DNA from: a virus
Length of the DNA: 36,615 bases
Virus record (IMG/VR): IMGVR_UViG_3300038701_002776
Coordinates: 1-36,615 of that record
Strand: one strand, 5' to 3'
Shown here: positions 1 to 36,615 of the stretch, in pieces
Layout of the letters: each line of letters starts with the position of its first letter
Position numbering within the stretch: the first letter of the stretch is position 1
Notes under the pieces: generated by a model
What the model was told of the DNA's origin: nothing
What the model saw: only the letters and a program-made list of their open reading frames with translations
The model's database searches: none
Position numbers and translations under genes: made by a program

Positions 1-2
1 AA

Positions 3-127
3 GCGATCACGCCCGAGAGCCGTCTGGCCCTGCAGCACTCGCGATACGGCACCGGGTTGGCGCCGCCGGTGGTGCTGGACGGCCAGGTGGTGTTCGCGGA
101 CCGGTTCGGCAAGGCGATCCGGCGTCT
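3..127. repeat. Terminal direct repeat (left copy), circular-map overlap
   Basis: Bases 3-127 are identical to 36490-36614; the flanking bases 2 and 128 differ from their counterparts. A repeat of 125 bp is close to a typical assembly k-mer length and is best read as the overlap of a contig from a circular or circularly permuted molecule, not as a biological terminal repeat. It lies inside the tail tubular protein B gene, which continues in frame across it. Confidence 0.9.
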
Positions 128-953
128 GGGGTACAGTCTGGAGTCGGACGGGATGACGCCCGAGGACATTTCCAGGCTGTCGCGTCACCTGATCGAGGAC
201 CCGCTCGAGATGGAGGTTCTGCGGCTGCCCGAGGGCGAGCTGCTGGTGGTCCTGAACACCGATGGCTCGCTGGTGTTCCTGACCTACGACGCACAGCAGC
301 AGGTGATCGCCTGGACCGGCCCCCGCACGACCGACGGCACGATTCGGTCGATCTGCGCGATGGACGACGAGCTGCTGCTGCTGGTGGAGCGGACGATCGA
401 CGGCTCGACCGTCTTCTACATCGAGCAGATGTGGCAGTCGGGCGTCGACTACACGGCCGAGCCGTACGTGGACTGCTCGATCACGCTGACCGGGCCGGCC
501 ACGACCTGGTCCGGGCTCGACTCCCTGGAGGGCAAGACCGTGCACCTGTTCGGCGACGGCGCCTGGCTGGGGACCGAGGTGGTCCGTGGTGGCCAGGTCA
601 CGACAGCAGCGAGCCACGACGAGCTCGTGGTGGGCCTGGAGTACTCGGCCAGCCTGGTGCCGTCACCGCCGGTGATGAGCCTCGGAGCGGGCTCGTCGAT
701 GCTGCGCCGCGCGCGGATCCCGAAGGTGCGGGTGGACCTGGGCAACAGTCGAGGAATCCGCGTCGGCGGCTGGAAGATCCCCGAGCGGAACTGGTCGGAC
801 CCGTTCGCGAGCCCCACGGCCTACCTGCAGGGCACGAAGCAGGTTCGGCTTCGCGGCTCGCAGATTCGGCCCGACGTGACGATCGACCAGGCCTATCCGG
901 GACCGGTCGAGATCCTGGCAGTGGAAATGGAGCTGGTGGCAGGAGCGCACTGA
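3..953 (+). CDS. Tail tubular protein B (gp12-like), C-terminal part
   Basis: This is the 3' part of the gene that starts at 34864 and runs off the right end. The reading frame entering at base 3 is the one open at 36490, and the 125 shared bases join the two pieces. The joined protein would be about 858 aa, close to the size of T7 gp12 (about 794 aa), which forms the nozzle of a short tail. This part reads as beta-rich sequence with many Gly/Val/Trp and no recognisable enzyme motif. It follows a gp11-like gene and its stop overlaps the start of the gp14-like gene (TGATG at 951-955), the usual podovirus order. The family call rests on gene order, size and general character. An internal ATG at 57 is not needed as a start. 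Confidence 0.75.
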   Translation, partial: AITPESRLALQHSRYGTGLAPPVVLDGQVVFADRFGKAIRRLGYSLESDGMTPEDISRLSRHLIEDPLEMEVLRLPEGELLVVLNTDGSLVFLTYDAQQQVIAWTGPRTTDGTIRSICAMDDELLLLVERTIDGSTVFYIEQMWQSGVDYTAEPYVDCSITLTGPATTWSGLDSLEGKTVHLFGDGAWLGTEVVRGGQVTTAASHDELVVGLEYSASLVPSPPVMSLGAGSSMLRRARIPKVRVDLGNSRGIRVGGWKIPERNWSDPFASPTAYLQGTKQVRLRGSQIRPDVTIDQAYPGPVEILAVEMELVAGAH

Positions 954-1507
954 TGGACCAGGCAGGAATCGCCAACACGCTGACCCACCCCACGACGACG
1001 ACTATGGACGTGCGGACGCCCTCGGTGGCGCCGGTGCGGCCCCTGGCCGTGGCGCCTGGCTCGGCGGGGACGCCGTCGTCGCCGCAGCCGGGGTTCATGG
1101 CGCGCAACGCCCGCAACTTCCAGACGGCGGCGGGGGTGATCTCGTCGATCGCCACGCTCGTCGGCGCCATCCGCCAGGGCGAGGACATGAAGGCTCGGGC
1201 CAGCCAGGAGGAGGATCTTGCCCGCGAGCGTGCCGAGGTCCGCGGCCGGGAGCTGCGCAAGGCGCGCGCCGGCAACCGGGCCTCCGCCGCCGGCGCCGGC
1301 ATCGCCTTCGAGGGCAGCCCGGCCGCGATCGACAGCGACAGCGTCGCGGAGTTCGAGGACGAGTCCCGAGCCGATCAGCGCTTCACCCGCACCACGACCC
1401 AGCGCCTGCGGCGATCGTCCAGGTCGGCCATGGCTGCCGGGATCATCAACGCCGGCGGCGGGATCTTCCAGACCTACGTCAATCGGAAGGAGATCGGTCG
1501 TGTGTAG
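953..1507 (+). CDS. Internal virion protein, gp14-like
   Basis: The protein has 184 aa, close to T7 gp14 (196 aa). It starts with a Pro/Thr/Ser-rich segment, then a helical stretch with a small hydrophobic segment (ISSIATLVGAI, about residues 61-71) and an Arg/Glu/Ala-rich helix of the kind seen in podovirus internal core proteins that are ejected into the cell. A second Gly/Ala-rich hydrophobic stretch lies near the C terminus (MAAGIINAGGGIF). The start overlaps the stop of the upstream tail gene, and the order tail tubular B, then gp14-like, then larger internal proteins is typical. Its last 29 bases overlap the end of the convergent gene at 1479-1940. The assignment is by synteny and composition. 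Confidence 0.6.
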   Translation: MDQAGIANTLTHPTTTTMDVRTPSVAPVRPLAVAPGSAGTPSSPQPGFMARNARNFQTAAGVISSIATLVGAIRQGEDMKARASQEEDLARERAEVRGRELRKARAGNRASAAGAGIAFEGSPAAIDSDSVAEFEDESRADQRFTRTTTQRLRRSSRSAMAAGIINAGGGIFQTYVNRKEIGRV

Positions 1508-1940
1508 GGGGGGCCACGAAGAAAGCGTCGATCATGTATCGCACCACGAACATGAGGCCGGGCGACAGCGCGACCACGGTGCCGACGCTGATGAGCGGCC
1601 CCCAGTCGTCGCGTCGGTACGAGCGGACGCCGAGGGCATCGAGAATCGGCTCGGAGAGGAACGTGCCGAGCGAGTGTGTGGCGCCGATCCAGGCGACGGC
1701 CGTCACTGCAGCGGTAGCGAGGGCAGCGGTGTTCGGTGGCTGCGGGACTGTCGGAAGGCCCATCGTGTGGCTGTACGCGACCGGAAAGAGAAAGCCGACG
1801 CACCAGCAGAGCATTGCTCCAAGTCCGTGACCCAGGGGCAGATGGTAGACGAACCAACCTCCGCCGAGCATCACGACCGCCCACATCACGCCGACGGTTG
1901 GTCGAGCGACCGAATCGAATGGGGGTTTGGTGGGGGGCAT
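1479..1940 (-). CDS. Multi-pass membrane protein (putative moron)
   Basis: The 153-aa protein has about four hydrophobic segments: VGVMWAVVMLGGGWFVYHL near the N terminus, a Cys-containing AMLCWCVGFLFPVAY segment, AALATAAVTAVAWIG, and LISVGTVVALSPGLMFVV. No family was recognised. It is on the opposite strand from all virion genes around it, starts 9 nt after the stop of the secreted-protein gene at 1950-2210, and overlaps the end of the convergent gp14-like gene by 29 nt. Such reversed, self-contained cassettes within a structural block are usually lysogenic-conversion (moron) genes; that is inference. An alternative is a membrane protein acting in lysis or superinfection exclusion. The membrane character makes it more credible than a shadow frame. 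Confidence 0.6.
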   Translation of the reverse strand: MPPTKPPFDSVARPTVGVMWAVVMLGGGWFVYHLPLGHGLGAMLCWCVGFLFPVAYSHTMGLPTVPQPPNTAALATAAVTAVAWIGATHSLGTFLSEPILDALGVRSYRRDDWGPLISVGTVVALSPGLMFVVRYMIDAFFVAPPTHDRSPSD

Positions 1941-1949
1941 CAGGAGATC

Positions 1950-2210
1950 CTAAAAGCAGGCGAACGAGTTGCCCTCGGCTTCGCACTCCAGCCGCCGCAC
2001 GCGCTGCTCGAGCGCATCGAGTCGGCGGTCCTCGGCCTGACTGGCCATCTCGGCCTCGTGCCTTCGCTGGCTCTCCTCGTCCATGCGCCGGATCCGCTCG
2101 CGGCTCTCCGCCGCAGCGCAGCTCTCGTATCCGGGCAGAGTCGGGTCGCAGTAGGCGCCCGCGGTGACGGGCAGGGCGAGAAGAACGGCGGTCAGGATCA
2201 GTGTGCGCAT
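1950..2210 (-). CDS. Small secreted coiled-coil protein
   Basis: The 86-aa protein begins with a clear Sec signal peptide (MRTLILTAVLLALPVTAGA, cleavage likely before YCDP). The mature part has Cys residues near both ends and a charged helix rich in Arg/Glu/Gln that should form a coiled coil. The start at 2210 was chosen because the leader begins there and GGAGG stands 7 nt upstream; longer versions of the frame run into unrelated sequence. It is the first gene of a two-gene leftward unit with the membrane protein at 1479-1940. There is no lipobox because Tyr precedes the first Cys, so it is not an obvious outer spanin. Function unknown; presumably periplasmic or envelope-acting. Confidence 0.65.
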   Translation of the reverse strand: MRTLILTAVLLALPVTAGAYCDPTLPGYESCAAAESRERIRRMDEESQRRHEAEMASQAEDRRLDALEQRVRRLECEAEGNSFACF

Positions 2211-2229
2211 CGGGTGCCTCCGATGTCTG

Positions 2230-2259
2230 ACCCTACCGCACTGTCGGAAGCCATCGCAA
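2230..2259 (-). promoter_or_regulatory. Candidate leftward promoter of the moron pair
   Basis: On the minus strand TTGCGA (2254-2259) is followed after 18 nt by TAGGGT (2230-2235), about 20 nt before the start codon at 2210. The match to the sigma70 consensus is partial. The position, just before the first gene of an isolated leftward pair, is what makes it plausible. It lies in the divergent gap shared with the rightward gene at 2269. Confidence 0.3.
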
Positions 2260-2268
2260 GGGGGTGCC

Positions 2269-4575
2269 ATGCCGCGGTTTGAGCGAAGGATCAGCGGCGG
2301 CCAGCGGGTTGTCGAGGACGGGACGGCCAGGGCCGCTGGCGACACCGCCGCACTGTTCGCGGCAATCGGGGCCCAGCAGGGGCGGCGGGCCGGTGAGTTG
2401 GTCACGGCCCAGGCGAGCGACCGGGCTGAGGCCGACGTCGCTGATGGCGGGTTTCGTCGCCGTGCGCCCGACTCCATGGCGAGTCGCGAGTACAACCGAG
2501 TCGGCGAAGAGGCCTTCATCGTGCGTGCTTCGCAGGATCTCGGCCAGCGAGCCGACGAGCTTCAGCAGGAGTTCCCGGAGGATCAAGAGGCGTTTGGTGA
2601 AGCGTTCGACGGGTTCCTGGCGGGTTCCCTGGAGGACGCCGATCCGAGCTTGCGCCCGGAGGTGCGCCGCCGAGGCGAGATGGAGAAGCGACGGCGCCTG
2701 GTTGCGATTGGGCAGGCGGCGGAAAAGGCGCAGTTTGCCAGGGACACGGCGACGCTGAGGGACGGCCTCACCAGTAGCCTGGAGACCGGCTCCCGCGCAG
2801 CCCGCGACGGTGACCTGGAGCGCCTGAACCTGGTCGCCGACGACCTGGAGAATCTGCTCGGCACGATGATCGAGGCCGGGGTGATCGAGGAGGCGGCGGC
2901 CGACGGCAAGCTGCGCGCATTCCAGCAGACGGTGCTCGAGGAGACGGTGATCGGTGCCTTCGACCGCTACCCGGGCGGCAAGGTGGCGTTCCTGGAGCGA
3001 TTCGAGGCGGATCCGGAGTTCCTGCGCGAGGAGGTGCTCGGTGACGCCGAGGTCGAGCTGACGACCGGCCAGATCGACCGGGTGAAAGCCCGGATGGTGA
3101 AGGAGATCACAGCGGAGCTGGCGAAGACGGCGAAGGCGGCGGCCAGCCGGGCGGCAGACCTGGAATCTAGTCTTGAGGCGGTGGAAGCCGGCGCCCCGGT
3201 GACCCCGGAGCTGATGGCGCGTCTGGCCTCGGAGGCTGAGGCGCTCGGGCCCGACCACGTTGAGGCCTTCAATGCGGCTGCGGCGCAGGCCGAGCGGATC
3301 GCCGAGCTCGGCCAGCGGACCCCGGTGGAGCGCGAGATGCTGCTGCGCATGATCTCGGCGACGCCGGCCGAGACGCCCGAGCAGCTCGAGCGCCGGTCGT
3401 CGCTGCTAGCGGCGTCGGCCGCCGCCGAGAAGATCTGGTCGGAGGATCCGTATGCGGCGGCGCAGCGGTTCGGGGTGATCCCGCCTCGGCCGACGCTGGA
3501 GCCGGGCGAGCAGATGGCCGCGCGCGCCCAGGACTGGCAGGCGGTGCGGGAGTACGTCCCCGAGGCGGCGCCGGTAACGAAAGTGGAGGCGGCGGCGATC
3601 GGTCGCCAGCTCGACTCGATGACGGCCGACGAGCGTCTGCAGTTCGTCGAGCAGCTCGTCGTCGGCATGGGCGATCCGGAGGTGGTGCGAGCGGTCTGGG
3701 CGGAGGTGGCCGACAGCGGGGACGCCCCGGCGGTGGCCCTGGCTGCCGATCTCTACTCGACGGGGAAGCAGGATGTTGCGCGCGGCGTGATGACAGGGAT
3801 GGAGCACCTCGCCGCCGACAAGACCCTGAGGCCGAAGGCCGAGGACTGGAAGACTGAGTTCGATGCCGCGCTCGGCGGCGCCTTGGACCTGTACCCTGAG
3901 TACAGGAAGACGATCAACGACGTGGTGCTGGCTCGCTACACCGATCTCTCTATGCGGGTGGGCGATCGCAGCGGCGAGGTCGACCCGGAGCGCCTGACGG
4001 CTGCCGTAACCGACGTCACCGATGGTGTCCTGGAGGTGCAGCCGGCCGCGACGGCGCCTCAGAGCGCGATCCTGGCGCCAGCGCCCGGGGTGACGGCCGA
4101 CGACTTCGAGGACGCGCTGGAAGCCCTGGAGCCGGACGACCTGGCCGCCATGGGCGGAGTGCTGGGTCTGGAGCCTGCCGAGGCCCTGGAGCAGATCCGG
4201 AGCTTCGGGGCCCTGCGCTCGGCCGGCGACGGCCGCTACGAGATCACGGTCGGGATGCAGAGCCTGGTCGCCGGCGATGGCGAGCGGCCCTTCGTTCTGG
4301 ACTGGTCGGCGATGCAGGCGGCCGCGGATCGCAGGCGCCTTCGGGAGGAGGAGGCTCGTCTGCGCCGGGAGGCGTTCCCGACGCCGAACCTGACGCGGGA
4401 CGTCCCGCGCGCGTTGCGAGCGGTGGGGGACGCCTTCCGGGCGGCGCAGCAGGCCGAGATCGACGCGATGAACGCCGGCATGACCCCGGCGGATCTGTAC
4501 ACGGGGGCCCTGGACCTGGTGCGAGAGAGCGTCCGGGGTCCGGACACAGCAGAGGCGAGCGATGCGGGTCAGTGA
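2269..4575 (+). CDS. Large internal virion protein, gp15-like
   Basis: The 768-aa protein is almost entirely predicted helix, very rich in Ala, Glu, Arg and Leu with no Cys and no membrane segment. That fits the helical internal core proteins of podoviruses, such as T7 gp15 (747 aa), which pass through the tail and help form the ejection channel. The start at 2269 (MPRFERR) was chosen because it follows the GGGGG stretch ending at 2264, and upstream codons would overlap the divergent leftward gene. Its end overlaps the next gene by 14 nt. It is the first rightward gene after the inserted leftward cassette. The role is inferred from length, composition and the position between gp14-like and gp16-like genes. 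Confidence 0.6.
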   Translation: MPRFERRISGGQRVVEDGTARAAGDTAALFAAIGAQQGRRAGELVTAQASDRAEADVADGGFRRRAPDSMASREYNRVGEEAFIVRASQDLGQRADELQQEFPEDQEAFGEAFDGFLAGSLEDADPSLRPEVRRRGEMEKRRRLVAIGQAAEKAQFARDTATLRDGLTSSLETGSRAARDGDLERLNLVADDLENLLGTMIEAGVIEEAAADGKLRAFQQTVLEETVIGAFDRYPGGKVAFLERFEADPEFLREEVLGDAEVELTTGQIDRVKARMVKEITAELAKTAKAAASRAADLESSLEAVEAGAPVTPELMARLASEAEALGPDHVEAFNAAAAQAERIAELGQRTPVEREMLLRMISATPAETPEQLERRSSLLAASAAAEKIWSEDPYAAAQRFGVIPPRPTLEPGEQMAARAQDWQAVREYVPEAAPVTKVEAAAIGRQLDSMTADERLQFVEQLVVGMGDPEVVRAVWAEVADSGDAPAVALAADLYSTGKQDVARGVMTGMEHLAADKTLRPKAEDWKTEFDAALGGALDLYPEYRKTINDVVLARYTDLSMRVGDRSGEVDPERLTAAVTDVTDGVLEVQPAATAPQSAILAPAPGVTADDFEDALEALEPDDLAAMGGVLGLEPAEALEQIRSFGALRSAGDGRYEITVGMQSLVAGDGERPFVLDWSAMQAAADRRRLREEEARLRREAFPTPNLTRDVPRALRAVGDAFRAAQQAEIDAMNAGMTPADLYTGALDLVRESVRGPDTAEASDAGQ

Positions 4576-6301
4576 GCGCGAGCTCCGGGCGGCGCGCCAG
4601 CGCCCGGTTCCGGCGCCCCTGGGCTTCGTCGGATCGGTGGCGGCCGGCTTCCAGACGGGTCTCCTCGAGGAGCGCTCGGACAGCTTCGACCGCCTGATTC
4701 GTGGGGAGTTGACGGCCTCGCTCGGTCGCCTCGAGGAGTTGACGGGGGACTCGGCGCGCTACGGAAATCTGCCGTCTGGCCCCTGGGGCAACAAGCTGGC
4801 CGAGGGCCTGCTGCGGCGCCTGGAGGAGGCCGAGCCGGAGATCCAGACCGCGCGGACGTCGAATCCGGAACTGGAGGAGTTGCGCACGGCCGACGAGATC
4901 CGGGAGCGCGCCCGAGCGCGCGCTGAGCGGGCCAGGGCGATCGCCGACACTGCCGGCGGCTTCGGGTCGTTCGTGGGCACGGCCGGCGCGATCCTGGCGG
5001 ACCCTCCGAACCTGCTGAGCCTGCCGATCGGGGTGGGGCGCAGTGTCACGATCCTGAAGGCGATGCTCGGGGAGGGCGCGATCAACGCCGGCGTCGAGGC
5101 CTACGTGCAGAGCACGCTGCCCGGAGTTCGGGAGGTCACCGGCCGCGAGCAGACGCTGGGCGAGACGCTGCGGAACGTGGCGATCGCGGCCGGCGGCGCC
5201 GCGGCGTTCGAGGGCCTGATGCGTGGGATCGGCCGGATCTACGACCGCGGCGCCGGGGAGGTGTTCCAGCCGACGGCCGAGCAGCGCGCGGCGAGGGACG
5301 TGGTCGATGATGCGGCGGAGGTCTCGCGCTCCAATCCCCGGCCCCAGGATGGCCCCGCGGGCGAGACCGCTCACCTGGAGCAGCTCCAGCGCGCGCACGA
5401 CGACCTGGTCGATGGCCGGGTGGGCTCCTACGACGAGCTCGTCGCCCGCGAGCGGGTTCGCGTCGAGGAGATCGAGTCCCGGATGCGCGCCGCCGGCGAC
5501 GAGGGCCTGGCCGAGCTCCGCGCCCGCGAGCAGGCTGTGGCGGACCTGCAGGGCCGGGTTCGCGACGCGGATGCCAGCGGCGGGGCGCGGGTGGGGCCGT
5601 TCGATGAGATTCGGCTGGCGGAGACCCGCCGGGACATGCTCGCCCGGCAGATGGCCGGCGAGGAGGTCGAGGAGCCTTTCGAGGCCGTGAGCCGCGCCTT
5701 CGAGGCCGAGGCCGAGCTGCCATCGGCTCAGGCGAAACTGACCGAAGCCCGCTCGCTGGCGGCGCGAGTCCGCGACGGGGTCATCCTCGACCGCGGCGGG
5801 CGGCCGTTTGCGAGCCGGCGCGCGGCTCGGCGCTTCGCGGAGACCCAGACGCGGATCTCGGGAGAGTTCCAGGTGGTCAAGTCGGGCCGGGGGTATGCGA
5901 TCTCCCCGGTGACCGGCGAGCTCCCCCTGGACCTGGTGCGCACGCGCAAGGCCACGGCGCTGCAGGAAGAGCGGCCTGCGACCGTCGTGGACGCCGACGG
6001 GCGTTTCGCCGAGGCGCCGGACGACATGCCGGCGCCCGTGCGCGCGGAGGAGCCGGCGCCGTTGGGTGCCTCCGGCGGCGCCGGCTCCGCTCGAGCGACT
6101 CCGGATCCGGACGGTCTGGCGCCCCTGGAGGAGTTCACCCCCGCGTTCCGCAAGCAGCTCGACGAGAACCCGGACGCCCTGGTGGACACGGTGGACCGCT
6201 CTGCCGGCGACAAGGTGCGACGGCGTGCGGCCGACGTGGCCGATGAGATTGACCACGAGCAGGCGACCTTCGAGGCGCTGAGGGATTGCGTGATCGGATG
6301 A
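4562..6301 (+). CDS. Internal virion protein (N-terminal gp16-like part)
   Basis: The 579-aa protein starts with charged helical sequence. Around residues 130-225 there are Gly/Ala-rich hydrophobic segments (GGFGSFVGTAGAILADPP, a second at SLPIGVGRSVTILKAML, a third at NVAIAAGGAAAFEGLMRGIG). Long Arg/Glu coiled-coil sequence follows. The pattern suits an ejected core protein that contacts the membrane. It overlaps the gene before by 14 nt and the gene after by 4 nt. Together with the next protein (839 aa) it reaches about 1,418 aa, close to T7 gp16 (1,318 aa), suggesting the gp16 role is divided between two chains. No lytic transglycosylase motif was seen at its N terminus. Confidence 0.5.
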   Translation: MRVSERELRAARQRPVPAPLGFVGSVAAGFQTGLLEERSDSFDRLIRGELTASLGRLEELTGDSARYGNLPSGPWGNKLAEGLLRRLEEAEPEIQTARTSNPELEELRTADEIRERARARAERARAIADTAGGFGSFVGTAGAILADPPNLLSLPIGVGRSVTILKAMLGEGAINAGVEAYVQSTLPGVREVTGREQTLGETLRNVAIAAGGAAAFEGLMRGIGRIYDRGAGEVFQPTAEQRAARDVVDDAAEVSRSNPRPQDGPAGETAHLEQLQRAHDDLVDGRVGSYDELVARERVRVEEIESRMRAAGDEGLAELRAREQAVADLQGRVRDADASGGARVGPFDEIRLAETRRDMLARQMAGEEVEEPFEAVSRAFEAEAELPSAQAKLTEARSLAARVRDGVILDRGGRPFASRRAARRFAETQTRISGEFQVVKSGRGYAISPVTGELPLDLVRTRKATALQEERPATVVDADGRFAEAPDDMPAPVRAEEPAPLGASGGAGSARATPDPDGLAPLEEFTPAFRKQLDENPDALVDTVDRSAGDKVRRRAADVADEIDHEQATFEALRDCVIG

Positions 6302-8817
6302 GCAGGGTCGGAAAAACCAGGGTTACGAGCGCGGCAGACGTCTGCATCAAGGATCTGTTGCGCCGCAAGATGATCGGCCGCGAGGAGGCCGAGTTCCTCT
6401 TCGAGCGGATCCGGCGCTACGCGCTGAACCACCGAGGCCTGGACGCCGACGCCCGTCTGATCCTGAAGATGGTCGACGACCGCTTGGACGAGCTGAAGGT
6501 GAGCCGGGCGATCCTGCAGCGGTCGGTCGAGATGTCCGACAGCATCGTCCGCGAGGTCTCCAACCACCCGGACGGCGCCCTGGCCGGAGCCAAGGCGAAA
6601 CTGGCCCCGGACACCACGCGCCGCACCCAGCTTCAGAACGTCTACACCCGCGAAAAGGCGATCGCCGGGGACTGGTTCGGCCGGATCTCCGAGCTCGCCT
6701 CCAGGATGCGCACGCGGCGCTTCGGGACGAAGCAGGAGGCCGAGATCGGTGAGGACATCATCTTCGCGCTCTACGGCGAGAAGCTGCGCCACCCGGAGGC
6801 CGACGGCTACGCCAAGGTCCTGACCGAGATCTACGACGACGATCTGCACCGGGTGAACGCCGCCGGCGGCAAGGTGAAGCGGCGCGGCGACTATCGAGTC
6901 CCCCAGCCGACGGACGCGACGAAGGTCATGTCCGTCGGCTCCGACGAGTTCGTGGCCGACGTGGTGGAGTTTCTGGATCCAACTCGGATGTTCGACGAGG
7001 ACGGCCTGCCTTTGACCGCAGAGACGCTCCCGAAGGTCGTGGCAGCCGTGCACAAGAACGTGACCACGGGGGGACTGCTCGACCAGCCGATGGGCGTCCT
7101 CGGGAAGCGTCACATGGACCCGCGCGTGTTCGCGTTCAAGGACGCTACGTCGTGGCTGGCTTATCAGCGGAAGTACGGCCACAACAACGTCTGGGGGATC
7201 ATCACCAAGGACCTGGAGAGCCGCGCGCACGAGCTCGCGCAGCTCGAGGTGCTTGGCCCGAACCCGGAGATCGTGATGGATCGGCTCCGGGAGGTCGTGC
7301 GGGCGGATGCGGCGACGCGGCCCGACTCCATTGTGTCCGCGGCGCTGCGGCGCCACGGGTTCCGGGGCGCGAAGCCCGACGTCGCCGAGCGGCAGCTCAA
7401 CCACCTGTGGGACGTCGTCTCGGGGCAGGGGAACATCCCCGGCAACGTCACGGCCGCCCAGGTCAGCAACGGCGCCCGTGCGCTGCTGATGTCGGCACAG
7501 CTCGGCTCGGCGACGCTGTCGTCGGTCACCGACCTGGCCACGATCCGCGCGACGTCGGCGTGGGTCGGGATGCCGACGACGCGGGTGCTGAAACGGATGC
7601 TCGACCTGGGAAGTCCGAGCGCGATCGGAGGCGAGGAGGCGCGGAAGTTTGCGGTGCGGCTGGGGCTGGGGGCTCAGAGTTGGGCCTCGCGCTTCTTCGC
7701 CTCCTCCCGTCTGACCGAGGAGCTGGGGCCGGGAATCTTCCCGAAGGCCTCGGAGGTCGTGATGCGGGCCTCGGGGCTGTCGGCCTGGACGGACTCGGGC
7801 CGTTGGGCCTTCGGCATGGAGTTCATGGGCTGGCTGGCCGACAACGGCGCCCGGTCCCTCGACGAGCTCGCGGCCGCCGGCGGCATGTCGCAGCGGCTGG
7901 CCGAGACGATGCAGCGATACGGCATCACCCCGGCCGACTGGGATCTGATCCGTCGTCTTCCGACCGAAGGGTTCGGCGGCGCCAACTACGTGACCATCGA
8001 CGCCTTGCGCGCGGCGCCGGGCATGACCCGAGCCGAGCGCCAGACGCTGGTTTCCAAGCTGCTCGGAATGATCCACGCCGAGATGGACAACGCGGTGCCG
8101 ACGCCGGGCCCGAGGGCCAGAGCGGCGCTGCTGCGGGGATCCCGGCCGGGGACTCTCGGCGGCGAGCTCGTGCGGGCGGTGGGGATGTACCGGAGCTTTC
8201 CGGTCACCTTCATGATGCAGCACCTCAACCGCGGCTGGGACAGCTTCCAGCACGGCGACCGCGGCCGGTATCTGGGCGCCCTGTTCATCCAGACCACGCT
8301 GATGGGCGCCGCGGCCTACCAGGCGAAGAACGTGGTGAAGGGTCGAGACCCGATCCCGATGGACACCGCGGGGTTCTGGGGGGCGGCGGCCCTGCAGGGC
8401 GGCGGCCTGGGGTTGTTCGGCGACTTCATCGCCGCCGGCGTCAACGCTCGCAACCGCTACGGCAACACCTTCCTGGCCACGGCGGCGGGCCCCATGGGCG
8501 CCTTCCTCGAGGACTCGGTCGCGGTGGTGCGCAGCGGCATCACGGGAGCGGTGGACGAGGACACGCCGGCCACCCGCGACGCGATCAACATCATGACGAG
8601 GTACGTGCCCGGCCAGTCGGTCTGGTACGCGCGCACGGCCCTGGATCGGGTGGCCTGGGACACGCTGCGCCAGTGGAGCGATCCGGTCTACGCGCGCAAG
8701 CGGGCTCGGCGCCAGGAGCAGTACTGGCAGAGAGAGATGGGGGTTGGGCAGTGGTGGCGCCCGGGAAGCGCCACCCCGAGCAGGTTGCCGGACTTCGGCA
8801 ACGTGGTGAGCAGATGA
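6298..8817 (+). CDS. Large internal virion protein (C-terminal gp16-like part)
   Basis: The 839-aa protein is helical. Its middle third (about residues 395-440) has the hydrophobic ARALLMSAQLGSATLSSVTD stretch, and its C-terminal third (about 640-760) is hydrophobic and Gly-rich (GALFIQTTLMGAAAYQ, GFWGAAALQGGGLGLFGDFI), followed by the tail YARTALDRVAWDTLRQW. This layout, with a hydrophobic Gly/Ala-rich region near the C terminus, matches the long internal virion proteins of T7-like and related podoviruses that carry DNA through the envelope. The ATG at 6298 overlaps the previous stop (ATGA); a TTG at 6286 is an alternative. The next gene starts inside its stop codon. The call is by size, composition and synteny. 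Confidence 0.6.
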   Translation: MSRVGKTRVTSAADVCIKDLLRRKMIGREEAEFLFERIRRYALNHRGLDADARLILKMVDDRLDELKVSRAILQRSVEMSDSIVREVSNHPDGALAGAKAKLAPDTTRRTQLQNVYTREKAIAGDWFGRISELASRMRTRRFGTKQEAEIGEDIIFALYGEKLRHPEADGYAKVLTEIYDDDLHRVNAAGGKVKRRGDYRVPQPTDATKVMSVGSDEFVADVVEFLDPTRMFDEDGLPLTAETLPKVVAAVHKNVTTGGLLDQPMGVLGKRHMDPRVFAFKDATSWLAYQRKYGHNNVWGIITKDLESRAHELAQLEVLGPNPEIVMDRLREVVRADAATRPDSIVSAALRRHGFRGAKPDVAERQLNHLWDVVSGQGNIPGNVTAAQVSNGARALLMSAQLGSATLSSVTDLATIRATSAWVGMPTTRVLKRMLDLGSPSAIGGEEARKFAVRLGLGAQSWASRFFASSRLTEELGPGIFPKASEVVMRASGLSAWTDSGRWAFGMEFMGWLADNGARSLDELAAAGGMSQRLAETMQRYGITPADWDLIRRLPTEGFGGANYVTIDALRAAPGMTRAERQTLVSKLLGMIHAEMDNAVPTPGPRARAALLRGSRPGTLGGELVRAVGMYRSFPVTFMMQHLNRGWDSFQHGDRGRYLGALFIQTTLMGAAAYQAKNVVKGRDPIPMDTAGFWGAAALQGGGLGLFGDFIAAGVNARNRYGNTFLATAAGPMGAFLEDSVAVVRSGITGAVDEDTPATRDAINIMTRYVPGQSVWYARTALDRVAWDTLRQWSDPVYARKRARRQEQYWQREMGVGQWWRPGSATPSRLPDFGNVVSR

Positions 8818-11438
8818 GACAGACGATTCTGGCAGCGTTCCTGGCGCTGGTGATGACGACGGCCGCGGGAGCGGCCACCGACGCGACCCCTCCCTACGCG
8901 GACTACACCGCCACGACTTCGCAGACGGAGTTCAGCTTTCCACACGAGGTGCGCCAGGCCTCGGATCTGGACGTGCTGACCAGCTCCGACGGCACGACCT
9001 GGACGACCGAGACCTACGGGGTCGACTACACGCTGAGCGGCCTCGGGGACGATGACGGGGTGACGGTGACGTTCACGACGGCGCCCGGGTCCGGGGTTCG
9101 AGTACTCCTGCGCCGCGACAGCGCGATCGGCCGGATCACCGACTGGGCCTCGGGCGGGTTCTCGCTGGCGTCTCTGAACGCGGAGTTCGACCAGCTCACC
9201 CGCACCGACGAGGAGCTCGAGGACGGCCTGAACCGCTGCGTACGGGGGCCGACGACAAACGCCGACTTCGACGGCACACTGCCTCTCGATTGCGCGAACA
9301 AGTACTTGAAGGGCTCGGCCGATGGCGATGGCGTTACCTGCACCCCGGCCGCCGCCGGCGCCACGGCGGGGGACTCGGACGGCGGCACCTGGTCGACCGT
9401 CATCGACACGATCGAGCAGCGCTCGGGCACTACGGCCACCCGGCGGGCGGTCACGCCGGCAGAGGGGGAGTGCGGTTTCGACACCACCTATAGAGCCTAT
9501 GCATGCGGCGACGGCTCCACGCCTGGCGGCGTCGATGTCTCTGGCTACCCCTTCTTCGACGTGAAGTTCTACGGCGCCACGGGCGACGGTGTGACCGACG
9601 ACAACACGGCCGTCCAGGCAGCCCTGACCGCCGCGAAGGCCGCCGACGGAATCATGATCTTCCCTCCTGGCACATACAAGATTTCGACGGCCCTGGACCT
9701 GTCGGCGACGGCGGACAATGGGTTGCAAATATGGGGCATCGGGAAGCCGACTGTCCTGATGAGCGACCTCACCGAGCCGGTGGTGATTCTGGGTGCGCGC
9801 AACGTCATTGACGGCCTGACTCTCCGCTACGCCACCCGGCCCGGGGCCTCGGATCTGCGAGCGGTCGGTATTCAGCTTGGAACCCGCGATAGCGCGGTCG
9901 AGAGTACTCAGAGCACCGTTCGCAACGTGTCCATTGAGCGCACCTTCGTGGGTATACAGGCAGGCGCGAACGTCCCCGCCGGAGAGGCCGACACCATCTT
10001 CGGCTCCGGGTTCTCCAACACCTACGACAACGTCACGATCCGAGATTTCTACTACTCGGCGATCGTACTGAACCGAGCATCGAGCGGCGGCCTGGCCGGC
10101 GGCAACAATACCGGCGACTCTTGGTCGAACATCTACATCAACGGCAAGCAGTACGATTCGAGCACGCGGGTGAATCCGGCGGGCGATGTGGTCTACCTCC
10201 GCCAGCACGTCGGGTCAGTCTTCAACCAGCTCAACATTGAGAGTATCGGCGACACGACCGGCAGCCTCGCGTCGCCATCCTACACGGGTGCGTTGATCGA
10301 CTTTGGGGCGGGGGGCGGTGAGACGAACAGCCTCGTCGTCAACTCCCTGCATGTCGAGGACGTCTACACGGCAGCCAGCGGTGGTGCCTTCTTCGAGATG
10401 GTGGACAATGCCGCGCTCGTGCTGAACGGCTTCATGCTGAACGGGAACGAGTGGGCTGTCGGTGGAGGGAACTTTTACAACCTCGTGCGGTTCTCCGGGG
10501 ATCGCTCGAACGTGGTTGTTGACGGCCTGACGCTCCAGGGAAACACCCTCACGAGCGGCACGTTTCGCTATGCGGCGACGAACGGCAGCAAGGGCGACAA
10601 CGAAGTCTGGGTCTTCGGCTATGCCCCCGGCGACGATGACACCGCGATACTCGTCGACAACACGTCAGGCTACACGACGAGCGATGGGCAGCCGCTGGTC
10701 AAGCAGATCAACGACACCAGGTACTACGGGGAGACCCACGGCCAGGGCACGTTCGCGCCGTTCCCGCACGGTACGCTGACACTCGACGCGAACGGCGTGA
10801 TCGCCTTGGCCGGGGATGAGATGTTCACCAAGGTGGACACCTACTCCAGCGCCAGCACGGACAACCTTGATGGCATCTCGGAAACCCCCGCACCCGTCGA
10901 CGGGCAAATTCTGATCCTGCGCACGGCCAGCTCCAGCCGCGACATCACAGTTCGCCCGCAGGTCAGCGTCAGCAACGCCGATTCGTTCTTTCTCGCTGGC
11001 GATGCTCCGGTCCCGCTAACCACGATAACCGACCGTCTCGTGCTCCAGTTCGAGAGTGACACGGGCCGGTGGGTAGAGATCGGGCGTCGGGTGGCGAGTC
11101 AGCACACCCGGCTCCAGTTCCGCAACACCGACGCGCTGACGGTCGCCTCCAACACGATCACCCCTACGGCGTCGCGCCACACTATCGACAACAGTGGCGG
11201 CACGGCGACCGTGAGCACCATCACCCCACCAGATACGAGCTACGATGGGGGATATTTCCTGATCCTGAGCACGAGCACCACGGGCAACGCGGTGACGATT
11301 GCCGACTACTCCAGCGGTTCCGATAACATTTACTCGGGTGCGAACTGTACGCTCGACAATACCGAAGACGTCTGGGTCGGAATGTATGGGGGCCTCAATC
11401 TTGGGTGGTGGGAGATCGCCTGCCAGGACAACAACTGA
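8814..11438 (+). CDS. Tailspike, pectate-lyase-like beta helix, with Sec leader
   Basis: The 874-aa protein opens with a Sec-type leader (MRQTILAAFLALVMTTAAGA). Next comes a domain (about 25-140) with the pattern of podovirus tail-fibre N termini that anchor to the tail: YTATTSQTEFSFPHE, DYTLSG, RVLLRRDSAIGRITDW, LNAEFDQLTRTDEEL. At about 247 the classic pectate-lyase start appears (FFDVKFYGATGDGVTDD), followed by GIMIFPPGTYKIS and a long beta-helix region rich in Asn, Thr and Gly, so the protein probably binds and cleaves a surface polysaccharide. The C terminus (about 675-874) is a separate beta-rich receptor or trimerisation part. The ATG overlaps the stop of the internal virion gene. The export signal on a virion protein is odd and is discussed in the findings. 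Confidence 0.8.
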   Translation: MRQTILAAFLALVMTTAAGAATDATPPYADYTATTSQTEFSFPHEVRQASDLDVLTSSDGTTWTTETYGVDYTLSGLGDDDGVTVTFTTAPGSGVRVLLRRDSAIGRITDWASGGFSLASLNAEFDQLTRTDEELEDGLNRCVRGPTTNADFDGTLPLDCANKYLKGSADGDGVTCTPAAAGATAGDSDGGTWSTVIDTIEQRSGTTATRRAVTPAEGECGFDTTYRAYACGDGSTPGGVDVSGYPFFDVKFYGATGDGVTDDNTAVQAALTAAKAADGIMIFPPGTYKISTALDLSATADNGLQIWGIGKPTVLMSDLTEPVVILGARNVIDGLTLRYATRPGASDLRAVGIQLGTRDSAVESTQSTVRNVSIERTFVGIQAGANVPAGEADTIFGSGFSNTYDNVTIRDFYYSAIVLNRASSGGLAGGNNTGDSWSNIYINGKQYDSSTRVNPAGDVVYLRQHVGSVFNQLNIESIGDTTGSLASPSYTGALIDFGAGGGETNSLVVNSLHVEDVYTAASGGAFFEMVDNAALVLNGFMLNGNEWAVGGGNFYNLVRFSGDRSNVVVDGLTLQGNTLTSGTFRYAATNGSKGDNEVWVFGYAPGDDDTAILVDNTSGYTTSDGQPLVKQINDTRYYGETHGQGTFAPFPHGTLTLDANGVIALAGDEMFTKVDTYSSASTDNLDGISETPAPVDGQILILRTASSSRDITVRPQVSVSNADSFFLAGDAPVPLTTITDRLVLQFESDTGRWVEIGRRVASQHTRLQFRNTDALTVASNTITPTASRHTIDNSGGTATVSTITPPDTSYDGGYFLILSTSTTGNAVTIADYSSGSDNIYSGANCTLDNTEDVWVGMYGGLNLGWWEIACQDNN

Positions 11439-12076
11439 TGGCGAACTTCGGCGAAGCCTTCGAAAGGACCATCGCGCACGAGACGTGGCGTTGGTCGAAT
11501 CGCTCCACGGACGCCGGCGGGGAGACGTACGCGGGGTTCTCGCGGGTGCATCACCCTGATCTGCGGATCTGGTCGCTGATCGACGAGGCGAAGGAGGACT
11601 CCCGCTTCCCCGACAACCTCCGCTCCCCCGACTGGCAGGATCGCCTGACACCGCTCGTAATCGAGGCCTATCGGGATCGCTTCTGGGACCGCATCCGTGG
11701 CGATTCGATCCCGTCGCAGGTGTTGGCGAACGAGCTGTTCGACCAGGCGGTGAACCGCGGCGTGGAGCCGGCGGTCGAGGATCTGCAGCGCGCGCTCAAC
11801 TACCACAGCGGCGCCGACGGGCACTGGAGAGGTGGCTGGTGGGCGCCGGTCGGCGTGGACGGTGTCGTAGGCGCCCGGGAGACGATCCCGGCGATCGCCA
11901 AGGCGATGCGCGGGCACAGGGAGCTCCAGGTCGTGGCCACCCACAAGAGCATCCGCGAGGCCGACCTGGTGACGCTCTCGGAGCGGCGGGTCACGGATCG
12001 CTCGAACGCCGGCGGCTGGACGAACCGCATCTGGGGGACCTGGCTGGGGGCGATGAGGGAAGAAGCGAGCCGATGA
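11438..12076 (+). CDS. Endolysin, glycoside hydrolase family 108 (muramidase-type)
   Basis: The 212-aa protein matches the GH108 (N-acetylmuramidase) pattern: an N-terminal helix with the catalytic Glu (E15 in AHETWRWSNR), then DAGGETYAGFSRVHHPDL in place of the family's D-x-GG-x-T-x-x-GI motif. A C-terminal part (about 95-200) with FDQAVNRG and ALNYHSG resembles the peptidoglycan-binding domain that often follows GH108. The protein would cut glycan strands at the end of infection. No signal peptide is visible, so a holin should release it. It starts in the stop codon of the tailspike gene, and the next gene starts in its own stop codon, forming a lysis cassette of three overlapping genes. 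Confidence 0.85.
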   Translation: MANFGEAFERTIAHETWRWSNRSTDAGGETYAGFSRVHHPDLRIWSLIDEAKEDSRFPDNLRSPDWQDRLTPLVIEAYRDRFWDRIRGDSIPSQVLANELFDQAVNRGVEPAVEDLQRALNYHSGADGHWRGGWWAPVGVDGVVGARETIPAIAKAMRGHRELQVVATHKSIREADLVTLSERRVTDRSNAGGWTNRIWGTWLGAMREEASR

Positions 12077-12423
12077 ACGACACCTGGAAAACGATTGTCC
12101 TGACCGTGGCCCTCGCGTTCGGGGGCTTCTACGCGAAGACCGTCGGCGACACGACAGCCCGCATCGAGGCCATGGTCATCACCCAGAGCACACGAATCAC
12201 CCGCACCGAGGACCGTGTGGCGATCCTGGAGCGCCAGCAGGACGTCGTCAACGCAACGCGCTTCACGACGATCCACGGCTATCAGATGGCCGAGATCATC
12301 AGCCAGCTTGCGGCCGAGGTGCACGATCTGCGGCGTTATCACGTCGCGAGCCAACCGCCCTTCAATCCGAGGGCGTACATGCCGCCGTATCTACAGAGCG
12401 AGCGGCCACCAGTGAGGAAATGA
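12073..12423 (+). CDS. Inner-membrane spanin-like protein
   Basis: The 116-aa protein has one N-terminal membrane segment (TIVLTVALAFGGFYAK), a long heptad-type helix (about 25-90, DTTARIEAMV to LAAEVHDLRRY) and a Pro-rich C-terminal tail. This is the topology of Rz-type inner-membrane spanins, which join an outer-membrane lipoprotein to fuse the two membranes in the last step of lysis. It lies between the endolysin and the holin/lipoprotein gene and overlaps both by 4 nt (ATGA). Spanins show little sequence conservation, so the call rests on topology and location. Other single-pass coiled-coil proteins in lysis cassettes are possible. Confidence 0.55.
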   Translation: MNDTWKTIVLTVALAFGGFYAKTVGDTTARIEAMVITQSTRITRTEDRVAILERQQDVVNATRFTTIHGYQMAEIISQLAAEVHDLRRYHVASQPPFNPRAYMPPYLQSERPPVRK

Positions 12424-13058
12424 CGATGAACCAGACGAAGAAGGCCAACAGTACGACCGCCGTCAAGGCGGCGATCATGGCGGCGGCAGCCGCTGCTCTC
12501 TCGCAATGGACGGGCTGGGACATGGCGACGGCGTCGCTCGTCTCCGCGGCTGTGGTGGGGGTGGTGCTCTGGTACATCCCGGACGACCTGGAGTTCCAGA
12601 TCTTCGCTGCGATCGGTGAGCTGCTGTTCGGTGGTGGACAGCGCCGCCCGCCGGCTCTTGCGCTCCTGCTGGTTCTGCCCATGGTCGGGGCCTGCGCCTT
12701 CAACGTCCCGCTGAGGACCGAGCGGGTGACCGAGCAGCTCGACGCCGCCGGCAACGTGGTGATGGTGACCACCCAGCGGATGAACGTCGAGGGCTGGTTC
12801 TTCCAGCACCGGCCCTCCGACGTGACGCAGATGGACACGCTGAACGGCGTCAACGTGGGGGTCGAGGGGGCTGGGCTGCAGATCGGATCCGCCAGCCGCG
12901 CCAGCTTCCCCGGCTATGATGCGGAGACGGTGTTCCCGTCGGCCAGTCTGAACGCGAACGCCGGCGGCATCTTCGACCTGGGCGACGCCGACGTCGACAA
13001 CACGATCGTCTTCGGCATGGAGGATGGCGACGACGGGAGCACGACCGATGCCCCGTAA
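12420..13058 (+). CDS. Holin-like domain fused to a lipoprotein-type protein
   Basis: The 212-aa frame has two parts. Residues 1-70 look like a small holin: a charged N terminus, an Ala-rich hydrophobic segment (AAIMAAAAAALSQW) and a second one (ASLVSAAVVGVVLWYIP). Residues 74-91 then form a second export signal, two Arg followed by PPALALLLVLPMVGAC, ending in a lipobox-like VGAC with Cys at 91. The remaining 120 residues are polar and beta-rich (NAAG-type turns, a QHRPSDVTQMDT segment), ending in an acidic tail. No stop codon separates the parts and no in-frame ATG or GTG lies right before the second signal. The start at 12420 overlaps the previous stop; ATG 12426 is an alternative. It could supply holin and outer spanin in one chain, but this is inference. 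Confidence 0.55.
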   Translation: MTMNQTKKANSTTAVKAAIMAAAAAALSQWTGWDMATASLVSAAVVGVVLWYIPDDLEFQIFAAIGELLFGGGQRRPPALALLLVLPMVGACAFNVPLRTERVTEQLDAAGNVVMVTTQRMNVEGWFFQHRPSDVTQMDTLNGVNVGVEGAGLQIGSASRASFPGYDAETVFPSASLNANAGGIFDLGDADVDNTIVFGMEDGDDGSTTDAP

Positions 13059-13073
13059 GCGGGCAGGCTGGAG

Positions 13074-13649
13074 TCAGGCAAGGCGCCAAAGCGTGGGGAT
13101 GCCTCGCCGCACGGTGCGGTCGGCGGGCATCCAGAGGGTGTCGAAGCGGTACTGCGCGCAGCGGGCAAGTTCGGCGGCCAGGTCGGTCGCTGCCCCCAAC
13201 ACCTCGCCGTCGGGGGGCGGGTACGCGCGGAGGTGTACGGGGTCCACCGGCTCGCCGAGCAGGCGATGGCTGCCGGGGGCCTCGGAACGGTCGGGCAGTA
13301 GGTCGCACTGGCCGATGATTTCGACGGGCGGCGCCCGGTGCTCTCGCCAGTATGCCTCGAACGCCTCCCGGCGCGTGATGCGCGGGGGAGCCTCCGGCCG
13401 ACCTCCAGGAATCCAGTCGTAGACATCGAAGTAGCCGTGCAATGGGCGCCCTCTGTCACGGGGGATGTCGTCGTAGTGCATCAGGCGCCGGTCGCGCGCC
13501 TCGCTCACCGCAAAGCGCCGGGTCGGGTTCTCCATGTGCGCAAGGTGCAGGAAATCCGCACCGACGCGCCCGACCAGGCGGTACTCGCGGCGGCTAGGAG
13601 ACGGATCGCGGGTGTCGGAAAGCATGGTCGCTACTCTGCCCGATGGCAT
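13074..13649 (-). CDS. Unknown protein downstream of the integrase
   Basis: The 191-aa protein is rich in Arg, Pro and Asp with no membrane segment; no family was recognised. A candidate core is HYDDIPRDRGRPLHGYFDVY, a well-formed mixed segment, followed by ITRREAFEAYWREHRAPP. The start at 13649 is supported by AGGAG four nt upstream on the minus strand; it overlaps the end of the integrase gene by 56 nt, so the two are probably co-transcribed leftward. The gene ends 15 nt from the end of the convergent lysis operon, leaving no room for a normal terminator between them. A role in lysogeny or excision is possible from its place only. Confidence 0.5.
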   Translation of the reverse strand: MPSGRVATMLSDTRDPSPSRREYRLVGRVGADFLHLAHMENPTRRFAVSEARDRRLMHYDDIPRDRGRPLHGYFDVYDWIPGGRPEAPPRITRREAFEAYWREHRAPPVEIIGQCDLLPDRSEAPGSHRLLGEPVDPVHLRAYPPPDGEVLGAATDLAAELARCAQYRFDTLWMPADRTVRRGIPTLWRLA

Positions 13650-14685
13650 CGGTCTCCTGCAACCCCCCGGCGATCACGCGGAGCGCCGGGCGCCCAGTGG
13701 CCGGCTCTCGGTTGATCGGCAGGCCCGCATCGGGAGTGATCCGGCGCGCCTCCTGCGTGTAGGCGTAGTACTTGCGCAGCATGGTGGCCTGGTCGTGGCC
13801 GCAGTAGCGGGCCGCGTCAGGGATCTGCATGTTCCCGCTGTTGAGCTGGTGGGCGATGAAGGTGTGACGGGTGCAGCGCAGCGGGCGGTCGGCGACCTTG
13901 CCGGCGAGGTCGCGCATCACGGCCCGATGCTGGCGGTTGGAGAAATTGTGCTCATCCAGCGGCGCCCCGGTCGGTCCCCGAAACACGAAGTCGAGATCGG
14001 CCAGTGGGCCGTTCGCCGGCGCCTCCCACGACCAGGTCGGATCCGGCGTGCGTCGCCGTAGGCTCCGCAACTCCTCGAGGACATCCCCGGCCAGGCGGAT
14101 CGTTCGCAGGGATTGCGCCGTCTTGCCAGGGCTTATGTGGGCGCCGGCGCCGGCGCCATCGCGGGACCGCGTGATGGCGCAGACCCCTGTCTCGAGGTCG
14201 AGATCATCCCAGACCAGTCCGAGGGCCTCGGTGACGCGGCAACCGGTCCCGAGGAGGAACGTCACGTAGGGAACCGCCCAGGGGAAGCGCTCCTGGTAGG
14301 TGTCGAGGACAAGCCCCGCTTCGGTCGGAGTCCAGGGCCCCATGCGCTCGGTGCGGTCGCGGCCGAGGTTGCTGGTGCGGAGTTTGCGGGCGGCTGTGAC
14401 TCGGTTGTAGGTCTCGATCGAGCAGTCGCCGTCGTTGCAGGCGTCGCGGATCATGGCCTGGAGGGTGTTCAGGGTCTTGCGGGTGGTCTCGTTGGAGAGC
14501 CCGGCGTCGCGGCACTGGCGCCGGATCTCGCGGACGTGCTCGTCGCCGAGCTCGTCGAGATCCAGGTCACCGATGATGTGCATCGCGCGCTGCAGGCGGC
14601 TCCTCCTCTGCCTCTCCTCGCGCGGTGTGACTTCCCGCTCCCCACTGCCTGACCCCCAGTGCGCGACATAGTCGCGCGTCCGCAT
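13594..14685 (-). CDS. int: Tyrosine recombinase (phage integrase)
   Basis: The 363-aa protein has an N-terminal SAM-like core-binding region (about 35-105) and a catalytic domain with the expected residues: box-I Arg (R150 in LLGTGCRVTEALGL), beta-hairpin Lys (K188 in SPGKTAQSLRTI), box-II Arg (R273 in CTRHTFIAH), second His (H297 in YCGHDQATM) and the Tyr nucleophile (Y307, in KYYAYT). The usual first His of the HxxR motif is Arg here (R270), a substitution found in some active family members. It would join attP to the host tRNA-Val gene; attP lies about 220 bp upstream of the start, the usual arrangement. The ATG at 14685 was preferred over TTG at 14721; neither has a clear ribosome site. 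Confidence 0.9.
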   Translation of the reverse strand: MRTRDYVAHWGSGSGEREVTPREERQRRSRLQRAMHIIGDLDLDELGDEHVREIRRQCRDAGLSNETTRKTLNTLQAMIRDACNDGDCSIETYNRVTAARKLRTSNLGRDRTERMGPWTPTEAGLVLDTYQERFPWAVPYVTFLLGTGCRVTEALGLVWDDLDLETGVCAITRSRDGAGAGAHISPGKTAQSLRTIRLAGDVLEELRSLRRRTPDPTWSWEAPANGPLADLDFVFRGPTGAPLDEHNFSNRQHRAVMRDLAGKVADRPLRCTRHTFIAHQLNSGNMQIPDAARYCGHDQATMLRKYYAYTQEARRITPDAGLPINREPATGRPALRVIAGGLQETDAIGQSSDHAFRHPRSVS

Positions 14686-14807
14686 AGGTGAAGTACGTGG
14701 CCTTACGCACAGGTCGGTCAATGCCAGTGGCTTAAATTTTCCTGAAGGGCGTCGCGGTTACGCCCCCGGCTGCCGCGGGTCGGACGAAACTTTTTGTCGC
14801 GCGCCTG

Positions 14808-14837
14808 TTGACCTTCCGTCGGCGAGTCGGCTAGAAC
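14808..14837 (+). promoter_or_regulatory. Candidate rightward early promoter
   Basis: TTGACC (14808-14813) is followed after 18 nt by TAGAAC (14832-14837), which matches four of six -10 positions and five of six -35 positions. It points towards attP and the early operon that starts at 15215 and is the best sigma70-like pair in the 500-bp gene-free stretch 14686-15214. A transcript from here would cross the attachment site, so integration into the tRNA gene would separate or reconnect it. This is a reading by eye only. Confidence 0.4.
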
Positions 14838-14898
14838 ATCCGCCGTGATCTGCGCAACCAAAACGGTTGCTGCCAGGGGTCACGGTGCGCTCGAGCTG

Positions 14899-14952
14899 AG
14901 CATCGGCCTTACAAGCCGAGGGTCGCGTGTTCGAGCCACGCACCGCCCACCA
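14899..14952 (+). other. attP: attP core: 3' half of a tRNA-Val(UAC) gene
   Basis: The bases can be folded as the 3' part of a bacterial tRNA-Val. There is an anticodon stem-loop at 14903-14919 with loop CTTACAA (anticodon TAC at 14910-14912), a variable loop GGGTC, a T arm of five pairs around TTCGAGC (14925-14941), the acceptor 3' strand ACCGCCC (14942-14948), a discriminator A and an encoded CCA (14950-14952). The part before the anticodon arm does not form a D arm with GG, and no 5' acceptor strand complementary to ACCGCCC is present, so this is not a whole tRNA. Phages that integrate into a tRNA gene carry just such a 3' part, restoring the tRNA after insertion. It is next to the integrase gene. 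Confidence 0.85.
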
Positions 14953-15214
14953 TTTGGCAGCCAGCAAAAACAGGCACTTAGCCAAAGCCCCCGAATGGGC
15001 CATCCGGAGACGGATGCGCCCGGGGTCGCCCGGCTGCCCGCGCCGCGCAGATCACACTCCGTAGCGGCGCCGGGCGGCTCCCTTTCGGGAATCGCCTCCC
15101 GAACCACCACCACCGACTTTTTTCTGTTCGCCCCCCTGGTGAGGCTTCCCCGCTTGGGGGGATTGCCCATCTGCGCCGTTGTGGGGGCCGGAGTCTCAAC
15201 GACCGGAGATGAGC
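14953..15214. promoter_or_regulatory. Gene-free leader after attP with competing hairpins
   Basis: No gene was seen in these 262 bases. They hold short structures in the direction of the early operon. TCCC-TTTC-GGGA (15079-15090) competes with CGGGA...TCCCG (15086-15101). A run of six T follows at 15118-15123. Next, CCCC-GCTT-GGGG (15148-15159) competes with a longer CCCCCC/GGGGGG pairing (15131-15136 with 15156-15161). Mutually exclusive hairpins before a T run suggest an attenuator or antitermination leader, but the T run lies 16 nt after the stem, which is not a standard intrinsic terminator. Part of the stretch next to 14952 may hold integrase arm sites. Confidence 0.3.
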
Positions 15215-15511
15215 ATGGAACGACGACGACCGCCCCGCTTGGGCTTACTGGCGGCGATGGCCGCGATGATGCACGGGCCATCCTTCGCCTCGGCAACGGC
15301 GACTCGACGAGACCCCGACGAGGGCGCCGCCGCGTCCCGGGTGAGGCGCCGTCGCAAGCGGGCGCACCCGCGGGGTGGGAGTCGGCTCGGTCCTATCGAC
15401 CCCCGCGTGCCGACCGGCAAGCGGATCACGCCCTGGATGAAGGCCCGCTTCGACGTGGGCGAGATCGGCGAGCGCACCGCCGCGTGGATGTCGCGGCGGC
15501 CGCTGGCCTGA
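15215..15511 (+). CDS. Small basic protein, first gene of the early operon
   Basis: The 98-aa protein has an Arg-rich start, a hydrophobic stretch ending in FASA (LGLLAAMAAMMHGPSFASA, a possible weak Sec leader) and a strongly basic middle (RVRRRRKRAHPR) before a short helix with WMKARFDVGEIGERT. No family was recognised. The start at 15215 has GGAG six nt upstream; an ATG at 15209 lies directly on that site and is less likely. It is the first gene after attP and the candidate promoter. The C-terminal segment looks like a real protein segment; the basic part could bind nucleic acid. Confidence 0.5.
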   Translation: MERRRPPRLGLLAAMAAMMHGPSFASATATRRDPDEGAAASRVRRRRKRAHPRGGSRLGPIDPRVPTGKRITPWMKARFDVGEIGERTAAWMSRRPLA

Positions 15512-15559
15512 CCCCCCTCGGCGGCCCGTTGGGGGCTGCTGCAACCACAGGAGGCCCAA

Positions 15560-15904
15560 ATGGGCGGACTCACGATCAACGACATTGCGCGGGTAGCGCA
15601 CGAAGCGAACGCGGCGCTGTGCCGAGCCTTCGGGGACGACTCGCAGCCGAGTTGGGAGGATGCCCCGGAGTGGCAGCGGTCGAGCGCCATCAACGGCGTG
15701 CGGCTTCACCTGATCGGCGACCACGGCCCGGAGGCGTCGCACGAGAGCTGGATGGCCGAGAAGGTCGAGGCGGGCTGGACCTACGGCGAAACGAAAGACC
15801 CCGAGGCGAAGACGCACCCCTGCATGGTGCCGTTCTCCGAGCTCCCGCCGGAGCAGCAGGCCAAGGACCACGTCTTTCGAGCCGTGGTGCACGCGCTCAA
15901 GTAG
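15560..15904 (+). CDS. RyR-domain protein
   Basis: The 114-aa protein is one complete RyR domain, the fold first seen as a repeat in ryanodine receptors and common as a stand-alone phage protein. Hallmarks are IARVAHEANAALCRAFGDD near the N terminus, PSWEDAPEWQRSSAINGV (about 30-47), ESWMAEKVEAGWTYGETKD (about 62-80), HPCMVPFSELPPEQQAKD (about 86-103) and the closing VFRAVVHALK. The start is set by AGGAGG ten nt upstream. In some bacterial defence proteins the domain binds modified nucleotides, but the role of the phage versions is unknown. It is followed directly by a six-pair hairpin (15904-15920) and the large structured region. Confidence 0.85.
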   Translation: MGGLTINDIARVAHEANAALCRAFGDDSQPSWEDAPEWQRSSAINGVRLHLIGDHGPEASHESWMAEKVEAGWTYGETKDPEAKTHPCMVPFSELPPEQQAKDHVFRAVVHALK

Positions 15905-15927
15905 GCGGCCCCGAGCCGCCACAGACT

Positions 15928-16524
15928 CCCAGCCCTGCGTCAGCGGCAAGGAAGCCGTGCGGTGCAGAGGTGGTCGAGACCGCGCCCGCGACCGCGGCCG
16001 GCCGAGCGCCGGCAGAGATGGGCCAGGGCTGGGAACCCCATCGACCCCCTGCGGCGTGGCGACGCCACCAGGGTTGTGGCCGAAGGACTGCCGGTGCTGG
16101 CGAGGGGACGACGCGCCCCGACGAGAGCACCGGAGCCCGTCTCGGACGGTGCCGGGCTGAGGAATCCGGCCAGGGGGTCGACCCCATCCCCCACCTGACG
16201 CCGGCAATTCCGTCGGCTGCCCGCGAGCCCCGAACCTCGCTGGCGGGTGGGGGTCCTTCGACCGACTCGCATCGGTCGTGGCCAGGTCCTCGACCCCTCG
16301 GACCTGGCCACCGTCGGGCGCCGATCGTGTCCAGTTTCTTCCCAGGCTGGCCGATCGGGAGGCGCCGATCCGCAGGCACGCACCGAGCCCCCTTCCCCCC
16401 GGGCCGCAGCGTGTCCGGCGCCTCAGCCCGTCCCCTTTCAGCATCGCGGCGGCGAGTTTCCTCCTCCTCTCGCCAGATCGCCGCGAGAGCGGCCGGCGCA
16501 GCCGTGGGGTTGGCTGCGCCGGCC
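15928..16524 (+). ncRNA. Candidate large structured RNA
   Basis: Some 600 bases without a credible gene contain nine consecutive perfect stems. P1: 15928-15937 with 16024-16033 (10 pairs). P2: 16041-16051 with 16171-16181 (11 pairs), closing a multibranch loop with hairpins at 16053-16068, 16091-16098/16126-16133 and 16134-16139/16153-16158. P3: 16188-16195/16246-16253. P4: 16259-16265/16272-16278. P5: 16279-16289/16300-16310 (11 pairs). P6: 16321-16327/16352-16358. P7: 16359-16367/16416-16424, with an inner CACGC/GCGTG. P8: 16444-16451/16479-16486, with an inner GCGAG/CTCGC. P9: 16491-16503/16512-16524 (13 pairs). P4/P5 and P6/P7 abut, as in coaxial stacks. Size, phage setting and ornate fold recall GOLLD and ROOL RNAs; membership cannot be tested here. 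The strand is assumed to be that of the operon. Confidence 0.7.
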
Positions 16525-16550
16525 CACCAACCCGCACAGCAGGAGGCACC

Positions 16551-16622
16551 ATGCTGCAGCGACTGACGACGATCACGTTCTGGGCGATGGCCTTGCCCGT
16601 CTGTTTCTGGGTTCTGCGATGA
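16551..16622 (+). CDS. Tiny membrane peptide (23 aa)
   Basis: The peptide is MLQRLTTITFWAMALPVCFW plus three residues, a single hydrophobic segment with one Cys. AGGAGG stands four nt before the ATG, the strongest ribosome site in this area. Its stop overlaps the start of the next gene (ATGA at 16619-16622), so translation is probably coupled. It begins 27 nt after the last stem of the structured region. It may be functional or serve as a leader peptide for the next gene. Confidence 0.5.
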   Translation: MLQRLTTITFWAMALPVCFWVLR

Positions 16623-16990
16623 CACAGCTCGGACTGCTCGATGGAAGCGCTGCCCTGGCGCGACGCACGGATCCGTCCACGAGCCGGAAGGCTGCGGCGA
16701 AGGTCGCGAAGTCCGGCGAGCTGAGCGCGCAGCGTCTGAAGACTCTCGAGAAGCTGGTCGCGATGACGGACCACGGCGGGGAGCCTCCGACGTCCGCGGA
16801 GATGGGAGCCGGCAACCAGGTGGACCGCTACCTGTACGCCCGGCGCCTTCCGGATCTGGCCAGAGCCGTCCCGCCGCTGGTGGAGCGCCTGCCGTCGCGG
16901 GTCTGCGGGCTGACGAAGAACCCGGCCACGACCTGGTCGCCGACGGCCGCCGGCCGCGAGGCGGTGCGCAGGGCGAGGGGGCGGTCGTGA
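16619..16990 (+). CDS. Conserved phage winged-helix-type protein
   Basis: The 123-aa protein has the recognisable order of a small phage protein family: RRTDPSTSRKAAAKV at the N terminus, then SGELSAQRLKTLEKLVAM, PPTSAEMG, DRYLYARRLPDLARA, a Cys-containing turn, and TTWSPTAAGREAV. The middle part reads as a winged helix, so DNA binding is likely. Its start overlaps the stop of the tiny membrane peptide and its stop overlaps the GTG of the next one. The exact role is unknown; related proteins lie in early regions of temperate phages. Confidence 0.6.
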   Translation: MTQLGLLDGSAALARRTDPSTSRKAAAKVAKSGELSAQRLKTLEKLVAMTDHGGEPPTSAEMGAGNQVDRYLYARRLPDLARAVPPLVERLPSRVCGLTKNPATTWSPTAAGREAVRRARGRS

Positions 16991-17076
16991 GCCTCCCATC
17001 ACTTCTCCTGTGGCTCGGCGGCTTCCTCATCGGCTTCTCCGTCTGCAGCATTGCCGTCTGCGGGTGCCCCGCGTGA
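16987..17076 (+). CDS. Tiny Cys-rich membrane peptide (29 aa)
   Basis: The frame has a GTG start overlapping the previous stop (GTGA at 16987-16990) and its own stop overlaps the GTG of the next gene (17073-17076). The peptide is one hydrophobic helix (SLPSLLLWLGGFLIGFSVCS) ending in a Cys-rich tail (CSIAVCGCPA). The double overlap and clear membrane character support it as a real gene. Function unknown. Confidence 0.45.
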   Translation: MSLPSLLLWLGGFLIGFSVCSIAVCGCPA

Positions 17077-17534
17077 TCGGCGGCCAGCCTCTCGGACCGA
17101 AACTCCGGCCGTCGCCCCGCGGCGACGAGCTGTTTCTTCTGGTGGACGAAGACCTGTTTGCTCAATCGCCAGAGAGCGTGGTCGAGACCCTGCGCTTCCT
17201 CGAACTGCAGCCGGTTGCGACATACTTCGACGTGCCGCGTCTTGCGAACCTGCATCTGATGCGGGCGTACGGCGGGCAACGCTTCACCTGGACGGATGCC
17301 GGATGGCCAACTTACAGCCTGGACGCCGTCGGCGATCTGCTCTTCATGTATCCGACCCCGACGTGGGTAAGCAGCGCTGAGTGGTCGGAGGATCACACAA
17401 AGCCCGTCGTCTCTCCGTTCATTGGGATCGCCGATTTCGACAGGAGCGCCTTTCGCGTCGGCGTCGCCCTGGCCTGTGTCGGCCTTCCTCTCACCGCAGT
17501 CGCCATCGGCTGCCTGATCCTCGGAGGTCTCTGA
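17073..17534 (+). CDS. Tail-anchored membrane protein, unknown
   Basis: The 153-aa protein has a soluble N-terminal part (about 1-120; GDELFLLVDEDLFAQSPESV, PRLANLHLMRAYGG, TWVSSAEWSEDHTK) and a C-terminal membrane segment (VGVALACVGLPLTAVAIGCL). The GTG at 17073 was chosen because it overlaps the stop of the previous gene, while the upstream part of the frame (Arg-rich) lies over that gene. The next gene begins in its stop. No family was recognised. It might place a cytoplasmic domain at the inner membrane. Confidence 0.55.
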   Translation: MIGGQPLGPKLRPSPRGDELFLLVDEDLFAQSPESVVETLRFLELQPVATYFDVPRLANLHLMRAYGGQRFTWTDAGWPTYSLDAVGDLLFMYPTPTWVSSAEWSEDHTKPVVSPFIGIADFDRSAFRVGVALACVGLPLTAVAIGCLILGGL

Positions 17535-17758
17535 TGAAGCCACCCAAGCGAACGGGGGAGGCGTGCGCGCCGAACCTTCGGAACAACGCCGTCCGGCGCC
17601 GTCGCGCCCGGCGCCTCGCCGAAGCGGCCTCGAAATTGTCGCCGCAGCTCGAGAGCGGGCGCGCGAAAGACTTCTACGGCGCGATCTACGCCTACGAGAT
17701 CCGCAAGAACCGCAAAGCCGGCGGCTACCATCGCGCCGGCCTGATCCGGCTCTCCTGA
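17534..17758 (+). CDS. Small basic protein, unknown
   Basis: The 74-aa protein is strongly basic, with an Arg/Ala helix (NNAVRRRRARRLAEAASKL) and a C-terminal segment DFYGAIYAYEIRKNRKAGGY that reads like a conserved protein end. The ATG overlaps the stop of the membrane protein gene. It ends 15 nt before the next start. Nucleic-acid binding is possible from charge alone. Confidence 0.5.
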   Translation: MKPPKRTGEACAPNLRNNAVRRRRARRLAEAASKLSPQLESGRAKDFYGAIYAYEIRKNRKAGGYHRAGLIRLS

Positions 17759-17773
17759 GCCTTGGAGGACACG

Positions 17774-18148
17774 ATGGAAGCAGAGGAACCGATCGAGGAG
17801 CCGGTACGGCTCGAAACCATAGCGGCCGGCAGCGCCTCGGAGCTGTTCGACATCTCCCTGGAGAAGGTGCTGGCCAACATCGCCGACCCGAACACGGAAG
17901 CGGAGTCGAAGCGGACGATCACCGTCAAGGTGGTGTTCCGTCCGACGAAAATGCGGGAGTCGGCGGAGGTCACAGTGGAGGTGACCGAGAAGCTGGCGCC
18001 GCTCAAGCCCCAGGACGCCCTGCTGTTCGTGGGTCGTAGCCGCGGGCGCCACGTCGCGGTCGAGCACGACCCCCGACAGACCCGGATGTTCAACGACGAA
18101 GAGAAGCCCGGACTCGTGTCCGTGCCCAGCCACAAGGAAAGCAAGTGA
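17774..18148 (+). CDS. Conserved phage protein, partner of the next gene
   Basis: The 124-aa protein contains LETIAAGSASELFDISLEKV, ANIADPNTEAESKRTITVKV and KLAPLKPQDALLFVG. I recall similar segments in small proteins of phages of Gram-positive hosts, where they stand directly before a gene like the next one here; that memory is not checked. The start at 17774 follows GGAGG by six nt; a TTG at 17762 would overlap that site. Its stop overlaps the next ATG by one base. Function unknown; the conserved pair suggests joint action, perhaps near replication or recombination. Confidence 0.6.
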   Translation: MEAEEPIEEPVRLETIAAGSASELFDISLEKVLANIADPNTEAESKRTITVKVVFRPTKMRESAEVTVEVTEKLAPLKPQDALLFVGRSRGRHVAVEHDPRQTRMFNDEEKPGLVSVPSHKESK

Positions 18149-18903
18149 TGGAAGGAGAAGCGATCCGCAGAATCTTGGAGGCAGCACGCTCGCCGGTCGA
18201 GCACGTCTGTCACGGCAAGAACTACCTGACGATCCCGGAGGCCGATGGCGGATACCGGCTGGAGGCCATGCCATCCAAGGAATCGAGCCCCGATCCGCTC
18301 GAGGTGGCCACGCTCACCGGCCTGGTCGACTACCTCGACGCCAACAAGGACGATCTCTTCCTCCCCCACCTGCTCGTCCACGTCGTCGACGCCGGCAAGG
18401 TCGAGATCCGCTCGCGTCTCGAAAGCAGCTTCCAGCAGCGGTTTACCTACCTGACGGCTCAGGCCAGCGCGATCGGGCTCTCGTTCCCCTTCGGCCAGTT
18501 CCTGGACGTCGAGACGTTCCTCGTGCAGCTCCAGTCGCTTTTCGTCGAGACCGAGCAGCGCCAGAGCATCGTCAAGCTGCTGGCGAACCTGAAGGACGAC
18601 CAGGTGCGCACGTTCGCGGACGACGGGATCTCCCAGAGCGTCACCGCGAAGATCGGGGTGGCCACGGTGGGCGAGGCCAAGGTGCCGAATCCGGTGTGCC
18701 TCCAGCCCTACCGGACGTTCCGCGAGATCGACCAGCCGGCCTCCGACTTCGTCTTCCGGCTGCGCAAGGGCGACACCGGGCCCCTGGCGGCGCTCTTCGA
18801 GGCCGACGGCGGCGCCTGGAAGCTGACGGCCATCGAGGAGATCGCCCAGTTCCTGGGCAAGCGTCTGGAGCAGCACGACCCGGACATCGCGATCCTGGCC
18901 TGA
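18148..18903 (+). CDS. Conserved phage protein (DUF2303-like?)
   Basis: The 251-aa protein has no membrane part. Segments that look conserved are EVATLTGLVDYLDANKDDL (about 50-69), FPFGQFLDVETFLVQLQSLF (about 115-135), RTFADDGISQSVTAKIGVAT (about 155-175) and VFRLRKGDTGPLAALFEADG (about 205-225) followed by GAWKLTAIEEIAQFL. The overall pattern recalls large uncharacterised phage proteins (DUF2303/YfdQ type), but I am not certain of the family name. It overlaps both neighbours by one base and is tightly coupled to the gene before it. A role in DNA replication or recombination is a guess from its place in the early operon. Confidence 0.6.
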   Translation: MEGEAIRRILEAARSPVEHVCHGKNYLTIPEADGGYRLEAMPSKESSPDPLEVATLTGLVDYLDANKDDLFLPHLLVHVVDAGKVEIRSRLESSFQQRFTYLTAQASAIGLSFPFGQFLDVETFLVQLQSLFVETEQRQSIVKLLANLKDDQVRTFADDGISQSVTAKIGVATVGEAKVPNPVCLQPYRTFREIDQPASDFVFRLRKGDTGPLAALFEADGGAWKLTAIEEIAQFLGKRLEQHDPDIAILA

Positions 18904-19313
18904 TGGAGATCTCCCGCACCGATCTGCGCGCCCATCGGCGCACGCTCGTGGAGGCCCGCAAGGCGCTCTCTGCGGCGATCGACATGCTCGATGCGGTGCT
19001 GGAGTCCGAGGGTCCGACTCGCGGGAAGATCCTGGCCGAGGCGGTCCTGACGGCGGCCGAGGACGTGATCGCCCACCCGATGACGCGGGAGGCGATCACG
19101 TCCGGGAAGTCCCGGGAGGCGAGGCAGTGGCGCCGCGCTGCGATCCACGCCGCGGCCGGGCTCGGCGCCGAGCAGACGGAGATCGCCCGCGAGCTCGGCG
19201 TGGATCGTCGTTCGGTGATCTCGGCGCTGCAGGCCGGCGCCGACGAGCAGCTCGTGGCGGCGATCCGGGAGCTGGCCTCCCGGCGCCTGGACGAGCTCCA
19301 GCAGGCCGCGTGA
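18903..19313 (+). CDS. Helix-turn-helix protein
   Basis: The 136-aa helical protein carries a helix-turn-helix at about 88-110 (AEQTEIARELGVDRRSVISA), of the type in resolvases and sigma-like regulators, followed by a C-terminal helix (LVAAIRELASRRLDELQQ). The N-terminal half is a long helix rich in Ala and Leu that could support dimer formation. The ATG overlaps the stop of the previous gene and the next GTG overlaps its stop. It is a possible regulator of early or lysogenic functions; target unknown. Confidence 0.6.
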   Translation: MEISRTDLRAHRRTLVEARKALSAAIDMLDAVLESEGPTRGKILAEAVLTAAEDVIAHPMTREAITSGKSREARQWRRAAIHAAAGLGAEQTEIARELGVDRRSVISALQAGADEQLVAAIRELASRRLDELQQAA

Positions 19314-19690
19314 AGCGGGAGGCGTTCCTTCGATGCTGTCCATGCTTCGCCTGCGGGCGTCCGAGTACCGACGACCAGCGCACCGAGCCGCATCACTGGC
19401 CGACCAGGGGCAGCGGGCGATCGCACCCGCGCAAGACGCTGCCGCTGTGCTTCTTCTGTCACACCGGCAGCGACGTCGCCTTTCATGTCCTGGGGGTCGA
19501 GAGCTTCCAGGAGTACTTCGGGTTCCAGATCGGGCCCGCGATGGAGTTCATCCATGAACTGTACGACCGCATCGGCGCCGAAGAGTGGGCCGACAACGAG
19601 CGCGAGCGCGCCCGCTTTGCCGGTGCCTGCGGCATTTCAGCCTGGTGGACAGGCATGCCCCGGCGTCCCTACACCGAGTTCGGTTTCTGA
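19310..19690 (+). CDS. HNH-like zinc-binding protein
   Basis: The 126-aa protein has a Cys/His arrangement typical of HNH or DUF968-type nucleases: CCPCFACG near the N terminus, EPHHWPTRGSGRSHPRKTLP with the His pair, then LCFFCHTGSDVAFHVLGVES with CxxCH and a further His. Its C-terminal part (YDRIGAEEWADNERERARFA) is helical. It would bind zinc and may cut DNA. The GTG at 19310 overlaps the stop of the HTH gene. It lies beside the VRR-NUC nuclease and the replication initiator. A non-catalytic zinc protein cannot be excluded. Confidence 0.6.
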   Translation: MKREAFLRCCPCFACGRPSTDDQRTEPHHWPTRGSGRSHPRKTLPLCFFCHTGSDVAFHVLGVESFQEYFGFQIGPAMEFIHELYDRIGAEEWADNERERARFAGACGISAWWTGMPRRPYTEFGF

Positions 19691-19691
19691 G

Positions 19692-19850
19692 CTGCAGCGC
19701 TCGATCGAGCTGGGGGTGCTGGGGCTGATCGACGCGTACGGGATCGGCAGCCGGATCGCGCCGTCCTGCATGGAGGATCTGCGCCGGGATCTCGTGCACG
19801 CGATCTACGGCACCACCCAGGAGGAGTTCGATGCCGAGGGCCTGGACTGA
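19692..19850 (+). CDS. Small helical protein, start uncertain
   Basis: Between the HNH-like gene and the VRR-NUC gene this frame encodes a coherent short helix-rich peptide (ELGVLGLIDAYGIGSRIAPS, CMEDLRRDLVHAIYGTTQEE) that ends at 19850 and overlaps the next start by 20 nt. No ATG, GTG or TTG lies at its expected beginning. CTG at 19692, right after the previous stop, is one candidate and GTG at 19716 another. It may also be made by reinitiation or frameshift from the gene before. Function unknown. Confidence 0.35.
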   Translation: MQRSIELGVLGLIDAYGIGSRIAPSCMEDLRRDLVHAIYGTTQEEFDAEGLD

Positions 19851-20250
19851 CCGCGAGGGACAGGAGCAGCGGGCGCTGCTGACCTGGGCTCGCAGCCATC
19901 GGCTGCCAGAGGTCCGCGGCGCCTTCGGTCTGGCCAAGACGCCGCACGTCGCCGATTTCCTGATCCACATCCCCAACGAGCGGCACTGCTCGCCGCGGGC
20001 GGGTGGGCGCCTGAAGGCTCTGGGCGTGCGGGCCGGGGTCTCGGACCTGCTCTTCGCGCTGCCGTGGTTCGGCTCGCCAGGCCTGTGGGTCGAGATGAAG
20101 GCCGCGACGGGGGGCACTGTGTCCGAGAAGCAGCGCCAGTGGCTCGGGCAGATGCAGTCGGTCGGATACCAGGCCGTCGTCGCTCGGGGCTGGCAGGAGG
20201 GCAAGGACGCGATCCTGGCCTATCTGCGATTGGAGCTGGTCGGATCGTGA
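19831..20250 (+). CDS. VRR-NUC domain nuclease
   Basis: The 139-aa protein is one VRR-NUC domain of the PD-(D/E)XK superfamily. Key features are E12 in the first helix, IPNE, GRLKALGVRAGVSDLLFALP with metal-binding D72, LWVEMK with E88 and K90, and the closing SEKQRQWLGQMQSVGYQAVV with its conserved Gln. Phage members of this family are structure-specific nucleases thought to act on branched DNA. Position between an HNH-like gene and the replication initiator fits a role in processing replication intermediates. The next gene's GTG overlaps its stop. Confidence 0.85.
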   Translation: MPRAWTDREGQEQRALLTWARSHRLPEVRGAFGLAKTPHVADFLIHIPNERHCSPRAGGRLKALGVRAGVSDLLFALPWFGSPGLWVEMKAATGGTVSEKQRQWLGQMQSVGYQAVVARGWQEGKDAILAYLRLELVGS

Positions 20251-20978
20251 GTCGGCGGAACAACAAGCCCTGGACGAAGCTGTCGTCGCGGATCCTGGAC
20301 GATCGGGCGCTGTGGCGCCTGGAAGCGGCGCACGAGCGCATCTACTGGCGCCTGTACGCCCTGTGCGGCCGCGACGGTGTCGGCGACGAGCTGCGGCTGT
20401 CTGCGGCCGACGTGGCCTGGACCCTGCGCCTGGACGAGGAAGAGCTCCAGGCAGCGCTCGAGGAACTGAGCGGGGCAGGGTTGCTGGAGGTCGGCGAGGG
20501 CGCGATGCGCCTGGTGCGCTACGAGGAAGAGCAGCGTGCGGCGACGGCTGCGGAGCGGCAGAAGCGGAGTCGAGCGTCACGCTCCGAGTCACAGCCCGGT
20601 CACGGTGTCGTCACGAAAGGTGTCACGGATCGTGACAACGGCAGTCACGCACCGCCGAGGCGGGAGGTCACGGGCGCCTCCCCCCAGAGTAGAGTAGAGC
20701 AGAGTAAACCAGACGCGCGCGCGAGAGGCGCCGACGCCGCCGAAAGCGCGATCCGGATCATCTTCTCGAAGGTGAACTGCTCCTACGACGCCCAGGCCGA
20801 CGTGCGGAACCTGGACGAGGTCGCGGCCAAGCTCGTGGTGCTCGTCGGCGGCTGGCCGGCCGTGAAAAAGCGCTACGCGCAGAGCCCCGACAAGCTCGAA
20901 AACAAGCTCCTGGGGCTGTTCGCGCGCGCGACCCACCTGGTGCGCCAGGATCGCGAGGAGCGGAGGAAAGCCGGATGA
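20247..20978 (+). CDS. Replication initiator, lambda O-type organisation
   Basis: The 243-aa protein has an N-terminal winged helix (about 8-92: WTKLSSRILDDRALWRLEAA, IYWRLYALCGRDG, ELRLSAADVAWTLRLDEEEL, LEELSGAGLLEV), a polar disordered linker (about 95-160) and a C-terminal helical part (SAIRIIFSKVNCSYDAQ, LDEVAAKLVVLVGGWPAVKKRY, LENKLLGLFARA). This three-part layout is that of phage replisome organisers such as lambda O, which bind iterons and recruit the host helicase or its loader. The linker is encoded by a run of GTCACG repeats, as lambda's origin lies within O. No helicase or loader is encoded nearby, so host factors are probably used. The GTG overlaps the previous stop. Confidence 0.65.
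   Translation: MSRRNNKPWTKLSSRILDDRALWRLEAAHERIYWRLYALCGRDGVGDELRLSAADVAWTLRLDEEELQAALEELSGAGLLEVGEGAMRLVRYEEEQRAATAAERQKRSRASRSESQPGHGVVTKGVTDRDNGSHAPPRREVTGASPQSRVEQSKPDARARGADAAESAIRIIFSKVNCSYDAQADVRNLDEVAAKLVVLVGGWPAVKKRYAQSPDKLENKLLGLFARATHLVRQDREERRKAG
20576..20708 (+). other. ori: Candidate replication origin: iterons plus pentamer repeats
   Basis: GTCACG (one copy GTCACA) occurs in the same direction at 20576, 20588, 20599, 20610, 20622, 20644 and 20667, with one inverted copy at 20631. The starts are 12, 11, 11, 12, 22 and 23 nt apart, so all direct copies lie on about the same face of the helix. Just after the array are four tandem AGAGT/AGAGC pentamers (20686-20705) and AAA, the least GC-rich spot nearby and a possible unwinding element. 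The array is inside the initiator gene, over its linker, as in lambda. The initiator presumably binds the hexamers. Confidence 0.7.
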
Positions 20979-21802
20979 AGAAGCGCGTCGCACGGAACCC
21001 GTACGATGTCGGCCTCACCGGCTACCAGACCCAGGTCGCCGATCGTGCAGAGCGCCAGCTTCTCATCGAGTGCGACCCCCGAGTGCAGTTCGAGGAGCTG
21101 CGGCGCTCAAAGATCCTGCGCCCGGAGCAGCGGCTGTGGGCGGCCGTCCTGGACGAGGCGATCGCCGACTACCAGCGCGCCAGGCCGCCCGGGGATCGGG
21201 GCATGCGCACGGCGGTGGAGCGTGCGGGGTCTATCTCGGCCTGGATCGCCAGCACGGAGGACTACCCGGGGTCCTTCGAGTTCTGCTGTCAGGCGCTGGG
21301 GCTGGACCCGGAGTATCTGCGCCGGGGGTTGCAGGCCCGCGGCCCGGTCGTCGAGCACAGCCCTCGCCGCCGTCGTGCGCGGATCTTCGCGCTCGGGACC
21401 CGTCGCCAGGGCCCGGCGGCTAAGCCCGAGCCGAAGCCCGAGCCGCAGGCGACCACACCGGCGGAGCGAAAGAGGCGGTCGCTGGCCGCCGAGCTCCGGC
21501 GGCTGCGCGAGGGGATGGGCTGGTCGCAGGCCACGGTGGCGGACCGCTTCGGCCTGACCCAGATGCAGATCTCGCGCTGGGAGAACGGCCAGACGCGGCC
21601 ACCACAGCGGCTACTCGATGCGCTGCGCATCCGCTCGCGGCGCCTGGACCTCGGATGGTCGCAGTCGCAGCTTGCCGACCACATCGGCACTACCCGGTCA
21701 GCCGTCTCGCTCTGGGAGCGGGGCAAGCGAAAGGCCCCCTCGGGAGCTGTGGCCGGCGTCATGGCCGCGGCCGTGAAGGCCGAACGAACGGAGGCACGAT
21801 GA
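20975..21802 (+). CDS. Regulator with two XRE-type HTH domains
   Basis: The 275-aa protein has an N-terminal helical domain (about 30-125: DPRVQFEELRRSKILRPEQR, LWAAVLDEAIADYQRA, SFEFCCQALGLDPEYLRRGL), a basic Pro-rich linker, and then two helix-turn-helix domains in a row. HTH 1 (about 170-215) has LREGMGWSQATVADRFGLTQ and ISRWENGQ; HTH 2 (about 222-262) has LDLGWSQSQLADHIGTTRSA and VSLWERGK. Both show the Q-x-x-x-A and W-E signatures of the XRE/Cro-CI class. It is the only obvious repressor-like protein here, so it may control lysogeny, although it sits inside the operon and not divergent from it. The start overlaps the stop of the initiator gene. Confidence 0.7.
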   Translation: MKKRVARNPYDVGLTGYQTQVADRAERQLLIECDPRVQFEELRRSKILRPEQRLWAAVLDEAIADYQRARPPGDRGMRTAVERAGSISAWIASTEDYPGSFEFCCQALGLDPEYLRRGLQARGPVVEHSPRRRRARIFALGTRRQGPAAKPEPKPEPQATTPAERKRRSLAAELRRLREGMGWSQATVADRFGLTQMQISRWENGQTRPPQRLLDALRIRSRRLDLGWSQSQLADHIGTTRSAVSLWERGKRKAPSGAVAGVMAAAVKAERTEAR

Positions 21803-22488
21803 AAGACCAACCGAACACCCTGAAACCGGATCCGCACCAGATGCTGATCGCGCTCCGCAACCAGCGCCAGGATCTCCGGGATCGCGTGGATACGCTGGGG
21901 CACGAGAACGCCGACCTGCGCGCCCAGGTAGAGGCTCAGCAACAGCTCCTCGACGAGATTTTCGTCGCTGTAGGCCCTCACGGCACGGCAACAACGGTGG
22001 TGGAGCGCATCACCGACCTGCGCGCCAAGCTGGCCGAGGCCGAGTCGAAGCTGACCAGGGCGGAGTCCCGGGTGCGACAAGCGAGGATCATCGCCCGGAC
22101 TCTGCGTGGCGACGACCTTGCCATGTGCAACAGCGTGAGCGCCCTCCTCGCCACCCTGGACGCCGAGCCGACCCCTGGGCCTGGTACACTGCAAGCCCGA
22201 GTCACAGCATGGGCGCGAGCGACGTTCCCAGACTCGACGGACCACGGCCGGTTGACACACCTCGCTCGCGAAGTGGCCGAATTACAGGACGATCCGTCCG
22301 CAGCCGACGAGATGGCCGACGTGGCCTTGATTCTCTTGCACCACGCGAGCGCGCACAGCGTCGACCTGCTTGATGCATGCGAGCGGAAGTTCGCGGTGGT
22401 GCAGAATCGAGAGTGGGGCCAGCCGGACGCCGAGGGCGTTGTCGAGCATGTCCGGGACCGAGCCGGGCGAGGGGGAGGCGTTCTGTGA
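21799..22488 (+). CDS. Coiled coil plus DUF550/MazG-like pyrophosphohydrolase
   Basis: The 229-aa protein has two parts. Residues about 15-110 form a coiled coil (LRNQRQDLRDRVDTLGHENA, ITDLRAKLAEAESKLTRAES). Residues about 130-225 match DUF550-type all-alpha NTP pyrophosphohydrolases: TAWARATFP, HLAREVAELQDDPSAADEMA with the E-x-x-E and E-x-x-D metal sites, DVALILLHHA, and REWGQPDAEGVVEHV. Family members hydrolyse dATP/dGTP; MazZ in phages with 2-aminoadenine DNA belongs here. No PurZ- or DatZ-like gene was found, so that pathway is not indicated. GGAGG precedes the ATG at 21799, which overlaps the previous stop. Confidence 0.75.
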   Translation: MKDQPNTLKPDPHQMLIALRNQRQDLRDRVDTLGHENADLRAQVEAQQQLLDEIFVAVGPHGTATTVVERITDLRAKLAEAESKLTRAESRVRQARIIARTLRGDDLAMCNSVSALLATLDAEPTPGPGTLQARVTAWARATFPDSTDHGRLTHLAREVAELQDDPSAADEMADVALILLHHASAHSVDLLDACERKFAVVQNREWGQPDAEGVVEHVRDRAGRGGGVL

Positions 22489-22636
22489 CTTCCTGGAGCG
22501 CACCGACCGGGAAATCGAGCTGAGGTCATTTAGGGAGTCCGCCGACGCGGGCGAGGAGGAAGGTGAGATGACTCCTTTTCAGAAGGTAGTTCCTTACAGC
22601 AAGACCGCCGACGCGGGCAAGGAGCCTTCGTCGTGA
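22448..22636 (+). CDS. Small acidic protein, possibly two short peptides
   Basis: The 62-aa frame begins inside the end of the pyrophosphohydrolase gene (41-nt overlap) and is acidic (GEGEAFCDFLERTDREIELR). An ATG inside the same frame at 22568 has GAGGAGGAAGG just before it and could start a separate 22-aa peptide (MTPFQKVVPYSKTADAGKEP plus two Ser). The two parts repeat ESADAGEE and KTADAGKE because a DNA repeat is read in the same frame. The stop overlaps the GTG of the next gene. Function unknown; whether one or two products are made cannot be told. Confidence 0.4.
   Translation: MSGTEPGEGEAFCDFLERTDREIELRSFRESADAGEEEGEMTPFQKVVPYSKTADAGKEPSS
22539..22623 (+). repeat. Direct repeat forming hairpins before ribosome sites
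   Basis: CCGCCGACGCGGGC occurs at 22539-22552 and 22605-22618, 66 nt apart. Each copy can fold as CCGC-CGAC-GCGG and is followed at once by a purine-rich ribosome site (GAGGAGG, AAGGAG) and then a start codon (ATG 22568, GTG 22633). With one difference the similarity reaches 20 nt. The stretch between copies is less GC-rich than its surroundings. The repeats may have arisen by duplication of a small translation module and may modulate access to the ribosome sites. Confidence 0.5.
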
Positions 22637-22809
22637 GCCGCTCTGCTGCGCTCCATGGCGCTGACACTGGAAGCCGAGGAGCCCCGCCGATGAGCGCGCC
22701 GAAGGATGGCGGCAAATGCACCGTGTGCGACGGCCTCGGTCTGGTGCGCTTTCGTGAGGGCTGGACGTGGCGGTGTTCGCGCTGCGGCGGCACAGGGAGG
22801 AAGGGATGA
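22633..22809 (+). CDS. Small zinc-finger protein (DnaJ-like CxxCxGxG motifs)
   Basis: The frame ends in a compact zinc-binding unit: KCTVCDGLGLVRFREGWTWR then CSRCGGTGRKG, that is two CxxCxGxG motifs as in the DnaJ zinc finger. Two starts are possible. GTG at 22633 overlaps the previous stop and has AAGGAG eight nt upstream (58 aa); ATG at 22690 has GAGGAG eight nt upstream and gives just the zinc finger (39 aa). The first 19 residues look unstructured, so the shorter form may be the working one. Such mini proteins are frequent in phage early operons; the target is unknown. Confidence 0.55.
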   Translation: MSRSAALHGADTGSRGAPPMSAPKDGGKCTVCDGLGLVRFREGWTWRCSRCGGTGRKG

Positions 22810-23171
22810 AGACTGACACACTGGAAGGCCGCGAGCGGGACGCGGCGGTGGCGAGGGCGCTGGGGTGGGACGTGCGCGAGAACGCAGGCAACCGTGGCGA
22901 AGACGTGTGGGTGCAGCAAACGCCCGTGGAGCCGTGGTGGGATTGCCCCGCCTTCTCCACCGACCTGAACGCCTGCGACCGCTGGATCTGGCCGGACTGC
23001 CGGCGGCGGGGGTGGGAAGTACAAGTGAACCTCGGGGGCGATTCTGTGGCGTCCTGCATGATCCTCGACGAGACAGGGGACGGGTGGGACACGCATACGG
23101 AAGCGGAAAGCGACCACCCCGCCACCGCCCTGTGCCGCGCCTACGTCCTGGCCGTGGGGGTTACCCGATGA
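22806..23171 (+). CDS. Phage ABA-sandwich-domain protein
   Basis: The 121-aa protein has the order of the small phage ABA-sandwich family: a first helix and LGWDVRENAG, then PAFSTDLNACDRWIWPDC with the fixed FSTD, strands EVQVNLGGDSVASCMILDET, and the last helix HPATALCRAYVLAVGV with the usual A-x-x-x-CRA pattern. Members are common in early regions of temperate phages and are unassigned in function. The ATG overlaps the end of the zinc-finger gene and the next ATG overlaps its stop. Confidence 0.7.
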   Translation: MKTDTLEGRERDAAVARALGWDVRENAGNRGEDVWVQQTPVEPWWDCPAFSTDLNACDRWIWPDCRRRGWEVQVNLGGDSVASCMILDETGDGWDTHTEAESDHPATALCRAYVLAVGVTR

Positions 23172-23344
23172 GCATGTACCCGCACGAGCACGAGGCCCAC
23201 AACGCCACGCACTACCCCGGCACGCGCCAACTCTGCGTCCGGTGCGACGACCCCACGGGGCGGTGCGAGGAAGACTCGATCTACGTCGACGACGAGGGGC
23301 CGCTGTGCCCGGACTGCGCCGAGGCCGCGGAGGAAACGAAGTGA
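23168..23344 (+). CDS. Small zinc-ribbon-like protein
   Basis: The 58-aa protein has HEHEAHNATHYPG, then LCVRCDDPTGRCEED and LCPDCAEAAEE, so four Cys in two CxxC pairs plus several His could hold one zinc ion. It overlaps the stop of the previous gene by one ATGA unit. No family can be named. It is acidic at its C terminus. Confidence 0.55.
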   Translation: MSMYPHEHEAHNATHYPGTRQLCVRCDDPTGRCEEDSIYVDDEGPLCPDCAEAAEETK

Positions 23345-23366
23345 GCGATCGGAGGTACATCCGACA

Positions 23367-23468
23367 GTGAAGACGACGAGGTGGCGCCTGCACGCCCTCA
23401 TGGCCCGCCGCGGCTACGTTCACGTCGCGGTCGCGGAGCAACGCAACAATCAGCCCGAGGCCAGCTAG
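23367..23468 (+). CDS. Short basic peptide before the terminase genes
   Basis: A GTG-started frame of 33 codons (MKTTRWRLHALMARRGYVHV, then AVAEQRNNQPEAS) lies between the zinc-ribbon gene and the small terminase gene, with GGAGG about 11 nt upstream. It is too short to judge by content alone. It fills the only gap at the early-late junction and ends nine nt before the terminase start. Confidence 0.3.
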   Translation: MKTTRWRLHALMARRGYVHVAVAEQRNNQPEAS

Positions 23469-23477
23469 CCTGTCGGC

Positions 23478-24113
23478 GTGGCCGGAGTTCCCCCAGAACT
23501 GGACGCAGACCTCGAGCGGCGGCTCAAGAAGCTGACCGCCAAGGAGCGGACTTTCGTCTGGATTCTAGCGATGGAGGGCAACGCATCCCGTGCGCGATTG
23601 CGGGCCGGGTACGCCGACCAGGGCACCCCTGCGAAGAACGCGTGGGCGGCCTGGAAGCTAAAACAGAAGCCTCACATCGCCGAAGTCCTCGACGACGTGC
23701 GTCAAGCCCACCTGAGCACGATGCAGGTGGACGCCCACCGGATCTTCCAGGAGCTGAGCTACATCGCGTTCGCGGATCTGACGGACCTGGTCGACGAGGA
23801 CGGTCACCTGCTCCGCGGCGATCCCCGTCAGCTTCCGCCGGAGGTCCGTCGTTCGATCCGGGAGATCGTGCAGGACGTCCGCTACACGCGGACGACGAAG
23901 GAGACCGACGAGGCCGGCGAGGAGGTCAGGGTCGAGGTCGAGGTGGTTCGAACGAAGGTGAAGCTGGAGCCGAAGACGCCGGCGATCAAGATGCTCGGCC
24001 AGGGCCTGCTGCAGGCGCTGACCGACATCGCCAAGCCCCCCGAGAACACGGTCGAGGACCCGGACGACATGGAGGAGCACGAGCTTGTCGCTGTCGCCCA
24101 GCGTGGCCGCTGA
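23478..24113 (+). CDS. terS: Terminase small subunit
   Basis: The 211-aa protein fits the terminase small-subunit family in which an N-terminal HTH region recognises phage DNA: LTAKERTFVWILAMEGNASR, ARLRAGYADQGTPAKNAWAA (helix-turn-helix), then HIAEVLDDV and the IFQELSYIAFADLTDLVDED segment that is typical of Terminase_2 proteins. The C-terminal half holds a beta part and a helix (PAIKMLGQGLLQALTDIAKP). It lies directly before the large subunit and overlaps it by 29 nt. The GTG start has no strong ribosome site. Confidence 0.8.
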   Translation: MAGVPPELDADLERRLKKLTAKERTFVWILAMEGNASRARLRAGYADQGTPAKNAWAAWKLKQKPHIAEVLDDVRQAHLSTMQVDAHRIFQELSYIAFADLTDLVDEDGHLLRGDPRQLPPEVRRSIREIVQDVRYTRTTKETDEAGEEVRVEVEVVRTKVKLEPKTPAIKMLGQGLLQALTDIAKPPENTVEDPDDMEEHELVAVAQRGR

Positions 24114-25644
24114 GCATCTCCTGATGCGCCGGAAGGCGCGCCAGGAGCAGGGCGGGCTGATTCCGTACGCCCAGTACACGATGCCTGGCCCAAACGGCGA
24201 GTTGACCGAGTACCGGCCGGGGCGCCTGCACGAAGTCGCCGCGGAGAAGCTGGAGTCGGTGCTATCCGGGGAGACGCGGCGTCTCCTCATCAAGATGCCG
24301 CCGCGCCGGGGGAAGTCGGAGCTGACGACGAAGCGGTTCGCGACCTGGGTCATGGGGCAGCGGCCGTGGTGGCACATCATGCTGGCGAGCTACGGCGGCG
24401 AGCTTGCGACGGACTTCTCCTACGAGGCGCGGGAGATCGTGCGCAGCCGTCGGTTCCAGCGTGTGTTCCCTGGGCTGGAGCTGGTGCAGGACAGTCGGCG
24501 CCGCGAGCTGTGGCGCATCCTGGCCGAGGGCGAGTCGAAGCAGGGCCAGTTCCTCGCCGCCGGCGTGACCGGCCGGCACACCGGCTACGGTGCGAACCTC
24601 TTCATCATCGACGATCCGATCAAGACGGCCGAGGAGGCTCTGTCTCAGACCTACCGGCAGAAGGTGTGGAGTTGGTATCTGTCGGTCGCTCGCACGCGCC
24701 TGATGCACTGCTCTCGCACGGATCACCGTGGCGCGATCGTGCTGGCGTACACGCAGTGGCACGAGGACGACCTCGGCGGCCGGCTGCTGGACCGGATGGT
24801 CAACGCGGAGGGCGAGCACTGGGAGGTCCTGCACATCCGCGAGGAGTGGGATGCGAAGCCGTGCATCTGCTGCGGCAAGCAGCCCGAGGATCCGCTCGAG
24901 CGCGAGCTCGGCGAGCTGGCCTGGGAGGAGCGCTACGACCGGCAGGATCTCGAGGAGACGAAGGCGGCTCTCAAGGACCAGGGCGAGTGGTGGTATCAGG
25001 CGCTCTACCAGGGGAATCCGATCCCCGAGGGAGGCAACGTGTTCAAGAAAGAGTGGGTCGACGCGGCCTGGTACGACCCGGGCGAGCTCCCTCGCGGCCT
25101 GCACTACTACGCGGCCAGCGACTACGCGGTGAGCGAGGAGGACGGCAGCAGCGACAACGACTACACGGTGCACGTCGTGGCCGGCCTGGATCGGGACAAC
25201 GTGCTTTGGCTGGTGGATCTGTGGCGCGAGCGCAGCGCCTCGGACGTCTGGGTCCAGTCCGCGGTGGATCTGATGCTGAGCCGTCGGCCGATGCGCTGGT
25301 ACGAGGAGGCCGGCCAGATCAACAAGGGTGTGGGGCCCTGGCTCGTCAAGGAGATGCGCCGGCGCCGGGCGGTTTGCGTGCGCGAGCAGATGACATCGGC
25401 GGTGAACAAGCGCGTCCGGGCGGCGACGATGGAGGCGATGCTGTCCAGCGGCCAGCTTCGCTTTCCACGTCGCGCGCCCTGGGCGCCTGAGCTGGAGCAG
25501 GAGCTGCTCCGATTCCCGAAGGGGACGCACGACGACCAGGTCGATGCGCTGAGTCTGCTGTGCAGAGGTTTCGATGAGATGGTGGCACCGACTACGACCC
25601 CGCTTCCGACGACGGCCGAAGGGCTTACTCGCACGATCGGCTGA
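24085..25644 (+). CDS. terL: Terminase large subunit
   Basis: The 519-aa protein has the ATPase and nuclease parts of a DNA-packaging motor. Walker A is MPPRRGKSELT (about 71-81), Walker B is LFIIDDPIK (about 172-180), with a coupling motif at LAYTQWHEDDLGG. An inserted CICCGKQPEDP Cys cluster could bind metal. The nuclease part has YAASDYAVSEED with its first acidic residue and ends with HDDQVDALSLL. The TTG start at 24085 is supported by GGAGGAG six nt upstream. Together with the circular map, headful packaging is likely. The next gene overlaps its end by 71 nt. Confidence 0.95.
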   Translation: MSLSPSVAAEHLLMRRKARQEQGGLIPYAQYTMPGPNGELTEYRPGRLHEVAAEKLESVLSGETRRLLIKMPPRRGKSELTTKRFATWVMGQRPWWHIMLASYGGELATDFSYEAREIVRSRRFQRVFPGLELVQDSRRRELWRILAEGESKQGQFLAAGVTGRHTGYGANLFIIDDPIKTAEEALSQTYRQKVWSWYLSVARTRLMHCSRTDHRGAIVLAYTQWHEDDLGGRLLDRMVNAEGEHWEVLHIREEWDAKPCICCGKQPEDPLERELGELAWEERYDRQDLEETKAALKDQGEWWYQALYQGNPIPEGGNVFKKEWVDAAWYDPGELPRGLHYYAASDYAVSEEDGSSDNDYTVHVVAGLDRDNVLWLVDLWRERSASDVWVQSAVDLMLSRRPMRWYEEAGQINKGVGPWLVKEMRRRRAVCVREQMTSAVNKRVRAATMEAMLSSGQLRFPRRAPWAPELEQELLRFPKGTHDDQVDALSLLCRGFDEMVAPTTTPLPTTAEGLTRTIG

Positions 25645-26083
25645 CCAGGGGGTGTTCCCGCCTGGCGAGGGCTGGACCTGGGTCGATCTGTACGTCGTGT
25701 TCTACGACCCGCCGACGCACAGTGTGCGGGCTCCCTGGTGGCTGCGTCTGACGACACGGCCCGGGTGGCGGCACTGCGTCACGGTGGAGGACCAGGGGCC
25801 GGTCTGGCTGACCGAGAGCATTCGGGACAGCGGTGTGGACCGCATGGTGTCGCCGAGATCTCCGATCCCGGCGTTCGTGCGGCTAGGGGCGAAGGTGGTC
25901 CGGGTGACGGGTTGGAAGGCGCCCGGGTTCCGCGCCCGCGGTGTCACGACCTGCGTCAGCTTCACGAAGCTCCAGATCGGTATGACGGGCGCGGTGCTTA
26001 CGGTCAGGCCTGAAACATTGTACCGGCGACTCGTGGCGGATGGTCACCAGGTCATGGAGGGCCGGAGCAATGCGAGATCCTGA
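25574..26083 (+). CDS. Conserved-looking phage protein after terminase
   Basis: The 169-aa frame starts with an Arg-rich stretch over the end of the terminase gene. The better formed part begins near 25652 (VFPPGEGWTWVDLYVVFYDP, GTG as alternative start), followed by RPGWRHCVTVEDQGPVWLTE, VTTCVSFTKLQIGMTGAVLT and LYRRLVADGHQVMEG. A His-Cys pair and a later Cys before a long helix recall small papain-like or NlpC-like folds in phages, but catalytic residues cannot be fixed. It sits between the terminase and portal genes. Function unknown. Confidence 0.5.
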   Translation: MRWWHRLRPRFRRRPKGLLARSADQGVFPPGEGWTWVDLYVVFYDPPTHSVRAPWWLRLTTRPGWRHCVTVEDQGPVWLTESIRDSGVDRMVSPRSPIPAFVRLGAKVVRVTGWKAPGFRARGVTTCVSFTKLQIGMTGAVLTVRPETLYRRLVADGHQVMEGRSNARS

Positions 26084-26369
26084 CAAGCTGGCGAGGATGA
26101 CGGGGCGGCACCGGCTGCCGTGCATCGCGCTTTCGACTCTGGCGACGATTGCCTCGGTGACGAGCGCGGTCGCCGGCGTCGCTGGCACGGTCGTCGGGCT
26201 GACGACGAAGCCGAGCGGCGGCGGCAAGGACGAGACCAACGAGACCCGGAATCAGCGCCTGGAGGGCCTGGACCGTCGTCGCCGCATGGCTCGGGCCACG
26301 GCGCAGCGCTCCACCTCCCTCGGCGCCGGTGGCGGTGGACCGAGCCGCACGCTCGGAGCGGCGGCATGA
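26070..26369 (+). CDS. Small protein with one membrane segment
   Basis: The 99-aa protein has a central hydrophobic segment (TIASVTSAVAGVAGTVVGLT, about 33-53) followed by polar Gly/Ser-rich sequence with Arg clusters. The ATG at 26070 has GGAGG nine nt upstream. It overlaps the gene before by 14 nt and the next by four. Similar small Ala/Gly-rich membrane proteins stand before portal genes in several podoviruses; its role is unknown. Confidence 0.5.
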   Translation: MRDPDKLARMTGRHRLPCIALSTLATIASVTSAVAGVAGTVVGLTTKPSGGGKDETNETRNQRLEGLDRRRRMARATAQRSTSLGAGGGGPSRTLGAAA

Positions 26370-26674
26370 AGCGCCGCGGTTTTCTGCGGCTCCTCCTCGC
26401 GGCTCCGGCCGCTCTGGCGCTCGCGCCACGTCTGGCGAGTGCCGCTCCGGCGCCGCCGACGCCGGCCGGCCGGGATGAGCTCACCTTCGAGAAGGTCGAA
26501 GAGATGCGCAGGATGGTTCGTGACGATCGGACGATCCTGGACTCCCGGCGGTGGAACCCCCCGCTGTACCTCAACGACGCGCAGACGGCACAGCTTCGCG
26601 AGGAGCACGCCAGGCGACTGGCTGAGGGCTTCCAGCGGCGCATGGACCAGCAGGTTCTGGAGGCGTTGAGCTGA
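26366..26674 (+). CDS. Small protein with twin-arginine (Tat) leader
   Basis: The 102-aa protein starts with KRRGFLRLLLAAPAALALAP, a good Tat signal (two Arg, Phe, Leu, long Ala/Leu core) ending LASAAPA. The mature part is a helix-rich segment of about 70 residues (FEKVEEMRRMVRDDRTILDS, NPPLYLNDAQTAQLREEHAR) without Cys. It overlaps the next gene, the portal, by one base and would be made along with the head proteins. Export by Tat of a protein from this place is unusual. It may be an envelope protein made late, or the leader may be a chance membrane anchor. Confidence 0.6.
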   Translation: MKRRGFLRLLLAAPAALALAPRLASAAPAPPTPAGRDELTFEKVEEMRRMVRDDRTILDSRRWNPPLYLNDAQTAQLREEHARRLAEGFQRRMDQQVLEALS

Positions 26675-28305
26675 TGCAGCGTCACCTTTCCGTCAGCCCG
26701 CAGCCGAGGCGGATGTCGGAGGAGGCGCTGCAGCGTTTCTCGCCGTTCCAGCCCTCGGGTCTCCACATGATGCCGATTCGTTCCGGCCAGCGGCATCTGG
26801 ATCTCGATACGGCCTTCGGTGAGCTTGCCGAGGCCGAATCCGAGCAGAAGCACATCCTGTCCACCTGGCAGGACATCGTCCGCTACGTGATGCCGGGGCG
26901 GCGCCAGTTCTTCCGGGACGGTGCCACCATGGAGCCGGAGGACTTCGAGCGAGCTGACAGCGATCCGATTCAGGCGGCCCGAGAGGGAGCCGGCACGATC
27001 GTGCAGGCGATGCTTCCGGCCGAGCGGGACTGGTACGACCTGGTCGCCGGTCCCGATCTCGAGGAGGAGCTGGGCGACGACGTCCAGGCCTGGAACGAGG
27101 GACTGGAGCGCTGGAGGGATCGGCAGTTCGCTGAGCTGCTGATGGCGGGTTTCCCGCAGGCCGCCCACGAGATGGCCCTCGATCTGCTCATGGGCACCGG
27201 CGCCATGCTGGTGCTGCCGGGCGACTTCATGCGTCCGCTGCGGATCGAGACTGTGCCGATCGCCGGGGTGTTTCCGGTGGCCGGCCCGACGGGCGAGGTG
27301 GAGACCGTCTACCGCAAGCCGCGCGTGCGGCCGATGAACATCAAGCGCAACTGGCCGCGGGCGAAGCTGACGGACAAGCTGGCCAAGGCGGCGCGGGAGC
27401 GTGCCACCGAGCGCGTGGATCTGGTCGAGGGCGTGGTCTACATGCCCGAGACCTACGACTACGTCCGGTTCGTGGCCGAGGCCGAGAGCCGCGAGATTCT
27501 CGACGCCGAGACTCTGCGAACCTCGCCCTGGATCGTGGCCCGCTTCATGCGCCGATCGGGCGAGGCGCTGGGTTGGGGGCCGCTGATGGAGGTCGTCGAC
27601 GACGTCCGCGTCCTCAACGACATGACGCGGACGGAGCTGCGAGCGAATAAGATCAACGCCGAGCCGCCGCTGAGCGTGGACATGACACGCGCCGGCGCCA
27701 TGGTCGGCCAGTCCATCGCGTACCGCCCGCGCGCCATCAACTACACGACCGGCCCGAGCGCGATCGAGCCCATGAACGTGGGCGTCCGCCCGGAGTTCGC
27801 GCAGATCTCTGCCGAGCAGCGGCGCTCGTCGGTGCGCCGGGCATGCCTGGCCGACGACCCCTTCCCGCAGGCCGAGACGGCGGGGCAACGCACGGCTGAG
27901 GAGTACCGTCTCCGGGCCCAGATGAAGCTGCTCCGCGCCGGCGCCGAGATCGGGCGGCTCCACAACGAGTGGTTCAAGCGCGTTCTGGTGCGTTCGGCCG
28001 ACGTCCTGTCCAGCTTCGGTCCTGCGGTTTTCCCGGCCATTCCGGTCGGGAACCGGAAGATCGCCATCAAGTACCGCGGCCCGCTGATGCAGGCGCACAT
28101 GCAGGGGCAGGCGCTCGAGACGGTCGAGGCTCTGGAGCTGGCCCGTCGGGCGGCGGGTCCCGAGGAGGTCGCGCTGCAGACGGACTCCGGCGAGATCGTC
28201 CGGGACGTGATGCAGCAGATGGGCGCCTCGCCCACGCACCTGGCCGACGAGCGCGAGGTGGCGGCGAAGCGCCAGGCGATGGCCCAGATGGCGACGCAAG
28301 GCTGA
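26674..28305 (+). CDS. Portal protein (head-to-tail connector, T7 gp8 type)
   Basis: The 543-aa protein matches T7 gp8 (536 aa) in length and pattern: W-x-D-IVRYVMPGRR near residue 65, AREGAGTIVQAMLPAERDWY (about 104-124), the LMGTGAMLV segment (about 173-182), the PIAGVFPVAGPTGEVETVYR strand pair, FMRRSGEALGWGPLMEVVDD (about 290-310) with the following DMTRTELRANKINAEPP helix, and FPQAETAGQRTAEEYRLRAQ (about 392-411). These are typical of the podovirus head-tail connector family. Twelve copies would form the ring through which DNA enters and leaves the head. It overlaps the Tat-leader gene by one base. Confidence 0.85.
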   Translation: MQRHLSVSPQPRRMSEEALQRFSPFQPSGLHMMPIRSGQRHLDLDTAFGELAEAESEQKHILSTWQDIVRYVMPGRRQFFRDGATMEPEDFERADSDPIQAAREGAGTIVQAMLPAERDWYDLVAGPDLEEELGDDVQAWNEGLERWRDRQFAELLMAGFPQAAHEMALDLLMGTGAMLVLPGDFMRPLRIETVPIAGVFPVAGPTGEVETVYRKPRVRPMNIKRNWPRAKLTDKLAKAARERATERVDLVEGVVYMPETYDYVRFVAEAESREILDAETLRTSPWIVARFMRRSGEALGWGPLMEVVDDVRVLNDMTRTELRANKINAEPPLSVDMTRAGAMVGQSIAYRPRAINYTTGPSAIEPMNVGVRPEFAQISAEQRRSSVRRACLADDPFPQAETAGQRTAEEYRLRAQMKLLRAGAEIGRLHNEWFKRVLVRSADVLSSFGPAVFPAIPVGNRKIAIKYRGPLMQAHMQGQALETVEALELARRAAGPEEVALQTDSGEIVRDVMQQMGASPTHLADEREVAAKRQAMAQMATQG

Positions 28306-28306
28306 G

Positions 28307-30253
28307 ATGGCGAAGAAGAAGAGCACGACGAAGAAAGCCCCCGTCCCGCACACGGCTCCGAAGGTCCCGTTCTGCCGAGATTGCATTCACCGCACCGCGA
28401 CGCGCATGCCGACGTCGCACCAGCGCTGTGCGGTCATGCCGCTGGACCCCGAGGGCCTGGTGACGGGCAACCCGACGCTGACGTTGACGTGTCTCGAAGC
28501 GCGCGCGGATCAGAATCGGTGCGGGGAGTCTGGGGCCTACTTCGAGCCCCGCCCAGGAGCCGCAGCAGTGAGGCGTCTGGCTCTGCCGCTGCTGATCGGG
28601 ATGCTGTTGGCCGGGCCAGCCGCGGCCGACGACCTGGCGATCCGCGAGCTCACCGCCCGCCGCACCGCTACCGATTCCGAGACGTTGATGGTCGTGCAGC
28701 AGCCGCGCTGGCGCCCCGGGGAGGCCGCCAGTCGCGGCCGCGTTCCGGCTGTGCAGCAGTATTCGGTCTGGGACGCCATCCGGGACTTCCTCGAGGCCGA
28801 GTCGATCGACGTCGCTCTGCGCCTCGGCGAGGACGGCGCGATCGACTACACCGACGGCAACGTGCTGCGTGCCGACGGCGACAGTTTCGAGACCGGCCGG
28901 CTCGGGACCGATGACGTCGACGAGGAGACGAACCTCTACTACACGCAGGCCCGCGCCGACGCGCGGGTCCAGGCGGCGATCAACGATGCGGGCCAGGCGA
29001 CCGACGAGCTGTGGTCGAGCGACAAGATCGCCACCGAGGTTGCTGGCGCTGGCGCCTCGGAGCTGGCCGACCTGTCGGACGTGACCGGGACCACGGGCTC
29101 CGGATCGACGGTGGTGCTGGCGGACTCCCCGACGCTGACGACGCCGATCGTGGGCGACTTCACGAGCGCCACGCACGACCACGCCGACGGCGCTGGCGGC
29201 GGCCAACTCAACCCCGCCTCGGCCTTGTCGGGTGCGGTGCCGGTCCACAAGGGTGGCACCAACCGAACCACGATCACTTCGCACACCGTCCTTGTCGGCA
29301 ACGCGGCATCGACCGTGGCCCTGGTTGGTCCAGGCGCCAGCGGCGAGGTGCTCAAGGGCAACACGGGTTCGGCCCCCAGCTTCGGCGCGGTGGACGTGAC
29401 GAGCGACATCACTGGCACGGTCCCCACGGCCAACCTCGGCACCGGCACCGCCAACAGCTCCACCTTCCTGCGCGGCGACCAGAGCTGGGCGGCTCCGACC
29501 GCGAGCCTTGGCGACGGGGACTACGGCGACATCACGGTGGGTGGCTCCGGCACCACCATGACCATCGACGCCGACGCGGTGACCTACGGCAAGATGCAGG
29601 ACACGTCGGGAACCAATGTGGTCCTGGGGCGCTCGACGGCTGGCGCTGGCACGGTCGAGGAGATCGCCTGCACGTCCGCGGGCCGGGCGTTGCTGGACGA
29701 TGCAGACGCCTCGGCGCAGCGCACAACGCTGGAGCTAGGGTCGGCGGCTGTGGAGGACACTAGCGCCTTCGCCACGGCCGCACAGGGCTCGACGGCCGAC
29801 AGCGCCATGCAGGACCTGTCGGACGACACGTCGCCGACGCTGGGCGGCGACCTGGACGGCGACGGCAACGAGATCAACAACGCGCTCATCGGGGAGAGCA
29901 CGCGGTCGAGCGGCAAGTTCACGAACTTCGGCGGCTCCAGCGGCGCTCTGAGCCTGTCCACCAGTGGCACAAACGACGACGTGAGCCTCGGCACGGCTTC
30001 GGTCGTCGTCAGCTCGGCGGCGGGGACGGTGACGATCACCGGCTTTGCGGGCGGATACGACGGCCGGGTGCTGTTCGTCGTCAACAACAGCTTCTTCGCC
30101 ATGACCATCAACAACCAGGACGGCAGCAGCAGCGCTGCGAACAGGGTCGCAACCGGCACCGGCGGCGCCGTCTCCACGGCGGGGATTGGGACGTTCATGT
30201 TCGTGTACTCGACCGTCAACTCTCGTTGGAACCTCGTAGGGAACATCTCGTGA
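28307..30253 (+). CDS. Cys-rich domain fused to a fibre-like protein with internal Sec leader
   Basis: The 648-aa frame has three parts. Residues 1-84 hold five Cys (23, 26, 41, 62, 72) in the pattern of a stand-alone small phage zinc protein. Residues 88-107 form a perfect Sec leader (RRLALPLLIGMLLAGPAAA). The rest is repetitive fibre sequence: NLYYTQARADARVQAAINDA, ASELADLSDVTGTTGSGSTV, HDHADGAGGGQLN, SAQRTTLELGSAAVEDTSAF and SPTLGGDLDGDGNEIN, segments familiar from tail fibres and spike shafts. A GTG at 28568 (residue 88) has AGGAG eight nt upstream, so a 561-aa exported form could be made from inside the gene. It is followed by an esterase gene. Confidence 0.7.
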   Translation: MAKKKSTTKKAPVPHTAPKVPFCRDCIHRTATRMPTSHQRCAVMPLDPEGLVTGNPTLTLTCLEARADQNRCGESGAYFEPRPGAAAVRRLALPLLIGMLLAGPAAADDLAIRELTARRTATDSETLMVVQQPRWRPGEAASRGRVPAVQQYSVWDAIRDFLEAESIDVALRLGEDGAIDYTDGNVLRADGDSFETGRLGTDDVDEETNLYYTQARADARVQAAINDAGQATDELWSSDKIATEVAGAGASELADLSDVTGTTGSGSTVVLADSPTLTTPIVGDFTSATHDHADGAGGGQLNPASALSGAVPVHKGGTNRTTITSHTVLVGNAASTVALVGPGASGEVLKGNTGSAPSFGAVDVTSDITGTVPTANLGTGTANSSTFLRGDQSWAAPTASLGDGDYGDITVGGSGTTMTIDADAVTYGKMQDTSGTNVVLGRSTAGAGTVEEIACTSAGRALLDDADASAQRTTLELGSAAVEDTSAFATAAQGSTADSAMQDLSDDTSPTLGGDLDGDGNEINNALIGESTRSSGKFTNFGGSSGALSLSTSGTNDDVSLGTASVVVSSAAGTVTITGFAGGYDGRVLFVVNNSFFAMTINNQDGSSSAANRVATGTGGAVSTAGIGTFMFVYSTVNSRWNLVGNIS

Positions 30254-30837
30254 AAACCATCCTGACCACGGCTCTTGCCCTCCTCCTCGCCACCCCCGCC
30301 TCGGCCGCGTGCGTCGGCTTCTACGGCGACTCCATGCTCACAGCCGAGCCCGACGGCGGCGACTCGCTCGCCACGAAGCTGGAAGCGCTGCGACAGGATC
30401 TGACGGTGTACGATCAAGCCGCCCCCGGCCAGAACACCGAGTGGCTTGCCGACAACGCCAAGACGACGATGCAGCAGCACCCGACGTGCAAGTACGTGAT
30501 TTTGGCGGGCACCAACGACCTCGCCGCCGGCATCACGGACCCGCAGGACAGCGCCCAGAACATCCGCAGCATCGCCGCCAAGGCCCGCACGCACGCCGCC
30601 GGCGAAATAATCCTCACCCCCCTGCCCGTGGGATGCGGTAGCCCAGCCAACGAGCACACCGGCGCCATCGGGAACTGGCTGTACTGGCGCAACGGGAGCG
30701 GTACGAGGTACACCATCGAGGACGCCCGCGACCTATACCCGGTGCCGGGGTGGATGTTCTACAACCACGACTGCACGCACCTCAATAACGCGGGGCGTGA
30801 TGTTTTGGCGGCGTTCTTGGCGGAGGTGATCCCGTGA
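30250..30837 (+). CDS. SGNH-family hydrolase (esterase) with Sec leader
   Basis: The 195-aa protein has a Sec leader (MKTILTTALALLLATPASAA) and all SGNH/GDSL blocks: GDS with the catalytic Ser28, GQN at 60-62, GTND at 87-90, and the DCTH block with Asp174 and His177. Such enzymes remove acetyl or acyl groups, often from surface polysaccharides. The GTG at 30250 overlaps the stop of the fibre gene, so fibre and esterase may act on the same surface glycan. The leader suggests action in the periplasm or outside. An in-frame upstream extension to 30226 is not supported. Confidence 0.85.
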   Translation: MKTILTTALALLLATPASAACVGFYGDSMLTAEPDGGDSLATKLEALRQDLTVYDQAAPGQNTEWLADNAKTTMQQHPTCKYVILAGTNDLAAGITDPQDSAQNIRSIAAKARTHAAGEIILTPLPVGCGSPANEHTGAIGNWLYWRNGSGTRYTIEDARDLYPVPGWMFYNHDCTHLNNAGRDVLAAFLAEVIP

Positions 30838-31130
30838 CGGCCGACGAGCGCCGAGTGTTCGCCCGTGAGCTGGCGGCGGGTCTGGTCAGCGGCCAGGCCA
30901 AGGACAAGCACCTGGTGCAGACGGCGCGGCGCCTGGCGCGCAACACGTTCGGGAGCGAGGACGGCGCGATCGTTCTGGCGATGGTGCAGGAGCTGTTCAA
31001 TTCGGGGCTGTCGTGTCGAGACGCGCACGACGGCGCACCGACGCCGCTCAAAGAGCCGCACGAGGTGTATTTCAACGAGGGGACCAGGGCCGTTGCCCTG
31101 TTTCTCGCAGATCTGACGGAGGCACGATAG
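30834..31130 (+). CDS. Small virion-region protein, Bbp19-like
   Basis: The 98-aa helical protein has the pattern of small proteins placed between portal and scaffold or capsid genes in BPP-1-type podoviruses: ARNTFGSEDGAIVLAMVQEL in the middle and YFNEGTRAVALFLADLTEAR at the end, like the F-x-EG-x-R ending of the Bbp19-like family. The GTG start overlaps the stop of the esterase gene and the next gene starts directly after its stop. Its role is not known; a minor head or assembly factor is possible. The family call is from memory of the pattern. Confidence 0.55.
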   Translation: MTADERRVFARELAAGLVSGQAKDKHLVQTARRLARNTFGSEDGAIVLAMVQELFNSGLSCRDAHDGAPTPLKEPHEVYFNEGTRAVALFLADLTEAR

Positions 31131-32087
31131 ATGGAACCAACCGATTCCCCGGCGCCGAGCGCCGAACCCACCCCCGCTGCAGCGCCTGCGGCGCCCGAAC
31201 CCTCTGCCGCTCCCGCAGCCCCGTCGGCCCCCGCGGGGCCGTTCCCGACGGCTGGCGCCCCGGCCGCTCCCGCGGAGCCGAGCTCGCCGCCGGCCGATCC
31301 GAACCAGGCCCCGACGTCCGTCTTCGAGCTGCCCGAAGGAGTGGATCCGGCGACGGTGAAGCTACCGGAGGGCTCCAAGTACAAGACGGTCGGCGAGGCC
31401 CTGCGGGCCACGAACGAGGCGATCGCCGCGCGCGACCGAGCGAACGAGCAGCTCAAGGGTTTCCGCGGGGCCCCGGTCGACCAGCAGGGCAACCCGGTGC
31501 CCTACGAGCTCCCGGTGCCGGAGGGCTTCGAGGAGGCGATCGACAGGGAGGATCCGTTCTACGGGAAGTTCCAGGAGACGATGCGGCGCCACAACGCCAG
31601 CCAGGACGTCGTCAACGAGCTGATGCCCGACTTCGTCCAGTACATGCAGGACGTGTTCAAGGGCAACGTGGAGCGTGACCAGGCGGCGCTGGCCGCGCAC
31701 TACGGCGGCACGACCCAGCGCGATGCGGTGCAGGGCCAGGTGGCCCAGTGGGTAGCCGAGCAGACCCGCGATCCACAGACTGGCGCGGCCGACCCCGAAA
31801 CGATGCGTCTGCTCCAGGAAGTGGGCGTCCTGGCCGGCCAGTCGGCGACTTTGCTCCTGGAGCGCTTGAGTGGCGCGGCTAATCGCGCCACCGTTTCCCC
31901 AACGATCAAGGACGACGTTCCGGCGTCGAACCTCGGCGAGATGCGCAAGGATCCAGGGTTGCTCAGCGACCCCCGCAAGATGGGCGAGTTCGAGCGACAG
32001 ATTCAGGCGAACACGCCGAAGAAGCAGGGAGGAGGCGCGAGCGTCGTTCTTCCGCAAGGGGCGCAGCCCGCACGTCCAGGATCGTAG
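31131..32087 (+). CDS. Scaffolding protein
   Basis: The 318-aa protein starts with a low-complexity Ala/Pro/Ser-rich tract (about 1-60), continues with VFELPEGVDPATVKLPEGSK and helical acidic sequence (GFEEAIDREDPFYGKFQETM, NELMPDFVQYMQDVFKGNVE), and ends with a charged C terminus (KMGEFERQIQANTPKKQ). Scaffolds of podoviruses have this acidic-helix body and basic capsid-binding end, and lie directly before the capsid gene as here. It would guide procapsid assembly and then leave. A 270-bp gene-free leader separates it from the capsid gene. Confidence 0.75.
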   Translation: MEPTDSPAPSAEPTPAAAPAAPEPSAAPAAPSAPAGPFPTAGAPAAPAEPSSPPADPNQAPTSVFELPEGVDPATVKLPEGSKYKTVGEALRATNEAIAARDRANEQLKGFRGAPVDQQGNPVPYELPVPEGFEEAIDREDPFYGKFQETMRRHNASQDVVNELMPDFVQYMQDVFKGNVERDQAALAAHYGGTTQRDAVQGQVAQWVAEQTRDPQTGAADPETMRLLQEVGVLAGQSATLLLERLSGAANRATVSPTIKDDVPASNLGEMRKDPGLLSDPRKMGEFERQIQANTPKKQGGGASVVLPQGAQPARPGS

Positions 32088-32090
32088 CTC

Positions 32091-32245
32091 GGCACCCCCG
32101 CATCGCGGGGCCTGGGCGACGGCGACGGGACGGCCGCAACGGTCCCGAGCTTGGCACCCCTGCCTCGGCAGGGCCTGGGCGAGCCTGACGGCCGAGGGTA
32201 AACGGCCAGCCACGGCACCCCCGTTCATGGGGCCTGGGGCTTTTC
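32091..32245 (+). repeat. Three tandem hairpin repeats before the capsid gene
   Basis: GGCACCCC starts units at 32091, 32153 and 32214 (spacing 62 and 61). Each unit begins with a hairpin: CCCCGC-AT-CGCGGGG type in unit 1, CCCTGC-CTCG-GCAGGG type in unit 2, CCCC-GTTCAT-GGGG in unit 3. Each is followed by CCTGGG. Units 1 and 2 also hold a second hairpin (CGGGAC...GTCCCG; GGCCG...CGGCC) of different sequence but the same place. Unit 3 ends in GGGGCTTTT, terminator-like. The rest, to 32357, holds no gene, only a leader with AAGGAGG before the capsid start. Changed bases kept in pairing suggest a selected RNA structure. Confidence 0.7.
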
Positions 32246-32357
32246 GACGTAACGAGAAGTCTCAACGCGACCGGCCTGGCGGAGATCTCTCCGGTGGCAC
32301 CCGGGAAGCGCTGAGGGAAACCGCAGCTCTTTTCGACCCATCAAGGAGGGATTCGCC

Positions 32358-33308
32358 ATGGCAGGTGGACCCGAGCTCATTCATGCGGCCCAGGAGATCT
32401 TCCAAGAGTACTTCATCACGCAGTACCAGGGATCCGGCGGCCGCTTCCGACCCCACGCCCAGGAAGCCGACATGCGCAGCGCCGAGACGGCGACCTGGCA
32501 CTACACCGGGAAGTCGACGGCGCGCCGTCACCCGGGCGGCTACGCCCCGGTAACGGCATCCGGCATCCGGCACGTCCCGATCTCGGCGACGCTGGAAGAC
32601 TGGTACGACTTCGAGCCGACCGGCGCCTTCGACGCCGCGAAGACCCAGAGCGCGAAGAAGCGCATGAAGGTCGCCGAGGCGCTCATCAAGTCGATCGGTC
32701 GCCGCGAGGACCAGGAGTGTCTCTCGGCTCTGTCCGGCGCCACGTTCAACTCGACGGTCGCCAACGGCGGCAACTACATCGCCGAGGGCAACACCCAGTT
32801 CACCTTCGAGAAGCACGAAGAGGCCATGGAGTACTTCCTGAGCCGCGGCGTGGCTCCCGAGGATGTTCGTGCGGTGCTGTCCGAGGGCGAGATCCGCAAC
32901 ATCCACCACGATGCGAGCTTCGCGAACCTGGACTTCCGCCGCGGCGGGGCCCGTCCGCGCAAGCCCGACGAGGTCGCCAACGAGCTCGGGATCGGCGGCG
33001 TGATCGTCCTCGGGACCAAGGAGTACGAGGGCGAGGGCGGCCTCACCGTCGACTCCGGGACCAACGTCCGGGACGTCTACTACTACGACGTCAACCGGCT
33101 CGGTCTGGCGAGTCTGGAGATCGCCGACACCCCCGGCGCGCTGATGGAGGGTTTCCTCTGCGGCGTCGACTGGAACCCCGAGCGCCTCGCGAACGTCGCG
33201 TGGTGCATCTGGTCCGGCAAGGCCAAGTTCCTCGCCGATCCCGACGACACCGACTCCGAGGGTGTCGTCAAGATCGAGAGCGACACCGGTCAGTCGCAGC
33301 CGACCTGA
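32358..33308 (+). CDS. Major capsid protein
   Basis: The 316-aa protein is of the size of podovirus capsid proteins with the HK97 fold. An N-terminal helix (IHAAQEIFQEYFITQYQGSG) and a strand-rich E-loop-like part are followed by DWYDFEPTGAFDAAKTQSAK (about 75-94), RVLSEG-type turn AVLSEGEIRNIHHDASFANL (about 172-191), GIGGVIVLGTKEYEG, YYYDVNRLGLAS and the final VDWNPERLANVAWCIWSGKA. AAGGAGG nine nt before the ATG is a strong ribosome site, as expected for the most abundant protein. It follows the scaffold gene. The call rests on order and size plus these features. Confidence 0.8.
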   Translation: MAGGPELIHAAQEIFQEYFITQYQGSGGRFRPHAQEADMRSAETATWHYTGKSTARRHPGGYAPVTASGIRHVPISATLEDWYDFEPTGAFDAAKTQSAKKRMKVAEALIKSIGRREDQECLSALSGATFNSTVANGGNYIAEGNTQFTFEKHEEAMEYFLSRGVAPEDVRAVLSEGEIRNIHHDASFANLDFRRGGARPRKPDEVANELGIGGVIVLGTKEYEGEGGLTVDSGTNVRDVYYYDVNRLGLASLEIADTPGALMEGFLCGVDWNPERLANVAWCIWSGKAKFLADPDDTDSEGVVKIESDTGQSQPT

Positions 33309-33323
33309 TCGTCAACCTGGTGA

Positions 33324-33351
33324 CCGGGGTCGGCCTTTGGGTCGGCCCCGG
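33324..33351 (+). terminator. Strong hairpin after the capsid gene
   Basis: A 12-pair stem with two G-U pairs (arms 33324-33335 and 33340-33351, loop TTTG) lies 16 nt after the capsid stop and before the ribosome site of the next gene. No T run follows, so it is more likely a partial terminator or a stabiliser of the capsid mRNA 3' end. Confidence 0.5.
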
Positions 33352-33385
33352 CCAACCGCATCAGTAGCCAGGGAGGAACAACACC

Positions 33386-34195
33386 ATGGCTGGAGAATGG
33401 AACTACAGACTGCTGGAGCCGGTCGGCATCGACGGGTCGGCTCGAGCGAATCGGGTCTGGCGGTATCGCGGCGACTACACGTCCGTCGCGGCCACCGACG
33501 ACCGCTATCAGTCCAAGACGCTCGCTCAGATCCTCGCGGACGACTTCTTTCTGCCGAGTGACGGCAGTCAGCCGGCTGTCTCGGCGGGAGACTGGATCTT
33601 CTGCTCGGGCACCGACGGTGGCTGTCTCGCGCGGGTTTCGGCGGCGTCGACATCGACGGTGACGCTGATCCGCGGGCCGTTCGATCGTCTCAAGGGCACG
33701 GCGACCTGGGATCCGGGAAGCCTGGTCAAGGGCGAGAGCGAGTCCAAGGAGATCACGGTCACGGGCGCTGCGCTCGGCGATCTGGTGCAGGTGGCGGCTC
33801 CGGCCGACATTTCGGACCTGCTCGTCTCGGCGCAGGTGACGGCGGACGACACCGTCACGGTGTCGATCTTCAACCCCGGGGTGCTGCTCAAGGGCTCGGA
33901 CACGGTCGACTTCGCGTCGATCGCGGACGGGGACGAAGCGGCCGCGGACATCACGGTGACCGGTGCCGCCCTCGGGGACCCGGTCGAAGTGGTGGCGCCG
34001 GGGATCGACGTCGCCGATCTGCAGCTCACGGCCACGGTGACCGCCGCCGACACGGTGTCGGTCGTGGCCGCGAACAACACCGGTGGCGCCGTGGATCTGG
34101 GCAGCCAGACGATCATCGTCCGCGTCGGAGACGAGGGCGGTGCCGTCAACCTGGCCAGCGGCACCTGGACCGCCTACGTCGAGAAGGTCGGCTGA
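33386..34195 (+). CDS. Decoration-type virion protein with two tandem beta repeats
   Basis: The 269-aa protein has an N-terminal part (about 1-108; ANRVWRYRGDYTSVAATDDR, SAGDWIFCSGTDGGCLARVS) and then two repeats. Repeat 1 (about 109-170) reads KEITVTGAALGDLVQVAAPA, ISDLLVSAQVTADDTVTVSI; repeat 2 (about 175-255) reads ADITVTGAALGDPVEVVAPG, VADLQLTATVTAADTVSVVA, then NNTGGAVDLGSQTIIVRV. Such Ig-like beta repeats right after a capsid gene point to a capsid-decorating protein. GGAGG stands before the ATG. It is flanked on both sides by strong hairpins. A minor tail role is less likely. Confidence 0.6.
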   Translation: MAGEWNYRLLEPVGIDGSARANRVWRYRGDYTSVAATDDRYQSKTLAQILADDFFLPSDGSQPAVSAGDWIFCSGTDGGCLARVSAASTSTVTLIRGPFDRLKGTATWDPGSLVKGESESKEITVTGAALGDLVQVAAPADISDLLVSAQVTADDTVTVSIFNPGVLLKGSDTVDFASIADGDEAAADITVTGAALGDPVEVVAPGIDVADLQLTATVTAADTVSVVAANNTGGAVDLGSQTIIVRVGDEGGAVNLASGTWTAYVEKVG

Positions 34196-34210
34196 CCCCT
34201 CGACCCAACC

Positions 34211-34236
34211 GAGCGGGGGCCTTCGGGCCCCCGCTC
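34211..34236 (+). terminator. Perfect 11-pair hairpin with TTCG loop
   Basis: GAGCGGGGGCC (34211-34221), loop TTCG, GGCCCCCGCTC (34226-34236): a perfect stem closed by an exceptionally stable C(UUCG)G loop, 15 nt after the stop of the decoration-type gene and 10 nt before the next start. Without a T run it may act as a pause or partial terminator, or protect the upstream mRNA. Confidence 0.6.
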
Positions 34237-34246
34237 CGAGGTCGTC

Positions 34247-34864
34247 ATGGCGCAGAACGCCGAAGCAGTCTGCAACATCGCCCTGGTCGCTCTGGGCGAG
34301 AACAAGATCACCACGCTCGACACCGACGACGGTTCCTACGAGAGCGAGGAGGCGGCGGCCTGCGCCACACTCTATCCCCAGGCGAAGCTGGAGCTCCTGG
34401 AGGCGGCCGACTGGCCCTTCGCCCGCGAGGCGAGTTTGCTCAGCAAGCAGACCGCGGCGCCGGATACAGGGTTCACGGCGAAGTTCACTCTCCCGGCCGA
34501 CTGTGTGAAGCCGCAGGAGGTGGTCGACGGGACGCTCTACACGCACTCGCCGGTTACCTGGCGCCGCTACGGCAACGAGATCCACGCGGACCGGGACTCG
34601 GTGACGCTGCACTACACCAAGGACGTCGAGGTCGGCTTGTGGCCGACGTACTTCGTGCAGGCCGTGGCCATGGAGCTGGCCCGCCAGCTCGCGCTCAGCT
34701 TCAACAAGACGAGCACCGACATCGACCGCTTTGAGCTGCGTGCCGAGAAGACGCGGATGCACGCGATGCAGCGAGGGGTGACGGAGGAGCCGGCCCAGTC
34801 GCTGCCGACTTACGACATGCGGCGGGATCCGTTCGGCACCCTGATGCGGGGCTGGTCGAGCTGA
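34247..34864 (+). CDS. Tail tubular protein A (gp11-like)
   Basis: The 205-aa protein matches T7 gp11 (196 aa): CNIALVALGENKITTLDTDD at the N terminus, ATLYPQAKLELLEAADWPFA (about 43-62), the following FTAKFTLPADCVKPQEVVDG, WRRYGNEIHADRDSVTLHYT and the helix YFVQAVAMELARQLALSFNK. Proteins of this family form the ring joining the portal to the nozzle protein. Its stop overlaps the start of tail tubular protein B (TGATG at 34862-34866), the usual pair. The previous gene ends before the TTCG hairpin. Confidence 0.85.
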   Translation: MAQNAEAVCNIALVALGENKITTLDTDDGSYESEEAAACATLYPQAKLELLEAADWPFAREASLLSKQTAAPDTGFTAKFTLPADCVKPQEVVDGTLYTHSPVTWRRYGNEIHADRDSVTLHYTKDVEVGLWPTYFVQAVAMELARQLALSFNKTSTDIDRFELRAEKTRMHAMQRGVTEEPAQSLPTYDMRRDPFGTLMRGWSS

Positions 34865-36615
34865 TGCCGCGCGCGGCGCTCCTGCGAAACAGTGGCACCA
34901 GCGGCGTTCTGGACCCTCTGGTTCTGGATCGGGTCGACATCGAGCAGTATGGCCAGTCGCTGAAGACGGGGACCGGATACTGGACGCTCCCGACGGGCGG
35001 CTGGCGTAGGGTCCCGGGGTCGATCTACCGGCAGACGGCCGCCGGCAACGGCCGCCTGATGCGGTTCGCCTTCGACCTGGAGACACAGTTTCTGCTGGCC
35101 TGGCATGAAGCGGAGCTGCGGATCTACAAGCGCGACGCCGGCGCCTGGACCCAGGTCACGGACCTGACGGCGCCCTACACGCTGGCCCAGCTCCGCGAGG
35201 TGCGTCGGGCGCAGGAAGCCGACCTGATGGTGACCACGCACGCGGCCGTGGCGCCCTACCAACTCTTCCGGGCCTCGCTGCCCAGCGATCCGATCCGCAC
35301 CACGTCGGGGTCGGCGACGGTCCGCGTCAACCACCCGGCCCACGACCTGGAGGAGGGCGACCAGGTCGGTTTCGCCGATCTGCCGGAGTGCAACGGGATT
35401 CCGGCGTCCGAGCTGAACACGGGGCACGCCGTCGCGCTTCAGGACGGCTCGCTGGGTTCCAACCCTTTCGCGACCACGTCGGGGTCCTCGCTCGTGCGGG
35501 TGACGCATACCAGCCATCCGTTTCAGGATGGGGATCGGGTGAAACTCGACGGCTCGGCGGACATCGGCGGCTTTAGCGGGATCACGGACGACCTGCTCGA
35601 CAAGACGCACACGCTCGTCTACGTCGATGGCGACACCTACGACATCGACGTCGGCGTGGACGCCTCGGCCACCGTGGCCTCCGGCGGCGGATCCGGGGTG
35701 ACCTGGGAGGCCCCGGATCACTACGAGGTGACGGTGACGACGACGGCTGACGACAGCAGTGCCGTCGGCGGCTCTGGCGCCACCGTGTGGAAGCTGAACG
35801 AGGCGCCGCTCATCAACGTTCCGGTGAAGGACTTCGGAGACGAGTCCTCGCCGAGCGATGTCGACTCCCAGCAGAAGATCAAGTTCGGCGGCGTCTGGCA
35901 GACCGGCGAGCGTTTTCGCCTCTACCTGAACAAGCAGCGCACCCGTCGGATCGAGTACGGTTCCAACACGGCCGAGGTCGCCTCGAACATCGAGGACGCT
36001 CTGCGGGCTCTTCCGAACACGTCGATCGACGGAATCCGCGTCGAGTACGACACGAGCTCGGGCAGCCACGGCGGCGGCGACTGGTACGACGTCTATTTCG
36101 AGGGCGACGACGGGAACACCGACTGGTCGGCGCTGACGACGAAGGTCCTCGACTCCACGTCTGGGACCCTGGAGATCTCCGAGGTCATCGAGGGGGACTC
36201 TCAGCAGGAGCCGGTCTGGAGCGCCACGCGCGGCTGGCCGATCTGCTGCACGTTTCACCAGGATGCGCTGTGGTTTGCGGCCACGACCGAGCTTCCGGTG
36301 CACTTCTGGAAGTCCAAGCTGGGGGACGACTACTTCAACTTCTACGCGGTGGACGCGCAGGAGGACGACGGCCTGGCCGCGGCGCTGCGTGCCAACCAGG
36401 TCGACGCGATCCGCCACATGGTCTCGACCCAGCGTCTGGTGATGCTGACGGGCAATTCCGAGTGGACGATCGAGGCCGACGACGGCAAGGCGATCACGCC
36501 CGAGAGCCGTCTGGCCCTGCAGCACTCGCGATACGGCACCGGGTTGGCGCCGCCGGTGGTGCTGGACGGCCAGGTGGTGTTCGCGGACCGGTTCGGCAAG
36601 GCGATCCGGCGTCTC
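34864..36615 (+). CDS. Tail tubular protein B (gp12-like), N-terminal part
   Basis: The frame begins at the ATG overlapping the gp11-like stop and is open to the end of the window; it continues at base 3 to 953, giving about 858 aa in all. The visible part starts MPRAALLRNSGTSGVLDPLV, followed by RVPGSIYRQTAAGNGRLMRF, and includes WSATRGWPICCTFHQDALWF, which resembles the strand-rich nozzle proteins of podoviruses. Two insert-like segments (about 150-240) repeat the pattern TTSGSATVRVNHPAHDLEEG and TTSGSSLVRVTHTSHPFQDG, a beta motif common in phage tail proteins. It presumably forms the tail end contacting spikes. Confidence 0.8.
   Translation, partial: MPRAALLRNSGTSGVLDPLVLDRVDIEQYGQSLKTGTGYWTLPTGGWRRVPGSIYRQTAAGNGRLMRFAFDLETQFLLAWHEAELRIYKRDAGAWTQVTDLTAPYTLAQLREVRRAQEADLMVTTHAAVAPYQLFRASLPSDPIRTTSGSATVRVNHPAHDLEEGDQVGFADLPECNGIPASELNTGHAVALQDGSLGSNPFATTSGSSLVRVTHTSHPFQDGDRVKLDGSADIGGFSGITDDLLDKTHTLVYVDGDTYDIDVGVDASATVASGGGSGVTWEAPDHYEVTVTTTADDSSAVGGSGATVWKLNEAPLINVPVKDFGDESSPSDVDSQQKIKFGGVWQTGERFRLYLNKQRTRRIEYGSNTAEVASNIEDALRALPNTSIDGIRVEYDTSSGSHGGGDWYDVYFEGDDGNTDWSALTTKVLDSTSGTLEISEVIEGDSQQEPVWSATRGWPICCTFHQDALWFAATTELPVHFWKSKLGDDYFNFYAVDAQEDDGLAAALRANQVDAIRHMVSTQRLVMLTGNSEWTIEADDGKAITPESRLALQHSRYGTGLAPPVVLDGQVVFADRFGKAIRRL
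36490..36614. repeat. Terminal direct repeat (right copy)
   Basis: This is the second copy of bases 3-127, within the tail tubular protein B gene. The frame is the same on both copies (36490 and 3 both begin a codon), so removing one copy restores one uninterrupted gene. Confidence 0.9.

Follow-up and report, generated by a model that had tools for sequence, protein, structure and literature searches.

The window analysed here, a stretch of 36,615 nt, is the record of a 36.6-kb virus without exact end repeats. Between a gene for a RyR-domain protein and a tiny hydrophobic ORF lies a region of about 600 nt with a GC content of ~73%, which is the subject of this analysis. The features of the locus are as follows:

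13594–14721, minus strand: tyrosine integrase (PF00589, E=3.6e-10)
14877–14949, plus strand: tRNA-Val(UAC)-like sequence with an interrupted 5' acceptor strand, probable attP core (Rfam RF00005, 30.8 bits; no call by ARAGORN)
15560–15904, plus strand: RyR-domain protein, the upstream gene (Pfam PF02026, E=1.4e-12)
15927–16524, plus strand: candidate large structured non-coding RNA as a whole (excess structure, non-coding in six frames, plus strand favoured)
16551–16622, plus strand: tiny hydrophobic ORF (MLQRLTTITFWAMALPVCFWVLR), downstream, with AGGAGG 5 nt before its ATG

The earlier note had described the region as gene-free, and this was borne out. A codon model built from 17 of the phage's own genes gives genes scores of +0.30 to +0.64 when they are read in the correct frame, and the RyR gene (+0.41), the tiny ORF at 16551–16622 (+0.38) and the downstream gene p16619 (+0.33) behave likewise. 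All six frames of 15,927–16,524 score between -0.29 and -0.48, as wrong frames do, and there is no contrast between frames. Long ORFs crossing the region were searched on both strands and gave no Pfam or PHROGs domain within it; a phrog_1123 match in one crossing ORF stems solely from the portion that is p16619, and the minus-strand ORFs that cross the region carry no coding signal. No protein frame running across the region was found. Further downstream, p16619, whose 123-aa protein weakly matches phrog_1123, is flanked by two tiny plus-strand hydrophobic ORFs, namely the one at 16551–16622 and another at 16987–17076, and the plus-strand gene pair at 17762–18903 matches phrog_997 ('replication terminator') and phrog_1029 (function unassigned). 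Elsewhere, phrog_1029 is found mainly in Firmicute phages; the present phage has 69% GC.

The tRNA-Val-like sequence adjoins the tyrosine integrase gene. It has a 3-nt insertion (TCA) in its 5' acceptor strand and is enclosed by the inverted repeat GCTGCCA/TGGCAGC. Over its 3' part, a stretch that takes in the encoded CCA and the next two bases, it agrees at 53 of 54 positions with the tRNA-Val of a Candidatus Binatia MAG; this match to a single genome points to 14877–14949 as the likely att site. The phage is temperate, and its host is probably Candidatus Binatia. Judging from the att geometry, a lysogen would carry a restored host tRNA-Val gene directly upstream of position 14,950, i.e., ~1 kb upstream of the candidate RNA and on the same strand as the RyR gene and the RNA. 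The terminase is a distant relative of the Pam1 terminase (39.5%), and the portal is distantly related to those of HTVC010P-type Pelagibacter phages (~25%).

The stems reported in the earlier note are all present in the sequence:

15928–15937/16024–16033: perfect stem of 10 bp (11 bp with 15927/16034)
16041–16051/16171–16181: perfect stem of 11 bp
16091–16098/16126–16133: perfect stem of 8 bp
16188–16195/16246–16253: perfect stem of 8 bp
16259–16265/16272–16278: perfect stem of 7 bp
16278–16289/16300–16311: perfect stem of 12 bp
16321–16327/16352–16358: perfect stem of 7 bp
16359–16367/16416–16424: perfect stem of 9 bp
16444–16451/16479–16486: perfect stem of 8 bp
16491–16503/16512–16524: perfect stem of 13 bp

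Both pairs of helices said to be directly abutting do abut, but base 16278 is common to two helices, so that one of them is 1 bp shorter. To quantify the stem content, non-crossing perfect Watson-Crick stems with a span below 160 nt were counted and compared with 200 dinucleotide shuffles. The region holds 9 stems (86 bp) of at least 7 bp, 8 (79 bp) of at least 8 bp, 5 (55 bp) of at least 9 bp and 4 (46 bp) of at least 10 bp; the corresponding shuffle means are 41, 22, 9 and 3.5 bp, and the observed number of base pairs was not reached by any shuffle at any threshold. At the 8-bp threshold, for example, shuffles contain 2.5±1.1 stems with 21.7±9.5 bp (0 of 200 as good). The minimum free energy (MFE) of the plus strand is -347.6 versus -312.3±7.9 in shuffles (z -4.50; 0 of 100 as good), and z for the reverse strand is -2.76. 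The claim that this structure is unlikely to arise by chance therefore withstood the shuffle check, in stem content as well as in MFE. Among 119 phage windows the region ranks first in stem density, the next best having 56 bp in stems of at least 7 bp. When 60 windows of 597 nt each were ranked by MFE z, it came second (-3.86, from 15 shuffles); a largely coding plus-strand window at 18928–19524 was marginally stronger (z -3.88). Energy alone would therefore not single out the region; its distinguishing trait is the density of long perfect stems.

The predicted plus-strand fold is organized as follows:

15927–16034, plus strand: domain 1, an 11-bp closing stem around three hairpins (15943–15958, 15959–15995, 15997–16013), pair probabilities 0.82–0.99
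16041–16181, plus strand: domain 2, an 11-bp stem TCGACCCCCTG/CAGGGGGTCGA around hairpins including 16091–16133
16188–16253, plus strand: domain 3, an 8–9-bp stem around two hairpins (16200–16217, 16223–16240), p 0.96–1.0
16260–16311, plus strand: two abutting hairpins, 16260–16277 (6 bp) and 16278–16311 (12 bp, perfect), p 0.97–0.98
16321–16424, plus strand: two abutting hairpins, 16321–16358 and 16359–16424 (9 bp, extended by 7 bp), p ~0.94–1.0
16444–16486, plus strand: hairpin TCGCGGCG/CGCCGCGA with an inner stem, p ~0.6
16491–16524, plus strand: terminal perfect 13-bp hairpin with no U run after it, p 0.97; not called a terminator here

Domains 1 and 3, both abutting pairs and the terminal 13-bp hairpin are well defined in pair probabilities. 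For the domain 2 helix 16041/16181 there are competitors within ~3 kcal/mol, among them a long-range helix (16103–16110/16429–16436), so the fold modelled for the central part is tentative. When the modular nine-stem layout of the earlier note is forced, the fold lies only 3.4 kcal/mol above the MFE (of -349), a gap that is inside the error of the folding method. Two sequence motifs were observed in addition. The 12-nt palindrome GGGGTCGACCCC occupies 16174–16185, and TCGACCCC is repeated in the loop of the 12-bp hairpin (16290–16297); a possible intermolecular or switching contact may involve GGGGTCGACCCC and TCGACCCC. Furthermore, GGGTTGG in the loop and arm of the terminal hairpin (16507–16513) has its complement in CCAACCC (16527–16533), just before the Shine-Dalgarno sequence of the tiny ORF, and the two might form a helix that is mutually exclusive with the terminal hairpin. 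Pseudoknot pairing between the terminal loop and the downstream AACCC was set aside on reasoning, not computation, as 4 nt hardly spans a 13-bp stem. No sigma-70-like promoter or U-tailed terminator was found at the region ends, although the host may use promoters of another type.

Perfect stems are symmetric between the two strands, and the strand therefore had to be assessed by other tests. On the plus strand, 140 pairs have a probability above 0.9, versus 71±35 in shuffles (2 of 100 as good) and with 0 of 29 phage windows as good; the minus strand has 94 versus 72±35 (25 of 100 as good). Ensemble diversity is 73.9 on the plus strand versus 144±45 in shuffles (3 of 100) and ordinary on the minus strand. 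When G-U pairs are allowed on the plus strand, stems comprise 86 bp versus 43.9±12.8 in shuffles (0 of 200), and when A-C pairs are allowed (equivalent to G-U on the minus strand), 67 bp versus 49.6±12.0 (17 of 200). There is thus moderate evidence for an RNA read rightward, from the plus strand. Only 10 of 209 pairs in helices are G-U, a low share that is unusual for an RNA under long selection and counts against the RNA reading.

Relatives of the region were sought widely, and no DNA match was found in phage, plasmid, IMG/VR-locus or host-clade searches. Neither blastn against phages and plasmids nor the RyR neighbourhoods of 71 IMG/VR loci nor the neighbours of p18145 yielded a homologue, and scans of IMG/VR with TerL, integrase and p17073 gave no usable relatives, those with TerL and integrase yielding none that was close. 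Relatives of the portal were only ~28% identical. A first search with exact hairpin patterns returned none, and another gave three hairpins that proved unrelated on inspection. Among 395 genomes of the host phylum searched by DNA there were only short chance-like matches, and one of the best, once inspected, breaks a helix; there was no homologue in 13 genomes of the host order, in 148 genomes of the host class searched with a single-sequence covariance model, or with three such models over 81 sources. Near RyR in L049, a region with a high stem score was traced to coding sequence. The region is hence a singleton in the sense of having no other relative in these collections, from which this record and close copies of it may have been masked. 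The absence of a homologue there, and hence of covariation support, counts against the RNA reading and is its main limit.

Known RNA families were searched as well. Across the whole window, 4,227 Rfam families at gathering score matched only the tRNA at 14877–14949 and nothing in the region (OLE included); group II intron, tmRNA and riboswitch identities were rejected for want of an Rfam match. A permissive cmscan of 14,700–17,400 added just two chance-level matches, GOLLD and ROOL being absent. Direct searches at E<=10 gave no match to GOLLD (RF02032), where the control rang only below its cut-off, or to ROOL (RF03087), where the control rang nowhere, so that both results rest mainly on cmscan. 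The possibility, left open in the earlier note, that the region is one of these two RNAs is therefore unsupported. Its broader proposal, a large structured phage RNA, fares better, in that shuffles fold less well and no protein frame crosses. As in large structured (ornate) RNAs, structure exceeds matched controls, here in MFE, stems, pair probabilities and the G-U test.

The element is real, strand-biased, non-coding and structured, and is most likely an RNA. The reading that we prefer, to which we give an even chance, is an orphan ~600-nt structured non-coding RNA of a temperate phage, encoded on the plus strand and most likely stand-alone. Such an RNA would be transcribed and stable and would act in trans, which is more likely than action as a cis leader. 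Its transcription would share the direction of the preceding RyR gene and of the small early ORFs that follow. The RNA would fold into some eight compact helical domains in a row and may serve as a scaffold or as a partner for binding, roles also proposed for OLE, ROOL and GOLLD. Given the presumed tRNA-Val gene upstream on the same strand in a lysogen, this RNA could be produced both by the prophage and during lytic growth.

It is rather unlikely that the region is instead a cis-acting intercistronic or leader RNA, one that yields no independent RNA but stabilizes its mRNA or governs how the tiny membrane peptide and the early genes are translated. The region does lie inside a co-directional gene run, only 15 nt separate the end of its terminal 13-bp hairpin from the AGGAGG of the tiny ORF, and the GGGTTGG/CCAACCC complementarity could act as a switch; however, 600 nt with eight domains far exceeds the needs of a simple leader, and no riboswitch or leader family matches, the DUF1874 match of the permissive cmscan being on the minus strand with 20 bits versus a cut-off of 42.

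It is improbable that the region acts as DNA, whether as protein-binding inverted repeats, as an origin of replication or as a packaging site. Perfect arms, few G-U pairs, the symmetry of stems between strands, and the nearby att site and early genes would suit this reading, but the strand asymmetry in pair probabilities and in the G-U test points to an RNA running in the direction of the neighbouring genes rather than to an array of DNA palindromes. Moreover, the domains are nested instead of repeating a single site, direct repeats are weak with no repeat array and no iterons, and the GC-rich region lacks both an AT-rich unwinding zone and a marked skew switch. To a similar degree we doubt that this is unselected non-coding DNA of a GC-rich genome, in which hairpins arose by chance or through inverted duplication of local sequence. 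Its orphan sequence and the similar MFE z of a largely coding window would fit, but the stem density is unmatched in 200 shuffles and in all other of the 119 windows, and phage genomes seldom retain 600 unused bases. A diverged GOLLD or ROOL RNA, despite the length, phage origin and tRNA-like sequence 1 kb upstream, is very improbable given the negative covariance-model searches.

A new class of RNA is tentatively favoured over membership of GOLLD or ROOL. In a bolder version, which we regard as possible but doubtful, the region would found a new class of large ornate RNAs in phages. Its carrier would be a temperate phage that infects Candidatus Binatia; the RNA might build an RNA-only assembly, and a lysogen would express it from a position downstream of the host tRNA-Val gene. 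If true, an independent class in the phage of a barely studied bacterial group would suggest that large structured RNAs are a recurring phage strategy, and the candidate RNA offers a concrete target for probing and cryo-EM.

Very few RNAs of such size and complexity are known. OLE is likewise ~600 nt and multi-domain but comes from Gram-positive extremophiles and anaerobes (PMC9723947), and the region has no Rfam match. GOLLD and ROOL are phage and prophage RNAs, often near tRNA islands, that form RNA-only nanocages of unknown function (PMC12286853). The genomic setting, which the earlier note had likened to theirs, agrees in phage origin and size, but the tRNA-like sequence is best read as an att site and not as a tRNA island. 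The region shares with GOLLD (RF02032) the character of a large phage RNA near a tRNA sequence, but is shorter (many GOLLD members exceed 800 nt). From ROOL (RF03087) it differs as a chain of hairpin domains in a single orphan copy; the ROOL model, with 574 positions and an elaborate structure, phage- or prophage-borne and often near tRNAs (PMC12286853), is nevertheless comparable, and the resemblance to ROOL and GOLLD in size and setting may serve as a lead only.
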